DNA of 64,000 nt from Myxococcales bacterium (GTDB lineage Bacteria; Myxococcota_A; Polyangia; Polyangiales; Polyangiaceae). The DNA lies in contig CAHJWM010000007.1 in the NCBI GenBank assembly GCA_903642325.1, positions 62,001-126,000 of the forward strand, in the 5' to 3' direction. A program made the position numbers and the translations under genes. Position 1 is the stretch's first letter, and every line of letters begins with the position of its first letter. Positions 1 to 64,000 of the stretch are shown here, piece after piece. The notes under the pieces were generated by a model. It was not told the DNA's origin, made no database searches, and was given only the letters and a program-made list of their open reading frames with translations.

Positions 1-1
1 C

Positions 2-3000
2 TTGCAGGGCGAAATCTTGATGCAGGTCGCAAGCATCTGCGAGGACCTGCTGAACGATCGGCCGCGCGCGGAACGAGTCTACCGGCGGGCGCTCGTGCTC
101 GACGAACACGACGCCGAGCTGGTTTTGCCGGCGGCGCGCGCTTTGGAGCGCATTTACACGGCGCAGCACGAGCACGCGAAGCTTGCCGAAATGCTGTCCG
201 TTCAGGTGAAGCTCGAGCAAGACGGTCCGCTTCGGCGCGACCTATTCGGCCGGCTCGGCGAGCTCTATCAAAACGTGCTCGGCGACAATGACGGCGCGAT
301 TGCCGCCTGGACCGCACGCGTGGAAGAAAATCCCGACGACGAGCCGGCCTTGGCCGCGCTCGACCGTTTGTACGAGCGGACCGAGCGTTACCGTGACCTC
401 GTGTCGGTGCTCGAACGTCGTCGCGAGGCCTCCGCCGACGCGGAGCTTCGGCGTACGCTGATGACTCGCTCGGGCGAGGTCTTGTGGAAAAAGTTAGAGG
501 CGATACCCGAAGCGATCGACGCTTACCGGGCGCTGATCGCCGAGTTTGGGGCGAGCGGCGCTTCGCTCGTTTCGCTCGAGCAGCTATTCCAGAGCTCGTC
601 ACGCTGGGAGGAACTGAGCGATACCTTGGAACGGCACCTCGAAATCGCCGAGAGCGACGGCGAGCGGCTGGAGCTCTTGGCCAAGCTCGGTGCGCTCAAA
701 CGAGAACACTTGAATGATGGCGCTGGGTCGCTCGAAGCATATCGGCGCGCGCTCGGTATCGACGCCAAACATCTTCCTAGCCGCGCGGCGCTCGAACGGC
801 AGCTCGACTCGGAGGAGGCCTTGTCACGCCGCGAGTCAGCCCAGATCCTTCACCCTATCTACGAAGCGGAAGCGGATCACGAGCGTCTGCTGCGCGTGCT
901 CGAAATCGAGGTGTCTACCAGCGACGATTCGCTGGAAAAGCTCGCGGGCTTACGGGCCGCAATGCGGGTTGCGGAGACACAGCTCGAGGATTCGAAGCGT
1001 GGCTTCGGTTATGCCGAGCGCGGGCTGCGGATTGCCGTCGGTCACAGTGAGCTCGAACCCTGGTTTTCGGATTTGGAGCGCCTGGCAGCGGCTACCAATC
1101 AGCAAGCGGAGTACGTCCAGCTGCTGTGCGATGTGGTGCCGGAGATCTTCGACGGTGAGGTTCAGCTCGCCGTCACGCTGAAGATCGCCGATCTCGCGCG
1201 CCACCAGCTCGCGGACCGCGAGCTGTCGCGTAGGTACTACAAAAAGGCGCTCGAGTTACGCGCGGATGACAAGAGGGCGCTCGGCGCCCTCGAGTCATTG
1301 TACGAGGAAGCCGGGGACGCTCCGAACCTGCTCGAGATCCTCGAGCGCCGGGTCGAGGTCGCAGACAGCGACGAACAGCGGAAGCAGCTCTTGTTCCGGC
1401 GCGCCCGTTTGCTTTCCGACGTTCAAGGCGATCAGCCGCGCGCAATCCGGGTATACGAGACGATCTTGGAGCTGGGGCTCGATCCGGCCGCGATCAGCGC
1501 GTTGGAGGCGCTGTACGCATCGGTGTCGCAGTGGGGCGAGCTGATTGCGCTGTACGAGCGTCAGCTCGACGCGAAGCTGGGTAATTCGGCCGGCCTCCAT
1601 GTCAGTATCGCGCGCGTTGCAGCTCGACAGCAGAACGATCTGGGGCGGGCCTTCGACGAGCTCGAGGCCGCATTGGCTAGCGACAAGCAGCATGCGGGGG
1701 TGATCGCCGAGCTAGAGCGGATCTTGGCCGAGGCGGGCGAAGTCGAGCACCGCGCGCGGGCCGCCGCGCTGCTCGAACCCGTGTATCTGCTGCGTGGCGA
1801 CTTCGACCGCGTGATGGCGGCGATTCGGGCGCGGCTTTCGCACGCGAGCGACCCTGACGACCGGCGTGACTTGCTGTTGCGGTTGGCCAAGCTGTACGAG
1901 GAACAAAAGGAGGATTACCGAGCGGCGCTCGATACCATCGCCGAGCTCCTCAAGGATGATCTCGCCTCCTCGTCCACGGTCTCGGAGCTCGAACGGCTGG
2001 CCAAGGTGGCGGGGGCCGAGCGACGCTTAGCTGAAATCTACGCCGGAGAGCTGAACAAGGTGGAGGGCGACGACGCGTCGACCGTCAAGCTCGCGCGGCG
2101 CACGGGCGAGCTCTTCACCGACCTGGGCGAGCTCGACCAGGCGCTGTCTTTTTACCGTCGCGCGCTGGCCTTCGAGCCCGAAAATGCGCAACTTTTTGCG
2201 GCGACCGATGACATTTTGAAGCGCACCGCGCGGCATGAGGAGCGGGTCGCCTTGTATCGCGACGCGCTGGATCACCGCTTTGATTCCGCGCCCCGGTTAT
2301 CGGCGTTGCACACCATGGCAGGGCTGCAAAGAACCGAGCTCGGTCGTCCAGACGACGCCATCGACACCTATCGCGCGGTGTTGGATATCGACGACCGGGA
2401 CGCACGGGGGCTCGATGCGTTGACGGAGCTCTACCGCGAGCGCCAACGATGGGATGATCTGAGCGAGCTGTACTTGCGGCGTGCCGAGGCCGCGGCCTCG
2501 CCCGCCGATGGCGCGCCATATCGGCTCGCTCTGGCTCGCCTCCAGATCAAATTGGGAAAGACCGATCGCGCGGTCGATCAGCTGGAAGAGATCACCTCCC
2601 AGCTTCGCTCGCATCCCGAGGCCATCACGGAGCTCGAGGCGTTGCGTAAGACCGATGGCCAGCGCCAGCGCGTGGTCGACATCCTCCGGCCCATTTACGA
2701 GTCGCTGGATGACTGGCGGCGCCAAATCACGCTCAACGAGGACCGCTTCGCTCTCGCCGATGCCAGCGAAAAGGTCGCGGTTCTGCGTGAAACAGCCGAT
2801 CTTTGGGAACGCCGCGGCAACGACCTGGGTCGTGGACGCCGCGCGTTGGAAGCCGCGATCCGGCTCGACCCCGAGGATGCCGGGGCGCGCGTTGACTACG
2901 AGCGACTAGCCGAGGCCACGGGCGAGTGGGACAAGCTTGCAGACACGTACGACACGGTGCTCTACGAGCGCCCGGACCTGCACAGCAAAAGGGAGATCCT

Positions 3001-6000
3001 GAGCACCCTGGCGCGCGTTCACAACGAGAAGCGCGACGATCCGCGGCGCGCCTTGGCGGCGTATGGCGCGATTCACGACGGCGATCCGTCGGATATCGAG
3101 CCGCTCGAGAAGATGGAACAACTAGCCACGCTACTCAGTGATTGGCCGACCCTGGTGCGCGTCCTCACCGACAAGGCGGAGCTCTTGCTCGACGACGAGC
3201 AGCGGGCGAGCGTTTGGCGACGGGTGGGCGAGGCAAAGCGGGACATGCTGGAGGATCCCGAGGGCGCCATCGTCGCCTACGAACGCGCGCTCGAGCTCGA
3301 GCCCGGAAGCGCATTCACCGTCGATTGCCTGACCGATTTGTACGAAGCCAAGCGCGATCCCAAGCGGCTCGTGCAGCTGTACGTACAACGCGTCGAGCTG
3401 TCCGGCGAGGGTGACGCAGACCTCAAGTACGCTCTCTTGCTCAGCGCCGCTGGCGCATACGAAAAAGATCTGTCCGATCGCAGCCGCGCGATCGAGGTCT
3501 TGGGTCAGGCGCTTGCCGTCCGGCCGGGGGATCGCGAGGTGCTGGCGGGCCTGAATCGGCTGTATCGGCTGGAGTCGATGTGGTCCGAGCTGCTCGACAA
3601 TCTGCGGTTGGAGGCGAGCGGCGCAGAGGTACCGGAGCGACGCGCCGCGCTGCGCAAAGAGATCGCCGCTATCCTTGCGGACAAGCTCACGACTTACGAG
3701 GATGCGCTCGACGCCTATCGGTCTGCGCTCGACGACGTGCCGAATGACCCGGAATCGGTGGCCGCGGTGCGCGCGATCGGCGAAGCGCACGATGATCTGC
3801 GCCAAACCGTGGCTCGAATCTTGATTCCGGTGCTGCAGAAGACGGAACGCTGGCAAGAGCTGGTCACTATCTTGGAGATGCGGCTTACCGTCGAAACCGA
3901 GCCCACTCAGCGCTTGCATACGTTGCGGGAGGTGGCCGAAGCGCTCGAGACGCGGCTGGGTCGGCAAGCGGACGCACAGGAAGCACTTTTGCGCGCGCTG
4001 TCTGAGCGTCCGGAATCGCCCGAGCTGAACCAGGACATCGAGCGATTGGCGGGCGCAACCAACGGCTGGCTGCGCTACGCCGACACGCTCGCTGAGCGCG
4101 CCCAGGTGACGTTCGACCCGCAGCTTGCCGAAGAGCTATTCGTCCGACTGGGCCGTGTGTCCGAGGAACAGTTGAAGGACGACGAGCGCGCCGTGCTGTC
4201 GTATTCGCGCGCGGTGGAGCACTCTGGTGACAAGCCGGAGCTGTTAGCCGCGCTCGATCGCTTGTACGCGCGCCTCGCCAACAAGGAGAAGCTCGCCGAT
4301 ATTCTGGAACGGCGGGTATCCGTGGAAGACTCCGAGGCAGCTCAGGCGGAGATCTATTTCCGGCTCGCAACGTTGCAGATCGAAAGTTTTCACGAGCCCG
4401 AGCGCGGCCTGTCCTCACTGCGCATGGCGCTCGACCGCGCGCAGAGTCACGAGCCTGCCATCGAGGCGCTCGAGAAGCTCACTGCGAGTCGCGATCTCTT
4501 CGAGGAGGCGGCGGAGGTGCTCGAGTCCGTTCATCGCGCGCGTGGCCGGACGGACCGGTTGGCCGCGCTGTATCGGAAACGGGTCGCTTACGCCGACTCG
4601 CTCGAAGCGCGGGTCGACATGCGCAGAAGCTTGTCCCGCGTGCTCGAAGACGAGGTCAGGGATCCGAGCGCGGCCCAGAGCGTGCTGCAAGATGGGCTGC
4701 TCGAAGTACCCACAGACGCCGCCTTTCTGGACGAGATCGAGCGCTTGGCCGGCATCACCGGTGACTGGCAGGGAGCGGTCACGTCGCTTTCTGCCGCCAT
4801 CGACCAGCACGCCGAGCTTTTGCCCGAGGTTGCTGCTGGTCTGTGCATGCGCTTGGCTTCTTGGCAAAAGGACAAAGTACACAGCGCGAGCGCGGCAGAG
4901 GCCGCCCTGGGACGCGCCTTGCTGTTCGAGCCGGAGAGCGACGACATCCTAGTCTCGATCGAAGAGCTGCAGCGTGCACCGGGCCGCGAACGGGATCTGT
5001 GCGCGACGCTGCGCCAGCGCGCCAAGTTACAGTTGGACGAGACCCGACGAGAAGAGCTGTATCGGCAAGCGCATTTGCTCGCGGTCGGCTTAGGGGACGC
5101 CGCGCTGGCCGAGGGCGTGCTCCGCGAGCTGCTCGCGCTCGACGACGCGAACCTGTGGGCGCTTTCGGAAATGACGCTCGTAAGCCACGCGAATGGGAAT
5201 TTTCAAGAGACCTACGAGCTATTGGTCAAGCAGAGTGAGCTCGGCGCAGACGCGACGCAGGTCCGGAGCCTGCGTCGCCGAGCGGCGGAGATCGCGCGGG
5301 ACAATCTGGTCCAACCCGCCAAGGCGATCGCCCTGTACGAACAATTATTCGAAGATGATCCGAATGATACCAATGCCTCGAGTGCGCTTCGGGGACTCTA
5401 TGCGCGCGTGAATCGCTACGAAGATCTCGGTCGGTTGCTGGAGCGCTTGGTCGATCTGGCGGAGGCCCCCGCCGCCCGCGGCGCGCTTCGCATGGAGCTT
5501 GCCAGGCTGAGTGAGGAACGCTTTTCTGCACCGGACACGGCCATCGATTTGCTGCGCGCCGTGCTCGAGGAAGAGCCTGGACGCGGTGACGCGGTAGTGG
5601 CCCTCAGCGATCTTTACGAAAAGACCAAGCGGGACGAAGATCTCGCCGATCTATTGACTTCGCAAATCTCGGGTGCGCAAGAACGCCATGACATTGCCGC
5701 GGAGTTGAGCTTTCAGGTGCGCTTGGGTGAGGTTTACGATTCGCGGTTGGGCGATCGCGACAAGGCCATCGATACTTACCGCGCCGTACTAGCTCGCGAC
5801 GCCACCCAACGAGGCGCCTTGGAAGCATTGGCGCGCTTGCTACAAAGCGAAAATCGCCCGACAGAAGCGGCGGAGGTGCTCGACCGGCTGCTTTCGGTCA
5901 GCGCCGGAGAGCCCAAAGTGCAGCTCTCTTTGGAGCTGGCCTCGGTGCATCAAAAGCTCGGTGCGCCAGAAGCGGCGGCCTCCGCTCTCGAGCGTGGGTT

Positions 6001-6715
6001 GTTGGAGGACGAGCGCAGTCCGGAGCTACGGTCGCGCCTGCGCTCGTCTTACGAAGCCATGGGCTCGTGGGAAAAGCTGGCGGCGCTTTTGGCCCGTGAC
6101 GCCGACTTCGCCGCGAGCCCGGAGGAGAGCGTCAAGCTTTTGCGACAAGCGGCCGCGATCCATGCGGACCAGCGCGGGGACCATGGCCATGCCGCCGAGG
6201 TCTTGGGGCGCGCGAGCCAACTGCGGCCGGACGATCGGGAGCTCTTGCTGGCTCTGTGCGACGAGTACAGCGCGTCCGGTCGCAGCAAGGACGCAGCTTC
6301 GGTGTTGGTGAAGATCGTCGAGAGCTACGGCAGCAAGCGGCCGAAGGAGCTGGCTGAGATCCACCGCCGATTGGCCAAAGCCTATCTAACGGAGGGAGAG
6401 CACCAAAAGGCGATGGAGGAGCTCGATCGGGCGTTCCGCATCGAGCCTGGCAACGTGAGCGTGCTCACCTTACTCGGTCAAGTGGCGCTGGAGGTCGGGG
6501 ACTACAAAAAGGCGCAGCAGATGTTCCGTGCCTTGTTACTGCAAAAGCTGGACGAGTCGGGTCAACTCAGAAAGTCCGAAGTGTTCCTGCGCTTGGGCGA
6601 GATCCACGAAAAGCTCGGGGAAGCTCCAAAGGCGATGCAGATGTACGAACGTGCGATCCAAACCGACGGCTTGGACGCAGCCAAGGTGCGGCTGGCGGCG
6701 CTGAAGGGCAAATAG
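2..6715 (+). CDS. Giant tetratricopeptide-repeat protein, 5' end cut by window
   Basis: The frame is open from the first bases, so the true start almost certainly lies upstream; the TTG at position 2 is only the first possible start here. At least 2237 residues are present, built almost wholly of degenerate TPR helices. Spacing between equivalent 'LYE...W..L...LERR' segments is about 72 residues in the stretches I counted, i.e. a two-TPR unit repeated perhaps 30 times. No signal peptide, membrane segment or catalytic domain is visible in this part. The C-terminus (from about residue 2080) has more canonical TPRs ending in a Lys-rich tail. TPR superhelices are protein-binding scaffolds; the partner is unknown. 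It is followed after 23 bases by an MlaE-type permease gene, so the two may be co-transcribed. The kinase-TPR protein at 40.4-45.8 kb uses the same repeat. Confidence 0.9.
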   Translation: MQGEILMQVASICEDLLNDRPRAERVYRRALVLDEHDAELVLPAARALERIYTAQHEHAKLAEMLSVQVKLEQDGPLRRDLFGRLGELYQNVLGDNDGAIAAWTARVEENPDDEPALAALDRLYERTERYRDLVSVLERRREASADAELRRTLMTRSGEVLWKKLEAIPEAIDAYRALIAEFGASGASLVSLEQLFQSSSRWEELSDTLERHLEIAESDGERLELLAKLGALKREHLNDGAGSLEAYRRALGIDAKHLPSRAALERQLDSEEALSRRESAQILHPIYEAEADHERLLRVLEIEVSTSDDSLEKLAGLRAAMRVAETQLEDSKRGFGYAERGLRIAVGHSELEPWFSDLERLAAATNQQAEYVQLLCDVVPEIFDGEVQLAVTLKIADLARHQLADRELSRRYYKKALELRADDKRALGALESLYEEAGDAPNLLEILERRVEVADSDEQRKQLLFRRARLLSDVQGDQPRAIRVYETILELGLDPAAISALEALYASVSQWGELIALYERQLDAKLGNSAGLHVSIARVAARQQNDLGRAFDELEAALASDKQHAGVIAELERILAEAGEVEHRARAAALLEPVYLLRGDFDRVMAAIRARLSHASDPDDRRDLLLRLAKLYEEQKEDYRAALDTIAELLKDDLASSSTVSELERLAKVAGAERRLAEIYAGELNKVEGDDASTVKLARRTGELFTDLGELDQALSFYRRALAFEPENAQLFAATDDILKRTARHEERVALYRDALDHRFDSAPRLSALHTMAGLQRTELGRPDDAIDTYRAVLDIDDRDARGLDALTELYRERQRWDDLSELYLRRAEAAASPADGAPYRLALARLQIKLGKTDRAVDQLEEITSQLRSHPEAITELEALRKTDGQRQRVVDILRPIYESLDDWRRQITLNEDRFALADASEKVAVLRETADLWERRGNDLGRGRRALEAAIRLDPEDAGARVDYERLAEATGEWDKLADTYDTVLYERPDLHSKREILSTLARVHNEKRDDPRRALAAYGAIHDGDPSDIEPLEKMEQLATLLSDWPTLVRVLTDKAELLLDDEQRASVWRRVGEAKRDMLEDPEGAIVAYERALELEPGSAFTVDCLTDLYEAKRDPKRLVQLYVQRVELSGEGDADLKYALLLSAAGAYEKDLSDRSRAIEVLGQALAVRPGDREVLAGLNRLYRLESMWSELLDNLRLEASGAEVPERRAALRKEIAAILADKLTTYEDALDAYRSALDDVPNDPESVAAVRAIGEAHDDLRQTVARILIPVLQKTERWQELVTILEMRLTVETEPTQRLHTLREVAEALETRLGRQADAQEALLRALSERPESPELNQDIERLAGATNGWLRYADTLAERAQVTFDPQLAEELFVRLGRVSEEQLKDDERAVLSYSRAVEHSGDKPELLAALDRLYARLANKEKLADILERRVSVEDSEAAQAEIYFRLATLQIESFHEPERGLSSLRMALDRAQSHEPAIEALEKLTASRDLFEEAAEVLESVHRARGRTDRLAALYRKRVAYADSLEARVDMRRSLSRVLEDEVRDPSAAQSVLQDGLLEVPTDAAFLDEIERLAGITGDWQGAVTSLSAAIDQHAELLPEVAAGLCMRLASWQKDKVHSASAAEAALGRALLFEPESDDILVSIEELQRAPGRERDLCATLRQRAKLQLDETRREELYRQAHLLAVGLGDAALAEGVLRELLALDDANLWALSEMTLVSHANGNFQETYELLVKQSELGADATQVRSLRRRAAEIARDNLVQPAKAIALYEQLFEDDPNDTNASSALRGLYARVNRYEDLGRLLERLVDLAEAPAARGALRMELARLSEERFSAPDTAIDLLRAVLEEEPGRGDAVVALSDLYEKTKRDEDLADLLTSQISGAQERHDIAAELSFQVRLGEVYDSRLGDRDKAIDTYRAVLARDATQRGALEALARLLQSENRPTEAAEVLDRLLSVSAGEPKVQLSLELASVHQKLGAPEAAASALERGLLEDERSPELRSRLRSSYEAMGSWEKLAALLARDADFAASPEESVKLLRQAAAIHADQRGDHGHAAEVLGRASQLRPDDRELLLALCDEYSASGRSKDAASVLVKIVESYGSKRPKELAEIHRRLAKAYLTEGEHQKAMEELDRAFRIEPGNVSVLTLLGQVALEVGDYKKAQQMFRALLLQKLDESGQLRKSEVFLRLGEIHEKLGEAPKAMQMYERAIQTDGLDAAKVRLAALKGK

Positions 6716-6738
6716 CTTAGGCAGGGCGAAGCCTGAAC

Positions 6739-7596
6739 ATGGCCCGGCTTCGCTCGACTATACCGTACGATCCGCGCGCCGATCGGATTGCCGACGCTGG
6801 CTGGTTGGGGGCGGTGGGGCGCGGCGTGATTCAGCGGGTGCTCAGCGCCGATCTGCTGCTGCACACGCTGAGTGACGCTGTCGCCTCCGCGTGGACGCCA
6901 GGAAAAGCCGCGCGGCTCACCGTGCGCCGCGTGATCGTGAGCCAGATCATGTATACGGGCGTCCAGGCGCTGTCCTTGGTGAGTGTGATCGCGTTCTTAC
7001 TGGGCGCGAGCATCATCATTCAGTCCAGCCTGATGGGCTCAACGGATGGGGAGCTGCTCGGAAAAGTACTGGTCGCGGTCGTGCTTCGCGAGCTGGCACC
7101 GTTGATCACCGCGATCGTCGTTGCCGGTCGCTCCGGCACGGCGATGGCGACCGAGCTCGGCAACATGAAGGTGAACTCGGAGGTACTCGCCCTGTCTTCG
7201 CTCGGCATCGACCCCTCGCGGTACATCGTGTTGCCGCGGCTGGTCGCGACGATCGTGAGCGTGCTGGTACTGATGATCTACTTCAGCGTCGTCGCCATCT
7301 TGGGCGCCTTTACGTTCGCGGAGCTTTCCGCCAATGGCAGCTGGGGCAGCCTTTATGCGGGCGTTTCGCGAGGAGTGATGCCCTTCGATCTTGGGCTTTT
7401 TTTGCTGAAAGGCGTCGGGCTCGGCGCGATCGTCGGTTGGCTGTGTTGTCATTACGGATTGCAAGTGAAGAGTTCCCCGACCGAAGTTCCGCAGCAAGCA
7501 AGCCGTGCCGTCGTGATGAGCTTGCTGTGCGGCGTCGCTTACAGCACGTTCGTGACGGGAGTCTTTTATTGGATTGTCGGGCCGGTGATTCATTGA
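6739..7596 (+). CDS. MlaE-family ABC transporter permease
   Basis: This 285-residue integral membrane protein matches the MlaE/YrbE permease family, the inner-membrane component of systems that move phospholipid between inner and outer membranes. Several hydrophobic segments are visible (around residues 70-95, 110-135, 165-195, 220-240 and 255-280). The central family core is clear, with 'LRELAPLITAIVVAGRSG' followed by 'TAMATELGNMKVNSEV' and an 'ALSSLGIDP' segment. Length is slightly above the usual 255-265 residues because of a 40-residue N-terminal extension. It lies 23 bases after the TPR gene and just ahead of an ABC ATPase gene that should be its partner. No MlaD/MCE substrate-binding subunit follows, which is unusual for the family, so one may be encoded elsewhere. 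Confidence 0.9.
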   Translation: MARLRSTIPYDPRADRIADAGWLGAVGRGVIQRVLSADLLLHTLSDAVASAWTPGKAARLTVRRVIVSQIMYTGVQALSLVSVIAFLLGASIIIQSSLMGSTDGELLGKVLVAVVLRELAPLITAIVVAGRSGTAMATELGNMKVNSEVLALSSLGIDPSRYIVLPRLVATIVSVLVLMIYFSVVAILGAFTFAELSANGSWGSLYAGVSRGVMPFDLGLFLLKGVGLGAIVGWLCCHYGLQVKSSPTEVPQQASRAVVMSLLCGVAYSTFVTGVFYWIVGPVIH

Positions 7597-7683
7597 GCTG
7601 CTGGCGACGGGCCTCGCTTGCTTGCGCCCCGGAGCGGGCGCCCCCATGATTCACGGTTGGTGGAGCCGGAGCTACTCGCAAGC

Positions 7684-8415
7684 ATGCAGGCAGAGCAGGC
7701 GGAGCAGGGCCTGCTATTGGATCAGGCCGCGTTCAGCTACGGAGATCTTTGGGTGCTGCGCGAGACGCTCCTGCACGTGCCACGCGGCGGTGATCTACTG
7801 GTTACCGGCCACAATGGCGTGGGCAAATCCACGTTCTTGTTCTTGTGTGCGGGCCTTTTGAGAGCAACGACCGGGCGAGTTCTGCTGGACGGCCGCGCCC
7901 CGCACGTGACGACCCCCAGCGACCTAGTCAGGCACGGAGTGCGACGCGGAGTGCTGTTCGACAGCGGCGGCTTGCTCTCGAATCTGAGCGCGCTCGCCAA
8001 TGTGACCTTGGCCCTTCGTTACCACGCGGACGTGTTCGGCCTGAGCCTGCAAGAAATCGAGATTCGTGCCCGAGACGCGCTCTCGGAGATGCGGGTGGCC
8101 CAGGCGGATTTTCACGCGCTTCCGGCTCACTTGTCGCTCGGTGTCAGAAAGCGCGTGAGCTTGGCGCGAGCTCTGGTGCTCGACCCGAACTTCGTATTTT
8201 TCGACGACCCGGACGCGGGGCTCGATGCGCCGACTCGTGCCCTGGTCTACGGTTTATTGGAGCGGTTTCGGGACGATCCCAGAACGACCATGGTGGTCGC
8301 AAGCAACAGCCGGCCCTTGATCGAGCGCATGGCCGTGGAGACGGTTGAGCTGTCTCACGGTTATTTGCTGCGCCGGGCGAGCCAAGGCCCAACCTCGCGC
8401 GGGCCTTCTTACTGA
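7684..8415 (+). CDS. MlaF-like ABC ATPase with degenerate catalytic motifs
   Basis: A 243-residue ABC-type nucleotide-binding protein encoded directly after the MlaE-like permease, in the position of MlaF. I chose the ATG at 7684; the frame is open back to TTG 7618 and GTG 7663, which are possible alternatives. Walker A is intact (residues 42-50, GHNGVGKST). The other ATPase motifs are altered: the Q-loop glutamine aligns with Asp93 (LFDSGG), the signature LSGGQ is LSLGV (150-154), the catalytic glutamate after Walker B is Asp175 (FFDDPDAGLD), and the H-loop histidine is Asn208 (VASNS). ATP binding is plausible but hydrolysis should be weak or absent. There is no frameshift, so the gene appears to be maintained. 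Partner permease: the upstream gene. Confidence 0.85.
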   Translation: MQAEQAEQGLLLDQAAFSYGDLWVLRETLLHVPRGGDLLVTGHNGVGKSTFLFLCAGLLRATTGRVLLDGRAPHVTTPSDLVRHGVRRGVLFDSGGLLSNLSALANVTLALRYHADVFGLSLQEIEIRARDALSEMRVAQADFHALPAHLSLGVRKRVSLARALVLDPNFVFFDDPDAGLDAPTRALVYGLLERFRDDPRTTMVVASNSRPLIERMAVETVELSHGYLLRRASQGPTSRGPSY

Positions 8416-8448
8416 AGCCGCTGCTCGTCGGACCGCCCAGGCGGCGGC

Positions 8449-9465
8449 TCACTGGATCCCGAGCAGCTCGATATCGAAAACCAGGGTTCCGGAGGGAGCC
8501 CCCGGCCGTTGCGGCTTGTCTCCATACGCGAGCTCCGGCGGCAGCCAGAAGCGGGTTTTCTCGCCGACGACCATCAGCTGAACGCCCTCCGTCCACCCTT
8601 TGACGACGCCATTCAATGGAAACGTCGCGGGCTCGCCGCGGGCAACCGAGCTGTCGAACATCTTGCCGTCCGTCGTCCAGCCCGAGTAATGCACGGTGAC
8701 GCGGCTGGTCGCGGTGGGGTGAACCTTGCCCGTGCCCGGGGTCAGGACTCGATAGGCAAGGCCGGACGCGGTCTTTTTGGCGGTCTTGGGCGCGACCTGC
8801 ACGTCCTCCGGCGTTTTCGGCGCGGCGACGATCTCGAGCAGCTCGACGTCGAAGACCAAATTGCCTGACGGAGCGCCGCCCATTTGGGGATGGTCGCCGT
8901 ACGCGAGCTTGCCGGGGATCCAGAGCCGGCGTTTCTCGCCGGTGACCATCAGCTTCAGCGCTTCCGTCCAGCCGGGGATCACTTCACCCACCCCGAAGGT
9001 CGTGGGCTGACCGCGGGCAACCGAGCTATCGAACATCTTGCCGTCTGTCGTCCAGCCCGTGTAGTCGACCTTCACGCGGTCGGATGCCGCTGGGTGATCC
9101 TTCCCTTTGCCCGGGGTGAGCACTCGGGTTGCGAGACCGCTGGCGGTGACTTTGGCATCGGCAGGCGCCGCCGCAACGTCCGCAGGCGCGGGGATCCCGG
9201 CGGGCTGCGGGGGCTCGGGCGGTGGGAGAGCAGCGCTTGCCAGGGCCGCTTGCTTCGTGTCCATAGCGGCCCCGGTCGCAGAGGGCGCCGTGGCGATTTG
9301 CGTTCGAGCGCTGGCGCCGGGCTCGGGCTGCGTCTTGTTGCAGGCGGAGCTGATGAGCAGAAGCAACGTGAAAGAAGCGGCCTCTGCGCAAGGCGCGAGA
9401 CGATGGCTAGGCAACACGAGTGCGGCGAGACGTCTGAGGCGCATGGCGGCGGCATCTTCCATCAT
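8449..9465 (-). CDS. Tandem-domain FKBP-type peptidyl-prolyl isomerase, probable lipoprotein
   Basis: 338 residues with two FKBP domains (about 105-215 and 225-338). Both contain the family core: 'GWTTDGKMFDSSVARG' is identical in the two copies, followed by 'GWTE', a 'LAYGD' segment and a C-terminal 'VFD(V/I)ELL' strand. FKBPs catalyse cis-trans isomerisation of X-Pro bonds and aid protein folding. The N-terminus has a hydrophobic stretch ending in 'LLLLISSAC', consistent with export and lipid attachment at Cys, although Ser at position -3 is not ideal for a lipobox; ATG 9444 is an alternative start. A Pro/Ala-rich linker follows. The domain pair looks like a tandem duplication, with nearly identical DNA over 49 bases. 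Convergent with the ABC ATPase gene; transcribed alone. Confidence 0.9.
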   Translation of the reverse strand: MMEDAAAMRLRRLAALVLPSHRLAPCAEAASFTLLLLISSACNKTQPEPGASARTQIATAPSATGAAMDTKQAALASAALPPPEPPQPAGIPAPADVAAAPADAKVTASGLATRVLTPGKGKDHPAASDRVKVDYTGWTTDGKMFDSSVARGQPTTFGVGEVIPGWTEALKLMVTGEKRRLWIPGKLAYGDHPQMGGAPSGNLVFDVELLEIVAAPKTPEDVQVAPKTAKKTASGLAYRVLTPGTGKVHPTATSRVTVHYSGWTTDGKMFDSSVARGEPATFPLNGVVKGWTEGVQLMVVGEKTRFWLPPELAYGDKPQRPGAPSGTLVFDIELLGIQ

Positions 9466-9569
9466 GCCCGCGCTTCACGCAAGCCCGCTCCGACGCGATT
9501 GAGCGGGTGATTTTGGGACGGTCCATTTCGCGTTCCCACATCGGCACGGCTTGGCTAGCTTATTCGAAG

Positions 9570-9935
9570 ATGAGCGAGCGCACCCTTTGGACACGCCTGT
9601 TATGGCTGGCCTCGGGGCTATCGCTTGGGGTTAGCTGCCATCGATCGGACGCGGAACTGGGGCCGAGTTACGCCGACCAGACGTTCACGTCGGTTTGCGC
9701 GAAGTGTCATGGCTCCAACGGCCGCGGCGGGCGGCCAGCCGCCGAAGGTGCGAACGCGCCGCGGAACTTTTGCGACTCGGGCTTTCAGGCGAGCCGCAGC
9801 GACGAGCAGCTGAAGCGTGCGATCGTACGCGGCAAGGGAGGCATGCCCGCATTTGGAACCCTCTTCTCCGACGCCGATCTCGCAGGCTTGGTCCGTAAGA
9901 TCAGAAGCTTCGACCCCGCTGCGAAGAAGCGCTGA
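9570..9935 (+). CDS. Small c-type cytochrome
   Basis: 121 residues from ATG 9570; the frame is open back to 9507, but that upstream part (rich in Ser/Arg) lacks a signal and reads poorly. The N-terminus has a hydrophobic segment (residues 8-22) and a Cys in 'GVSCHRSD' that could be a lipid-attachment site, so export to the periplasm or outer membrane is likely. The haem-binding motif is CAKCHG, and the probable distal Met ligand lies in 'GGMPAFG', about 50 residues later, as in class I monohaem cytochromes (cytochrome CBB3-like). It should carry electrons; its partner cannot be told from its neighbours. It is transcribed divergently from the FKBP gene and is 29 bases ahead of the acyltransferase gene. 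Confidence 0.88.
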   Translation: MSERTLWTRLLWLASGLSLGVSCHRSDAELGPSYADQTFTSVCAKCHGSNGRGGRPAAEGANAPRNFCDSGFQASRSDEQLKRAIVRGKGGMPAFGTLFSDADLAGLVRKIRSFDPAAKKR

Positions 9936-9964
9936 AGCGCTGAAGCGGTGGTAAGGTTGAATGG

Positions 9965-10822
9965 GTGACGAGCTTGCAAACCGAAACTCCGAACATCGGT
10001 CGGCGTGACCCGCCGCTCTCGGGGCAGCGCTCTGCCGACGTGCGGACCGACCTGTGCCGCCTCTCGCCGCTCGGGCTGGTTTTTTATAATTTGTTGTATT
10101 GGCCCTATTTGCTCGTCAGCTGCACCGCGCTGTTTTTTCCGGCGCTAGTGCTATGGGCGGTCACGTTTCGGGACCCGAAGCGGCGCTGGCTAGCGAAGTA
10201 CACGAGCCTGTGGGGCGCGCACTACCTGTCTCGGGCGCCCTTCGCCGGCGTTCACGTGGAAGGACTAGAGCATGCCGATCCGAGGCAGCCCTGCGTTTAT
10301 GTCGTGAACCACCAGTCGATGGTGGATATCTTGGCGGTGTTCGCGACGCGACTGCCCTACCTGTGGGTGAGCAAGGTCGAGAACTTTTACGCGCCGTTTT
10401 TGGGTTGGAACATGTGGCTGAACGGCTACGTGCCGCTGAAGCGCGGTCACCTTCCCAGCATTCTCCGCATGGTGCGATGCTGTCTGCGCCGGCTCGACGC
10501 CGGCCACAGCTTGTGTGTGTTCCCCGAGGGTACACGTTCGACAGACGGCAATCTGATCGACTTTTACCGCGGCGCTTTCTGGGTGGCGACCAAACGGCTT
10601 GTTCCAATCGTGCCTGTTCTGGTCGAAGGAACGGGATCCATCTTGCGAAAGCGCAGCCTCCAGATCCGTCCCCAGCCCGCGCTGGTCAGAATCCTACCTG
10701 CCATCCATCCCGCGGAGGCCGGCTACGACGATCGGAAGCTGAGGGAATTGGTCCGGCTGCGAATGGCCGACGAGTTACTGCAAATACGTCGCACTTTTGC
10801 GTGCCGGCGGCTCAGTTCTTGA
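9965..10822 (+). CDS. 1-acyl-sn-glycerol-3-phosphate acyltransferase (PlsC family)
   Basis: 285 residues from a GTG start. The LPLAT acyltransferase motifs are clear: HX4D is NHQSMVD (His116, Asp121), and the substrate-binding block is FPEGTRSTDG, followed by 'VPIVPVLVEGTGSIL'. The enzyme transfers an acyl chain to lysophosphatidic acid to make phosphatidic acid, at the cytoplasmic face of the inner membrane. A hydrophobic segment (about residues 38-68) would anchor it. The N-terminal 35 residues are polar. A probable intrinsic terminator (10830-10848) directly follows the stop codon, so the gene likely ends a transcript that includes the cytochrome gene. Confidence 0.9.
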   Translation: MTSLQTETPNIGRRDPPLSGQRSADVRTDLCRLSPLGLVFYNLLYWPYLLVSCTALFFPALVLWAVTFRDPKRRWLAKYTSLWGAHYLSRAPFAGVHVEGLEHADPRQPCVYVVNHQSMVDILAVFATRLPYLWVSKVENFYAPFLGWNMWLNGYVPLKRGHLPSILRMVRCCLRRLDAGHSLCVFPEGTRSTDGNLIDFYRGAFWVATKRLVPIVPVLVEGTGSILRKRSLQIRPQPALVRILPAIHPAEAGYDDRKLRELVRLRMADELLQIRRTFACRRLSS

Positions 10823-10829
10823 GCAAAAC

Positions 10830-10848
10830 GCCGTGAAACGCGGCTTTT
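10830..10848 (+). terminator. Probable intrinsic terminator after the acyltransferase gene
   Basis: A six-base-pair stem (GCCGTG at 10830-10835 pairing with CGCGGC at 10839-10844, with one G-T pair) closes an AAA loop and is followed at once by TTTT (10845-10848). It begins 7 bases after the plsC-type stop codon, and there are four A residues just upstream. The position and shape fit a short Rho-independent terminator; the short stem and T tract keep confidence moderate. Confidence 0.5.
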
Positions 10849-10942
10849 AGCCTGGCGTGTTACGAACAGATGTCGTGACGTACCGCCCGAGAACGGGGAT
10901 GTGGTATGCGATCCAACGCTCGCGCACAGGCGTAGGTAAGTC

Positions 10943-12490
10943 ATGCGGAACCCGCTGTATCTACGGAACAATCCGAGCGAAATCCGCTACGTCAATACCT
11001 ACGTCGAGAACCGCTTTGCGGAAGAGAACGTGTTCGTGCGCAAACCGCGCCGAAACATCGAACCTTGGCCGAAGTTCGAGGACGCGAAGCGCGACCTGTT
11101 GCCCTTGCCGACCTGGCCCGGCCACGAGTCAGCGATCGAGTGCTACTGGCGATGCTGGGAAATCGCCTTTCAAAATTTTCGCCCGGCGGACGAGCAGAAC
11201 ACGTTCGTCACTGATTACTCCTCCACCATGTACGACGGCTGCTTGTACATGTGGGACACGGTGTTCATCGCGCTCTTCGGTCGCTATGGAGACCGCGCTT
11301 GGAAGTTTCAGAACACACTCGACAACTTTTACTGCAAGCAGCACCCCGATGGCGGCATGTGTCGTCAGTTCCGCGAAAACAATGGCAGCGAGTGCTATAG
11401 CCGCTTCGACCCCGCGGGCAGCGGTCCGAACGTGCTCGGCTTTGCCGAGTGGGAGTATTTTCGAGCCTTCGGCGACCGCGAGCGTTTGGCGGAGGTCTTC
11501 CCGGTCCTCGTTTCCTATGGGCAGTGGCACCGCCGATATCGCACGTGGCCGAATGGCAGCTACTGGGGCACCGGCCTGGCCAGCGGGATGGATAACCAGC
11601 CTCGCTCGCCAGAAGGCGAAATCATCGACCACGCACATTTGACGTGGGTGGACACGAACATGCAGGCGGTGCTGGCGAACCGCATCGTGCTCGACATCGC
11701 GACGGTCCTCGACCGGCGTGAAGAAGTTCAGGACTTCGCCGACGAGAACGCGGTCCTCGTGCCCTGGATCAACGAGTACCTGTGGGATGAATCCTCGGGC
11801 TTCTATCATGATCTGCGCCGCGATCAGACGCGTCTGACCGAGGTCAAAACCATCGGCGCCTTCTGGGCGCTGCTGGCGGACGCGGTGCCGGCTGAACGCT
11901 TACCGCGCTTCGTACAGCATCTCGACAACGTAGCTGAATTCAAGCGACCGCACCGCATCCCGAGCTTGTCCGCCGATACGCCCGGCTATGATCCGGACGG
12001 CGGCTTGTGGCTCGGTGGAGTATGGCCGCCGACCAATTATATGGTGATGCGTGGCCTGGCGGCGCGCGGCTACGAAGATCTCGCTTACGAGATTGCCAAG
12101 AATCATCACGACAATATGGTTGCATCCTTCGACGAAACGGGCTCGGTCTGGGAGCACCACGCGCCAGACAAGGAGGGCGGCGGTCGTGGGCGTAAAGATT
12201 TCGTAGGCTGGACCGGCATCACGCCCATCGCTGTCCTATTCGAGTTCATTTTCGGGCTCCGTCCCGACTTCACTCAGAACCGCTTGACCTGGCACATACG
12301 CGGCATCGAGGGCTTCGGGGTCGAACGTTACCCGTTCGGGGCGGGCGGTCTTTTGAACCTCAAGCTCGAAGCGCGAGCCAGTGTCCTCGATAAGCCGGTC
12401 GTGTCGATCACCGGCGATCTGGCCGTGGACGTGGAGCTGATCTGGGCCGGTGGCAGCGAGCTCATCGAAGTGCAATCCCGGGTGAAGTAG
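10943..12490 (+). CDS. Glycoside hydrolase, trehalase / GH63-like (alpha,alpha)6 barrel
   Basis: 515 residues with no signal peptide, so probably cytoplasmic. The sequence resembles the MGH1-like / GH63-GH37 clan of (alpha/alpha)6-barrel glycosidases, which hydrolyse alpha-glucosidic or mannosylglycerate-type bonds with inversion. Visible family features are 'YMWDTVFIALFGRYGD' near residue 100, 'GLASGMDNQPR' near 212-222 (equivalent to the trehalase-like block that carries the catalytic acid) and 'LWLGGVWPPTNYMV' near 355. The C-terminal beta-rich part (about 420-515) is normal for the clan. The substrate cannot be fixed from sequence: trehalose, glucosylglycerate, mannosylglycerate or oligoglucosides are all possible. 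It is separated from plsC by a terminator and followed after 17 bases by an aminotransferase gene. Confidence 0.8.
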   Translation: MRNPLYLRNNPSEIRYVNTYVENRFAEENVFVRKPRRNIEPWPKFEDAKRDLLPLPTWPGHESAIECYWRCWEIAFQNFRPADEQNTFVTDYSSTMYDGCLYMWDTVFIALFGRYGDRAWKFQNTLDNFYCKQHPDGGMCRQFRENNGSECYSRFDPAGSGPNVLGFAEWEYFRAFGDRERLAEVFPVLVSYGQWHRRYRTWPNGSYWGTGLASGMDNQPRSPEGEIIDHAHLTWVDTNMQAVLANRIVLDIATVLDRREEVQDFADENAVLVPWINEYLWDESSGFYHDLRRDQTRLTEVKTIGAFWALLADAVPAERLPRFVQHLDNVAEFKRPHRIPSLSADTPGYDPDGGLWLGGVWPPTNYMVMRGLAARGYEDLAYEIAKNHHDNMVASFDETGSVWEHHAPDKEGGGRGRKDFVGWTGITPIAVLFEFIFGLRPDFTQNRLTWHIRGIEGFGVERYPFGAGGLLNLKLEARASVLDKPVVSITGDLAVDVELIWAGGSELIEVQSRVK

Positions 12491-12507
12491 TCTTTCTTTC
12501 GGTTGTC

Positions 12508-13386
12508 ATGTCCAGCGTGGCCACGTCCAGCACGGTGATGATCGACGGCCGCATCGTGCCGGCGGAGCGGGCCGTAATCAGTGTCTTCGACCGCGGATTC
12601 TTGTATGGGGACTCGGTCTTCGAGACCTTGCGTACCTACGGCGGGGTGCCCTTTGCGTTGCGTGAGCACTTGGCGCGTTTGCAGCGCAGCGCGGAGCGCG
12701 TGTTCATCACGCTGCCAGTAAGCCCGGGCATCTTGGGGGAAGAGCTGTTGCGAGCGGTGCAAACGCAGGGCAGCCCAGAGTGCTACGTGCGCTTGTCGGT
12801 AACGCGCGGCGTTGGGCTGAGTCTCGGGCTCGATCCGGGGCTTGCGCAGCGACCCTCCAGGGTCGTTATCGTGACGGCGCTTTCGCCGTTGCCGGATCGG
12901 ATGTACGCGCAGGGCATCGCCGCGATCACTTATCGCGCGGACCGGCCGGGGGAGTCGGTGGGAGCTTCCGACGCGAAGATCGGTAATTACCTGGTTGCGG
13001 TGCTAGCGATGCGCGCAGCCCACGCGCGCGGTGCCAATGAGGCACTGGTCGAAGACGCGAACGGCCGAATATTGGAGGGCGCCACATCGAACGTCTTCGC
13101 CGTATTTGGTAGCACCTTGGTGACCGCCCCGGACACCACGGACATTCTGCCCGGAATTACCCGCGCTCACACCCTGCGCCTCGCACAAGCGCTGGGCATT
13201 GCCGTCGAGCTGCGACCGCTCCCTAAAGCCGAGCTGACGGCGGCCGACGAAGTGTTCATTTGTTCGAGCATTCGCGAGCTCCTACCCGTGGTGCGCATCG
13301 ACGAGCGCGCGGTGGGCCCTGGTGTTCCGGGGCCCGTGACGCAGCTGCTCCTGCGAGCCTTTCGTGAGTCGACAAGCCAACTCTAG
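12508..13386 (+). CDS. Class IV aminotransferase (BCAT / D-amino acid transaminase / ADC lyase fold)
   Basis: 292 residues, the normal length for fold-type IV PLP enzymes. Diagnostic segments are 'FDRGFLYGDSVFETLR' (residues 31-46), the PLP-binding lysine at Lys157 in 'DAKIGNYL', 'EALVEDANGRILEGATSN' around 173-190 and 'LPGITR' near 213. Members include branched-chain aminotransferase, D-amino acid aminotransferase and aminodeoxychorismate lyase. The short 'FDRGFLYGDSVFET' version suits the D-amino acid transaminase/PabC subgroup better than IlvE, but I would not choose between them without a tree. The stop codon overlaps that of the convergent gene in a shared CTAG. Confidence 0.85.
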   Translation: MSSVATSSTVMIDGRIVPAERAVISVFDRGFLYGDSVFETLRTYGGVPFALREHLARLQRSAERVFITLPVSPGILGEELLRAVQTQGSPECYVRLSVTRGVGLSLGLDPGLAQRPSRVVIVTALSPLPDRMYAQGIAAITYRADRPGESVGASDAKIGNYLVAVLAMRAAHARGANEALVEDANGRILEGATSNVFAVFGSTLVTAPDTTDILPGITRAHTLRLAQALGIAVELRPLPKAELTAADEVFICSSIRELLPVVRIDERAVGPGVPGPVTQLLLRAFRESTSQL

Positions 13387-14528
13387 GTGGCGGCTATGTC
13401 GGGCGTTGCGCCGACCAATTGCGGTATCGGGATGCGAAGGCGACCGCCATCCTGATGGGCCAGTGCGCTGATCGCCTTATCGAAGAAGGCTCGCAAAAAA
13501 CCGATCTCGTGCGGTGGGTTGGTGATCAGCCCCGCCGCGCGGATGTTCTTCATCGTGGCCACCACTTCCAGCGTTCGCACTTCGCCTTCGCGGGCCAGGA
13601 TGCTGAGCGCGCTGTCTTTCATCACGCGCGCCAACGCCTCACGGCGGTCGGGCGTAAAATAGCGGTCGGTCGCGGCGATGACCTCGGCCTCGAGCCGTTG
13701 CTGCAGCTCTTCCGGGGCAGGCTCGACACCGGGCGTCAGCCCTTCACCGACCTTGAGCAGCATTTCATCGATGGCCGGCTTTTCGGGAAACCAGCCTCGA
13801 AACTCGGGCAGGAAATGGAGAGCGTGCGAATTCTTGGCTAGATCCTGAGCGTCTTCGTCGCCGAGCTCGAGCCCTTCGCCATCGAAGGGATGCTCTTCGG
13901 CGACGCTGGGGACGGGCTCGAGGAGCGACGCCGCGCTCGAAAAGCCCAGCGGCTCGGGCACGCCGCGCGCCAGATGAGCCTTGCGCGCAGCCGCGATGCG
14001 ACTACGCGCCCAAGACACCGGCACCTTGACCGGGCGGTAATCCGCGCCGGGTAGCGCCCGCGAAAGCGCGTCCTTCAACTGCGATTGGCTCAAATCTCCA
14101 ACGTTCACGCGATGGATGCCGAGCTCGTCGTGCAAGGCGACGAACACGCTGTGGGCGCGGCTCGTCGCCGAGCGCGAGGTGATGGCTAGACAGACGCTGC
14201 CCCCGCTATCGGGTGCCAGTAGCAACGCCTCCTCCACCTCCGGGCCCTTTTCGCCAGCGACGTTTGCGACGTGGCGTTCGCTGGGGATGGCGACCCCCCG
14301 GGCTTTCAGCACGTTCAATCCGCGGCGGCCAGCCTTGCGCGCCGCGCCCTGTGCCTTTTCCGACGAGACGGCAACGGCTGCCGCGTTGCCCGCCTTGACC
14401 CAGGCTTCCACCAGTTGCACGGCCTGCGCCCCGGCGCGATCGAGCGCGCTCAATGCCTGCTCTGCGCTCGCCGAAAGATCGGCCGCGGCGAGCGGTTCGC
14501 TCGACTTGCTTGGTTGCTTATCCGTCAT
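13383..14528 (-). CDS. Hypothetical protein, last gene of the dnaX-recR-ridA group
   Basis: 381 residues; I do not recognise the family. There is no signal peptide or clear membrane segment. The N-terminal ~110 residues are Ala-rich and helical, with a 'RKAGRRGLNVLKARGV' basic patch. The middle (about 110-190) looks like a small alpha/beta unit, with 'RSATSRAHSVFVALHDELGIHRVNVGDLS' as its core. An acidic linker follows (about 200-240). The C-terminal ~130 residues are helical, including 'ATDRYFTPDRREALARVMKD' and a 'GLITNPPHEIGFLRAFFDKAI' region. Codon use resembles the neighbouring genes. It starts 24 bases after ridA stops, on the same strand, so it is probably in the dnaX-recR-ridA transcript. 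It is likely a real, cytoplasmic, lineage-restricted protein; its role is unknown. Confidence 0.8.
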   Translation of the reverse strand: MTDKQPSKSSEPLAAADLSASAEQALSALDRAGAQAVQLVEAWVKAGNAAAVAVSSEKAQGAARKAGRRGLNVLKARGVAIPSERHVANVAGEKGPEVEEALLLAPDSGGSVCLAITSRSATSRAHSVFVALHDELGIHRVNVGDLSQSQLKDALSRALPGADYRPVKVPVSWARSRIAAARKAHLARGVPEPLGFSSAASLLEPVPSVAEEHPFDGEGLELGDEDAQDLAKNSHALHFLPEFRGWFPEKPAIDEMLLKVGEGLTPGVEPAPEELQQRLEAEVIAATDRYFTPDRREALARVMKDSALSILAREGEVRTLEVVATMKNIRAAGLITNPPHEIGFLRAFFDKAISALAHQDGGRLRIPIPQLVGATPDIAAT

Positions 14529-14552
14529 GACGTCTCCAAAGTAACGATGGTC

Positions 14553-14936
14553 TCAGGGTAGCTCCGCGATGGCTTCGATCTCCACGCGCGCCCCCAGGGG
14601 TAATCCGCGCACGACGACGGTGCTGCGTGCCGGCGGTCGGTCGGTAAAGTGGCGCGCGTATGCCGTGTTGAAGGCGGTGAAGTCACCGGCGTCCGTCAGG
14701 TATACCGTAGTCTTCAGCACGTTCTCGAGCGATGCCCCGGCTGCGTTCAATACGGCGCGCAGATTCTCGATAACGCGATCGGTCTCGGCCGTTATGTCGC
14801 CGGTCACGAGCTGACCGTTGAGCGGATCGATCGGGATCTGACCGGCCAGAAAGAGAAGCGAGCCAGTTTGAATCGCTTGCGAATAGGCGGACGCCGGCTT
14901 GGGCGCATCCAGAGATAAAATGACGGTTTTAGGCAT
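14553..14936 (-). CDS. ridA: RidA family enamine/imine deaminase
   Basis: 127 residues, the standard RidA (YjgF/YER057c/UK114) length. The family hydrolyses reactive 2-aminoacrylate and other enamine/imine intermediates released by PLP enzymes, protecting them from damage. Key features are 'SQAIQTGSLLFLAGQIPIDP' near the N-terminus, 'VLKTTVYLTD' in the centre and the C-terminal 'RSTVVVRGLPLGARVEIEA' block, which includes the arginine that binds the carboxylate and the terminal acidic residue. It lies 107 bases downstream of recR on the same strand. The class IV aminotransferase across the convergent junction is a possible source of substrate, but that link is only by proximity. Confidence 0.92.
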   Translation of the reverse strand: MPKTVILSLDAPKPASAYSQAIQTGSLLFLAGQIPIDPLNGQLVTGDITAETDRVIENLRAVLNAAGASLENVLKTTVYLTDAGDFTAFNTAYARHFTDRPPARSTVVVRGLPLGARVEIEAIAELP

Positions 14937-15043
14937 GCTTCATGCGCGTAAGGGCGCGCACTCTTGCTCGGAAAACAGCCGGAATCAAGCCCTGGATGGG
15001 AGTCGCCGCACCGAACGCTGGCTTTGCGGCGAGGTAGGCCGGG

Positions 15044-15667
15044 TCAAGAGCGCTTGCCGTCCATCGAGCGGCGGCCGTCGATGGCGCGGCCGAGCGTGAT
15101 CTGATCTGCAAATTCCAAATCTCCGCCGTGAGGCACACCGCTCGCGATGCGCGATACCTGCAGCCCCTTGCCAGCAAGCTCGCGCGCCAAAAGCAGCGCA
15201 GTGGCCTCGCCATCGACCGAGGGCGGAGTCGCCAAGATCACTTCCTTGACCGCATCTTCGGCAACGATACGAAACAAGTCCTCAAGTGGTAGCTCGTCGG
15301 GGCCCACGCCGTCGAGTGGCGAGAGCAACCGACCCAGCACGAAGTAGCGGCCGCGCATCGAGGCGCTCTTTTCGATCGCGAGCAGGTCTTGCACGCGCGC
15401 CACTATGCACAGCAATTTGCCGTCCCGCCGCGGGTCGAGACACACGGGGCACAAGGCGCGCCCGTCCTCACCCACCTGCGCGATGTTACCACAGCGTTGA
15501 CAGCGCTTTACCGTTGCCCCGAGCTCCTGCAACGCAAGGCCGAGCTCGCGGGCATACTCCTGGCTTTCCGTCACGAAAAACATAGCGAAGCGTTGAGCGG
15601 TTTTTTCGCCCACGCCGGGCAGGCGAGAGAGTAGCTCGATCAAACGTTCTAGGCGGTCAGGAAGCAT
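15044..15667 (-). CDS. recR: Recombination mediator RecR
   Basis: 207 residues, close to the family norm of about 200. With RecF/RecO, RecR loads RecA on gapped DNA. The N-terminal helix-hairpin-helix is 'LSRLPGVGEKTAQRFA' (residues 13-28). A four-cysteine zinc finger follows (Cys56, Cys59, Cys73, Cys76). The Toprim domain starts at 'LCIVARVQDLLAIE', with the conserved 'LGRLLSPLDGVGP' and C-terminal 'RIASGVPHGGDLEFAD' blocks. The start ATG lies 27 bases after the dnaX stop, an arrangement shared with many bacteria, but the small ybaB/ebfC gene that usually lies between dnaX and recR is absent here. Confidence 0.96.
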   Translation of the reverse strand: MLPDRLERLIELLSRLPGVGEKTAQRFAMFFVTESQEYARELGLALQELGATVKRCQRCGNIAQVGEDGRALCPVCLDPRRDGKLLCIVARVQDLLAIEKSASMRGRYFVLGRLLSPLDGVGPDELPLEDLFRIVAEDAVKEVILATPPSVDGEATALLLARELAGKGLQVSRIASGVPHGGDLEFADQITLGRAIDGRRSMDGKRS

Positions 15668-15694
15668 CGTTTGGCGGTTGTCAGTGGGCTAAGC

Positions 15695-17590
15695 TCAGCC
15701 CGTGCTCGGGCCGAGCTTCAAGTCCTTGATTCGGGCACCGAGCACTTCGACCGCGTCGGTGATGCCACGGTGCTTCTTGGCCTGCGCCAGCGCATCGCGA
15801 TTTTTTTGGACTTTGATTTCCGCGTCGATCGTAGCCAAGGTTTTGATCGTACTGGCGCTCGACGATTCGAGTTCGAAGATGACCTTTGTCGGTACGCCGA
15901 AATGGTCGCTCGCCACTGTGTTCAACAGCTCTTGCGATTCCTTGTCGTTTACGCCATGGCCGATGACGTCACCGGGCTCCCAGCCCAAGCGCAGCTCGCC
16001 GACGGTGAGTGACAGAATAGAGGCACGCGCCAAGAACGCGGCAAGCTCGGCCCTGTGTTCGTTCACGCGGTCCAAAATCACGCGGAACGCGGCCAAATCA
16101 GCGGCATTTGGCGCGACCTGTGGCGCGCGCTGAGTGGCGGAGAATGAGCGAGGGTCCGGCTTTCTGTCGGCGTCGGCGCGGCTCGGAAATGGAATTGCAA
16201 AGTCCGGGTCCGGCTCGGGCTCGGGCTGGCGCGGTGGAGGTTCCTTGCGACCATCGGCGGGCAATTCGGCGCGCGCGCTCTCGGGGCTGCGCTGCTCGCG
16301 AGGACGGCGATCCGGCATGCGAGGGGCGGGGTCCGGCGGGGCGGGCGGCGCTTGCGGAGCCGGTAGCGAGCGCGGCGCTGCAGGCGAATGTGGCGGCGCC
16401 GTGCGCGGAGCGGCGAGCCTTTGCTCGAGCGCCGCCAGCCGACGGACCAGCTCGTCGATCGGCAAGAGCGCCGGCCGCCGCGCCAGCCGCACGAGTAGCA
16501 TCTCGAGCGCGGCGCGCGGCTGGCCGCTCCGCACCACTTCGTCGAAACCTTGTGAGAAGCCTTGATGTAAACGGACGAGGTCGTCAGCATGGCTCGTTTC
16601 CGCGAGCTTTTGCACGTCCTTGGTTTCCTCATCGGCTGAGTCGAGCAGAGCCGCCGGCTCGCTGCACACTTTGGCGACCACCAGATCACGCAAGAGTGCC
16701 AGCAAATCTCGAGCGACGTGGGCGGTGTCGTAGCCCTGGTTGGCAAGCGCCGAGACCACGCCCAGCGCGGCGGCCGCGTCGCCGCGGACCAGCGCGCCGG
16801 CGATGTCGTGCAAGACTTTGCGACTGGCCACGCCGAGAACGCGGGCGACGTCGTCCCCCGTGAGCTTCGGGCCGCCCCACGCGATGACCTGATCGAGCAA
16901 GCTCATGGCGTCTCGCATGCTGCCCGCGGCCTCGCGCGCGAGCACACCCAACGCGGCTTCGTCACTCTCGATTTTCTCTTGGTCGAGGACGTAGCGCAGA
17001 CGGGCCGCGATCACCTGGGTCGAAATCAGTTTGAAGTCGAAGCGTTGGACCCGGCTCAAGATCGTGATGGGGACCTTGTGGACCTCCGTCGTGGCGAAGA
17101 TGAATTTGACGTGCGGGGGAGGTTCTTCGAGCGTCTTCAAGAACGCGTTCCAAGCGTTCGTCGACAGCATGTGGACTTCGTCTACGATCACGATCTTGAA
17201 GCGGTCCCGCGCCGGGCGGTAAGGCAGGGAGTCCTGTAGCTTTCGCACGTCGTCGACACCGGTGTAGCTGGCGCCATCGATCTCCCGCACGTCGACGTCG
17301 GTGCCTTGAGCTATTTCCAAACAAGCGGCGCACTTGAGGCACGGCGTCACACTGGGGCCGGGGTCGGTGCCGGCGGGGGTCGTCTGCGGATCGCCCAGAC
17401 AATTCAGCGCCTTGGCCAAGATCCGCGCGCTCGTCGTCTTGCCTACGCCGCGCACGCCGGTAAATAGGAACGCGTGCGCAACACGGCCGCCCTCGATCGC
17501 ATTGCCGAGCGTGCGCGACACGTGGTCCTGCCCGACCAAGTCCTCGAAGCGCATGGGCCGCCACTTGCGCGCTAAAACCACGTAGCTCAT
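15695..17590 (-). CDS. dnaX: DNA polymerase III subunit gamma/tau (DnaX)
   Basis: 631 residues from ATG 17590. The frame is open for 28 more codons upstream, but 'MSYVVLARKWRPMRFEDLVG' is the classical DnaX N-terminus, so I start there. DnaX is the clamp-loader motor that ties the loader to polymerase and helicase. Walker A is GVRGVGKT (45-52). Zinc-binding cysteines are Cys64, Cys84, Cys87 and Cys90. The Walker B-type 'VDEVHMLS' and 'ILSRVQRFDFK' segments follow. Domain III reaches about residue 365. A Pro/Arg/Glu-rich linker (about 370-500) precedes a C-terminal domain that should bind polymerase. A run of seven A residues in the coding strand near the 3' end does not fit the usual place of a gamma frameshift. 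Confidence 0.95.
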   Translation of the reverse strand: MSYVVLARKWRPMRFEDLVGQDHVSRTLGNAIEGGRVAHAFLFTGVRGVGKTTSARILAKALNCLGDPQTTPAGTDPGPSVTPCLKCAACLEIAQGTDVDVREIDGASYTGVDDVRKLQDSLPYRPARDRFKIVIVDEVHMLSTNAWNAFLKTLEEPPPHVKFIFATTEVHKVPITILSRVQRFDFKLISTQVIAARLRYVLDQEKIESDEAALGVLAREAAGSMRDAMSLLDQVIAWGGPKLTGDDVARVLGVASRKVLHDIAGALVRGDAAAALGVVSALANQGYDTAHVARDLLALLRDLVVAKVCSEPAALLDSADEETKDVQKLAETSHADDLVRLHQGFSQGFDEVVRSGQPRAALEMLLVRLARRPALLPIDELVRRLAALEQRLAAPRTAPPHSPAAPRSLPAPQAPPAPPDPAPRMPDRRPREQRSPESARAELPADGRKEPPPRQPEPEPDPDFAIPFPSRADADRKPDPRSFSATQRAPQVAPNAADLAAFRVILDRVNEHRAELAAFLARASILSLTVGELRLGWEPGDVIGHGVNDKESQELLNTVASDHFGVPTKVIFELESSSASTIKTLATIDAEIKVQKNRDALAQAKKHRGITDAVEVLGARIKDLKLGPSTG

Positions 17591-17708
17591 CGGAAACACC
17601 CGCGTAGCAGATCGCGTCGGCCGTGGCGAGCGGGCCACGGGGCGGTGAATGATCTTCGGTGTTTGCGCAAACATTGAGCGACGCGCAGGCCCAGGGTAGA
17701 TTTATCCG

Positions 17709-18533
17709 GTGCGACTATTTCGTGTGATCCTCGTGCCATTCGTCTTGCTTCTTGGCTGCGCGCGCCAACCCCCGCCGGCGTCGCTTCCGCCCGCCCCCTC
17801 ACGTCCGTCGCGGCCGCTCGCGCTGATGCCTACGAGCGCACCGTTGAACACAGCCGGGCTGCGTGTGGACTCGATCGCCGCCGCGATCTCCCCGATGAGC
17901 GTGCGTTTTGCGACGCCCGAGCTCGGAAACGGCGACCTCGGCGCAGCTCCGAACTCGTTCGAAGTACGCCTGCTCGTCGACGCGCCGGAGGCAGACGCAC
18001 TCGGTATCGACGTGGCTCTGGACGATCAGCGTCCGCGCCGATTGCCGAGCACGCGACCAGCCACGACGCTCGGCCAGCTGATGCAGGTCGACGGTACGCT
18101 CTCGCCCGGTGAACACTGGCTATTTGCGGCGCCCGTGCTGGCGTCAGGCGTTGTGCCACGCCGCCGGGCTGACGCACCTCCGAGCGCGGTGGCGCGCCGA
18201 TTTTTCGTGGCCAACCTGCCCGATGGCGCCCCCGGCGCGGCCAGGTACGGCGGTGCGGTCTGGTTGCGGAGGCCCGAAGGCACGTACAATGGGCCGAGCT
18301 CGCAGCGCCTGCTATTCGATCTGTTTTCGTTCGACGCAACCGGCGCGGCGCTTGCCACGCCGTGCACGGTCGTCATCGACGCCCTCGGAGCCGGCGGCAA
18401 GCTGCGCCTCGCCACGCCCTTCGCCCTGCTCGACGTGCCGAGCGGCGAGTATCGGGTGACGGTGTCCGCTCCCGCCGCGCGCCCCGCGACTTACGTGTTC
18501 ACGGTCAATCACGAGCTCGGCGGCGGTCCATGA
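17709..18533 (+). CDS. Predicted lipoprotein of unknown function, first gene of a histidine-kinase operon
   Basis: 274 residues from a GTG start. The N-terminus is a textbook lipoprotein signal: a short basic start, a hydrophobic stretch, and the lipobox LLGC with Cys17, followed by a Pro-rich tether. The rest is beta-rich and hydrophilic. The C-terminal ~90 residues ('GKLRLATPFALLDVPSGEYRV' followed by a 'ATYVFTVNHEL' strand) resemble an Ig- or CNA-like beta sandwich. I do not recognise the family. The stop overlaps the start of the histidine kinase gene by 4 bases (ATGA), so the two are translationally coupled. An envelope sensor feeding the kinase would fit the arrangement, but that is inference. 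Confidence 0.8.
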   Translation: MRLFRVILVPFVLLLGCARQPPPASLPPAPSRPSRPLALMPTSAPLNTAGLRVDSIAAAISPMSVRFATPELGNGDLGAAPNSFEVRLLVDAPEADALGIDVALDDQRPRRLPSTRPATTLGQLMQVDGTLSPGEHWLFAAPVLASGVVPRRRADAPPSAVARRFFVANLPDGAPGAARYGGAVWLRRPEGTYNGPSSQRLLFDLFSFDATGAALATPCTVVIDALGAGGKLRLATPFALLDVPSGEYRVTVSAPAARPATYVFTVNHELGGGP

Positions 18534-20044
18534 GCGGCACGTTTCTGTCTGGCGTGCTCTCGGCCTGGGCCGCCGCTCAGCTCGGGCTGGGCGCGTTCTT
18601 TTTGCTCGCGTACTTCGCCGGGCGTCACGAATCGGAGTACCTCATCTTCGGATTGCTGTGCTTTTCGTTCAGCATCTTCAGCTTGGGGGTGGGTTTGGAC
18701 TACCACGAGGGCAGGCGCGCGAGCAGCATCCTATCCGATCAGATCGGACTGTCCGGGGCGATCTTCGCGGCCGCGCTCAACGTGCACTTCGCGCTTTGCT
18801 TTTTGGGTGTCGAACGGCGCGGGCGCTGGGTGTGGCCGCTATATGCCCTGGCGGCGCTGTTTTTTTGCGCCAATTGGACGGGTTTGCTGTGGCTACCAGG
18901 GAAGTTCCGCGTCGTTGCGTCGAATGTTTTCGGAACGCGCGTCGAGCACATCATCGCCTCGGCGAACGTGCTCGGCGATAGCTTCTACGTCGTGGGGTTG
19001 CTCGAAACGTTGGCGACGGTCGCCATCCTTGCGCACGCCTTCCGGTCTGGTCGACGTGACGCGCTCGCATCGCTCATCGGTGTCTCCCTAACGGTGCCGG
19101 CCGTGTTCAATGACGTGGGGCTAGCGTCCGGTCTCTTTGCCAACACCGCAAGCTTGTTACCGCATGCCTTTTTGATCTTTGCCTTCGGTGTGGCAGGCAC
19201 GGTTTTAATGCGCTACCGGCGCGCCGCGGGTGGGCTCGAGCAAACCACCCAGCGCTTGCAGCTGCGCACGGACGAGCTCCGTAGCTCTTACGCGGAGCTA
19301 CGCGTGGTGCAGAGCGAGCTGCTCACGAAAAACCAGCTGGCCGCGGTAGGCGAGCTGGCCGCGGCCATCGCTCACGAGGTCAGGAATCCACTGGCGGTCA
19401 TCGTGAACGCCGTTGCGGGGCTGCGGCGTGCTTCGGGCACCGAGGAAGATCGCAGCATTTTGCTATCGATCGTGGACGAAGAAGCGGCGCGATTGAATCG
19501 CCTCGTCACCGATCTCTTGCGCTTCGCGCGGCCAGTGAAAATAAAACGTTCGCCCGTATCACTGGTCGAGCTTGCCAACCGTTCCCGCTCGCAAGCGATG
19601 GACGGCCACGAGATCGAAGTGAGCATCGACGATGATCCGCGGCTCCAGGTGGTTTGGGTCGATCCGGGCCTCTTTCGACTCGTGTTCGATAATTTGGTGC
19701 AGAACGCTTGCCAGGCCATGAAGGGAGGGGGCCGGGTGGACATCATCGTGACCCGCGGCAGTCTGCGCAGCGGGCCGGCGGTATCGGTGCAGATCAAAGA
19801 TCACGGTCACGGAATGGAGGCCGAAGTTCGCGAGCGTGCCCTCGACCCATTTTTCACGACCCGGCCGAGTGGCACGGGGCTCGGGTTGCCCATCGTGCAG
19901 CGCATCGTGGAGGCGCACGGTGGGGAGCTGACGATCGAGAGCGAAGAAGGTGCCGGCACCAGTGTTAAGTTACTACTGCCTTTGGGCGCGCCGCCGGAAG
20001 ACGAGATTGCGGACGACGCTCCCGAGCTCCATCACCTAGCTTGA
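18530..20044 (+). CDS. Sensor histidine kinase with multi-pass N-terminal membrane domain
   Basis: 504 residues from ATG 18530, chosen because it overlaps the upstream stop as ATGA and opens a hydrophobic N-terminus; 56 further codons upstream are the shadow of the lipoprotein gene. Residues 1-225 hold about seven membrane segments with short loops, a 7TM-type input domain that would sense a membrane or small extracellular signal. A coiled stretch (230-265) leads to the HisKA dimerisation helix, with His282 in 'AIAHEVRNPLA'. The HATPase_c domain has the N box 'LVQNACQAM', G1 'DHGHGMEAEVRERALDPFF' and G2 'SGTGLGLPIVQRI'. No receiver is fused and no response regulator is adjacent; the NtrC-type protein at 24.4 kb is the nearest candidate partner. 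bioA begins 3 bases after the stop. Confidence 0.93.
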   Translation: MSGTFLSGVLSAWAAAQLGLGAFFLLAYFAGRHESEYLIFGLLCFSFSIFSLGVGLDYHEGRRASSILSDQIGLSGAIFAAALNVHFALCFLGVERRGRWVWPLYALAALFFCANWTGLLWLPGKFRVVASNVFGTRVEHIIASANVLGDSFYVVGLLETLATVAILAHAFRSGRRDALASLIGVSLTVPAVFNDVGLASGLFANTASLLPHAFLIFAFGVAGTVLMRYRRAAGGLEQTTQRLQLRTDELRSSYAELRVVQSELLTKNQLAAVGELAAAIAHEVRNPLAVIVNAVAGLRRASGTEEDRSILLSIVDEEAARLNRLVTDLLRFARPVKIKRSPVSLVELANRSRSQAMDGHEIEVSIDDDPRLQVVWVDPGLFRLVFDNLVQNACQAMKGGGRVDIIVTRGSLRSGPAVSVQIKDHGHGMEAEVRERALDPFFTTRPSGTGLGLPIVQRIVEAHGGELTIESEEGAGTSVKLLLPLGAPPEDEIADDAPELHHLA

Positions 20045-20047
20045 ACC

Positions 20048-21355
20048 ATGAGCGATCTCACACGCGAACAAATCATTGCCTTGGACAAGGCGCACGTCTG
20101 GCACCCGTACACGGCGATGGACGAATACATCGCGCAGACCGAGCCGCTCGTCATTCGGCGGTCGAGTGGCTCGCGCCTGTTCGACGGAGATGGCCGCTCT
20201 TATCTGGACGGAAACTCGTCCTGGTATTGCGCAACGCTCGGTCATAACCATCCACGTCTCGTGCGTGCGCTGACGGCGCAAGCCGAGCGGCTGAGCCACA
20301 CTGCGCTTGCCGGCATCACCCACGAGCCGGCCGCGCTTCTCGCCCGGAAATTGGTCGACGTTGCCCCGGCGGGGCTCGAGCACGTGTTTTTCAGCGACAA
20401 CGGGTCCACCGCGGTCGAGGTAGCACTGAAGATGGCGCTGCAGTATTGGGCGCAGAATGGGCGCCCTGCGCGCACTCGCTTCGTCGCGTTGGACGGCGCT
20501 TTTCACGGTGAAACATTGGGCGTGACGGCTCTCGGCGGCGTAGAGGTATTTCGTCGACCGTTCGCCGCGGCGATCGTGGATTGCTTGCGAGTGCCGAGCG
20601 CGGCGGACGGTTACGAGCGCGCGTTCGCCGCGCTCGAGTCATTGCTCGAAACAGAGGCGGATTGCATCGCTGCGGTCGTGCTCGAGCCCATGGTGCAGGG
20701 CGCGGCCGGCATGCGCACCTACGACGCGGCGTTCTTGCGACACGCGCGCGAGCTCACTCGAAAATACGACGTCTTTCTGGTGCTCGACGAAGTGTTCAGC
20801 GGCTACGGCCGCACGGGCCCCATGTGGGCGTCCGAGCACGCGGGTGTCGTGCCGGATATGATGTGTGTGGCCAAGGGCTTCACTGGCGGCATGTTGCCGA
20901 TGGCGGCCACCCTGGCGACGCGCCGCATCTTCGAAGGTTTTTTCGGAGGGGCCGCCCGGTCGTTCTTTTACGGCCATACTTTCACCGGCAATCCGCTCGG
21001 CGCCACCGTCGCGCTCGAGGTGCTCCGCGTGTACGAGGAAGAGCTCGTGCTCGAACGCGCGGCACTCAAGGCGCAGCGCATCTCTTCTGCGTTTTCTGCG
21101 TTTGGCGATCTACCCGGGGTGCGAACCACCCGCTCCCTCGGCATGATCGGGGCTCTCGAGCTCGAAGGCCGTCAGGGCTACTTGGAGCGCGATGGGCTGC
21201 GTGTGTATCAGCAGGCGTTACGCCGCGGCGCCTACCTTCGGCCTCTCGGTAACGTGATCTATATCGCCCCGCCCCTGAATATTTCCGACGCCGATTTGGA
21301 CAGCCTGTTGGAAATCGTCGCCGAGTCGGTGCGAGCCGTCACGACAACGGGCTAA
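20048..21355 (+). CDS. bioA: Adenosylmethionine-8-amino-7-oxononanoate aminotransferase (BioA)
   Basis: 435 residues. BioA converts 8-amino-7-oxononanoate (KAPA) to 7,8-diaminononanoate, with S-adenosylmethionine as amino donor, in biotin synthesis. The N-terminal 'HVWHPYTAMDEY' is characteristic of BioA within class III aminotransferases. Other landmarks are 'GNSSWYCATLGHNHPRL', the phosphate-binding 'FSDNGSTAVEVALKMALQYW', 'LDEVFSGYGRTG' and the PLP lysine Lys276 in 'VAKGFTGGMLPM'. It follows the histidine kinase by 3 bases and is followed after 13 bases by the ferredoxin-like gene. No other biotin gene lies in the window, so bioA is detached from the rest of the pathway. The biotin-dependent AccB is encoded at 50.6 kb. 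Confidence 0.95.
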   Translation: MSDLTREQIIALDKAHVWHPYTAMDEYIAQTEPLVIRRSSGSRLFDGDGRSYLDGNSSWYCATLGHNHPRLVRALTAQAERLSHTALAGITHEPAALLARKLVDVAPAGLEHVFFSDNGSTAVEVALKMALQYWAQNGRPARTRFVALDGAFHGETLGVTALGGVEVFRRPFAAAIVDCLRVPSAADGYERAFAALESLLETEADCIAAVVLEPMVQGAAGMRTYDAAFLRHARELTRKYDVFLVLDEVFSGYGRTGPMWASEHAGVVPDMMCVAKGFTGGMLPMAATLATRRIFEGFFGGAARSFFYGHTFTGNPLGATVALEVLRVYEEELVLERAALKAQRISSAFSAFGDLPGVRTTRSLGMIGALELEGRQGYLERDGLRVYQQALRRGAYLRPLGNVIYIAPPLNISDADLDSLLEIVAESVRAVTTTG

Positions 21356-21368
21356 GCTGCCAAGCGAA

Positions 21369-21725
21369 ATGGCTCAGAGAAAACGCTACCTGTTCGTGTG
21401 CGTGAATCGCCGTCCCGACGGCACGCCCAAAGGCTCATGCGCGGCGCGCGGCGCCCTCGAGGTGCATGACAAGCTAAAATCCATGCTCAAAAAGCGGGGC
21501 CTCGCCGAGCTGCAAGCGCGCGCGTGCACCTCTAGCTGCTTGGATACCTGCTGGGTTGGGCCGGCGATTGCGGTCGAGCCCGACAACTTCATGTACGGCC
21601 GCGTCACCGAAGCGGATTTGGAGGAGATCGTCTCCGGCCTCGAGAGCGGTCAACGAGTCGAGCGGCTCGTGCTCCAGCCGAGCGACTACGTGGAGCCCAA
21701 GGAGCTGAAGAAGCTCGAAGGGTAA
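21369..21725 (+). CDS. Thioredoxin-like 2Fe-2S ferredoxin
   Basis: 118 residues resembling the (2Fe-2S) ferredoxin-domain family with a thioredoxin fold (Azotobacter Shethna-type and NuoE-like). Cysteines likely to bind the cluster are in 'FVCVNRR', 'KGSCAARG' and 'ACTSSCLDTCWVGP'; the last provides the pair around Cys-x3-Cys. The C-terminal ~30 residues are polar. It should be a small cytosolic electron carrier. It is the last gene of the lipoprotein-kinase-bioA run. A possible link is electron supply to an iron-sulfur enzyme such as biotin synthase, but no bioB is present here, so this remains a guess. Convergent with the SNF2 gene. Confidence 0.85.
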   Translation: MAQRKRYLFVCVNRRPDGTPKGSCAARGALEVHDKLKSMLKKRGLAELQARACTSSCLDTCWVGPAIAVEPDNFMYGRVTEADLEEIVSGLESGQRVERLVLQPSDYVEPKELKKLEG

Positions 21726-21755
21726 GAGGCGAGAGCGTAGCCGGGTGATCGAAAT

Positions 21756-21788
21756 CGACCATCGGCTTTGAGAATTCATCGATGGTCG
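21756..21788. terminator. Inverted repeat between convergent genes, possible bidirectional terminator
   Basis: A perfect nine-base inverted repeat, CGACCATCG (21756-21764) and CGATGGTCG (21780-21788), encloses a 15-base loop. It lies in the 137-base gap between the convergent ferredoxin and SNF2 genes, 31 bases past the ferredoxin stop. There is no adjoining T tract, so it is not a classical intrinsic terminator; a Rho-linked or protein-binding role is equally possible. Confidence 0.35.
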
Positions 21789-21862
21789 CGCTCGGCGTCG
21801 CAACCGGCTCAGCCTTCGGCGGCGCGTCGCGACCTCGTTTGCAGAGCGCGCGGGCAGTGGGG

Positions 21863-24202
21863 TCAATCGGCCAGAGGCGCGAACAGGTCTTCCAGATCGC
21901 CCTCGGTCAGGCGCGATGGAACGCCCCCCGAGCCGAGCAGAGAGGCGGCCAACTGCTGCTTTTTCTGCTGCAAGCGCAGCATGCGCTCCTCGACGCTGCC
22001 GGCAACGATCAGGTTGTACACGAAGACCGGTCGCGTTTGCCCGATGCGGTAAGCGCGATCGGTGGCTTGGGCTTGGGCGGCGGCGTTCCACCACGGGTCG
22101 TAGTGGATGACAGTGTCGGCGCTGGTCAGGTTAAGCCCGGTGCCGCCTGCTTTGAGACTGATCAGGAAGACATCGGCTTTGCCGGCTTCGAAGTCATCCA
22201 CGACTTTTTGGCGGTCGAGGGTCGAGCCCGTCAGGTCCACGTGGGCGAGCTTGCGTTCTTTGAGGCCCAGCGACAGCAGCGCGAGCATGCGCGTGAACTG
22301 CGAGAACACGAGCACACGCCGACCTTGCTCCAGCTGAGTGCTTAGAAGCTCGAAGAACAGCGCGAATTTCGCGGAGCTTTGCACGCTTCGCGCCGATGGG
22401 ACAGCCACCAAGCGCGGATCACAGCAGACCTGCCGAAGCTTCATTAGCGCGTCCAAGATCGCGATCGCCGAGCCCGGGATGCCCTTCTTCTTGATCGCCA
22501 TCCGCACTTCGCTGTGCGCAGCTGCGCGAATGCTCTCGTACAACTCGCGTTGATCCCCGGCGAGCTCGACGGGGCGTACCAGCTCCGTCTTCGGCGGCAG
22601 ATCACGGGCGACCGTTTCTTTCATGCGTCGCAGAATGAAGGGCGCCACCGCCGTGCGCAGCGACGCGAGCTTTTGCATGTTGCCATCGCGCTCGATGGGC
22701 GTCCGGAATGCCGTGCGAAAGCGCTCTGCGCTGCCCAAGAAGCCCGGCATCAAAAACTCGAACAGAGACCAAAGCTCCTCCAAATTGTTTTCGACGGGCG
22801 TCCCCGAGAGGCAGAGCCGGTGGCGCGCGGACAAGGCGGAGACGGCCTTGTTGATCTGGCTGCGAGGATTTTTGATGGCCTGCGCTTCGTCCAAGATCAA
22901 AAGATGAAAGGACCGATCGCGGAAATGCTCGAGATCCCTGAGTAACAATGGGTACGTGGTGAGCACCACATCCGCGCCCGGCACAGCCGCGCGGCGCGCG
23001 TCGCGCTTGCTGCCGTGCAACACCAACACCTCGAGCTGCGGCGCGAATTTTTTTAGCTCGCGCGCCCAGTTACTGATCAGACTCGTGGGCATCAAGACCA
23101 GGCTCGGTCCGTTCATGCGGCCGGAGACCTTTTCCGCCCACAGGAGCGCGATCGTTTGCAGGGTTTTGCCCAAGCCCATGTCGTCGGCGAGCACGCCGCC
23201 CACGTCGCACTCCAAAAGGTGCTGAAGCCAGTCGACGCCCTCTTGCTGGTACGGGCGGAGTCTCGCCTTCAAGCCGGTGTTCGCTCTCACGCCGCTTACG
23301 GGTACGCCCCGGTTCAACGCGCGCCCGCGGTTGCACACGTCAGTGTCGCCGCCCCAAAACACGCATGCGGCGCCGCCCAAAGCCGTGTCCAGCTTGGCCA
23401 CGGCAGCGGCGCGTGAGCCCGGAAAGCCAAGTACGCCGTTCGGCAGCTGCTCACCGCGATACAGCTCGAGCAGCACCTGCAGCACTGAGCGCAGGCGTTC
23501 CGGGGGCACCGGCAAGTACCGGTTTTCCCCGACTGGGATCACGCGAAAGCGCCCCGACATGCGCAAAAGAGCGTCCAAGTTCGTGATCTCGGCGCACTCC
23601 TCCAAGAGCTCCAACAATGGCGGCACCAGGTTGACTCGTTTACCGTCGATCTCGATACCGAGCTCGAGACTGAACCAATCGCTGCGCTCCTCTTGCGCAT
23701 CGACGCTCGCATACCAAGGCACGTCCGGCGAGACGACCTGATACGGGTATTCGCCGGCAATCTCGATGCAGAAGCCCAGGCCTTCCAGCTGCGGCAGTGC
23801 ATACGCGGTGAAGGAGCACAGCGTGTGCACGTTGCCCCCTACCTGAACGATGTAATCTGCCTGCGAGTCGAGATCCGCGCTGTACCCATCCGCGCACTCC
23901 AGCTCGACTGCGCCAAAGCCCTCCAGCAAACACTGCGCACGCGCCTCACCGGGTAAGTCGCGCTGCACGAGCACTAGCGTGCCGCTCGCAGCCACGAAGA
24001 AATGCTTTCGGCGATCGGAAGCGCGGATGCGCGTGCCCCCATAATCGAACGCCAGCGCGAGCACGGGCACCTCCTGCTCGGCGTAGCGATGTTCGTGGTC
24101 GTCCGCCTGCTCGACAGACATGCGTTCGACGAACAGCCGCACGCAAGGGACGAATGATGCAATGGCCGCGGGAGCGGCCTGGACGCTGGCTTCAGCAAAC
24201 AA
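21863..24202 (-). CDS. SNF2-family ATP-dependent helicase/translocase
   Basis: 779 residues. The frame has an in-frame stop at 24218-24220, so the TTG at 24202 is the earliest sensible start; ATG 24121 is an alternative. Residues 1-310 are a non-catalytic N-terminal region I cannot assign. The SNF2 ATPase core begins at 'LRPYQQEGVDWLQ' (315), with Walker A 'DDMGLGKTLQT' (Lys346), Walker B 'LILDEAQAIKN', 'LSGTPVENNLEELWSLFEF' and the C-terminal helicase half with 'VFSQFTRML', 'SLKAGGTGLNLTSAD' and 'ATDRAYRIGQ'. Such proteins translocate on double-stranded DNA to remodel protein-DNA complexes. Bacterial members often associate with RNA polymerase (RapA) or DNA repair; the N-terminus here is not RapA-like. 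It is transcribed divergently from the NtrC-type gene. Confidence 0.93.
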   Translation of the reverse strand: MFAEASVQAAPAAIASFVPCVRLFVERMSVEQADDHEHRYAEQEVPVLALAFDYGGTRIRASDRRKHFFVAASGTLVLVQRDLPGEARAQCLLEGFGAVELECADGYSADLDSQADYIVQVGGNVHTLCSFTAYALPQLEGLGFCIEIAGEYPYQVVSPDVPWYASVDAQEERSDWFSLELGIEIDGKRVNLVPPLLELLEECAEITNLDALLRMSGRFRVIPVGENRYLPVPPERLRSVLQVLLELYRGEQLPNGVLGFPGSRAAAVAKLDTALGGAACVFWGGDTDVCNRGRALNRGVPVSGVRANTGLKARLRPYQQEGVDWLQHLLECDVGGVLADDMGLGKTLQTIALLWAEKVSGRMNGPSLVLMPTSLISNWARELKKFAPQLEVLVLHGSKRDARRAAVPGADVVLTTYPLLLRDLEHFRDRSFHLLILDEAQAIKNPRSQINKAVSALSARHRLCLSGTPVENNLEELWSLFEFLMPGFLGSAERFRTAFRTPIERDGNMQKLASLRTAVAPFILRRMKETVARDLPPKTELVRPVELAGDQRELYESIRAAAHSEVRMAIKKKGIPGSAIAILDALMKLRQVCCDPRLVAVPSARSVQSSAKFALFFELLSTQLEQGRRVLVFSQFTRMLALLSLGLKERKLAHVDLTGSTLDRQKVVDDFEAGKADVFLISLKAGGTGLNLTSADTVIHYDPWWNAAAQAQATDRAYRIGQTRPVFVYNLIVAGSVEERMLRLQQKKQQLAASLLGSGGVPSRLTEGDLEDLFAPLAD

Positions 24203-24379
24203 GAGGCGTGGCTCTCGTTAGATCAAACTACGGAACATTTGTCGATCCCCCATCAGCGGCATCCGTTCAGGTTTTGTAGGACGCAACCGTACATGTCCGC
24301 GCCAGACCTTAAGCTAAGCACCATCAAGCTAGCGATATTGCAGGATTGACAAATTTACACGCCACGCCATATTGACATC

Positions 24380-25786
24380 ATGGCTGACGCGATGGCAGGG
24401 CCGACGGAGGAACCGTTGCCGAGCTCCCGACCCGGTCCGGAGGGGGCAGACATCACCGTGCTCGTCGTGGATGACGAGGCCAGTAACCTTGCGTCGCTCG
24501 AAAAGATCTTTCAGCGGGAAGGCATGCGCGTGTTTACGGCGGACGGCGCCAAAGCTGCGCTCGAGCTCGTGCGGCGTCATCGCGTACAAGTCGTACTGAC
24601 CGATCTGATGATGCCGGGGACGAGCGGGGCGGAGCTACTGCGCGCGCTGAAAGAGGTATCCCCGGACACCGAGGTCGTGTTGATGACCGCATACGGCACG
24701 GTGGAGACGGCCGTACAAGCCATGCGCGACGGGGCCTACGATTTCGTAGAAAAGCCGTTGAAGCGGATGACCATCGTGAAGAGCGTCCGCAAGGCGGCGG
24801 AGCGTCAGTCGCTAGTGGCAGAAAATCGCTCGCTGAAGCGTGAGATCAAGTTGCTGACGAATCGCGAGATTGTCGGGCAGAGCCCCGCCCTGCGCCGCGT
24901 TTTGGACGTGGCCACGCAAGCGGCGCCGTCCAGCGCCACCGTACTTATTTTGGGCGAGAGCGGCACTGGCAAGGAGCTCATCGCACGTTATATTCACTCC
25001 AAGAGCGCGCGGGCGAGCGGGCCGTTCGTGGCCGTGAACTGCGCCGCCATCCCGGAAAGCATTTTGGAGGCCGAGTTGTTTGGTCACGAGCGCGGCGCGT
25101 TCACCGGCGCGATCGCCAAGCGTGAAGGTCGCTTCGCGCGCGCCCGGGGCGGCACGCTGTTCCTCGATGAGATAGGCGAGCTCAGCCCGGCCGTGCAGGT
25201 AAAAATCTTGCGAGTTTTGCAAGAGGGCGAGTACGAGCCCGTCGGCGGGCACACGGTAAAGGCGGATGCGCGGATCGTGGCCGCCACCAATCGCGATCTC
25301 GTCTCGGAGGTCGAGGCCGGGCGTTTCCGTGAGGACTTGTACTATCGGCTGAACGTGATCGCCGTCACGGCGCCACCACTGCGCGCGCGGCGCGAGGACA
25401 TTCCGTTGCTCGTCGACCATTTCTTGGGCGTGTATTGCACCAAGAATGGTCGAGCGCGCCTGGCCATTCCCAGCGATTCGTTGCGCAAGCTGATGGACTA
25501 CTCCTGGCCCGGCAACGTGCGTGAGCTCGAGAACGTGGTCGAACGGGCGGCGGTGTTGTGCCGGGCCGAGGCGCTCACCCTTTCGGATCTCCCAGACGCG
25601 GTAGCGAACGCGCTGCCTCGGCCACCGTCCGAGCTGACATTTGCCATCGGGACGCCGCTCTCGGAGGTCGAACAACGCATGATCCGAGACACACTTTCGC
25701 ACACGAGCGGTGACAAAACCTTGGCCGCACAGCTGCTCGGCATCTCTACCCGCACCATCTACCGGAAGCTCGGCGAAAACGAATGA
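24380..25786 (+). CDS. NtrC-family sigma-54-dependent response regulator
   Basis: 468 residues with the standard three-part layout. The receiver (about 26-145) has acidic pocket Asp31/Asp32, phosphoacceptor Asp75 in 'LTDLMMPG' and Lys125 in 'VEKPLK'. The AAA+ domain has Walker A GESGTGKE (192-199), the sigma-54-contacting loop GAFTGA (239-244), 'GGTLFLDEIGELS' and an arginine-finger region. The C-terminal Fis-type helix-turn-helix is 'DKTLAAQLLGISTRTIYRKL'. Phosphorylated, such proteins bind upstream enhancers and activate RNA polymerase with sigma-54. It lies just upstream of a sigma-54 promoter candidate for the T2SS operon, so that operon is a probable target. It has no adjacent kinase; the one at 18.5 kb is the nearest. 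Confidence 0.95.
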   Translation: MADAMAGPTEEPLPSSRPGPEGADITVLVVDDEASNLASLEKIFQREGMRVFTADGAKAALELVRRHRVQVVLTDLMMPGTSGAELLRALKEVSPDTEVVLMTAYGTVETAVQAMRDGAYDFVEKPLKRMTIVKSVRKAAERQSLVAENRSLKREIKLLTNREIVGQSPALRRVLDVATQAAPSSATVLILGESGTGKELIARYIHSKSARASGPFVAVNCAAIPESILEAELFGHERGAFTGAIAKREGRFARARGGTLFLDEIGELSPAVQVKILRVLQEGEYEPVGGHTVKADARIVAATNRDLVSEVEAGRFREDLYYRLNVIAVTAPPLRARREDIPLLVDHFLGVYCTKNGRARLAIPSDSLRKLMDYSWPGNVRELENVVERAAVLCRAEALTLSDLPDAVANALPRPPSELTFAIGTPLSEVEQRMIRDTLSHTSGDKTLAAQLLGISTRTIYRKLGENE

Positions 25787-25789
25787 ACG

Positions 25790-25812
25790 ATGAGCCGTCG
25801 GGCGCGGCTCAT
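25790..25812 (+). terminator. Hairpin directly after the NtrC-type gene
   Basis: A perfect eight-base inverted repeat, ATGAGCCG (25790-25797) and CGGCTCAT (25805-25812), with a 7-base loop begins 4 bases after the stop codon. Two more pairs are possible outward. No T tract follows, so termination here may need Rho, or the hairpin may only protect the mRNA end. The position argues for separation of the regulator transcript from the T2SS operon. Confidence 0.4.
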
Positions 25813-25853
25813 TGACTCGTGCGGGCCAGAGCCCCCGTGTTGGAGGTTGGGCT

Positions 25854-25908
25854 TTGCCAGTTTGTCGAAAAGGCGCCGAACGGCTCCGGAAAGCTTGCCA
25901 GCTTGTCG
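25854..25908 (+). promoter_or_regulatory. Tandem direct repeat, candidate activator-binding site for the T2SS operon
   Basis: TTGCCAGTTTGTCG (25854-25867) recurs as TTGCCAGCTTGTCG (25895-25908), 13 of 14 bases identical and 41 bases apart, about four helical turns. The copies would sit near -146 to -133 and -105 to -92 relative to the predicted sigma-54 start, typical enhancer spacing. That the upstream NtrC-type protein binds them is inference. Confidence 0.45.
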
Positions 25909-25973
25909 GGCGTGGGCAACGGCTCGAGCGGCAAAACCCATGGGAATCGGTTGGTTTATCCGGTAATGAGCGC

Positions 25974-25989
25974 TGGCACGTCTCTCGCT
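25974..25989 (+). promoter_or_regulatory. Sigma-54 promoter candidate for the type II secretion operon
   Basis: TGGCACG-N4-TCGCT matches the sigma-54 consensus TGGCACG-N4-TTGC(A/T) with one mismatch. The invariant GG (25975-25976) and GC (25987-25988) are separated by exactly 10 bases. Transcription would begin near 26000, leaving about 9 bases before the gspC GTG at 26009, which is a very short leader and the main reason for caution. A sigma-54 activator gene is immediately upstream. Confidence 0.55.
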
Positions 25990-26008
25990 ATAAGCAGTTT
26001 TTGGACCT

Positions 26009-26989
26009 GTGACCTTCGACCTCCTCCTCAAGAAATACTTCACCGGCGTCGTGCTGGCGTTCGTCGCGCTTGCGGCCTACTTCCAGGCCGCTGGCGCCAC
26101 GCAGTTACTCGGCGCGGCCCTTTCTGCGCCCGCATCGAGCGCCGTGCCAGGGCGCGCGGCGGCGCTCGTCGCTTCCACACCAAGGTCTCGCCCCACCGCG
26201 GACGCCATCATCGCTCGCAATCCGTTCGACTCGGTAACGGGCCCGCTCAACGGGGTGCCGGTGGATGTGCCCGTGCCGGCCAAGAGCGCAATCGACAACA
26301 GCGATCCGTTGAGCGCGCCGATCTGCGATAGCCCCGCGGCCTTCATCATCACCGAATCTTCGAATCCGATCTGGTCGGTCGCCGCGCTGCAAGGCCCCGG
26401 CGAGCCGCGACCAAAAATGCATCGCGTCGGGGACGATGTGGGCGGCAAGAAGGTCGAGTTCATCGGCTTCAATCCTCGTGAAAACACCCCTTCGGTGTGG
26501 CTTTCGAACGGCGGCACGCTCTGTCAAGCAATGCTCTTCCGGACGCAACCGGTGCAGCCGGCTACTGCTCCGACTCCAGTCGCTGCCCCGATGCTCGCGC
26601 CGCCGCCGCCCGCCGGCGGTCCGAACCCGGTGCCGGCCGACATTGCCTCTAAAATTCAGAAGATCAGTGACACGGAGTTCAATATCGATCGCTCTGTCGT
26701 GGACAAGATTTTGGAAAATCAAGCCGAGCTGATGAAGTCTGCGCGCATCGTACCGGAGACGAAGGACGGCAAAGTGCTAGGCATTCGCCTGTTCGGAATT
26801 CGCCCCGATACGCTGCTCGGTACGCTCGGTCTGCAGAACGGTGATCGCTTGGAAGCCATCAACGGCTTCAATATGGGTAGCCCAGAAAAAGCGCTCGAAG
26901 CATATGCCCGTTTGAGGACCGCGACCGCTCTGGACGTCAATGTCAACCGGCGCGGCGCGCCGGTGGCGATCGCCTTTCATATCAAGTGA
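26009..26989 (+). CDS. gspC: Type II secretion system protein GspC
   Basis: 326 residues from GTG 26009. The layout is that of GspC: short cytoplasmic start, one membrane helix (about 11-30), a Pro/Ala-rich linker, an HR domain (about 95-175, with 'NPIWSVAALQGPGEPRPKMHRVGDDV') that contacts the secretin, a second Pro-rich linker (about 185-210) and a C-terminal PDZ-like domain ('GIRLFGIRPDTLLGTLGLQ', 'NGDRLEAINGFNM'). GspC links the inner-membrane platform to the outer-membrane secretin and helps choose substrates. It opens the operon; the stop overlaps the gspD start (GTGA). No in-frame alternative start fits the membrane helix better. Confidence 0.92.
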   Translation: MTFDLLLKKYFTGVVLAFVALAAYFQAAGATQLLGAALSAPASSAVPGRAAALVASTPRSRPTADAIIARNPFDSVTGPLNGVPVDVPVPAKSAIDNSDPLSAPICDSPAAFIITESSNPIWSVAALQGPGEPRPKMHRVGDDVGGKKVEFIGFNPRENTPSVWLSNGGTLCQAMLFRTQPVQPATAPTPVAAPMLAPPPPAGGPNPVPADIASKIQKISDTEFNIDRSVVDKILENQAELMKSARIVPETKDGKVLGIRLFGIRPDTLLGTLGLQNGDRLEAINGFNMGSPEKALEAYARLRTATALDVNVNRRGAPVAIAFHIK

Positions 26990-29673
26990 GTGACCCCGTG
27001 ACCACCGTGCCTTCGATCTCAAAGTTTTCGCGTCCGTTGGGGCTCCGCACCCAGATACGCACGGCGTCGCTCGCGTTCCTCTTGGCCGCGTCGGCGTCTG
27101 CGCAAGATGCAACGCCGGGCGCGCCCGTTCGCAAGTCGGCCGAGCAGATCCGCACCGCCATTCGCAAAGCAGCGGTCCCCCGCGCGGCCGCGCCGCTCGC
27201 CGCCACGCCGCTCGCCGCGCCCGTTTCGGTTGGCGTGACGACGCCGGCTTTGCCGTCCCCCGCCGATCGTGATCCGCCCGGAGCTGCACCCGCGCTGCCA
27301 ACGACGATGGATAAGATTGCTACGGCGACGGATGTGCCATTTCACCCTCAGGGCGGCGGGCAGCTCGTCAAATTCAATTTGCAGGATGCCGACTTGGCGG
27401 AGCTCGTGAACCATATCAGTGGGCTCACCGGCAAGCGCTTCATTTACGGCGCCAAGGTGCGGACGATCAAGGCAACCGTGGTTTCGCCAGAGCCTGTCAC
27501 GCTGGAGGAAGCGTACCAAGCGTTTCTTTCCATTTTAGACGCGAACGGGATGACCGTCGTGCCCCATGGCAGATTTCTCAAGATCATCGATAGCGGCGGC
27601 GCCGTCACCCAGCCCACGCCGGTGATTGCGCGCGGTGAGCCCGTGCCGGACTCGGATCGCTTCGTCACTCGTTTGTATCGCTTGGAGCACGTCAGTAGTG
27701 ACGAGGCCCTCGCGCTGCTCGGCAAATTCAAGAGCCGGGACGGGGACCTTTCGGTCTACGCCCCAGGCAAGCTTCTGATCATCACCGATACGGCGACGCA
27801 AGTGCGACGCTTGATGCGAATCGTGGAAGAGATCGACGTGGGCGGCTCGGGGCAGCACATGTGGATCGAGCCAGTCCACAATGGCACGGCTCAAGAGCTG
27901 GCCAAGCGCGTGAATGAGCTGTTCGATCTGGGTACGGCGGCGGGCGCCCCGGGCTCTGCCGGTGCAAATTCCAAAGCCAGTGGCTTGAGCAAGGTCATCG
28001 CCGACGAGCAAACGAATTCCCTAATCGTGGTGGGTACCGAGGACTCTTACCTACGCCTGCTCGAAGTGTTGAAACGTCTCGATTCGCAATCGGCGGAGAC
28101 CGGTAAAATCCACGTGTTCGCTCTGCAACACGCAATCGCCGAAGAGATGTCGGCGACCCTCAATCAAATGCTCGGTGGGGCCGGCGGTCGTCCGCCCGCC
28201 GCCGCTGGTGCCGCGCCCGGCGGCGCGGCCGCAGGAACCTTCGAAGGTGAGCTACGCGTTACCGCCGACAAGAGTACGAACTCGCTCATCATCACGTCGT
28301 CGAATCGGGATTACGCGACCATGCGTCTGGTCGTCGACAAGCTCGACCACGCGCGCCGTCAGGTATTCATCGAAGCCGTAATCATGGACCTGTCCGTATC
28401 GGATTCGACGTCGCTCGGGGTGTCGTTTCACGGCGGCGCGCCACTGAACAACGATCAGACGTTGTTGTTGGGCGGTTTCAATGCCGGCAAATCCATTGGT
28501 TTTCCGGCGGATCCGAGCCTGCTTCAAGGCTTTGCGGCGGGTATTCGCGGGCCCGCAATACCCGGCACGGCCAACCTACTCGGCAACGGTCTCAGCATCC
28601 CTGCATTCGGTGTCGTCCTGAACGCCATTGCCTCGAGCGGTCGCTCCAATATCTTGGCGACGCCGCACATCATCGCTACCGATAACGTGGCCGCCGAGAT
28701 CAGCATCGGTGAGAACATACCGCTCCAAACCAACGTCGGCGGCGGAGCGTCCGCGCTGACCAGCCTAGCGGGCGGCGCGGCGGGCACGGCCGGCCTCGGC
28801 AGCTTGCTCGGGGGGCTCGGAGGCTTCGCCGCGCAACGCCAAGACGTCGGCAACAAGATCAAGGTCACGCCGCACATCAATGAGTCCAACCAAGTGCGTT
28901 TGGAGATCGACCAAGAGAGCAGCGCACCGGGTGCGACCTCTGGCACCCTCGGCGCAGTCAGCATCACCAAGCGCACGGCCAACACCACCGTCGTGGTTCA
29001 GGATCAGCAAACCATCGTGATCGGCGGGCTGATGAGCGATGAATACACCACCTCGCGTACCAAGGTGCCAGTGCTGGGTGACCTGCCCCTGCTGGGGGCC
29101 TTGTTCCGCACTTCCGACGTACAGAAACGAAAGAAGAGCTTGCTGTTGGTTCTGACGCCCCACGTCATCCGCGATCAGGAAGACCTCCGGAAGATCTTCG
29201 AGCGCAAGATGCAGGAGCGGCAAGAATTTTTGGATCGTTACATGGTGTTCTCGGGTGAGGATTGGAAAGCGCCGCACGACTGGTCGCGCACCAGCGGTCT
29301 GGTCGAGGACATTCGCAAAGCCTTCTTCGAAGTTGCCGAGCAAGAGCGGCTCGAGCAGGAGAGCAAACCGCGCGAAAATCCGGCGCGAGAGCCAAGCGAT
29401 CCGATCGAGCTGCCGAGCGACGTGCACGGCGTCGGGGCCGCCGCGCCGCAATCGGGCATGGGCAGCAGCAACACGACCAATCTGGGCAATCCGGCGCCGC
29501 GCAGGGTCGCACAGCCTGCGCTCGGTGCGCCGGCTCCGGCGGCGCCGGGCTCGAACGCCCCGACCGCGCCGCCGCCTACACCCCCGCCAGCTTCCCCCAC
29601 GCAGGGCAATAACGAGCCGGCATTTCGAATCAATCCGCTCGCGCGTAGCGTGAACGCCGATCGCGTGGAGTGA
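26986..29673 (+). CDS. gspD: Type II secretion system secretin GspD
   Basis: 895 residues, starting at GTG 26986 overlapping the gspC stop; GTG 26998 is an alternative. A cleavable signal peptide ends at 'AASASAQD' (about residue 40). An unusual Ala/Pro-rich spacer follows (42-110), then N0 ('VKFNLQDADLAELVNHISGL'), N1-N3 modules (about 200-460) and the secretin beta-barrel domain (about 470-730) with the hallmark 'VPVLGDLPLLGALFR'. Gly/Ala-rich inserts occur in N3 and the gate region. The C-terminal ~150 residues are a polar then Pro/Ala-rich tail, longer than usual, where a pilotin-binding S-domain would lie. It forms the outer-membrane channel. The gspE start overlaps its stop. Confidence 0.95.
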   Translation: MSDPVTTVPSISKFSRPLGLRTQIRTASLAFLLAASASAQDATPGAPVRKSAEQIRTAIRKAAVPRAAAPLAATPLAAPVSVGVTTPALPSPADRDPPGAAPALPTTMDKIATATDVPFHPQGGGQLVKFNLQDADLAELVNHISGLTGKRFIYGAKVRTIKATVVSPEPVTLEEAYQAFLSILDANGMTVVPHGRFLKIIDSGGAVTQPTPVIARGEPVPDSDRFVTRLYRLEHVSSDEALALLGKFKSRDGDLSVYAPGKLLIITDTATQVRRLMRIVEEIDVGGSGQHMWIEPVHNGTAQELAKRVNELFDLGTAAGAPGSAGANSKASGLSKVIADEQTNSLIVVGTEDSYLRLLEVLKRLDSQSAETGKIHVFALQHAIAEEMSATLNQMLGGAGGRPPAAAGAAPGGAAAGTFEGELRVTADKSTNSLIITSSNRDYATMRLVVDKLDHARRQVFIEAVIMDLSVSDSTSLGVSFHGGAPLNNDQTLLLGGFNAGKSIGFPADPSLLQGFAAGIRGPAIPGTANLLGNGLSIPAFGVVLNAIASSGRSNILATPHIIATDNVAAEISIGENIPLQTNVGGGASALTSLAGGAAGTAGLGSLLGGLGGFAAQRQDVGNKIKVTPHINESNQVRLEIDQESSAPGATSGTLGAVSITKRTANTTVVVQDQQTIVIGGLMSDEYTTSRTKVPVLGDLPLLGALFRTSDVQKRKKSLLLVLTPHVIRDQEDLRKIFERKMQERQEFLDRYMVFSGEDWKAPHDWSRTSGLVEDIRKAFFEVAEQERLEQESKPRENPAREPSDPIELPSDVHGVGAAAPQSGMGSSNTTNLGNPAPRRVAQPALGAPAPAAPGSNAPTAPPPTPPPASPTQGNNEPAFRINPLARSVNADRVE

Positions 29674-31445
29674 GCATGCAAGAGCAACGCGCGCTCGGCA
29701 ATATTCTGGTTCGGCACGGCGTCCTGCCGGAGGTCGCGCTCGAGCCTTTCTACGCGCAGCAGCGGGAAAAGGCGACGCCGCTTTTCGAGCTGCTGTTGAC
29801 TTCGAAGCTTGCAACCCCGAGCACGTTGGCGCGCGCGCTGGCTGCAGAGTGTCGCCTGCCGTTCGTGGAAACGATCGACGTCGGAAGCGTGCCAGCCGAC
29901 ATGGCCAACAAGCTTCCCATCGGCTACGCCAAGACGCACAAGATCCTGGTCGTTGGGTACTATGACGATCGCGTCGAGGTGGTGTGCGCAGACCCGCTCG
30001 ACACGGACGGGCTGGACGATATCCGCGCGGCCTTTCAAAAGCCGGTGTTGTTGTCGGTAGCGCCCGCCGACACGGTGATCGATGCGATCAACCAAGTCTA
30101 CGAGCGACAGCAAACGATCAGCGAGCTCGAAACCGCGGAGGTCGCTGATGCGGAAGAGATCGATATCCTCGACTCGGACGACGACGCGCCGATCATTCGC
30201 TGGGTAAATGGCCTATTTTCGCAGTCGGTGAAAGAGCGAGCAAGCGACATTCACATCGAGCCCGAAGAGCGAGAGGTGGTGGTGCGCTACCGTGTAGACG
30301 GGCAATTGTACGTAGCCCGCCGCGCCAGCTTGCAGTTCATGAGCTCCGTCATCGCGCGCGTGAAGATCATGGCCGGCTTGAACATCGCCGAAAAGCGACT
30401 GCCGCAAGACGGTCGCATTTCACTCCGTATTGCCGGTCGTAGCATCGACGTACGCGTCTCGACGATTCCGACCAGTCGCGATCACGAGCGAATCGTCATG
30501 CGTCTATTGCACAAAACCAGCAAACTGCTCGACATCGCCGAGGTCGGCTTCGCCGAGCGTGACCGCTGGCTGATGGAATACTTGATTCATCGGCCGAACG
30601 GAATTTTGTTGGTAACGGGGCCCACCGGTAGTGGCAAGACCACGACCCTGTATGCTTGCCTGAACAAGATCAACCGGCCCAAGATCAATATCCTCACCGC
30701 GGAGGATCCAGTCGAATACGAGATCGGAGGAGTTCACCAAGTCGCGGTGCAGGCAAAGATCGGCCTGACCTTCGCCAGCGCGCTGCGCGCCTTTTTACGG
30801 CAAGATCCGGACGTCATCATGGTCGGCGAGATTCGCGACCGCGAGACCGCCGAGATAGCGATCCACGCGTCCATGACGGGGCATCTGGTGTTGAGCACGC
30901 TGCACACCAATGACGCGGCCAGCGCGGTGACGCGCCTCGTGGAGATGGACATCGAGGCGTTTTTGGTGCGCTCGACGGTGATCGGCATTCTGGCCCAGCG
31001 CCTGGTGCGCGTGCTGTGCCCCCACTGCAAGGAGGCCTACGAGGCGACGCCGTTCGAGCTTTCCCAGCTGGGTATCGATCCGGATCGCACGCGGCGTCGC
31101 GATGAGCGCGTGCTCTCGCCGCGCTACACGGCGCAAGGTGTCAATTACGAGCCGGTCGGGTGGCGCGGCCCGGGCATGCCCACGCTTTATCGCGCGGTCG
31201 GCTGCCAACACTGCGAAAAGAAGGGCTTTACCGGACGGATGGGCATCTACGAGCTGCTCGTCGCCGACGACGCGGTAGGCGCTCTAGTGCTAGCCAGCGC
31301 GGATGCCCAGACCATCAAGCGCGCGGCCCAAAGTCAGGGTATGGACTCTCTGCGCGACGATGGCGCACGTAAAGTCCTCCTGGGTCTGACCACGGTCGAA
31401 GAAGTCGTGGCCGCCACTCAAGAAGACGTAATCGTCGACTCATAG
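29670..31445 (+). CDS. gspE: Type II secretion ATPase GspE
   Basis: 591 residues from GTG 29670, overlapping gspD (ATG 29676 is a near-equal alternative). It is the cytoplasmic hexameric ATPase that powers pseudopilus assembly. The N-terminal T2SSE_N (GspII_E) domain covers about 1-160. Walker A is GPTGSGKTT (317-325, Lys323); the Asp box 'ILTAEDPVEYE', Walker B 'QDPDVIMVGEIRDRETAEIA' and His box 'GHLVLSTLHTNDA' follow. The zinc-binding tetracysteine is CPHC and CQHC, separated by about 60 residues, followed by 'GRMGIYELL'. All catalytic features are intact. gspF begins 10 bases after the stop. Confidence 0.97.
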   Translation: MSMQEQRALGNILVRHGVLPEVALEPFYAQQREKATPLFELLLTSKLATPSTLARALAAECRLPFVETIDVGSVPADMANKLPIGYAKTHKILVVGYYDDRVEVVCADPLDTDGLDDIRAAFQKPVLLSVAPADTVIDAINQVYERQQTISELETAEVADAEEIDILDSDDDAPIIRWVNGLFSQSVKERASDIHIEPEEREVVVRYRVDGQLYVARRASLQFMSSVIARVKIMAGLNIAEKRLPQDGRISLRIAGRSIDVRVSTIPTSRDHERIVMRLLHKTSKLLDIAEVGFAERDRWLMEYLIHRPNGILLVTGPTGSGKTTTLYACLNKINRPKINILTAEDPVEYEIGGVHQVAVQAKIGLTFASALRAFLRQDPDVIMVGEIRDRETAEIAIHASMTGHLVLSTLHTNDAASAVTRLVEMDIEAFLVRSTVIGILAQRLVRVLCPHCKEAYEATPFELSQLGIDPDRTRRRDERVLSPRYTAQGVNYEPVGWRGPGMPTLYRAVGCQHCEKKGFTGRMGIYELLVADDAVGALVLASADAQTIKRAAQSQGMDSLRDDGARKVLLGLTTVEEVVAATQEDVIVDS

Positions 31446-31455
31446 GTGCCGAGCC

Positions 31456-32682
31456 ATGGCTGTCTTCGAGTATCGCGGAATCCAAATTACGTCCGGCAAG
31501 CCGGTCAAAGGCTACCGAGACGCAGACAACGCCAAGTCCCTGCGCGCGGTGTTGCGCAAGGACGGGGTACTGCTCACTCAAGCGAACGAGGAAGCGGAGC
31601 GCGGTAGCAAGGGCGGGCGCAAGCTCGATCTATTCGCCTTCATGAAGCGTCCGTCTACCGCTGACGTCGCAGTGATGACCCGGCAGCTCGCCACGCTGGT
31701 CCGCGCCGGCGTCCCGCTCGTAGAATCGGTGGCAGCGTTGACCGAACAGGTCGAGAAAGAGCAACTCAAGCGCACGCTCACCAGCGTGCGTGAAACGCTG
31801 AATGAAGGCACGGCCTTTGCCAAGAGCCTCGAAGCGCATCCCACGATTTTTCCGCCGCTCTACGTTAATATGGTAGCGGCCGGCGAGGCTTCGGGAACCT
31901 TGGAAGCGGTGCTCGAGCGTTTGGCCGACTTCATGGAAGGTCAGGCCAGGTTGAAGGGCAAGGTGACCGCCGCCCTCGCGTACCCGGTCTTGATGATGTT
32001 CATCGGCATCGTCATGGTCGGCGTGCTGATGGTGGCCGTGGTGCCGAAGGTGACGAGCATCTTCGACAACCTGGGGCACGCATTGCCCTGGTACACCCGG
32101 CTCTTGATCGTCGTATCCAACGTGGTGGCCGGTTACTGGTGGCTGATCATCGCCGTGACCGTCGGCACGGTGGTGGGCTTTCGTCGTTGGCGTGCCACGC
32201 CAGCGGGTAGGCTGAAGTGGGATTCCTTCCGATTGGTGGTTCCGATCTTCGGTCGTCTGCAGCTGCTCGTGTCGGTCGCGCGCTTCGCGCGCACGCTGTC
32301 CACCCTCTTGTCGAGTGGAGTGCAGCTGCTTCAAGCGATGGAAATTGGCCGCCACGTTCTAGAAAATTCGCGGCTCGAGGCCGTGATCAGTGAGGCCATT
32401 GGCTCGATCCGCGGTGGAGAAAGCATCGCGGAGCCGCTCAAGCGCGCCCGGGTTTTCCCGCCCATGGTCACGCACATGATCGCCGTTGGCGAAAAAACCG
32501 GTCAGCTCGAGGCCATGCTCGAGAATGTGAGCCGCGCTTACGAGGCCGACGTCGAAACCCGTGTCGTTGCTCTCACGAGCTTGCTCGAGCCGCTGATGAT
32601 CGTCTTGCTGGGTGGAGTCGTCGGTTTCATTGCCATGGCCATTCTGATGCCTCTGATCCAGATGAACGAGCTGGTGCAGTGA
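31456..32682 (+). CDS. gspF: Type II secretion inner-membrane platform protein GspF
   Basis: 408 residues, the usual GspF length. Two T2SSF domains are present (about 72-195 and 275-400). Family landmarks are 'MTRQLATLVRAGVPLVESV' (residues 74-92), 'GEASGTLEAVLERLADFME' and, in the second half, 'FARTLSTLLSSGVQLLQAME' and 'VGEKTGQLEAMLENVS'. Membrane segments lie near 172-198, 218-240 and 375-400. GspF is the polytopic platform protein that contacts GspE and GspL. Its stop codon overlaps the next gene's GTG start by 4 bases. Confidence 0.96.
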   Translation: MAVFEYRGIQITSGKPVKGYRDADNAKSLRAVLRKDGVLLTQANEEAERGSKGGRKLDLFAFMKRPSTADVAVMTRQLATLVRAGVPLVESVAALTEQVEKEQLKRTLTSVRETLNEGTAFAKSLEAHPTIFPPLYVNMVAAGEASGTLEAVLERLADFMEGQARLKGKVTAALAYPVLMMFIGIVMVGVLMVAVVPKVTSIFDNLGHALPWYTRLLIVVSNVVAGYWWLIIAVTVGTVVGFRRWRATPAGRLKWDSFRLVVPIFGRLQLLVSVARFARTLSTLLSSGVQLLQAMEIGRHVLENSRLEAVISEAIGSIRGGESIAEPLKRARVFPPMVTHMIAVGEKTGQLEAMLENVSRAYEADVETRVVALTSLLEPLMIVLLGGVVGFIAMAILMPLIQMNELVQ

Positions 32683-33104
32683 TGGTTGGCGCTCGCCGCT
32701 TCGCCACGGTCGAACGCCGGATCCGCTTTCCCTGGGAGCGCCGAGGCGGCCTACGCGCCCTACTCAAGCTCGGGCGCGCCGGTCCCGTCCTGCTCGTGCT
32801 CGGAGTGCTGGCGTTCATCGTCACGCTCGGGGTGCGCGAGCGCCGCAGCGCGGGTGTGCGTCAAACTCGCGCGACGCTGATTGGCGTTCGCCGCGCGCTC
32901 GACGCTTATCGCGCCGACAACGACGGTGGCTGTCCGAGCGGGCTCGACAAGCTCGCCGCCTATGGAAATTTCAAAGAAACGCCCACCGACGCTTGGGGGC
33001 ACGCTCTTCGGTTCAGTTGCCCGGCTCGCCGCGAAGGAGAAGCCTATCAGCTCTCGAGCGACGGACCGGATGGCGAACCGGGTGGGCTCGATCGAGTAGA
33101 ATGA
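32679..33104 (+). CDS. GspG-like pseudopilin paralogue without a prepilin cleavage site
   Basis: 141 residues (GTG 32679; ATG 32682 is the next codon). The C-terminal half is clearly GspG-like: 'DAWGHALRFSC' (104-114) and 'YQLSSDGPDGEPGGLDRVE' correspond to the GspG motifs around the calcium site. Cys85 and Cys114 match a cysteine pair in the GspG encoded next to it. The N-terminus differs: 34 basic residues precede a hydrophobic segment (35-52) and there is no G-(F/L/V)-T-L-x-E prepilin-peptidase site. It should therefore stay as an uncleaved, single-span membrane protein with a periplasmic GspG-like head. It sits between gspF and gspG in the operon, so a role in the same machine is likely; what it does is unknown. 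Confidence 0.82.
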   Translation: MMVGARRFATVERRIRFPWERRGGLRALLKLGRAGPVLLVLGVLAFIVTLGVRERRSAGVRQTRATLIGVRRALDAYRADNDGGCPSGLDKLAAYGNFKETPTDAWGHALRFSCPARREGEAYQLSSDGPDGEPGGLDRVE

Positions 33105-33114
33105 CGAGGAACCC

Positions 33115-33576
33115 ATGAACACGAAAACAATGGATTTTAGCCGTACTGAGGCGTTTCAACGATGGTCGAGCCGGTGGCGCACGTGCCGCCTACAGCGAGG
33201 CGTGACGCTCGTCGAGGTGCTGATCGTGGTCGCGATCATCGCCATGGTGGCCGGCGGCGTCGCCGTGTTCGCTTTGCCCAAGTACAAGGAAGCGCAGATC
33301 AAGAACGCCGAAACGGGCGCGCGCATCGTGCGTACGGCAGTGCAGCAATGGCAGGCCGCCAACAACGAGACGAGCTGCCCCACCATCAGTCAGCTCGTTC
33401 AAGAAAAGCAGCTCGACCCCGGTCAGAGCACGAACGACTCCTGGAATCAGCCGTACACACTGACCTGCACGGACGATGAAGTGGTCATTTCGTCCAACGG
33501 CCCGGACAAGAAGAAGGGGACCAAGGACGACATCGTCGTTCCGAAGGGCGCGGGGACGAGCGCCGAAACGCAATAG
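33115..33576 (+). CDS. gspG: Major pseudopilin GspG
   Basis: 153 residues. The prepilin-peptidase site is 'RGVTLVEVLIVVAII' with Glu at +5, followed by the hydrophobic alpha-1 helix. The leader of about 29 residues is longer than normal, so a later start is possible. The globular part has the GspG signatures 'DSWNQPYTLTC' and 'VVISSNGPDKKKGTKDDI', the latter equivalent to the calcium-binding loop. GspG is the main subunit of the periplasmic pseudopilus that pushes substrates through GspD. It lies 10 bases after the GspG-like gene and 13 bases before gspH. Confidence 0.95.
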   Translation: MNTKTMDFSRTEAFQRWSSRWRTCRLQRGVTLVEVLIVVAIIAMVAGGVAVFALPKYKEAQIKNAETGARIVRTAVQQWQAANNETSCPTISQLVQEKQLDPGQSTNDSWNQPYTLTCTDDEVVISSNGPDKKKGTKDDIVVPKGAGTSAETQ

Positions 33577-33589
33577 TCGCCCAAACGTG

Positions 33590-34309
33590 ATGCCGACTGC
33601 ACTCCCAAGAGCGTTCCAAGGTGCGCGCCGCGAGCAGCGCGGGCTCACCCTCGTCGAGCTCTTGATCGTGGTCGCCTTGATTGCCGTGCTCGGCGGCTCG
33701 GTGCTGATGGGCCCGGGCATGCTCGAAGGCAGTCGCCTCAAGTCTGCGGCGACGCTGATCGTCAGCGGAATTCGTTTGGGGATTGCCCGAGCCAGCACCA
33801 CGGGGCGCCCAACCCGGCTGGCCTTCGACCTAGACAACGCAAAAATGACGCTCGAAGAAGCGAGCACCAGCGTCGTGCTACGCGAACACACCAAAGACGC
33901 GAGCTCTGGCGCCGAGCCGTCGACCGAGCTCGAACGGAAGGCTCACGCCGAATCCGACCGCATTCTGGAGGGCCCTCACTCTCCGCGCCCGAGCTTCAAA
34001 GCAGTCGCGGGCTTCAACGCGGCCGAGGGTGACAAGGGCCCGGCCCGATCACTCGGCAACGGCGTCGAGTTCATCAGCGTGCAGACGGATCACGACGACG
34101 AGCCGCGCACGAGCGGGCGCGCCTATCTGTATTTTTTCCCAGGCGGTACGACCGAGCGCGCCTCGGTTCAGCTCAAACGTCGCGGAGACGACACCGGCCT
34201 GACCGTGACCGTCAGCGGGCTCACCGGCCGCGCCAAGATCGACCGCGGACGGATCGAGCTGCCTCGGGCTCGTACCGACGGTGAGGCGAGCGAGCGCGAG
34301 GAGCGATGA
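33590..34309 (+). CDS. gspH: Minor pseudopilin GspH
   Basis: 239 residues from ATG 33590; the frame is open upstream to 33476, but that part overlaps gspG. The cleavage motif 'RGLTLVELLIVVALI' lies near residue 20, and the N-terminal helix continues to about residue 45. The periplasmic domain is larger than in typical GspH (about 170 residues), with an insert rich in charged residues between about 90 and 140. 'TLIVSGIRLGIARASTTGRP' after the helix is typical of GspH/FimT. The minor pseudopilins H, I, J and K form the tip that starts pseudopilus assembly. The stop overlaps gspI (ATGA). Confidence 0.9.
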   Translation: MPTALPRAFQGARREQRGLTLVELLIVVALIAVLGGSVLMGPGMLEGSRLKSAATLIVSGIRLGIARASTTGRPTRLAFDLDNAKMTLEEASTSVVLREHTKDASSGAEPSTELERKAHAESDRILEGPHSPRPSFKAVAGFNAAEGDKGPARSLGNGVEFISVQTDHDDEPRTSGRAYLYFFPGGTTERASVQLKRRGDDTGLTVTVSGLTGRAKIDRGRIELPRARTDGEASEREER

Positions 34310-35082
34310 GTCGCGCGCTCGATCAGCGGGGCTTCACCTTGCTCGAGGTCTTGGTCGCAATTGCCATCCTGGGCCTCGGGTTGACCGTCATTTTGGGCTC
34401 TCAGGTGGGCCTGTTCACGAATGCGGCGCGCGGCGAGCATCTGACGGTCGCGACCAACCTGGTCCGCTGCAAGATGAGCGAGATCGAGGTCAAGCTCTTG
34501 ACGTACGGCTATCAGCTTACTGACGAAACGGACGAAGGCGTGTGTTGCGCTGGTGAAGATCTGGACAGCGACGGTTATCGTTGCTCGTGGAAGATAGAGC
34601 GCGTCAAGCTACCCGAGCTGCCGCTCAGCGGGATGGACGCCGGCGCAAACCCAGGCGGGGATGGTGGCTTGGATCTGGGCCCAATCGGTCTCTTGACCGG
34701 CCTCAATCAACCAGGCGGCCAGAGCCTGGGCAACAAGGCCAACCCCACCGATCTCGCCAAGACGCTAGGTAATGCGCCGAGCCCGATGAGCCTCGCTCCA
34801 ATGATGATGAGCATGGTCTATCCGACTTTGAAGCCCATGCTCGAGGCCAGCATTCGCAAAGTGAGCGTGACTGTCACGTACAAGGAGGGCAAGTTCGATC
34901 GCGAGCTCTTGGTCACGCAATACGTGACCAACCCTCAGCAGGGGCAGCTCGATCCCGCCGTCGCCGGCAGCGGCGGAGGCACTGGCCTCGGCGCGCTCGG
35001 AGGTCTGCTTCCCGGAGCTTCGGCTCCCAGCACCGGTACCCTTGGTACGACGGGAACCACGACGGGGTTCGGCACGCGATGA
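34306..35082 (+). CDS. gspI: Minor pseudopilin GspI
   Basis: 258 residues, with a short leader and the cleavage motif 'RGFTLLEVLVAIAILGLGL' starting at residue 8. The segment 'ATNLVRCKMSEIE' after the helix is typical of GspI ('A..LA..ki.E'). It is about twice the usual length because of a Gly/Leu/Asn-rich insert (about 110-165, e.g. 'GLNQPGGQSLGNKANPTD') and a Gly/Thr-rich tail from about 220. A cysteine pair (CCAG) near residue 75 may be structural. The ATG overlaps the gspH stop, and the stop overlaps gspJ. Confidence 0.88.
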   Translation: MSRALDQRGFTLLEVLVAIAILGLGLTVILGSQVGLFTNAARGEHLTVATNLVRCKMSEIEVKLLTYGYQLTDETDEGVCCAGEDLDSDGYRCSWKIERVKLPELPLSGMDAGANPGGDGGLDLGPIGLLTGLNQPGGQSLGNKANPTDLAKTLGNAPSPMSLAPMMMSMVYPTLKPMLEASIRKVSVTVTYKEGKFDRELLVTQYVTNPQQGQLDPAVAGSGGGTGLGALGGLLPGASAPSTGTLGTTGTTTGFGTR

Positions 35083-35807
35083 CGCGGCCGGTGCGCATCG
35101 CCCGGCCGCGCGCACGTGGCTTCACGCTCGTCGAGCTGCTCGTGGCCATCGTGATCCTGTCCCTGATCTCGGTGCTGATTTATAGCGCTTTTTCCAGCAT
35201 GAAGCGCAGCCGCGAAGGCATTCAGCGCGTGGAGGACCGATATCGCGAAGGGCGCTTGGCGATGGCGCGCATGACGCGAGAGTTGCAGAGCGCGTTCATT
35301 TCTCTGCATGCGCCGCTCAATACGGCCCTGTTGGTGGAGAAGACGGCTTTCGTTGGTAGCACCGGCACCCCGGCCGACCGCGTGGACTTCGATTCGTTCG
35401 CGAATCGCCGCATCGACCGCAATTCACACGTCTCCGATCAATGCGAGCTGTCTTACTTCGGTTCCCCGGATCCCGACCATTCGGGCGTCATCGACCTCGC
35501 AAGGCGCGTGAGCACCACGCTCGATCTCGATCCAAAGAAGGGCGGCCGAGTCGAGGTCCTGGCCACCGACATCGATCTTTTCGATCTCCAATACCTCGAC
35601 CCGCTGACTGGGACGTGGCTGGAGACTTGGGATACTACGCAATCCATAACGGGCCAGCCGGCGCGCTTGCCAGTGCAGGTTCGAATCGTGCTCGTGTTGA
35701 ATGGCGGTAACCGCCAAGGATATGCGCGCGCCGAGGCCTCGATTCGGCTCGTCACCAAGGTCTCGCTGCCCATCCAAAACGCCTTGAGCTTCGCGGTGAT
35801 GCAGTGA
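35079..35807 (+). CDS. gspJ: Minor pseudopilin GspJ
   Basis: 242 residues. The peptidase motif 'RGFTLVELLVAIVILSLI' begins at residue 11, followed by the GspJ-typical 'IYSAFSSMKRSREGIQRVED' and 'RMTRELQSAFIS'. The globular domain has 'DRVDFDSFANRRIDRNSHVS', 'VEVLATDIDLFDLQYLDP' and 'LPVQVRIVLVLNG', all characteristic of the family. It joins GspI and GspK in the pseudopilus tip. Starts and stops overlap both neighbours by 4 bases. Confidence 0.92.
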   Translation: MTRPVRIARPRARGFTLVELLVAIVILSLISVLIYSAFSSMKRSREGIQRVEDRYREGRLAMARMTRELQSAFISLHAPLNTALLVEKTAFVGSTGTPADRVDFDSFANRRIDRNSHVSDQCELSYFGSPDPDHSGVIDLARRVSTTLDLDPKKGGRVEVLATDIDLFDLQYLDPLTGTWLETWDTTQSITGQPARLPVQVRIVLVLNGGNRQGYARAEASIRLVTKVSLPIQNALSFAVMQ

Positions 35808-37306
35808 CCCGAAGCAAAAAAACCGTTGCCCGAGCCCGCGCGCTCCGCAAGCGCCGCGGCGTTGCGCTAATTTTGGTTTTGGCGGCGCTGACCGTGCTCA
35901 CGGTGATGCTCACCGAGATCCAGGACGAGAGCTCGGCGGAGTTCGGTAGTTCTCTCGCCGCGCGGGATGCGGTGATCGCCGAGTATGCGGCCAAGAGCGC
36001 GATCAATCTGTCGCGGCTATTGATTGCCGCGGAGCCCACGATAAGGCGTTCGTTGACGCTCGTGTTCGCTTTGGTCGGCGGACCGCGCCAGGTGCCGGTC
36101 TGGGAATATGCCGATCGGATCCTGGGCGCGTTCAACGACTCGGACGGCGCCGAGGGCTTTGCGTCACTGGCTGGCGTCGATCCGAAGCTCGGCAAAAACC
36201 TGGGCTTGAAAGGTGCCGGGTTCGAGCTCCGGATCGTCGATGAGGATTCCAAGATCAACTTCAACGTGGCGGCTCGGGGGGACGCCTTCAGTCAAACGCG
36301 GTTGGCCGCGCAAATCATCGGCTTGATCGGCTCGCCGCAGTTTTCTCCGATGTTCGAAGGCCGCGATGCGGATGATCAATACACCGATCGCCGCACGGCG
36401 TGTCAGGCGATCATCGACTGGGTCGACCCGGACCAAGATCAAGCGTTGTGCGATCCAACCTCCAATACGGCGCAGCAGGCGGGCTCCGAAGACTCGTTTT
36501 ATCAGCTGCTCAAAAACCCGTACCCACGTAAGAACGCCGCCTTCGACAGCTTGGAAGAGCTTCACCGCGTGCGTGGCGTCAGCGACGACTTTTGGTCGAC
36601 GTTCATCGATCCCGATCCGGACAATCCGGATAAGCGGATCGTGACCGTGTGGGGGCAGGGGGCGGTAAACGTCAACACCGCGAACCCTCAGACGCTGCTG
36701 GCCCTGGTCTGTCAGGCGTCGAACAACATGGCGCGCATGTGCACGGACGCCAATGAAGCTCAGAAGTTCATCATGGCGTTGACCATGTTGCGCGGCTTCT
36801 TGCCCGGGCTGCCAATGTTCAAGAACGCTCAGGAATTCGTGAGCGCCTTGCAGCAGACGAATACCGCGGCGGCCCCCGGCGCAGCTCCGGCGGCCGGGCT
36901 CGGTGGCGCGCTGGGCGGCGGTGGTAGCCCGATCGCTACGATCATGAAGGCACTCGGCATCGAGCCAATTCCGCTCGTGTCGGCCGCCGAGACGGCCAAA
37001 GCCGTGACGACCGAGAGCAAAGTATTCAGTATCTACGCGACGGGCTACGTTCGCTCCGGCAAGCGTGAGAGCAGCGTCCGTATTCATGCCGTGGTCGACT
37101 TTCGTGGCGCGCCGAGCCCGCAAAATTTAATCGCTCAACTGCTGACAAAGGCGGGGCTCGGCACCGGATCTGGGGGCGGAGCCAGCACCGTGGCCCCGCC
37201 CGCGGCGAGCTCGAGCACTTTGCCGCCTGGGACCACCCAGGGCGGGATCGCCGATGCGCTCAAACCGGGCCCCGGCGGAAACGTGATCTACTATCGCGTC
37301 GATTGA
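35804..37306 (+). CDS. gspK: Minor pseudopilin GspK
   Basis: 500 residues from a GTG overlapping the gspJ stop. The N-terminal motif 'RRGVALILVLAALTVLTVM' lacks Glu at +5, as is normal for GspK. A large alpha-helical and mixed domain follows, with 'VDEDSKINFNVAARGD' near 145, 'IIDWVDPDQDQAL' near 205 and 'VNVNTANPQTLLAL' near 288, all typical. The C-terminus has a Gly/Ala-rich insert (about 360-385) and a low-complexity tail with Ser, Thr and Pro. GspK caps the pseudopilus. A 40-base gap, the longest within the operon, separates it from gspL. Confidence 0.93.
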   Translation: MTRSKKTVARARALRKRRGVALILVLAALTVLTVMLTEIQDESSAEFGSSLAARDAVIAEYAAKSAINLSRLLIAAEPTIRRSLTLVFALVGGPRQVPVWEYADRILGAFNDSDGAEGFASLAGVDPKLGKNLGLKGAGFELRIVDEDSKINFNVAARGDAFSQTRLAAQIIGLIGSPQFSPMFEGRDADDQYTDRRTACQAIIDWVDPDQDQALCDPTSNTAQQAGSEDSFYQLLKNPYPRKNAAFDSLEELHRVRGVSDDFWSTFIDPDPDNPDKRIVTVWGQGAVNVNTANPQTLLALVCQASNNMARMCTDANEAQKFIMALTMLRGFLPGLPMFKNAQEFVSALQQTNTAAAPGAAPAAGLGGALGGGGSPIATIMKALGIEPIPLVSAAETAKAVTTESKVFSIYATGYVRSGKRESSVRIHAVVDFRGAPSPQNLIAQLLTKAGLGTGSGGGASTVAPPAASSSTLPPGTTQGGIADALKPGPGGNVIYYRVD

Positions 37307-37346
37307 CGCAAAAGCTCAGCTACGCTCGCTAAGAACGGCACCCCTC

Positions 37347-38831
37347 ATGGCACGTCACATCGGTATCGACATCGGCTCCACCCACGTGCGGACCCTACTG
37401 CTATCGACCGGCTACAAGCGAATTGCCATCGAGGCCATCAACGAGCTCTCGATCGATTCGGTGGAGTCACTCGAGCACGCGATTCGCGCTTGCGCGAGCA
37501 GCATGCTGCCCCACAGTGACGGGGTGGCCGTGGCGATCGACGGCGACAGCGCGTTCGTCCACCGTCTGAAGCTTCCGCTCACTGCGCGCAAACAGATCGA
37601 CGCGATCTTGCCGTTCGAGCTCGAGTCACGAATGCCGGTCGACATTAGCGAGCTGGTCTACGATTACCGCGTGCTGCGCGGCGATCCGACGCGAGACGCG
37701 ATTGACGTGATCGCGGCGCTCGCCCGCACCGAACAGGTCAAGGAGCGCATCGAGCTCGTGAAGCGCGCGACGGATCGCGAACCAGAGCGGATCGGCTGTG
37801 GCTCGTTGGTGCTCGCCAACCTGGCGCTGTTCGCGCCCGAGCTGCGTGGCAAGGCGCCGATTGCCCTCGTGGATTTGGGTAGCCGCCGAACGGAGGTCAC
37901 CGTGCTCAGCGACGGCGAGCCGATCTTCGTACGAACCTTGTCGCGCGGCGTCGCCGGCTTGCCCGAGACGGCCGGCGCGCTGATAGCGGAGCTGCGGCAA
38001 ACCTTCCTGGCTTTCCTCTCCAGTACGGACCTGGCCGTCGAATCGGTGATTTTGCTGGGTGGTGGGTCAGGCGCGAGCGGGGCGGAGCAGTACGTGGGTC
38101 AAGAGCTCGGATTTCCGGTGCGAAGCCTGCCGACGTTCGCACTCGAAGCGGGACCGGACATCGTGTTGGCACTCCCGCGCTTCGCCAAGGCCTTGGCTTT
38201 GGCCGCGGGTTTAGCCGGCAAAGCCATCGATTTGAATCTGCGCAGCGGGCCGCTCGCCTATCAGCGGGGCTTCGGATTCTTGAAGGAACGAGCGCCGCTC
38301 TTGGCGGGGCTGCTGGCGGCCACGATGGTCAGCTTCTTATTCGCGACCTGGGCCGATCTGCATTCCTTAGCGCGAGAGCACGCGGAGTTGAGCCAGGCCC
38401 TGTCTGATCGAAGCCAGCAAGTCTTGGGCGAACCCATGACCGATCCCGAGGCGGTCGCTCAGGCGATCGAGCGAGCCAAAGCGAAGGAAGAGCCCGACCC
38501 AATGCCGCACGCGGACGCCTTCGACGTCATGGTCGAGCTGTCCAACGCCATTCCGCTAAGCGTGGTGCACGACATCGAGGAGCTCGACGTGGACCGCGGG
38601 CATGTGAAGGTGAACGGCATAGCGGGCACGACCGCAGATACACAAAACATCTCCAGCAGAATGGCCGAAGCCCGCTGCGTTTCCGAAGCCAAGATCGCCA
38701 AGGTGAGTCAGGTGGTCAACGGAGACCGCCAAAAATACGTCCTCGAGTTCGAGCTCAAATGCCCGGAGGACGCAAGCGCGAAAAAGAAACCAAAGTCGCC
38801 GGCTGACGCAACGGCGGAGGACAAGCCGTGA
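37347..38831 (+). CDS. gspL: Type II secretion protein GspL (PilM/PilN-like)
   Basis: 494 residues. The N-terminal ~290 residues form an actin-like PilM-type domain: 'MARHIGIDIGSTHVRTLLL', 'ILPFELESRMPVDISELVYD' and 'PIALVDLGSRRTEVTVLSDG'. One membrane helix (about 315-335) follows, then a coiled stretch and a ferredoxin-like periplasmic domain (about 400-475) as in PilN. GspL recruits the ATPase GspE to the platform and pairs with GspM. The Lys-rich C-terminal tail is not typical. The stop overlaps the gspM GTG. ATG 37347 follows the first sizeable gap in the operon, but there is no sign of a separate promoter. Confidence 0.9.
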   Translation: MARHIGIDIGSTHVRTLLLSTGYKRIAIEAINELSIDSVESLEHAIRACASSMLPHSDGVAVAIDGDSAFVHRLKLPLTARKQIDAILPFELESRMPVDISELVYDYRVLRGDPTRDAIDVIAALARTEQVKERIELVKRATDREPERIGCGSLVLANLALFAPELRGKAPIALVDLGSRRTEVTVLSDGEPIFVRTLSRGVAGLPETAGALIAELRQTFLAFLSSTDLAVESVILLGGGSGASGAEQYVGQELGFPVRSLPTFALEAGPDIVLALPRFAKALALAAGLAGKAIDLNLRSGPLAYQRGFGFLKERAPLLAGLLAATMVSFLFATWADLHSLAREHAELSQALSDRSQQVLGEPMTDPEAVAQAIERAKAKEEPDPMPHADAFDVMVELSNAIPLSVVHDIEELDVDRGHVKVNGIAGTTADTQNISSRMAEARCVSEAKIAKVSQVVNGDRQKYVLEFELKCPEDASAKKKPKSPADATAEDKP

Positions 38832-39418
38832 GCATCGCCGATCGGATCGCACGCTTGGATCCGCGCCAGCAGCGCGTACTGAACGGTGCGCTGTTCGCGC
38901 TCGGAGTGATCTTGGTACTGCTCCTGCCGGTGAGCTTAACCGCGGTCGCTCATGGAAAACGGGCCGACAACCAGGCGCTGCGCGACGCCTCCGACAACAT
39001 CGCCGACCACTTGGATAGCATCCAGCGTGCCCAGCTCGACAAGGCTGCGACGCTCGAACGCTACGCCAGGCCGGCCCCACCGCTTGCGCCGTTTCTCGCG
39101 GGCTTGGCTACCGAAACGGGCGTCGAAATTCCAGAAAGCCAGGACCGACAGGGGATCCCTCACGGCAAAAGATATACGGAGCGCACGACCAAGTTCTCGT
39201 TGCACAAAGTAGGGATGCTCAAATTATCCAAGTTCATGGAGCGCATCGAGCAGTCCGGCAACCCGATCACGATCTCGTCCTTGAACATCCGCAAGCGTGC
39301 GGATCCACCCGACCAATACGACGTCGAGATGGTCGTGAGTGCGTTCGAGCGTAGCTCGGCGCCTGATAAGTCAAAAAAGGCTGACGCGGCGCCCGGTACC
39401 GACGAGGCGAAGCCGTGA
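38828..39418 (+). CDS. gspM: Type II secretion protein GspM
   Basis: 196 residues from GTG 38828. A short cytoplasmic N-terminus precedes one membrane helix (about 20-40), then a coiled region and a small periplasmic ferredoxin-like domain ending in 'DVEMVVSAFERSS'. This is the GspM/PilO layout; overall sequence similarity is weak, as is normal for GspM, so the call also rests on its place between gspL and gspN. It stabilises GspL at the inner membrane. The tail is rich in Lys, Asp and Ala. Start and stop overlap both neighbours by 4 bases. Confidence 0.85.
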   Translation: MSIADRIARLDPRQQRVLNGALFALGVILVLLLPVSLTAVAHGKRADNQALRDASDNIADHLDSIQRAQLDKAATLERYARPAPPLAPFLAGLATETGVEIPESQDRQGIPHGKRYTERTTKFSLHKVGMLKLSKFMERIEQSGNPITISSLNIRKRADPPDQYDVEMVVSAFERSSAPDKSKKADAAPGTDEAKP

Positions 39419-40428
39419 CCGCGAGGTACAAGCGGATCTTGGTTTGGGTCGGCTACGGTGCCTTTTATCTGTTTGCCTTGCTGCTGTTCGGGTACTGGAC
39501 TTTTCCATTCGACCGCTTACGCACACGCATCCAAAACGAATTCAACGCCAGTCAAACCGGAGTGAATCCGCTCACGCTGAGGCTTGGACATCTGAGCTCC
39601 TACTGGTTCAGCGGCATCCAAGCGGACAACGTCGATCTGGTTTCGCCGCCCAGCACCCCTTCCGTGGAAGACGCGGGAACGCCTACTAAACCGAAAGTAA
39701 TGCGCATCGATTCGGTGCACGCGCGCGTCTCGCTGCTCCGCTTGTTGTTCGGGACCACGCACGTGAACTTCGGAGCTGACGCCTTTAGCGGGCGCATCAG
39801 TGGGTACACCTCGGACGCGGACGGCGGTCGAAAGCTCGACGTGGAGATAGAGGGCGTGGGCCTTGCGGACGCGCCCATGATTGCCGATTTGGTCGGGCTG
39901 CCGGTCGCCGGTCAGGTGTCCGGCGAGATCGAGTTTTTACTGCCCGAGGGCAAGCTGAGTAAAGCGGAAGGCAAAGTGGATTTGAAGCTCTCTGGACTTT
40001 CTGCGGGCGATGGCAAAGCCAAGGTTTTGAACGCGATCGCGCTGCCGAAGATCGAGGTGGGTGACCTGACGCTGCTGGCAACGACGGCGGCTGGCAACCT
40101 GAAGATCGATCAGCTCGGCGCAGCGGGTAAAGACTTGGATCTGCAGGGCGAGGGCAGCGTCCGTTTACGTGACACGGTCGACGCCAGCGTGCTCAGCCTG
40201 AACGCTCGTTTCAAGTTCAGCGACAAGTTCACGAACAAAGACGACATGACGCGAGGACTGTTCGGCGCGCCGGGAGGCGCGGTGCCCGGGCTCTTCGATT
40301 TGGTCCCGCAAAACAAGCACGCCAAGCGCACCGACGGCTCGTACGGCTGGCGTATAAACGGCACCTTCTCGCACCCGACTTTTTTCCCGGCTGCGTCTGC
40401 CGGCGACTTCGCCAAGGCCGCACGCTAA
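39415..40428 (+). CDS. gspN: Type II secretion protein GspN
   Basis: 337 residues from GTG 39415. One membrane helix near the N-terminus (about 10-30) is followed by a beta-rich periplasmic region with 'VDLVSPPSTPSVEDAGTP' and the long 'GKVDLKLSGLSAGDGKAKVLNAIALPKIEVGDLTLL'-type repeats (residues about 180-225). This is the deltaproteobacterial GspN type (also annotated as general secretion pathway protein N), which is larger than gammaproteobacterial GspN. Its role is accessory. The C-terminus 'YGWRINGTFSHPTFFPA' is characteristic. It ends the operon; no gspO prepilin peptidase gene is present in the window. It converges with the kinase gene after 15 bases. Confidence 0.85.
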   Translation: MTARYKRILVWVGYGAFYLFALLLFGYWTFPFDRLRTRIQNEFNASQTGVNPLTLRLGHLSSYWFSGIQADNVDLVSPPSTPSVEDAGTPTKPKVMRIDSVHARVSLLRLLFGTTHVNFGADAFSGRISGYTSDADGGRKLDVEIEGVGLADAPMIADLVGLPVAGQVSGEIEFLLPEGKLSKAEGKVDLKLSGLSAGDGKAKVLNAIALPKIEVGDLTLLATTAAGNLKIDQLGAAGKDLDLQGEGSVRLRDTVDASVLSLNARFKFSDKFTNKDDMTRGLFGAPGGAVPGLFDLVPQNKHAKRTDGSYGWRINGTFSHPTFFPAASAGDFAKAAR

Positions 40429-40443
40429 GTCCAATCAGCCCAG

Positions 40444-43400
40444 TCAGCTATCGACCGAGACACGCAGCCGGTGCCTGATCTCGAAGTATTCCGAGCTCAC
40501 AGCGAACAGCGCGAGCTCCTTGAACCGTTCGTCTGGACTGACCGCGCTCGAGCTCTCGTCGGATGCCTTGACGACTTGAATCGACGTCTCGAGGTCATGA
40601 GACAGCACGAAACCTGCCCGATCCGCGGTCATATCGACGGCCGCGACCCACCTTTTCAGGTCGAGCGCGGCGCCCGAGGTCAATAGCTTCGCGACCACGG
40701 TGGTCAATTGGTCACGCATTTGCCCAACCAAACCCACTTCGAGCGCTTGGTAGGCCTCGTTCACCGCTCCTTCCAGCTCCGGTGACACCGGGAATTGCGG
40801 TGAAGTGAGCTTGATAGCGGCAAAAAACCAGGATCTGAGTGCGGTGCCCGAGCCCAACAGATGGCGCAGATAGAGCCCTGGCCTGAAAAAAGTCAGCTGA
40901 CGCCCAGCTATGAATGCCGCCGGCTGTAACGGTACATCGGGTCTCAGCGCCGTTCTACCCAAGATGAGCGACGGCTGACTCGCAAACAAGAAGGAAATGC
41001 CGCCTGGGTCATTCGGGTTCTCGTACGCTGGCGGCACGGCGGTGCCGAGCACGCCCGCGGCATAATAGAGACTCTGACACACCGGCGCGGTGTGGCTCGC
41101 CACGTCCAGCGCATAGCTCGGATCGTAGCCGAGCTCCTGAATCGTCTGACTGCGCCGCGCGACGACGACGGGTTCGATCAGCGCAAACACGCTGGTGAGC
41201 AGCGTGTCGGCTTCTGCATGCATCAATAGGTCGAGCCAATCGTCTTCGGATAGCGCGGCCTGCGCGGGGGCGGCGGTGTCGGAACGCATGCGCTTGTAAA
41301 ACCGCTCTTCATCCGGCTCGGCCAGGTTCAACACCGTCAGGGCTTGGCATAAGCACCAGGAGGCGTCGGCACGTTTGGTTTCCGTGTACAGGCGCCGAAG
41401 CGTCTTGTACGAGTCCTGTCGATAGGGATTCTGGCGGAGGAGGATCGCCTGAGCCGCGATGGCCTTGTCTAGATAACGACCGGGATCGGTAACGTATAGG
41501 TTGCTCAAGTGCTCGGTGCGTTCCCGGTTGTCTGGCTCGAGGGTCTCCGCTGCCTCCAGTGCATCGATGGCTAGATCGATCTGGCCCATGTCGAGCTCGT
41601 AGAGCTCGGCGAGCGCGCTGAAGCTTTGCAACATGCCCGGTTGATCGTCGGACTCGCTCGCGAGCGCGAGCTTCTGTTTCAGTAGGCGTTCGACGCCCGA
41701 GTGATTGGCTCGCGCCCGCTCGAGCTCGACGGCCTCGTTCAGAGCCTTATCGAAGCCCGGCTCGAGCGCGAGCACCTGCTCGTAAAAGTCCAGGGCTCGC
41801 GCTGGATCGCCGATTTGCCGGGCGGTGACGATCGCCGCGGTATGCAGGTACTTGACCTTCTGCTTCGGGTCATCGACGAAGTCAGCAAGGCGCAGCACGA
41901 CATCGACCAGCTTGTTCCAATCTTTGTCCTCCCCGTAAAGCTGCATCAGTTTCGTCAACAAACGGCGGTTGTTGGGGCGTTCGTCGAGGGCGGCCACGAA
42001 GCTTTTCGTCGCTTGGGCCCGGTCGTTCAACTTGCCGGAAGCAATATCGCCCACGTCAATCAAGAGTTGAATGCGCTCATCACCGCCGGCAATATCCAGA
42101 TGGCGAGTCTTGATTTTGCTGCATTCCAACCAGTTTTCCTGCGCCTCATACACGCGCGCGAGGGCCACGAGGGGCTCGGGGGCTCTGGGATCCAAATCCG
42201 CCGCCTCCTTCAAAGGCGCGAGGCTGCCTTCTAGATCGCCGGCTCTTCGCCGCGCTTCGCCGTAGCGATACGCGGCTTTGGCTCGGCCTTCGCTAGGCAT
42301 GGCCGCGCCGAAGCGAGACAAGAGGTCGTGATACAGCTCGCCCGCGCGTTTCGGCGAGCCATGCTCGAAAGTGACGAGCGCCACCCGAGCCAGTGCGTCC
42401 GAGTCGTCGGGCGCGATGCGCAACAAGGTGTCCATGGGCAGCAACGCTTTTTCGGTCGAGCCCGTTTGGCTCAGCGCATCGACATACCGGACGAGGAGCC
42501 GCGCGGCGGCCGTCTTTTCGAGTGACTCGGCGCGGCCGGCGACGAGCTCGTAGTACGTGGCCGCCTCCATGAAGCGTTTGGCGTCGAATGCGATGTCTCC
42601 AAGGACGGTCAGGGCGTCGAGATTTGCGGCATCGAGTGCCAGCGCCCGCTTGGCCGCTTCTTCCGCGCGCTTGTCGTCCTTGAGTCTTTCTCGCGCAAAA
42701 CTCGCGATCTGTCCCGTGAGCCGCGCCTTTGCGACAACTCCCACCGTGTGCAAGAGCTCCTGCTCGAGTATGTGAACGGCTGCACTCAGATCCCCGCTCG
42801 CGGTGTACGCTTCACGTAGCGCTACCGCGGACGTCGAATCCTTCGGGTTTGCGTCGAAGGCGCGCTTGTAGCGCTCGATAGCGCCGTCACGGTCCCCGCG
42901 CGCCTCGAGCACCTTGGCCGCGCGAATGTAGTGTTCGGCCTTTGCCTCGGCAGTCGGGGCCCGGTTGGCTAACGCGTCCAGCGCCGACAGCGCGGCGTCG
43001 GCATCACCGGCCGCCTCCCGCAGGCGTGCCAAAGCCTCCAAGGCCCCAGGGTGGTGCGGATCGATCTCGAGGACGGCCTCGTACGATTCCATCGCACGCT
43101 CGGGCGAGCCGATCTGGTCCGCAAGTAACCTGGCGCGTTGTAGGAGCAGCGCCAGCCGACGGGGGCCCTCGGTGATCTGTTTTAGTTGTTGCTCGTACAA
43201 CCTCGCGACATCCTCCCAGCGCTCCAAGCTGCGGTAGTGGCGGACCAGCGAAATGAGCGCGGCTTCCTGCGCCGGATCCAACGCGAGCACGCGCTCGAGC
43301 GCTTCAGCCGCCCGTTCGTGATCGAGAAATTCTTCCTCGTAGACCGCGGCCATGCGCTCGAAAAGGACGACTTTTTGCCTGGGTGTTGCCGCGACCTCGA

Positions 43401-45756
43401 CTTGTCGATCCAGATTTGCGAGCAGGTCCTGAAAACGCCCCTGCTTCGAGTACAATCGGTCCAGCCCGCGCAGGGCTTCCAGGCTCGAACCGTCGACGGC
43501 GAGTGCGGCTCGAAATCGCTCGATGGCTTGACCGTCGTCGTTCAGGCTCGTCTCGAACAATTCGGCGATCCGACACAAGGTTTGCTGCCGCTCTTCGCCG
43601 CGTTGCACATCCGCCCGGTACTGCAAAACCTGCAGCAGCCCACGGAAGTCGCCGGTGCGCTGGTAGATGCGGGCGAGCGCTTCGCTCGCCCTGGGCTGCG
43701 CTGGATCTTCACTCGCGATCTGTTCGTACAGCTGACGGGCACTTTCGGTGTCGTTCAGACGTAGCTCGAGGACCTCGGCGGCCTGGGCACGTAGCTCGCG
43801 CGCCTCTGCCGGCATAGCGGCGTCCGCGCGCTGGGTCAGCACTACGCCGAGCTCCGACCACTGTTGAGCCTTCTCGTAGATCTGCGTCATGGCCCGGAGC
43901 GACTGATCGTCAGCGGGGTCGCTGGCGAGCACGGCCTGAAAGCAGGGCAGTGCCAGATCGGGTCGCCGTAATTTCTCGACGTACCACTGACCGGCGCGGT
44001 TCCAGATCGCTCGTCGAATCTCGGGCGCGGCGTCCTCGTCCTGTGCGCTGGCAGCGCAATTTGCGAGCACCTCGTTCCAGGCTTGCTGACTAGTGCCGGC
44101 GAGCCGTTCGATCTCGACGCCGAGTCTCGGCTGGCTCGGATCTTCACACAGCGCCTGTGTATAGGCGACCAATGCCTGTTCGGCGTCTTTCAGCTCGGTT
44201 GCATAGAGCGTACCTATTTCCGAGAGCGCGCGTGCACGCTCCGCCGCGCTGGCGGAGTTTTCAGCGCGGGCGAGCAGCATCTCCACCACTTCCTCGAACT
44301 TGCCGAGGCGCCGACGTGAGTCCTCGAGCCCGCCCAATGCCACGTTGTCGTCGGGGTCGAGCCGCACGATTTGCTCGTACACGCTTTCGGCGCGATGCAG
44401 ATCGAAGTCGCCGGCGGCCAATAGTCGAGCGGCGCGAAACAGCAGGCTTTTCGCGGCTTCCTTTTCGGCATCGCCTGGAGGGATGAGCTCCGCGGCGCGC
44501 AGCAGGCCCTCAACCACGAGCGCTGGGTCCGCGCCCGATTCGACGCTGCTGTCGAGGGCCAGCGCCGCGTCTTCGTCGTTCGGTGTTTCCAGTAGAGCAT
44601 CGATCCTTGCATTCAGCTCGGTGCTCGAAAGGAGGAGGTTTGGTTGCGGCGGGACCGAGGGCTTGATGGCATCGAAAAGCGCGAGCACTTCGCTCGCGCT
44701 TTTTGGGCGCCGTGCCGGATCCTTGTTCAGCAGCCGCAACACGAGCTCGTCGAGCTCAGTCGGGACCCAACCGCGTGGAGCGAGGCGGCTGGGTGGCGGC
44801 GGCTCGACGCTGAGCTGCGCGACGGCAACTTCGAGGGCGGGCCGGTCGCCGAACAGCGGCTTGCCGCTCAACATCTCGTACAGCATCGCGCCAAACGAAT
44901 AGACGTCGCTCGCTGGATCTGCGGCAAGACCGCGGATCTGTTCCGGGGACGCAGTGCGCAGCGAGCCGACGGTGGCAAGTTGCTCATTGCCGCCGTCGAG
45001 CACCCGGTAGCGCAGCCGATCGAAGCCTGCGTCGACGAGCAGCACGTTCTCCGCCCCGTCGGCGGGTCGGCTGACCAGCACATTGGCGAGCCGCAAGTCC
45101 CCGTGTGCGATGCGCCGAGCGTGTAACGCGGCCAGCGGCCGTAGAATGCCCCGGATCAGGGCCCTCGCACTATCGATGTGTAAAGGGCCGCCCTGGGCCA
45201 CGCGCTCGGCCAAAGGCTCCGCCTCCACCACCGCGTGCGACACGACGACGAGATTTCCGATCCTACGAGCGCTCAGCTCGCGTGGCAGTCCAGCGTCCTC
45301 GATCGGGCTTATCAGGCGCATCGCGGTAAGAAAACGCTGCACGCCACGCTGATCCCGCATCGCCTCATAGCGCAGCACTTTGACGCGATATGCGGAGCCA
45401 CTCTGGCTGGCAAGATATGAGATACCCAGGCGGCCTTCGCCCAACTTGCGAATGATCGAGTACGGCCCTAGCTCGGCGCCCGGTTCCAGCTCCGCGTCGA
45501 GCGCGACCCCCTGGATGCCCAGCTCGGCGACTTTCGGGTTCACCTCCGTACGGGTCGCAAGCAGCGCGTCGCACAACGCCTCGATCGCGTCGCGCTCGAG
45601 GCAATGCCCGATCAGCGCACCGGCAAAAGATGCCTTGGCCGCCGCGCCGCCTACGTCTTCGGGTTCGAATCCCAAGACGTCCCGGCTCAGCTTCAGCAAA
45701 CCAGGGAGATCGTACAGTCGCTCGAGCTCCGCGCGCAGGATATCTGTGTCGGTCAT
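40444..45756 (-). CDS. Giant Ser/Thr kinase-like protein with TPR superhelix
   Basis: 1770 residues in four parts. Residues 1-75 form a compact helical domain ('LERLYDLPGLLKLSRDVLGF', 'HCLERDAIEALCDALLATR') resembling effector-associated or death-like adaptor domains; this is tentative. A protein-kinase domain covers about 97-365: Gly loop 'KLGEGRLGISYLA', Lys126, catalytic loop HGDLRLAN (Asp220, Asn225), metal-binding DAG (Asp242) and SPE (270-272). HRD is HGD, the catalytic-loop Lys is Arg and DFG is DAG, so activity is possible but uncertain. Residues ~390-1475 are degenerate TPRs with a 72-residue period. The C-terminal ~290 residues are a separate unassigned domain with 'MTADRAGFVLSHDLE'. 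No membrane segment is visible. The ATG has no obvious ribosome-binding site. Confidence 0.9.
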   Translation of the reverse strand: MTDTDILRAELERLYDLPGLLKLSRDVLGFEPEDVGGAAAKASFAGALIGHCLERDAIEALCDALLATRTEVNPKVAELGIQGVALDAELEPGAELGPYSIIRKLGEGRLGISYLASQSGSAYRVKVLRYEAMRDQRGVQRFLTAMRLISPIEDAGLPRELSARRIGNLVVVSHAVVEAEPLAERVAQGGPLHIDSARALIRGILRPLAALHARRIAHGDLRLANVLVSRPADGAENVLLVDAGFDRLRYRVLDGGNEQLATVGSLRTASPEQIRGLAADPASDVYSFGAMLYEMLSGKPLFGDRPALEVAVAQLSVEPPPPSRLAPRGWVPTELDELVLRLLNKDPARRPKSASEVLALFDAIKPSVPPQPNLLLSSTELNARIDALLETPNDEDAALALDSSVESGADPALVVEGLLRAAELIPPGDAEKEAAKSLLFRAARLLAAGDFDLHRAESVYEQIVRLDPDDNVALGGLEDSRRRLGKFEEVVEMLLARAENSASAAERARALSEIGTLYATELKDAEQALVAYTQALCEDPSQPRLGVEIERLAGTSQQAWNEVLANCAASAQDEDAAPEIRRAIWNRAGQWYVEKLRRPDLALPCFQAVLASDPADDQSLRAMTQIYEKAQQWSELGVVLTQRADAAMPAEARELRAQAAEVLELRLNDTESARQLYEQIASEDPAQPRASEALARIYQRTGDFRGLLQVLQYRADVQRGEERQQTLCRIAELFETSLNDDGQAIERFRAALAVDGSSLEALRGLDRLYSKQGRFQDLLANLDRQVEVAATPRQKVVLFERMAAVYEEEFLDHERAAEALERVLALDPAQEAALISLVRHYRSLERWEDVARLYEQQLKQITEGPRRLALLLQRARLLADQIGSPERAMESYEAVLEIDPHHPGALEALARLREAAGDADAALSALDALANRAPTAEAKAEHYIRAAKVLEARGDRDGAIERYKRAFDANPKDSTSAVALREAYTASGDLSAAVHILEQELLHTVGVVAKARLTGQIASFARERLKDDKRAEEAAKRALALDAANLDALTVLGDIAFDAKRFMEAATYYELVAGRAESLEKTAAARLLVRYVDALSQTGSTEKALLPMDTLLRIAPDDSDALARVALVTFEHGSPKRAGELYHDLLSRFGAAMPSEGRAKAAYRYGEARRRAGDLEGSLAPLKEAADLDPRAPEPLVALARVYEAQENWLECSKIKTRHLDIAGGDERIQLLIDVGDIASGKLNDRAQATKSFVAALDERPNNRRLLTKLMQLYGEDKDWNKLVDVVLRLADFVDDPKQKVKYLHTAAIVTARQIGDPARALDFYEQVLALEPGFDKALNEAVELERARANHSGVERLLKQKLALASESDDQPGMLQSFSALAELYELDMGQIDLAIDALEAAETLEPDNRERTEHLSNLYVTDPGRYLDKAIAAQAILLRQNPYRQDSYKTLRRLYTETKRADASWCLCQALTVLNLAEPDEERFYKRMRSDTAAPAQAALSEDDWLDLLMHAEADTLLTSVFALIEPVVVARRSQTIQELGYDPSYALDVASHTAPVCQSLYYAAGVLGTAVPPAYENPNDPGGISFLFASQPSLILGRTALRPDVPLQPAAFIAGRQLTFFRPGLYLRHLLGSGTALRSWFFAAIKLTSPQFPVSPELEGAVNEAYQALEVGLVGQMRDQLTTVVAKLLTSGAALDLKRWVAAVDMTADRAGFVLSHDLETSIQVVKASDESSSAVSPDERFKELALFAVSSEYFEIRHRLRVSVDS

Positions 45757-45861
45757 GTTAATTTTTGTCGTCTCAGACCATCAGCGCTCGGTAGGAAGGG
45801 CTGGAAAGCACTGCCATCCGACGAGGCTAATGGCCGGCGACCATAGCCGATTTCTGGCCCT

Positions 45862-45880
45862 GTCTCAGCGCTTGTGAGAC
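45862..45880 (+). promoter_or_regulatory. Small inverted repeat just upstream of the FtsB-like gene
   Basis: GTCTCA (45862-45867) and TGAGAC (45875-45880) form a perfect six-base inverted repeat with a 7-base loop, ending 9 bases before the GTG start at 45890, where the ribosome would bind. It could be an operator or an mRNA hairpin controlling translation. The sequence alone does not tell which. Confidence 0.3.
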
Positions 45881-45889
45881 CTTCCCGAG

Positions 45890-46183
45890 GTGAGCTCCGG
45901 ATCCCTTTTCGTGCAACGGGTAATGCCCCTGGCGGTCTTGGCCGTGGCCGTGATTTCGGTCCCCATGTTGATGTTGTCCGCGGCCGGATGGCCCCGATTA
46001 CAGAGCCTGCGGGAGGAAAAAATGCGAGCCGATCAGGAGGTGTCGCGGCTCTCACAGGATATCTGGGAGTTACGCGCGGAGGTGGCTCGCATCAAGGATG
46101 ACCCGGCCGCAGTCGAGCGCGCCGCGCGCGACGAGCTGGGTTTGGTCCGGCGCACCGAAGTCGTGTTTCAGTTTCATGACTGA
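45890..46183 (+). CDS. FtsB/DivIC-family septum formation initiator
   Basis: 97 residues from GTG 45890; ATG 45923 would give 86 residues and still keep the membrane helix. One hydrophobic span (about 12-32) is followed by a coiled coil ('LREEKMRADQEVSRLSQDIW') and the conserved C-terminal 'DDPAAVERAARDELGLVRRTEVV', which matches the FtsB/DivIC 'YIEELARERLGLVKPGE' pattern. This small bitopic protein links FtsL and FtsQ in the division complex and helps trigger septal peptidoglycan synthesis. It is transcribed divergently from the kinase-TPR gene and stands alone. Confidence 0.88.
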   Translation: MSSGSLFVQRVMPLAVLAVAVISVPMLMLSAAGWPRLQSLREEKMRADQEVSRLSQDIWELRAEVARIKDDPAAVERAARDELGLVRRTEVVFQFHD

Positions 46184-46267
46184 TTGCCTTGCGGTTGCTG
46201 CCACGCCCTAATGCGAGCGATGGACGCGCGCGGCTCATGCTCGAGAGCGACGCCTACGGGAGTCGAT

Positions 46268-46444
46268 TCAGCGACTAGGGGCGGGGAGCCGCGCCGAGGC
46301 GCGGCGGTCGCCGGCTGATGAGTGGTACTCGCCAAGCCAGCGCTCGAGGCGCGTTTCAGCCGCTTCCTGCGAGAGCCCGCTACGCTGCGCTAGAAACGCG
46401 ACGAAATCGGCCGGGAGCGATTCAGAGTTGGTATGTAAGCTCAT
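46268..46444 (-). CDS. Small hypothetical protein, possible gene
   Basis: 58 residues from ATG 46444. The central ~30 residues ('LPADFVAFLAQRSGLSQEAA' then 'ETRLERWLGEY') read as a compact amphipathic helical bundle with normal composition; the tail is Arg/Ser-rich. No clear ribosome-binding site precedes it. The frame is open far upstream, but the upstream part reads as noncoding (Cys, Trp and Ser-rich). It is downstream of the outer-membrane protein gene on the same strand. I do not recognise it. Confidence 0.4.
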   Translation of the reverse strand: MSLHTNSESLPADFVAFLAQRSGLSQEAAETRLERWLGEYHSSAGDRRASARLPAPSR

Positions 46445-46720
46445 TATGACAATCAATGATGGCGAGACGTGGGGTCCGCTGACCGGGCTCGATGAAGCAC
46501 GGTTCATGCCAGTGAGCTGAATCAGTCTGCGCGTGCACCACGCGACGATCGAGCCGACGAGGGGCCAGTTCGACGCGGACGATGGGCAGGCGGAGCCGCC
46601 TGCCATGGCAAAAATAGACACCATGTCCCCCGCCGCCGCGCCACAACCCTCGAGCGCCGAGGACTCTGCGAGGACACGTTGATTTGCAAGCACTGCCAAC
46701 GCCGGCTCCGGCGCTCCGAA

Positions 46721-47398
46721 TCAAGGAAAGCGGGCTTGCACGCCACCCTGCAGCTCGAGCTCGCTGTGAATCGAGCGCAGAACTCCAGTAGTGAGGCCGG
46801 CGTCAACGAAAACACCGACATATTTTGCAAAGTCGAACTGAGCTCCGGCCGCCAGGTGAATCAGCAGGTCATTTTTATACGCGGGGCGGTTTCGCCGATA
46901 GTCCGCGGCGCTCCCGCCGTGCTCGAGCTCCCATGCCAATGCCGGCTCGACGAAGATTTTGAGCCTCGAATCGCTCATCGTGTAAATGCGTGCGCCCGCG
47001 CCGACCACTTTCAGCGGCAGGGTATCGGTCTCGACCTCTCGAGCGAGTCCGAGCCTAAGGAACAGGTAGGGCTCGACGAAGTCGAGCGGCGCGAAGCTCA
47101 ACGCGAGATCCATAGCCAAGGGCGCGCCATGGCCACAGAACTTCTGCTGATCTTTCCCTGCTTTGTCCGCCTTGTATGCCGCACACAGGGGCGACTGATC
47201 ATAGCGGAGGATCATGTTGTAGCCGCCGACCAAGCCAGCGCGCAGACCGAACTGCAGGCCATGCCCGAAATAGTCGGCATGTTCGGTGCGGACGCCTGGT
47301 TCGGCACGAGGCGGGCGGGTGGCGGGTTCGTCGCCGAGCGCTGGTACTACGAAGGAGATCGATAGACCGAGGACCGCCCAGGTAAATCGCGCTTCCAA
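46721..47398 (-). CDS. Predicted outer-membrane beta-barrel protein
   Basis: 225 residues from a TTG start with a GGGG stretch a few bases upstream. A signal peptide with cleavage near 'VVPALGDE' (about residue 22) leads to a protein of alternating hydrophobic strands, for example 'LQFGLRAGLVGGYNMILRYD', 'YLFLRLGLAREVETDTL', 'LIHLAAGAQFDFAKYVGVFV' and 'LELQGGVQARFP' at the C-terminus. This is the pattern of a small eight-strand outer-membrane barrel. A cysteine pair (Cys72 and Cys88 region) may form a loop disulfide. No family is recognised and the function is unknown. It starts 60 bases after the aconitase-fold gene stops and is probably in the same transcript. Confidence 0.7.
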   Translation of the reverse strand: MEARFTWAVLGLSISFVVPALGDEPATRPPRAEPGVRTEHADYFGHGLQFGLRAGLVGGYNMILRYDQSPLCAAYKADKAGKDQQKFCGHGAPLAMDLALSFAPLDFVEPYLFLRLGLAREVETDTLPLKVVGAGARIYTMSDSRLKIFVEPALAWELEHGGSAADYRRNRPAYKNDLLIHLAAGAQFDFAKYVGVFVDAGLTTGVLRSIHSELELQGGVQARFP

Positions 47399-47458
47399 GC
47401 CCCAGACCGTAAACGATCTGGCTGCACATCGCTATCGCAGCGGCAGCACGCTCGTTCG

Positions 47459-49231
47459 CTAGCGTTTAGCGCTTCGGGCGCTGCCCGCCATCGTCCAGTC
47501 GCGTTCGGCGCCGAGCGCGACCCAGGTCAAGCCGACGGGGCCTCCGCCGGTGTTCACCGTAAGTTGTTTCTGACCATTCCAGGCGCTGGCGGCTGGTAAC
47601 GCGAGCGTCGGCTCGGCGCGCAATTTGACGAGGTCGCCTGGGTCGCTCACGAGGGCCAAAATCCCGAGACCGGCAAGCATGGGCACGATGCCGCTCGGAA
47701 CATGTGACGCGATCACCGCGCGCACGGTCTCGCACAGCTCCGGGGCTCGCCTCGCTAACCAACGCACGTCGTCCAAGGACTCGAGCACCAGCACGCTCGC
47801 AGTCGTAGGCTTGCCGCGCTTCGATACGATGGGCAACGTTTGCGCGTGGTCGTACGGGTAGGCCTTTGGTACGTCGATGGCGCCCTGTTTCCCAGCCTCG
47901 GCTTCTTTGGCTTTGCTCTTCGCCTTGCGCACGATCAATACGTCGTCCGTGGGCAGGGTGCGCGGGACCGTGACGCGTACCGGTCGTTTGAACGAGCGCG
48001 GGTCGCCCACCGTCCCGGTAGCCACCGAGAATGCGAGGGTCTCGGCGGATGCGACCACGAAGCGCTGCGCGCTGACTGGGAAGCTCGGCTCCGGATCGAA
48101 CGTGCGCAGTGAAACTCCGCCGTCATTCGGCGGTGGATACAATTCACCCGTAACCAGCCGCGGGTCGGGCTCGAGCAAGCGCGCTCCGGTCGCCACCAAG
48201 TCGACGAGCGCGCCGGACTGCGCGAGCACTTCCAACGCTTGCCGGGACGGCGGAGCCACCAGCAGGTCGAGCTTCGGGGGAACTCGTTTGCTCTTAAGCA
48301 AAGCCGCGGCTGCCAGCAGGTCCCGTAATGACGCCCCCGAGTCCCCGCCGAGGATCACTTGGCTCACCGGCTTGCCCGCGATCTCCCGCACTGGTTTCAC
48401 GACGCCGTCCTCATCCAGCACCAGCGGGTCTACTGCCGACAAGTCCACGCTGATGACGTCATCGCAGGGCGCGCCCGGATCCGGCAGTAATCCGCGGTGA
48501 GCCTTCGAGCGACGTTGATCACGCAAGTAGACCTCTGTCTTCTCATCGCTCACGAACACGGCCGCCGCCGCGCCCAGCATGGGCGCAAGCGCCGCCAGCA
48601 CAGCGCGGTCTGAAACAGAGAGGAGGCGCGCGCTGGGCCCGGCAAATTCGATCACTACGGGCGCTTGGTATTCCGTGTCCACCCGAAGAATTGTTTCCGC
48701 GAGGCCGCGGCGCATCAGCTCCAACCCGACGTCCCTCACGCACACGAACGGACGCACCCGTCCCGAAAGCAAAATCTGCACGCTGCGCGGCGGGCGCAAG
48801 AGCACGTTGCCCGTTACCAACGCTTCGGCTAACTGCGAAGGCGGTACGACCAAGGTCAGCATGCCGGCACCGCCGACCGAAGCCAGGCGAGGCTCGTCCG
48901 TGAGCGCAAGGCGCGCCGGGCTCCCGAAGCGCTCGAGGTGCACGGCGGCGGGGAAGCCGATGCCGGGTCGAGCGATCAGCATGCCGAGGTTCAGTGCGTC
49001 CTTCGCACCGCGCAGGCTCAAGCCGGGCGCTACGTCCGAGAGAGCGGTGACGCAGCGCGTGTCATAGGCAATGGCCACCTCCACCGCGCACTTCTTGGCC
49101 GTTGAGAGCACCGGCTCACAGAGCGTGCGATCGGGTTCTCTCGCGAGGACGACTTGGTCGACCTTCACCCGAACGAGATCTCCGTTCAGGTTTGGATCAT
49201 CCGCGCGCCCGGCGAGGATCTTCTGGGTCAT
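47459..49231 (-). CDS. Aconitase-fold protein lacking catalytic and iron-sulfur residues
   Basis: 590 residues from ATG 49231 (open upstream to 49318). It aligns along its length with Aquifex-type monomeric aconitase: 'LARPGIGFP...VHLERFGSP', 'LSGRVRPFVCVRDVGLELMRR', 'VVKPVREIAGKPVSQVILGG', 'TGARLLEP', 'GGVSLRTF' and, in the swivel domain, 'VRAVIASHVPSGIVPMLAGL'. Key residues are gone. The DHN motif is DTR (57-59). SDSH is TDEP (111-114). The Cys of GSCTN is Asp297. The two Cys of CGPC are Pro357 and Val360. The GSSR loop is DVRW. It cannot bind a normal [4Fe-4S] cluster or catalyse hydration of aconitate. The frame is intact, so it is a pseudoenzyme, not a broken gene. Role unknown. An outer-membrane gene follows. 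Confidence 0.82.
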   Translation of the reverse strand: MTQKILAGRADDPNLNGDLVRVKVDQVVLAREPDRTLCEPVLSTAKKCAVEVAIAYDTRCVTALSDVAPGLSLRGAKDALNLGMLIARPGIGFPAAVHLERFGSPARLALTDEPRLASVGGAGMLTLVVPPSQLAEALVTGNVLLRPPRSVQILLSGRVRPFVCVRDVGLELMRRGLAETILRVDTEYQAPVVIEFAGPSARLLSVSDRAVLAALAPMLGAAAAVFVSDEKTEVYLRDQRRSKAHRGLLPDPGAPCDDVISVDLSAVDPLVLDEDGVVKPVREIAGKPVSQVILGGDSGASLRDLLAAAALLKSKRVPPKLDLLVAPPSRQALEVLAQSGALVDLVATGARLLEPDPRLVTGELYPPPNDGGVSLRTFDPEPSFPVSAQRFVVASAETLAFSVATGTVGDPRSFKRPVRVTVPRTLPTDDVLIVRKAKSKAKEAEAGKQGAIDVPKAYPYDHAQTLPIVSKRGKPTTASVLVLESLDDVRWLARRAPELCETVRAVIASHVPSGIVPMLAGLGILALVSDPGDLVKLRAEPTLALPAASAWNGQKQLTVNTGGGPVGLTWVALGAERDWTMAGSARSAKR

Positions 49232-49516
49232 GGTGCGGGGCGGATCCCCCGCTCGCGCACGCATCGGAGTGCTCGGAAAGTAGCCGCTCGGCCCGAGCAG
49301 GGTCAAGGACCGCGGCACGGCGCACGGCCGTTACGGCGATTCGCCCGGCTTTAGCGCGGCCGCAAGTACTGCCGGCCGGCGGGTGAGGCGCCGGCTTCGC
49401 GAGGAGCGTGGTTCGGCCCGATGGCCTGTAAGATTTGCTTAATGTTTTCGCGCTGCGAGGCGGAGGCTGCACTTCGAAAATTCACTTGCGAGGGCAATCC
49501 GGGCTAACCTGACCCC

Positions 49517-49879
49517 ATGTTCAAAGAGGCGTTGCAGAGCGTCGTAGAAGGCACGGACGGCGGCATCGCGGGGCTGCTCATGGACTTCGAAGGCATCCCA
49601 CTGGAAAGCTACACCAAGGCCGACGCGGCGATCGACATCGAGACGGTCGGCGCCGAAGTCAGCGTCGTCGTGAAGGGCATCCAGCGCGCCACCGAGATGC
49701 TCGACGCGGGCGAAACCAGTGAAGTGTCGTTCAAGAGTGACAAGATGATCACACTGATCCGCATCGTCACAAAAGGCTATTTCGTCGCTCTCACGCTCTC
49801 GCCCGACGCCAACTTAGGCAAAGGGCGCTATCTGCTGCGCCTCCTCGCGCCCAAGCTGGCCGAGGAGCTCGCGGCCTGA
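49517..49879 (+). CDS. Roadblock/LC7-domain protein (MglB-like)
   Basis: 120 residues with the Roadblock/LC7 fold: 'MFKEALQSVVEGTDGGIAGL' (helix and strand), 'LMDFEGIPLESY', then 'EVSVVVKGIQRATEMLDAGE' and the strand 'ITLIRIVTKGYFVALTLSPD'. The family includes MglB, the GTPase-activating protein for the polarity GTPase MglA in Myxococcus. No MglA gene is adjacent, so the partner is not known. It is a cytosolic homodimer in known cases. The stop is 1 base before the aroQ GTG, which implies tight coupling with a metabolic gene. Confidence 0.85.
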   Translation: MFKEALQSVVEGTDGGIAGLLMDFEGIPLESYTKADAAIDIETVGAEVSVVVKGIQRATEMLDAGETSEVSFKSDKMITLIRIVTKGYFVALTLSPDANLGKGRYLLRLLAPKLAEELAA

Positions 49880-49880
49880 A

Positions 49881-50402
49881 GTGGCGGACGCGAAACGAAA
49901 GCCGCGGGGGGGCACCCTGTCCGTCGTTCCCGACGCGCCAAAAATTCGGGCACGCAGCGCCGTGCGTGTGCTGGTCGTGAGCGGACCAAATCTCGATCGG
50001 CTCGGCAAGCGCGAGCCGGAAGTTTACGGCTCGGTAACGCTCGGCCAGATCCACGAGTTGCTCGGCGCGGCCTCGACGTTGCGTAAAGCCGTAGTGGAGT
50101 GTCGGCAGAGCAATCACGAAGGCGCGCTGATCGATTGGGTCGGGTCGGCGAGCGACGATGGCTTCTCCGGTATCTTACTGAATCCCGGGGCGCTGACTCA
50201 CTACTCGTACGCGCTCTACGACGCGATCAAGGGTTCGAGCATACCGGTGGTGGAGGTCCATCTTTCGAATCCGGACGCGCGCGAGGCCTTTCGAAAAGAA
50301 TCGGTGATCGCCCCAGCCTGCGTCGGCACCGTCGCTGGCTTCGGCGCCGCCTCCTACACGTTGGCTCTGACCGGCCTCCTCGACCGCTTGCAACCGAGCT
50401 AA
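49881..50402 (+). CDS. aroQ: Type II 3-dehydroquinate dehydratase (AroQ)
   Basis: 173 residues from GTG 49881. AroQ dehydrates 3-dehydroquinate to 3-dehydroshikimate in the shikimate pathway as a dodecamer. The family features are 'VSGPNLDRLGKREPEVYG' with the catalytic Tyr, 'RQSNHEGALIDWVG', 'LNPGALTHYSYALYDAI' with the catalytic His, 'VEVHLSNPDAREAFRKESVI' and 'GTVAGFGAASYTLAL'. A basic N-terminal extension of about 27 residues is unusual; most AroQ proteins are about 145 residues. Order aroQ-accB-accC is common in bacteria, which supports the call. Confidence 0.95.
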   Translation: MADAKRKPRGGTLSVVPDAPKIRARSAVRVLVVSGPNLDRLGKREPEVYGSVTLGQIHELLGAASTLRKAVVECRQSNHEGALIDWVGSASDDGFSGILLNPGALTHYSYALYDAIKGSSIPVVEVHLSNPDAREAFRKESVIAPACVGTVAGFGAASYTLALTGLLDRLQPS

Positions 50403-50563
50403 ATCCCGGCTCGTGGTCGTGGGCGATGTCGCGGCGGGTCGGAGGCGCGCAAGCTCGTTCGCAGTTGTCCGCCGGGCGCGCCCGCCATACGAGTTGCGAC
50501 ATGCGATTCGTGTGCGCTAACTTGCCGCTCCCTCGAGCGCCCCGATGCGATTCGGAACGCGCC

Positions 50564-50586
50564 AGGGCCCGTTTCGGCGGGGCCCT
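50564..50586 (+). promoter_or_regulatory. GC-rich hairpin in the accB leader
   Basis: AGGGCCC (50564-50570) and GGGCCCT (50580-50586) form a perfect seven-base stem with a 9-base loop. It ends 24 bases before the accB ATG. A T run (TTTTT) occurs about 15 bases later, too far for a classical terminator. The element lies in the 208-base gap between aroQ and accB, where a promoter or leader control of fatty-acid synthesis is expected. Its role is unproven. Confidence 0.35.
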
Positions 50587-50610
50587 CTCTGCACAGGAAC
50601 TTTTTGCACC

Positions 50611-51069
50611 ATGCAGCTTCCGCTTGATGAGCTTCAAAGTCTGCTGAAAACGCTCGATGAGGGCGGCGCGTCAGAGTTCGAGTACGAAGACGAAAAGATT
50701 CGCTTGAAAGTCGCGATGGTACGCGGCCAGGCTTCCGCTTCGAATTCATCCGGAGGCTCGCCGTCTTCGACAGTTGCCGCCATGCCTGCGGTCTTCGCTG
50801 CGCCCGCCGCAGTAGCGGCGGACCCGAACGTGGTGTTCGTGACCTCGCCGTTTGTCGGGACTTTCTACCGCGCACCGTCGCCCGAGGCGGAAGACTTCGT
50901 GCCCGTGAACGGCTCGGTCAAGCAGGGTCAAACCCTGTGCATCATCGAAGCCATGAAACTGATGAACGAAATCGAGGCCGAATTCTCGGGCATCGTGCTC
51001 GAGGTGCTCGTAGAGAGCGGCAAGAGCGTCGAGTTCGGGCAGAAGCTATTCAAGATCAAGAAAAGCTGA
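50611..51069 (+). CDS. accB: Biotin carboxyl carrier protein of acetyl-CoA carboxylase
   Basis: 152 residues from ATG 50611; 22 extra upstream codons are open but read as noncoding. AccB carries the biotin that is carboxylated by AccC and then donates CO2 to acetyl-CoA, the first step of fatty-acid synthesis. The N-terminal helix '[17 protein letters not shown]' is typical. An Ala/Pro linker follows. The biotinyl domain (about 73-152) has '[22 protein letters not shown]' and the biotinylation motif 'EAMKLMNEI' with Lys116. accC starts 16 bases downstream. Biotin for this enzyme would come from the pathway that includes BioA. Confidence 0.95.
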
Positions 51070-51085
51070 GAAGCGCGACGCCACG

Positions 51086-52441
51086 ATGTTCAGAAAAGTC
51101 TTGATCGCCAATCGCGGTGAGATCGCGATCCGCGTAATTCGCGCCTGTCGAGAGCTCGGCATAGCGACCGTAGCCGTTCACTCCGAGGCGGACGCGCACG
51201 CGCTCCACGTGCGCTTTGCAGACGAAGCGGTGTGCATTGGCCCACCGGCGGCGTCGCTCAGCTACCTCAATATTCCGGCCATCATCAGCGCCGCCGAGAT
51301 CACGGCGGCGGACGCCATTCATCCCGGGTACGGCTTTCTGTCCGAAAGCACCAAGTTCGCACAGGTCGTCGAACAGTGCGGGCTGAACTTCATCGGTCCA
51401 TCGTCCGAGTCCATGTCTCAATGGGGAGACAAGCTGCGCGCGCGCGACGCAGCCATGAGATTCGGATTGCCGCTTTTGCCCGGCAGCACGGCGTTGACCA
51501 GCTTCGAGCACGCCGAATCCGAGGCCAAACGCGTCGGTTACCCCGTGATGATCAAAGCGCGCGGGGGCGGGGGAGGCCGCGGCATGCGCGTCGTGCGATC
51601 TCAGGCGGAGGTCCGCCGGGCCTTCGAGTCGGCCACGGCCGAGGCCATGAACGCGTTCAAAAATCCAGAGCTGTACCTCGAGCGCTTCGTGGAACGCCCG
51701 CGGCACATCGAGTTTCAAGCGCTCGCCGACAAACACGGCGGGGTGTGGACGTTGGGCGAGCGTGAATGCTCGCTGCAGCGCAAAAATCAGAAGCTCGTCG
51801 AAGAGTCGCCCAGCCCCAACATGGACGACGACCTCCGCGCGACGATGAGCGAGGTGATTCGCAAAGCAATCCGGGAGACCGGCTACACCTCGCTCGGCAC
51901 GCTCGAATTTCTGATGGACGAGGACAAATCCTTGTATTTCATGGAAATGAACACGCGCGTTCAGGTCGAGCACCCGGTGACGGAAATGGTGACCGGCGTC
52001 GACTTGGTGGTCGAGCAAATACGCGCCGCCGCCGGCGAGAAACTGACGCTGCCCGACACCAGTCTGTGGAGATTGCGTGGCCATGCCATCGAGTGCCGGA
52101 TCATGGCTGAAGACCCGCGTACGTTCGCGCCCTGGCCTGGGAAGATCCTGGAATATCATCCACCCGGCGGAGCGGGAGTCCGCGTCGATTCGGGTGTGTT
52201 CGGCGGTTGGACCGTGCCCCCGCATTACGATTCGTTACTCGCCAAAGTCATCGTGCACGCGCCGACGCGCGAACAAGCATTGACGCGAATGCTGCGCGCC
52301 CTCGACGAGTACATAATCAGTGGCATTCGTACCAACATCGACCTTCACAAGCAGCTGCTCCGCTTGCCCGAAGTGATGGAAGGCAGGATGACTACTCGCA
52401 CCGTCGAAGAATTCATGGCATCGCGCGCCAACGCCAATTGA
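51086..52441 (+). CDS. accC: Biotin carboxylase subunit of acetyl-CoA carboxylase
   Basis: 451 residues, the normal length. The N-terminal 'MFRKVLIANRGEIAIRVIRA' and 'HPGYGFLSES' are diagnostic. The ATP-grasp domain has 'VMIKARGGGGGRGMRVV' and 'LYLERFVERPRHIEFQALAD', and the C-terminal region has 'FMEMNTRVQVEHPVTEMVTG'. It uses ATP and bicarbonate to carboxylate biotin on AccB. It forms an operon with accB. The carboxyltransferase genes accA and accD are not in the window. Confidence 0.97.
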   Translation: MFRKVLIANRGEIAIRVIRACRELGIATVAVHSEADAHALHVRFADEAVCIGPPAASLSYLNIPAIISAAEITAADAIHPGYGFLSESTKFAQVVEQCGLNFIGPSSESMSQWGDKLRARDAAMRFGLPLLPGSTALTSFEHAESEAKRVGYPVMIKARGGGGGRGMRVVRSQAEVRRAFESATAEAMNAFKNPELYLERFVERPRHIEFQALADKHGGVWTLGERECSLQRKNQKLVEESPSPNMDDDLRATMSEVIRKAIRETGYTSLGTLEFLMDEDKSLYFMEMNTRVQVEHPVTEMVTGVDLVVEQIRAAAGEKLTLPDTSLWRLRGHAIECRIMAEDPRTFAPWPGKILEYHPPGGAGVRVDSGVFGGWTVPPHYDSLLAKVIVHAPTREQALTRMLRALDEYIISGIRTNIDLHKQLLRLPEVMEGRMTTRTVEEFMASRANAN

Positions 52442-52544
52442 GCCTAAGCAGAGCACTCTCACATCGACGCGCTGGCGCCGGGGGGTGCAAAGAGGCTACG
52501 CGCGCAGACGCACCGGCCTTCACCGAACCTGGGTCACGGCGCGG

Positions 52545-53351
52545 TCACGGGCGAGCGCGGTTCGTAGCGGCCTTTCGCCCGACGTTCTCGGCTCGAAAAG
52601 CCGAGGGGCACTCGGCGTTCACCGGGCAGGCCGCGCAGGCTGGCTTACGCGCCGCGCAAATCCTTCGACCATGAAAAATCAACGTATGTGAGAGCATGTC
52701 CCAGTCGCGCGCGGGAAACAGCGCCATGAGGTCGCGCTCGATGTCCGCGGGCTCACGCTGCTTCGTCCAGCCCAAGCGCTGGCTTATACGTTGCACATGC
52801 GTGTCGACCACCACGCCTTCCGGCGTTCCGAAGGCCACGCCGAGCACGACGTTTGCGGTTTTGCGTCCAACACCGGGCAACCGGATCAGCTCGTCCAGCG
52901 TGCGGGGCACCTCGCCCCCATGTTCGGTGAGCAGGCGCTGACATAGCCCAATCACGTTCCTGGTCTTCTGCCGGTACATTCCGACCTTGCTCAGCACGAG
53001 CTCGACCTGAGACGGCTCGGAGTTGGCGAGAGCCATCGGAGTCGGCCAACGCTCGAACAGCTCGGGAGTGATTTTATTGACCATCACGTCGGTGCTTTGC
53101 GCCGACAGCACCGTGGCCAGGATCAACTGAAACGCGCTTTTATGATTCAGCTCGCAATGTGCATCGCTATGCCGAGCCCGCAGCTTGTCGTAGGTGACGG
53201 CGACCTGCGCGGGGTCGAGGCGCGGTCTGCGTTGCGGCCGCGACTTTTTAGCGGGCGCGCGTTTAGCGGCGGCGGGCTTGGCGGTCGCCCGGGATAGCGT
53301 TTTGACTGACGCCCGTATTACTCGCCGCTCAGGCGTCTTCTTCGCCGCCAT
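52545..53351 (-). CDS. nth: Endonuclease III (Nth)
   Basis: 268 residues, longer than the usual 210 because of a basic N-terminal tail of about 50 residues rich in Ala, Lys, Arg and Pro ('AKPAAAKRAPAKKSRPQRRP'). Nth is a base-excision glycosylase/AP lyase for oxidised pyrimidines. The helix-hairpin-helix with the catalytic Lys is 'LIRLPGVGRKTANVVLG', the catalytic Asp is in 'VVDTHVQRISQRLGW' and the [4Fe-4S] cluster motif is C-x6-C-x2-C-x5-C ('CAARKPACAACPVNAEC'). The start overlaps the gyrA stop by 23 bases, so it may be co-transcribed with gyrA. A start at a later codon would remove the tail but no strong alternative is visible. Confidence 0.93.
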   Translation of the reverse strand: MAAKKTPERRVIRASVKTLSRATAKPAAAKRAPAKKSRPQRRPRLDPAQVAVTYDKLRARHSDAHCELNHKSAFQLILATVLSAQSTDVMVNKITPELFERWPTPMALANSEPSQVELVLSKVGMYRQKTRNVIGLCQRLLTEHGGEVPRTLDELIRLPGVGRKTANVVLGVAFGTPEGVVVDTHVQRISQRLGWTKQREPADIERDLMALFPARDWDMLSHTLIFHGRRICAARKPACAACPVNAECPSAFRAENVGRKAATNRARP

Positions 53352-56028
53352 CGCCCGTATCTTCCGTATCGTTCAGAAGCGTGTTGGCGGGGGACGTCCC
53401 GCCGCTGTCAGACTCTCCGCTAGCGGGCGGCACACTGTCACGAGGCCCCCGACTGCCGCCTTCTTCGAGCGGTTCGTCGCCTTCGGCTTCTAGCGCTGCG
53501 CCATCGCGGCTTTCGCCGATTGGCTCGATGGCGACCACACGCTCGTCCTCGCCGACGCTCATCAGCTTGACACCCTGAGCGTTGCGGCCAGTTTCGCGAA
53601 TGCCTTCGATGGGCGTTCGAATGGTCTGCCCGCGATCGGTGATCAGCATCACCTCGTCCTCTGGTTTCACCATCGCGATTCCCACGACCGGTCCGTTGCG
53701 GTCACTACAATCGATCAAAATGATGCCTTTGCCGCCGCGGTTTTGGCTGCGAAACTCGTCGATAGGCGTGCGCTTACCGTAGCCGCGCTCGCATACCGCG
53801 AGCACGAATTTGCGTTCCGCCTCCGTACGCGCCAAGCCAACGACCTCGTCGGTGGGCTCGAGCTCGATCGCCTTCACGCCGGCGGTGTTTCGGCCCATGG
53901 CGCGCACCTGTTGCTCGTCGAATCGAATGCTCTGACCGAGCTTCGTGGCTACGAAAAACTCGGCGGTGCCGTCGGTGACGATGGCGGTAAAAAGCTGGTC
54001 GTCGTCGGCGATTTTGACACCGATGATGCCCTTGTCGCGAAAATTTTCGTACTCCAAGAGCTCGGTCTTCTTGATCTGACCGCCGCGCGTGATGGTCGTT
54101 ACGTATTGGCCGGCTTCGACCTTGTTGACGGGCGTAATGGCCGCGATCTTTTCATCGCCTTCCATCTCGATGAAGTTCACGATCGCGCGGCCCTTGGCGC
54201 CGCGCGCGGCTTGCGGAACCTCGTACACCTTCTTTACGTAAACCTTGCCGCGGCTGGAAAAGAAAAATACCAAGCTGTGTGTCGAGGCAATGAACAGCTG
54301 GTTCAGGAAATCGTCGTCGCGGGCCTCCATGCCCTTGTTGCCCTTGCCGCCGCGCTTCTGCGCTCGGTACGTCGACACCGGAGTGCGCTTGATATAACCG
54401 GAGTGAGAAATGGTGACGACCATGTCCTCTTCTTGGATCAGGTCTTCGATCTGAATCTCGGCTTCGTTGTCGATGATCTCGGTTCGGCGCTTTTCGCCGT
54501 GCTTGGTCTTGACCTCTTCCAGCTCCTTGACGATGACCTGCATCAACAAGTGCTCTTCGGCCAAAATTGCGCGCAGGCCCGAGATTTGATCGGATAGCGT
54601 GCCGTACTCGGCGGCCAGCTTGTCTTGTTCGAGCCCCGTCAGGCGAGCCAAACGCATGTCGAGGATGGCCTTGGCCTGACGTTCGCTGAGTCGATAATCG
54701 TGCACGCGCGCCGCGGCCTCGACCTCTGCATCCGGGCGCCCGGCGCGCCGCACGAAGGCTTCCAGCCCTTTCAGCGGTAACGCCATCAAGCGCGCTTGCG
54801 CTTGTTCTGGATCGGGAGATTCGCGAATGGTCCGGATCACCAGATCGACCTCCGTGATGGCCATGCCCAAGCCTTCGACGAGCTCGCGCTGACCCTCCGC
54901 TCGAGTCATCTCGAAGCGCGTCCGCCGGCTGATCACTTCGCGGCGGTGCTCCACGAACCGCTCCAGGGTCTGCTTCAGGTCGAGCACCTCTGGCCGCGAG
55001 TCGACAATCGACAGATTGATGATGCCGAAGGACGACTGCATGTCGGTCAACCGATAAAGCTGATTCAACACCACTTGGGGGAACACGTCTTTCTTGAGCT
55101 CGAGCACTAGGCGCATTCCATCCCGGTCGCTCTCGTCTCTCGCTTCCTTGATGCCTTCGATGCGCTTGTCGCGCATCAGCTCGCCGATCTTGGCGTGGAG
55201 CCGGGCTTTGTTCACCTGATAAGGGATCTCGGTGACGACGATTTGCTCGCGATCATTCGAGCCCATCACCTTTTCGATCTCCACGCGCGCGCGCATGACG
55301 ATGGACCCGCGACCGGTTTTGTAAGCTTGGTAAATGCCAGAGCGGCCGTAGATCATGCCGGCGGTCGGAAAATCCGGCCCCCTGACATCCAGCATCAAAT
55401 CCTCGATGGAGGAGGCGGGCGCGTTGATCAGCCGAATCGTAGCGTCGATGACTTCCGCCAGGTTGTGCGGCGGAATGTTGGTCGCCATGCCGACAGCGAT
55501 GCCGCCCGAGCCATTCACGAGCAGATTGGGATAGCGAGCCGGGAGCACCGTAGGCTCTTCGCCGGACTCGTCGAAGCTGGGCGTGAAGTCGACGGTCTCC
55601 TTTTCGATGTCCGCGAGCAGCTCCATCGCGATGCGGGCTAACCGGCACTCGGTATATCGGTAGGCCGCGGCGGGGTCACCGTCGACGGAGCCGAAGTTGC
55701 CTTGGCCGTCGATCAACATGTGGCGCATCGAAAAACTTTGCGCCATGCGCACGAGCGCGTCGTAAACGCTGGCATCCCCGTGCGGGTGATAATTGCCCAA
55801 CACCTGACCCACGACCTTCGCGCATTTGCTGTACGAACCGCCGGGCGACAAGTTCAGATCACGCATCGCGAACAGGATGCGGCGGTGCACGGGCTTCAAG
55901 CCGTCACGCACGTCGGGGATGGCTCGCCCGATGATGACGCTCATCGCGTAATCCAGGTACGAGGTCCGCATCTCGTCCTGAATCCCGATTGGATGTTCCT
56001 GCGGATTACTCGAGCTTTCGTTTTCCAA
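53329..56028 (-). CDS. gyrA: DNA gyrase subunit A
   Basis: 899 residues from a TTG start preceded by GGAG five bases upstream. GyrA breaks and rejoins DNA in the gyrase that introduces negative supercoils. The catalytic Tyr125 is in '[13 protein letters not shown]'. The quinolone region is '[18 protein letters not shown]' (80-97): the residue matching E. coli Ser83 is Ala86, and Asp87 is Asp90. The C-terminal beta-pinwheel has the GyrA-box 'QKRGGKG', needed for DNA wrapping and identifying this as GyrA, not ParC. A second box-like 'QNRGGKG' occurs later. The tail is long and acidic. gyrB is not in the window. Confidence 0.95.
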
Positions 56029-56033
56029 GTTAG

Positions 56034-56037
56034 CTCC
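56034..56037 (-). promoter_or_regulatory. Ribosome-binding site supporting the TTG start of gyrA
   Basis: On the minus strand GGAG lies five bases upstream of the TTG at 56028-56026, near-ideal spacing. It supports TTG as the real start even though it is a rare codon. Confidence 0.6.
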
Positions 56038-56277
56038 GAAGTAGCGCGGGAATGTTCCGGTTACAAGCGCTCACCAGGTAGCGAAATGAACTGTGTTTCT
56101 GTATTGATTCCAGCGGTTTATGCGTACCCAGAGAGGCCGTATCGGCGCGCGTTCATAGCGCCATCGCAGCGCGCGCAAGCACCGAGTCAGCCGGTCACAC
56201 GCGGCGCCAGGCAACGAGTGCTTACTCGCATCGTCTCGCCCGGCGTAAGTTTCGGGTTCTGCGGACCGCGGGCGGTT

Positions 56278-58920
56278 TTAGAAGAAGTTTCCGATCGTAA
56301 ACTCGAACACGCTCTTCTCTTCGAACGGGAGCGGGCGGAACGGAAAGCCCCATTCGAAGCGCAGTGGGCCGAGCGGAGAAAACCAGCGAATGCCGAACCC
56401 GTAGGAAGTCCGGAGCCGCGCGAGGCTGCTTATCCCGTCGAAGCATGGGCTCACGACTTGATATTGAATTGCTACACCGCCCGCCTTGCAGTAATTGTTC
56501 TCCAGGTTCCAGGCGTTGCCGGCGTCGGTGAAGAGCACGCCGCGAACTCCGACCGATTCCACGATCGGAAATTCGAGCTCCAGGTTTTGGAAATACTCGA
56601 GGTTTCCGCCGATCAGCGCGCCATTGGCGATGGGAGAGCTGTTAGGATCGGTGGTTTGGGTAAGGCCAACGCGGGGACCCACGGTGCGGAAGCGAAACCC
56701 ACGCACATCGAGGATGCCGCCCAAGAAGAAGCGCGCGAAAATCGGCACACCTTCGCTGGACGGGCTCGTGACGTGGCCGGCCTCCATGTTCAGCTTCAGC
56801 ACGAAGCCCGCGCCAATAGGGTAATAAAAGCGGCCAATGAAGCGGTGCTTGAGGAATCTGTTTTCGGATCCGAGGGCCGACGCGGCAAGCTCGGTCGAGC
56901 CATACAGATAGACGCCACTGGTCGGGAACAGTCGGTTGTCGCGCGTGTCGAGCGTCAGCGCGGGACGCAGGCTGGAGGTAAAACCGTCGTTGAAAAGATT
57001 CGCGAGCGGCAGCCGGGTAAACACGCTCACGGCGCTGCTCGTGCCGAGCAGCGTCGACGTCGTCTGCGTCGATACGCGGTCGACCTCTGCCGTGTAGGTG
57101 AGGGAAGCGTTCAGCTCGGGTTCGATCAGCGGATAGCCGAAGGTGAGGCCGCCGCCGCGGCTGGACTGCGAGAAGTCGTTGTAGACCCGCAGCTGGTCGT
57201 ACAAATCCAAGCTGGTATTGAACAGACTGTCGAGGAAGTACGGCTCGAACAAGCGCACGCTCACCAGCTGCCGCAGGCTAGAGACCTGTGCCTGGAGGGA
57301 AAGGCTTTGGCCGTTGCCGAATAAGTTCGCCTGTTGAACTTGAGCGGTCGCAATGAAATTTTCGATGCTGGAAAAGCCCGCGCCGACCTGGAACGTGCCA
57401 GTCGGCTTCTCGCTCACCTCGATGTACACCGTCATTCTGTCCGGCGCCGAGCCAGCTTCGGTCGAAACGTCGACGCGCTCGAAGTAACCGAGGGCGGTGA
57501 TGCGCCGCTTGGAGCGTTCGAGCTTCGTCTCGCTGAACAGGTCGCCTTCGGCGACCTCCAGCTCCCGACGGATGACCTTGTCACGGGTCTTGGAATTGCC
57601 GCGGATTTCGATACGCTCGAAATGCACGAGCGGACCGCGCTCGACCGGCACCGTTACGTCCACCTCGTGTGTGGTGGGGTCGAGCTGAGTGGCGGGGTTC
57701 GCCTCCACGTTTGCGTAGCCGTGATCCCGGTATAGCGTGCGAATGCTCTGCAGGTCGTCGAGCAGCTCGGCGCGATTGAAATAATCCCCGGCCTCGGCGC
57801 GCACCATCATGCGAAGATTACGGCGTCCGCCGATTGGCTCGACTTCGGTCCCGTTCGCGCCCTTTTCGTACACGCGCAGCTGGCGGATCTTGTAACGCGG
57901 GCCCTCATCGATCGTGATCGAGACTTCGATGCCGTTGCGGTCTGGAGTCAGCATGATGCGTGGCGTGCTGATCGAGACGGAGAGGTAGCCGCGGTCGTAG
58001 TACATTGCGCTCAAAACGGCGATATCGCGTTCGAACGCATCTTGGCGAAACGGCCCCCCCGAGCCGAAGGCGAAGAACCCGGCATTGCCGGTGAGCATCA
58101 ACGATCGGAGCTCCTCGCTCTCGATGTGCTCGTTGCCGATGAAAGTGATGCGTCGGACACTTACCTGGCCGTGCTCGGTGATCTTGAACTTGACCTCCAC
58201 CTCGTTGTTCTTCTGCGGCACCACCTCGTTCTGGACCTCCGCGAGGAAGTAGCCCTTCTCCGCGTACATATCGCGGATTTTCTGGACGGTGCGGCGTACC
58301 GCCGGCAAGCTGAGGATGGTGTTCGCCTTGAGCTCGATGCCCTCGTTCAGGTCGTCTTTCGAGATGTCCTCGTTGCCTTCGAAGGTGATGGTGGCGATGC
58401 TTGGCCGCTCACGCACGACGAAGCGTAACTCCACGCCTTCGTCGTGGCGGTCCAAGTCGACCTCGATGTCGTCGAAGAAGCCCGAGTTCCAAAGCTCGCG
58501 AACGTCCTGCGTCAACGTCTCGGGCTTGAACCGTTGTCCGACGCGTTCACGGATGTAGGTGAGCACGTCCTCGGGCGTCACGCGGCGATTGCCGGTGACT
58601 TGGATCCGCTGCAGTGGGAGATCCCGCGCCAGCTCCGCCTCGCCTGGCGGCAGCGCCGCTCCTGCCGGCGGCTCGCTCGGCAGCTCTGCCGCGTCCGCTT
58701 CTTTTTCATTGGGCTCGCTCGGCGCGGCGCCGGGGGACGTTGCCGCCGCTGGCGGCGTAGCTCCGGCCGAAGCGCGGGTAGCGGAGGTGGCTTGCCGTAC
58801 TGGCCTCCCGGCAGCGGGGGCACCTTGGGCGAACGCAGCCGCCTCTGCTAGCAACGACAGCGCGAGAACGATGACGAAACGCGTCCACGCGTGGCAGCGG
58901 GCGGCAAGGATACGTTGCAT
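56278..58920 (-). CDS. bamA: Outer-membrane protein assembly factor BamA
   Basis: 880 residues from ATG 58920, chosen because a clear signal peptide follows (hydrophobic stretch 'FVIVLALSLLAEAAAFAQG'); 39 open codons upstream are rejected. After an Ala/Pro/Glu-rich spacer (40-105), five POTRA domains (about 110-520) are followed by a 16-strand barrel of the Omp85 family. The conserved loop-6 motif is 'DVRGFRF', and the protein ends with 'FTIGNFF', a typical C-terminal aromatic. BamA folds and inserts outer-membrane beta-barrel proteins. The spacer before POTRA1 is unusual. The setting is also odd: bamA lies between parE and gyrA instead of with lpx or skp genes. Confidence 0.95.
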   Translation of the reverse strand: MQRILAARCHAWTRFVIVLALSLLAEAAAFAQGAPAAGRPVRQATSATRASAGATPPAAATSPGAAPSEPNEKEADAAELPSEPPAGAALPPGEAELARDLPLQRIQVTGNRRVTPEDVLTYIRERVGQRFKPETLTQDVRELWNSGFFDDIEVDLDRHDEGVELRFVVRERPSIATITFEGNEDISKDDLNEGIELKANTILSLPAVRRTVQKIRDMYAEKGYFLAEVQNEVVPQKNNEVEVKFKITEHGQVSVRRITFIGNEHIESEELRSLMLTGNAGFFAFGSGGPFRQDAFERDIAVLSAMYYDRGYLSVSISTPRIMLTPDRNGIEVSITIDEGPRYKIRQLRVYEKGANGTEVEPIGGRRNLRMMVRAEAGDYFNRAELLDDLQSIRTLYRDHGYANVEANPATQLDPTTHEVDVTVPVERGPLVHFERIEIRGNSKTRDKVIRRELEVAEGDLFSETKLERSKRRITALGYFERVDVSTEAGSAPDRMTVYIEVSEKPTGTFQVGAGFSSIENFIATAQVQQANLFGNGQSLSLQAQVSSLRQLVSVRLFEPYFLDSLFNTSLDLYDQLRVYNDFSQSSRGGGLTFGYPLIEPELNASLTYTAEVDRVSTQTTSTLLGTSSAVSVFTRLPLANLFNDGFTSSLRPALTLDTRDNRLFPTSGVYLYGSTELAASALGSENRFLKHRFIGRFYYPIGAGFVLKLNMEAGHVTSPSSEGVPIFARFFLGGILDVRGFRFRTVGPRVGLTQTTDPNSSPIANGALIGGNLEYFQNLELEFPIVESVGVRGVLFTDAGNAWNLENNYCKAGGVAIQYQVVSPCFDGISSLARLRTSYGFGIRWFSPLGPLRFEWGFPFRPLPFEEKSVFEFTIGNFF

Positions 58921-59149
58921 TTGACCGTTCGAATCGAGCCTGCGGGTGCGTGCCAATGTCTGCTGCCGTAGTCTCGGGAGCGCCCGCGTAGCGCGGACCC
59001 AGGCTTGTCTCAAGCCGGACCGGAAAAAGCCAGGCAAAACCGTCCGAAAAAGTGATTTCTAGCAGAAACTGCGGCCTCCCAGTGTTGCGCTGGGCGCAGC
59101 GTGATGCCGGCACTCCCGCCTGCTGGCCGGATTGATCGACGACGGTGAT

Positions 59150-61063
59150 TCACACGTCGAGGTCGCCGACGCCCACGTCGTCGGCCCGATTCATGATGAA
59201 GTTGAAACGGGCCGCCGGATCCTTGCCCATCAGCTCGCTCACGATGCGATCGGTCTCCAGGGCATCCGCGATGCTTACGCGCAACATGCGCCGCGTGCGC
59301 GGATTCAACGTGGTGTCCCACAATGTTTTGGCCATCATTTCCCCCAGGCCTTTGAAGCGCGTGATGTCGGCTTTGGTGTTGCCTTTCTGCTTTTCTTTCA
59401 GCAAACGATCGCGGTCGGCGTCGTCGGCTGCCCAGTAGGTCTCTTTGCCGAGATCGATGCGGTAGAGCGGCGGCATGGCGATGAACACGCGCTCTTGGCG
59501 AATCAGCTCTGGCAAATGCCGGTACAGGAAGGTCAAGAGCAGGGTGGTGATGTGGTGCCCGTCCGAGTCCGCGTCTGCCAGCAGCACGACCCGCTGGTAG
59601 CGGAGCTTGGCTAGCTCGAAGTTCGCGCCGATTCCGCAGCCCAGGGCCGTGACCAAGTCCGCGAGCTCCTTGTTTTCGATCACCTTGCCGACACTCATGC
59701 CCTCGGTGTTCAGCACCTTGCCTCGGAGCGGCAGGATAGCCTGCGTATTTCTGTCGCGGCCTTGTTTGGCCGAGCCACCGGCGGAGTCCCCCTCGACGAT
59801 GAACAGCTCCGTGTTTTCGCGGTTGTGGGTCAGGCAGTCAGCGAGCTTCCCGGGCAGGGTCAGCCGGCCCCCGGTCGCACTCTTCCGAGACACGGCGTTC
59901 GATGCCGCTCGCGAAGCTTCACGTGCGCGCGCCGAGAGGATGATGCGCGCGACGATTTGTTCGGCCACCGTGCGGTTCGAATTGAGCCACTGCTCGAGCA
60001 CGGGGCGGACCGCCGCGTCGACCAAAGACTGCACCTCCGGGTTGTTCAGCCTATCCTTGGTTTGACCCTGAAACTGAGGCTCGGCCACGAACACGCTCAG
60101 CACCGCCGCCCAACCCTCCCGGATGTCTTCCGCAGTCAGGCTCACGCCGCGCGGCGCAAGATTGTGCGTCTCGATGTAATTGCGTACGGCCTTTGCCACC
60201 CCTGCGCGAAGGCCGTTTTCATGCGTGCCGCCGGAACCCGTGGGGATGCCGTTCACGTAGCTTTTCACGACCTCTTCAGTGGCTTCGGTCCACTGAAACA
60301 CGATCTCAAGCCGCAACTCGCCGTCTTTGTTGAGCACGAAGGGTACTTCGTGGGCGGGCTTGAAGTGGGCCTGGGCCAGGATCTTCTTCAGGTAATCGAG
60401 GATGCCGTCCTGATGGAAGAAAACGTCCTTCTTGCCGGTGGCCTCGTCCGTGAAGTTTACTTTCACGCCGCGATGCAAATAGCTGGCGATTTCCAGACGT
60501 TCACGGATCGTGTCCGAGTTGAAATCAGTCTTCGGAAAAACGGTCGGGTCCGGTCGGAAGAAGACCGTCGTCCCCGAGCCTTTGGCGGCTCCGAGCTTTT
60601 TCAGCTTGGACGTGACGACGCCACGACTGAACTCCATTTGCCATTCTGCACCGTCGCGCCTCACGGTCACTTGGACTTTGGACGAGAGTGCGTTGACCAC
60701 CGAAGCGCCTACGCCGTGCAGGCCGCCCGAAGTTTTATAGTTGTCGCCCTCGAATTTACCGCCCGCGTGGAGGGTCGAATACACGATCTCCAGCGCGGAT
60801 TTCTTGTGTATCGGGTGTAGGTCGACTGGAATGCCGCGTCCGTTGTCGCTCACTGTGACGGACTGCTTGTCCTTGTGCAGCGTCACGTTGATCTCGGTAG
60901 CGTGGCCGTTCATGGCCTCGTCCACGGAATTGTCGACGATCTCCCAAACCAAGTGATGCAGACCCGACGAGCCCACGCCGCCGATGTACATGCCAGGGCG
61001 CTTGCGCACGGGGTCGAGCCCCTCGAGTACCGTGATGTCTTTGGCCGTGTAGGTGGTCGCCAT
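59150..61063 (-). CDS. parE: Topoisomerase IV subunit B (ParE)
   Basis: 637 residues. The GHKL ATPase part has 'VRKRPGMYIGGVGSSGLHHL', 'EIVDNSVDEAMNG', 'VSDNGRGIPVD' and 'GGLHGVGASVVNALS'. The Toprim part has 'IVEGDSAGGSAKQGRDR' and 'LADADSDGHHITTLLL', and the C-terminal 'TRFKGLGEMMAKTLWDTT'. The short length and pairing with the parC gene 10 bases upstream make ParE more likely than GyrB, which is not distinguishable by motif alone. With ParC it unlinks daughter chromosomes. It is followed by bamA after about 230 bases. Confidence 0.9.
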   Translation of the reverse strand: MATTYTAKDITVLEGLDPVRKRPGMYIGGVGSSGLHHLVWEIVDNSVDEAMNGHATEINVTLHKDKQSVTVSDNGRGIPVDLHPIHKKSALEIVYSTLHAGGKFEGDNYKTSGGLHGVGASVVNALSSKVQVTVRRDGAEWQMEFSRGVVTSKLKKLGAAKGSGTTVFFRPDPTVFPKTDFNSDTIRERLEIASYLHRGVKVNFTDEATGKKDVFFHQDGILDYLKKILAQAHFKPAHEVPFVLNKDGELRLEIVFQWTEATEEVVKSYVNGIPTGSGGTHENGLRAGVAKAVRNYIETHNLAPRGVSLTAEDIREGWAAVLSVFVAEPQFQGQTKDRLNNPEVQSLVDAAVRPVLEQWLNSNRTVAEQIVARIILSARAREASRAASNAVSRKSATGGRLTLPGKLADCLTHNRENTELFIVEGDSAGGSAKQGRDRNTQAILPLRGKVLNTEGMSVGKVIENKELADLVTALGCGIGANFELAKLRYQRVVLLADADSDGHHITTLLLTFLYRHLPELIRQERVFIAMPPLYRIDLGKETYWAADDADRDRLLKEKQKGNTKADITRFKGLGEMMAKTLWDTTLNPRTRRMLRVSIADALETDRIVSELMGKDPAARFNFIMNRADDVGVGDLDV

Positions 61064-61073
61064 GGTGCTCGGA

Positions 61074-63503
61074 TCAGTTGGAGAGGGGTTGGGGTGCGCT
61101 CGGCGTCTCGATCACGACGCGCACGAGCTTGCCTCGCTTGATCAGTTCTCGCCCCTTGCCGCCGCGACCGCTGCGCTCGAACTTGCTACTGGTGATGCGT
61201 TGCTCCCCGCCGAGCGAGGTCTCGAGCACCAACGCGTCTCGATCGTTGGCGACGGCTTTGAAGCCGATTAGCCCGTCTTCTTCCGCGGCGAGCTTGAGCA
61301 GCAGCACGCCCTTGCCTGGCCCCGACAGGTAACTCACTTCGTCGAGACCGCAGAGCAGGGCGCGGCCTTCCTTGCTGACTGCGATCACCGTCTCCTTGCC
61401 CCGGACCAGCGAGACGCCAACGACTTGTACGCCCTCGGGGAGGCGCGCGTAGCGCCGGCCGGTGCGCGTGCTCGGTTCGACGAACGGGCCAAGCCCGATA
61501 CCGAATGCGTACCCGTCGCTAGTGCCGGCCACGACGTACGTCTTCGGTCGTTTTCCCTCGCGTTCGGCGACGTCACCGAGAACGCGCGCATCGAGCGAGT
61601 AACAAGCGACGATTTTTTCGGCGTCCTTGAGCTTGAACAGCTTCTGGATGGGCTCACCATAGCCGCTGGTGGCGGGCACATCTATCATTCGGCAGCTGTA
61701 GACTGTGCCGAAATTGGAAAAAAACGCGAGGCTTTCGCGGGTAGAGCCGGCGACACATGCCAGCACGGCGTCGCCTTCGCGAAGGCGAGTAGAGACCGGA
61801 TCTTTGATCTCTTTCTGACGCTTGACCCAGCCGTCGGCCGTAAGCAGCACCACGTTGTCCTCGGCGACGATCAAATCCTCTTCCGTGAACTCTTGCTCGT
61901 CACTGACGGTTTCGATCAACGTGCGGCGCTTGCCATTTTTGCCGAATTTCTCGATCACCGCCGCGAGCTCTTGGCGGACGAGCCCCCAGCGGCCCTTGGA
62001 CTCCTTTTCTTGGAGCAGCTCCTTGATCTCTCTGGAGCGCTTGCGCTTGTCTTTGAGCTCTTTCTGAATCACCAGGATCTCGAGCCGAGCCAAGCGGTAC
62101 AGCTTGAGCTCCAGGATCGCATCGGTCTGCTCGGCGTCGAGCTGGAACTTCGCCATGATCTTTTGCGCAGCGTCGGACTTTCCTTCGGAAGCGCGGATCA
62201 TCTTCAAGATCTGGTCGAGCGCGTCGAAGACCTTTTCGAAGCCCTCGAGTACGTGCACGCGCTTTTGCAGAGCGGCAAGCTCGTGGCCGAGGCGGCGCGT
62301 CACGACCTCGAGACGGAAATGCAGGAAGTGCCAGAGAATTTGCTGCAAATCGAGGCGCTCGGGGCGCCCCACTTCGGGGTTTTCGGTCGGAACCAGGCAG
62401 GTCAAATTCACCGCAAAGTTGGTCTGCAGCGGCGTGTGCTTGAATAGGTAGGCGAGCACTTTGTGCTCGTCCGCCTCCTTTTTCAGCTCGAGCTCGATCC
62501 GGACGTCGTCGGTCGACACGTCGCGCACGTCCAAGAGCATGGGCATTTTGCGGGAGACGACCACGTCCGCGATGCGCTCGACGAGCACGGATTTGTTGAC
62601 GGTATACGGAATGCTGGTGATGTTCAGGGTCTTAGTGGCCTTGCCCTCGGACGCCAGCTCCCAGGTGCCGCGGACTTTGATCGAGCCCTGGCCAGTCTCG
62701 TAGACCTGCTTCAGCTCTTCGGAGCTTGCCACGATGTGGCCGCCGGTTGGAAAATCAGGGCCTTTGATGGTGCGGCAAAGCTCGCGCGACGTGAGCTGCT
62801 TGCCTTCGAGCAGCGCGTCCAACTGGCGAATCGCCGCGCCCACGACCTCTTCCGGATTGTGTGGAGGGATATTGGTCGCCATGCCCACGGCGATCCCGGA
62901 AGCACCGTTGATGAGCAGGTTCGGAATGGCCGAAGGCAGGACTACCGGTTCGGCCTTGGTCCCGTCGTAATTCGGCCGAAAATGCACGGTGTCTTCGTCG
63001 ATCTCGGTCAGGATCTGATCGGCGATGTTGGCCAGTCGACACTCGGTGTAGCGGTACGCGGCGGCCGGATCGCCATCGAGTGACCCAAAGTTGCCCGAGC
63101 CGTCGACCAAAGGCGCCCGCAGGCTGAAGGATTGCGCCATGCGCACGAGCGCGTCGTAAATCGCCGCGTCGCCATGGGGATGATAGTTGCCCATCACGTC
63201 GCCCACGATCTTGGCGCACTTTCTATGTTTGGCGTCACCCGTCACACCCTGCTGCCACATCGTGTACAAGATCCGGCGCTGCACGGGCTTCAGACCGTCC
63301 CGAACGTCGGGAATGGCGCGGCTCGTGATGACCGACAAGGCATAGTTCAAGTAGCGGGTCTGCGCGACCTCGTGCAGCGCCGCCGGTTCTTCGGGGAAGA
63401 GCGGCGGTTCATCGCCTGGTCCGCCGGGTCCGCCGCGCCGCTTCTTGGGCGGCTCGCCGTTGCCGGAGGGGTCTTTCGTGTTTTTGGTCTTGCCTGTCGC
63501 CAA
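61074..63503 (-). CDS. parC: Topoisomerase IV subunit A (ParC)
   Basis: 809 residues from a TTG start with GGGGAAGG six bases upstream. A basic, Gly/Pro-rich tail (1-42) precedes the core. The catalytic Tyr152 is in '[13 protein letters not shown]'. The quinolone-linked region is '[18 protein letters not shown]': the residue matching E. coli ParC Ser80 is Ala113, and Glu84 is Asp117. It lacks the full QRRGGKG GyrA-box, although a 'SGRGGKGRE' sequence near residue 785 resembles it. This and the adjacent parE identify it as ParC. It is first in the parC-parE-bamA-gyrA-nth series on this strand. Confidence 0.92.
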   Translation of the reverse strand: MATGKTKNTKDPSGNGEPPKKRRGGPGGPGDEPPLFPEEPAALHEVAQTRYLNYALSVITSRAIPDVRDGLKPVQRRILYTMWQQGVTGDAKHRKCAKIVGDVMGNYHPHGDAAIYDALVRMAQSFSLRAPLVDGSGNFGSLDGDPAAAYRYTECRLANIADQILTEIDEDTVHFRPNYDGTKAEPVVLPSAIPNLLINGASGIAVGMATNIPPHNPEEVVGAAIRQLDALLEGKQLTSRELCRTIKGPDFPTGGHIVASSEELKQVYETGQGSIKVRGTWELASEGKATKTLNITSIPYTVNKSVLVERIADVVVSRKMPMLLDVRDVSTDDVRIELELKKEADEHKVLAYLFKHTPLQTNFAVNLTCLVPTENPEVGRPERLDLQQILWHFLHFRLEVVTRRLGHELAALQKRVHVLEGFEKVFDALDQILKMIRASEGKSDAAQKIMAKFQLDAEQTDAILELKLYRLARLEILVIQKELKDKRKRSREIKELLQEKESKGRWGLVRQELAAVIEKFGKNGKRRTLIETVSDEQEFTEEDLIVAEDNVVLLTADGWVKRQKEIKDPVSTRLREGDAVLACVAGSTRESLAFFSNFGTVYSCRMIDVPATSGYGEPIQKLFKLKDAEKIVACYSLDARVLGDVAEREGKRPKTYVVAGTSDGYAFGIGLGPFVEPSTRTGRRYARLPEGVQVVGVSLVRGKETVIAVSKEGRALLCGLDEVSYLSGPGKGVLLLKLAAEEDGLIGFKAVANDRDALVLETSLGGEQRITSSKFERSGRGGKGRELIKRGKLVRVVIETPSAPQPLSN

Positions 63504-63509
63504 CGTACG

Positions 63510-63517
63510 CCTTCCCC
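63510..63517 (-). promoter_or_regulatory. Ribosome-binding site supporting the TTG start of parC
   Basis: On the minus strand GGGGAAGG is followed by a six-base spacer and then TTG (63503-63501). It is a strong Shine-Dalgarno sequence at good spacing and decides the start. Confidence 0.55.
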
Positions 63518-64000
63518 GGCGACCCGAAGGCAGCCGGCACCGCGCGATTCGCTAGCTTTCTTTCCTGCCAAAAGTCAATATCTTCAGGTGAAATGCAGGG
63601 CTGCACGACGAAAGCCACCCGCTTCGCCCGGTTCTCGAGTGTGGTCGCCATGCTGCCGTTCGCTTGCCGGAGCAGCCCCCGGAGCCGAGACCGGCCCCTT
63701 TGCCACAACGATGGCGTCGTCAGCACTCGTCAGGATGCGAGCGGCAGCGGCCTGGAAATTGCGGTCGAGACGACACAAAGCCGCTGCCAAAGCTGTGGTT
63801 CCGCAACACGCCAAGGGGCGCCTGCTGGCTCGCCCTGCAGCGCGGCCTCCGTTTGCGCCGAATTCTGTTGCGGATGTCCCGAAAAGCTCGGCGGGGCGCA
63901 CTACAGAGCAAGGGTATGCTCGGCGCGCGCGTGTGCAGGCGAAAAGACGGCCTGCATGCTCGCGCGCGCCGCCATTAGCCCCGACGTTTGCCGTAGCTAT
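63518..64000. other. Region upstream of parC with no supported gene
   Basis: The last 483 bases have open frames on both strands, but their translations are Arg-, Cys- and Trp-rich and unlike the neighbouring proteins, with no recognisable domain. A minus-strand frame starting at 63651 opens plausibly ('MATTLENRAKRVAFVVQP') but runs into the parC shadow and becomes Arg-rich. I see no tRNA, repeat or clear terminator. It probably holds the parC promoter and the end of a gene beyond the window. Confidence 0.5.

Follow-up and report, generated by a model that had tools for sequence, protein, structure and literature searches.

A cluster-less aconitase homologue fixed in one lineage of Myxococcota, probably a non-enzymatic binding protein

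What is an aconitase homologue for once it has lost the residues that held its iron-sulfur cluster? The gene that raises this question lies on the minus strand of a 64,000-nucleotide stretch of DNA from a Myxococcales bacterium, which we call the window (features in Table 1). The original prediction, made from the sequence by itself, was that the aconitase fold had been repurposed as something other than an enzyme, with a possible link to a neighbouring outer-membrane gene. We believe the first half of that proposal stands and the second does not. A complete fold, the loss of the site across a whole family of orthologues, purifying selection and a separate AcnA all argue that this is probably a lineage-fixed pseudoenzyme, its aconitase fold kept as a non-enzymatic binding protein.

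The gene and its fold

The minus strand of 47459-49231 holds one open frame of 590 aa, while the plus-strand translation of the same segment has many stops throughout. This frame had been taken as the whole gene, at about 590 residues. It is indeed uninterrupted, but the start belongs 11 codons further upstream, at 49264 and not 49231. An in-frame ATG 33 bases upstream, opening the protein with MRARAGDPPRT-MTQK, is common to all 65 orthologue loci that we compared for the start and the promoter. Because this ATG and its 11 codons are conserved in every one of them, the gene most likely begins there and encodes 601 aa. Residue numbers in this work nevertheless follow the earlier 590-aa numbering and not the 601-aa frame, and residue counts refer to 61 full-length orthologues. 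The sequence upstream of the ATG diverges between loci; MRARAGDPPRT itself is near-identical, and the differences between genera fall almost all at third codon positions and are mainly synonymous.

Table 1. Positions in the window of the pseudo-aconitase gene, its parts and its neighbours
Feature	Coordinates	Strand	Remarks
Pseudo-aconitase gene	47459..49264	minus	601 aa, most likely start; open frame and conserved upstream ATG
N-terminal segment MRARAGDPPRT	49232..49264	minus	nearly invariant; synonymous constraint; block mean pLDDT 64
Sigma-70-like promoter TTGACC-N18-TACTTT (predicted)	49277..49306	minus	motif conserved in orthologue loci
T-D-[DE]-P-R replacing SDSH	48887..48901	minus	D112 in 61/61; R or K at 115 in 61/61
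LRDQRRSKAHR, residues 236-246	48494..48526	minus	mean conservation 0.999; pLDDT under 50
Asp297 in place of first cluster cysteine	48341..48343	minus	invariant, 61/61
E-P-D-x-R (354-358), loop formerly with second cluster cysteine	48158..48172	minus	family alignment
GDPRxFKRPVRVTVPR (409-424), second conserved basic stretch	47960..48007	minus	conservation profile
Swivel domain, residues 460-590	47462..47854	minus	retains the fold without the catalytic loop; constraint relaxed
Roadblock/LC7-like gene	49517..49879	plus	divergent neighbour; heads roadblock-aroQ-accB-accC; sub-threshold Pfam Robl_LC7, E 0.007
Outer-membrane beta-barrel-like gene	46721..47398	minus	downstream, lineage-limited neighbour

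The gene has a conserved promoter motif of its own. The motif TTGACC-N18-TAnnnT stands ahead of it in 60 of the 65 loci, where 0.3 would be expected from shuffled sequence, and in several genera about 9 bases separate the -10 box from the conserved ATG. The promoter lies very near the start codon in the window and in several Labilithrix-like genomes (L072, L079, L088, L098, L109), and transcripts there should be nearly leaderless.

The first 11 codons are constrained at the nucleotide level beyond what the protein sequence asks for. Where codon 4 encodes arginine, 85% of the sequences use CGA, against a background of 9%, in genes whose GC3 is 0.85. GGG at codon 6 and CCC at codon 9 are likewise favoured, and when 190 conserved columns are ranked by bias, codons 4, 9, 6, 3, 10 and 7 all fall in the top ten. 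In none of 59 genomes does this coding pattern appear more than once, and where present it lies at the pseudo-aconitase gene; no second copy of the 5' element free of mismatches was found elsewhere in the window's genome. A conserved RNA hairpin is not supported: the first 33 bases can fold, but 14 of 65 sequences break one pair with no compensating change, fold z-scores are mostly weak, and no supporting covariation was detected among the 65. Nor is there an Rfam match above threshold in window positions 47000-50000.

That the protein belongs to the aconitase superfamily is clear from homology and predicted fold together. Pfam Aconitase (PF00330) matches with E 1.4e-22 and 80.8 bits against a cut-off of 28.7, and all 65 family members match it at E < 0.01. 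The best subfamily models are NCBIfam TIGR01342 (7e-56) and PRK07229 (2e-53), but the scores, 189.7 against a curated cut-off of 719.15 and 181.8 against 612, are under a third of the equivalog cut-offs, and the protein is a member of neither. Among solved structures the best sequence matches are the large subunits of Methanocaldococcus IPM isomerase and homoaconitase, and mitochondrial aconitase. An AlphaFold2 model built with the 65 family sequences (pLDDT 88, pTM 0.89) matches mitochondrial aconitase with Z about 36.5, at 2.9-3.0 Å over 545-550 residues, and the IPM isomerase large subunit with Z 41; its C-terminal swivel domain matches LeuD with Z 8.7-9.8. A different predicted fold would have undone the claim of a full-length aconitase homologue, swivel domain included. 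What was obtained is the complete four-domain fold, with the swivel as domain 4.

The same genome encodes an intact AcnA and LeuC separately, so a second, intact aconitase, which the original prediction had proposed to look for, is there. A third aconitase/IPM isomerase homologue in this genome (L003, G000:C29:34968-36212) is divergent, keeps its cysteines and has a long extension in a 700-aa frame.

The former active site

The three cluster-cysteine positions are occupied by Asp297, Pro357 and Val360, just as predicted, and the family alignment bears this out. Asp297 is found in all 61 full-length orthologues; the other two positions vary and are never cysteine. None of the 61 has any of the three cysteines that mark an aconitase or IPM isomerase enzyme, and the catalytic DH, SDSH, NR..R and GSSR motifs that would also mark one are not conserved. 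The loss of the SCTN and CGPC cysteines is thus shared by the family and is not the isolated decay of one copy. Twenty related enzymes share 189 invariant columns; the pseudo-aconitases have lost 112 of these, and the 57 that they keep include many glycines and other structural residues.

There are exceptions, and the statement that the main active-site motifs are all gone holds for most of them only. The position of Asp165, within SDSH, is acidic in all 61 (E113 in the window protein), and the arginine of GSSR is matched by R494, although only 13 of the 61 have arginine there. Five have histidine at the His101 position and three have arginine at the R452 position. The motif pairings proposed earlier had the losses right but were shifted by one to three residues; the family alignment instead pairs DHN with T58-R59-C60, SDSH with D112-E113-P114-R115 and GSSR with W491-L492-A493-R494. 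Orthologues in general replace SDSH with D-[DE]-P-R.

Could the cluster simply have moved? Aconitase X keeps conserved, relocated cluster cysteines, and we find nothing of the kind here. No cysteine is invariant among the 61 orthologues, and even the three commonest are not all present in 20 of them, which makes a relocated three-cysteine Fe-S cluster unlikely.

A separate set of Myxococcota homologues of the Aquifex-type aconitase (L039-L041, L170-L172, L175-L179, L181) has GSSAN in place of GSCTN. In these the first cluster cysteine is a serine, while the other two cysteines and the DSH of SDSH are kept, as are GSSR and DHN wherever they could be read (DHN is unread in L179).

The strongest rival to a non-enzymatic role is that the pocket has been rebuilt (D112, D/E113, R115, D297, E354, D356, R358) for another metal or for cluster-free carboxylate chemistry. 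New residues at former active-site positions are indeed invariant or almost invariant among the orthologues, and aconitase X is a precedent for the same fold with different active residues (PMC8184944). The invariant D112, R115, D297, E354 and D356, all at or beside such positions, would be explained just as well by a new catalytic or metal site. However, the catalytic serine of aconitases, Ser642, belongs to the swivel domain (PMC8184944), which also shuts the pocket; here that domain is the least constrained part of the protein and unusually relaxed, its active loop not conserved. At core identities of 0.65-0.75, swivel identity averages 0.55 in related enzymes versus 0.37 in the pseudo-aconitases, and between relatives dN/dS reaches 0.46 in the swivel, against 0.018-0.173 in the core. 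Relaxation of the domain that holds the catalytic serine fits a loss of catalysis. Part of the deepest conservation, moreover, lies in poorly modelled basic segments. We therefore regard a new enzyme as unlikely.

Within the 590-aa frame no 11-residue segment is better conserved than LRDQRRSKAHR; the basic stretch GDPRxFKRPVRVTVPR comes next. AlphaFold2 confidence is low for the LRDQRRSKAHR loop, for MRARAGDPPRT and for the linker at 441-460. In a conserved loop this can be a failure of the model instead of real flexibility. Segments that are strongly conserved yet apparently flexible suggest ordering upon partner binding. The core as a whole is near neutral (53 K+R, 50 D+E), so any basic patch must be local.

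Distribution, neighbours and selection

Of the 60 genomes sampled from the window's family, a family of soil myxobacteria that includes Polyangium, Sorangium and Labilithrix, 51 carry an orthologue; so do all five genomes of a second family of the same order, f8, although in one of these a contig end truncates the match. None was detected in 32 sampled genomes of the order's other families. Orthologues with the same losses, for which the original prediction proposed a search in Myxococcota, are thus found in two families of one order. The family is well set apart: in a search of 379 genomes of the phylum, full-length and near-full-length members score above 700 bits and partial ones 305 to 845, while other homologues reach at most 251. 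A scan of a genome collection with two peptide patterns, which very diverged relatives outside the order may escape, found it in Polyangium, Sorangium, Minicystis, Labilithrix and many metagenome-assembled genomes. In our tree the pseudo-aconitases form one fully supported clade whose stem is about 2 changes per site long; the tree gave no resolved sister, and with such long branches the exact point of attachment is unsure. Because nine of the 60 family genomes show no orthologue, the gene appears dispensable, although some of the nine are incomplete assemblies.

The neighbourhood offers candidates for a partner, and the protein might be a scaffold or regulator for something encoded nearby, such as the divergent Roadblock/LC7-like protein or AccB/AccC. 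Of the neighbours, only the Roadblock-like gene stays beside the pseudo-aconitase in most loci, and its block with aroQ, accB and accC spans 49517-52441 on the plus strand of the window. However, this gene occurs in 91 of 97 sampled genomes of the order whether or not the pseudo-aconitase is present, the block being found in genomes that lack it, and the sequence available around the f8 pseudo-aconitases showed no Roadblock gene. A tight tie to it is not required, and we consider a scaffold for a nearby partner rather improbable, more so than a new enzyme.

The suggested link to the outer-membrane gene on the same strand is weak. Only about 19 of 81 loci have that gene adjacent to the pseudo-aconitase. 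Downstream genes vary by lineage: an outer-membrane protein, a histidine-kinase-like gene with a receiver protein, or a sulfatase (the kinase, receiver and sulfatase labels come from reading the sequence and not from a family search). Two genomes keep both the Roadblock and the outer-membrane genes with the pseudo-aconitase cleanly missing between them, and no remnant of it or of its promoter was detected there. Since the outer-membrane gene outlives the loss, and the genes in its place are lineage-specific, we see no strong functional link.

Further along the window, at 40444-45756 on the minus strand, lies a gene for a protein of 1770 aa in which a protein kinase is joined to many TPR repeats; in 16 other loci a related protein is encoded within about 10 kb of the pseudo-aconitase gene. 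PADLOC gave no match that would make the pseudo-aconitase a defence-system protein.

An isolated pseudogene or frameshift is ruled out by the single open frame, the orthologues in many genomes and the purifying selection. The dN/dS analysis that the original prediction called for gives 0.041-0.220 for the whole gene across relatives. A gene decaying on its way out would suit the long stem, the relaxed swivel domain and the occasional clean losses, but dN/dS is far below unity, dozens of genera share near-invariant segments, the frame is full-length in most genomes and the promoter is conserved. Decay is already contradicted by this purifying selection, and we give it almost no credence.

A fold probably kept for binding, and its known relatives

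We return to the non-enzymatic binding protein. The [4Fe-4S] site and the catalytic residues would have been lost once, before the two families spread, and the aconitase-fold protein would then have been retained in a binding role. Domains 1-3 may present a basic surface, and MRARAGDPPRT and the LRDQRRSKAHR loop may become ordered when an anionic partner binds. The swivel domain being the least constrained part favours such a partner over a metabolite clamp. By analogy, RNA is the likeliest type of partner and protein the next choice, since cluster-free aconitases are known RNA binders; IRP1, an aconitase, binds RNA when it is without its cluster. We put RNA forward only tentatively. The narrower idea, also by analogy, of a permanently cluster-free, dedicated RNA-binding regulator, an iron-independent IRP analogue possibly acting on its own message, seems unlikely to us.

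The open-access literature we searched yielded no described inactive, cluster-less aconitase. The closest family by score is the Aquifex-type (PRK07229, TIGR01342) aconitate hydratase, which shares the domain order 1-2-3-linker-4 and about 30% identity in the core; it has two or three cluster cysteines and the catalytic motifs, whereas the pseudo-aconitase has lost them. Mitochondrial aconitase (1aco, 5acn) shares the complete four-domain fold at 19% identity, with catalytic motifs that are not conserved here. Aconitase X resembles the pseudo-aconitase in combining the fold with unrelated active-site residues, but it is an active enzyme that binds Fe-S clusters through cysteines (PMC8184944) and a weaker match to our model (Z about 15-16).

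For binding, the precedents are the IRPs and E. coli AcnB. The IRPs use the aconitase fold without catalysis, and the pseudo-aconitase may be analogous in working by binding; they belong to the cytosolic aconitase branch and keep most of the aconitase active residues (PMC8184944), and RNA binding here is putative. Cluster-free apo-AcnB binds its own mRNA (PMC4150767), a precedent on which, together with IRP1 and the conserved basic segments, a putative RNA role here would rest, but AcnB switches reversibly with iron whereas the pseudo-aconitase is permanently without the canonical cluster site. It is important to realize that this protein, despite its Pfam "aconitase" match, is probably not an enzyme. 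Moonlighting RNA-binding aconitases lose a labile cluster; throughout this lineage, other residues have taken over the cluster site and most of the catalytic site, while strong selection maintains the fold. The pseudo-aconitase would thus separate the fold's non-enzymatic role from catalysis, and its orthologues in cultured Sorangium and Polyangium offer a clean subject for studying it.
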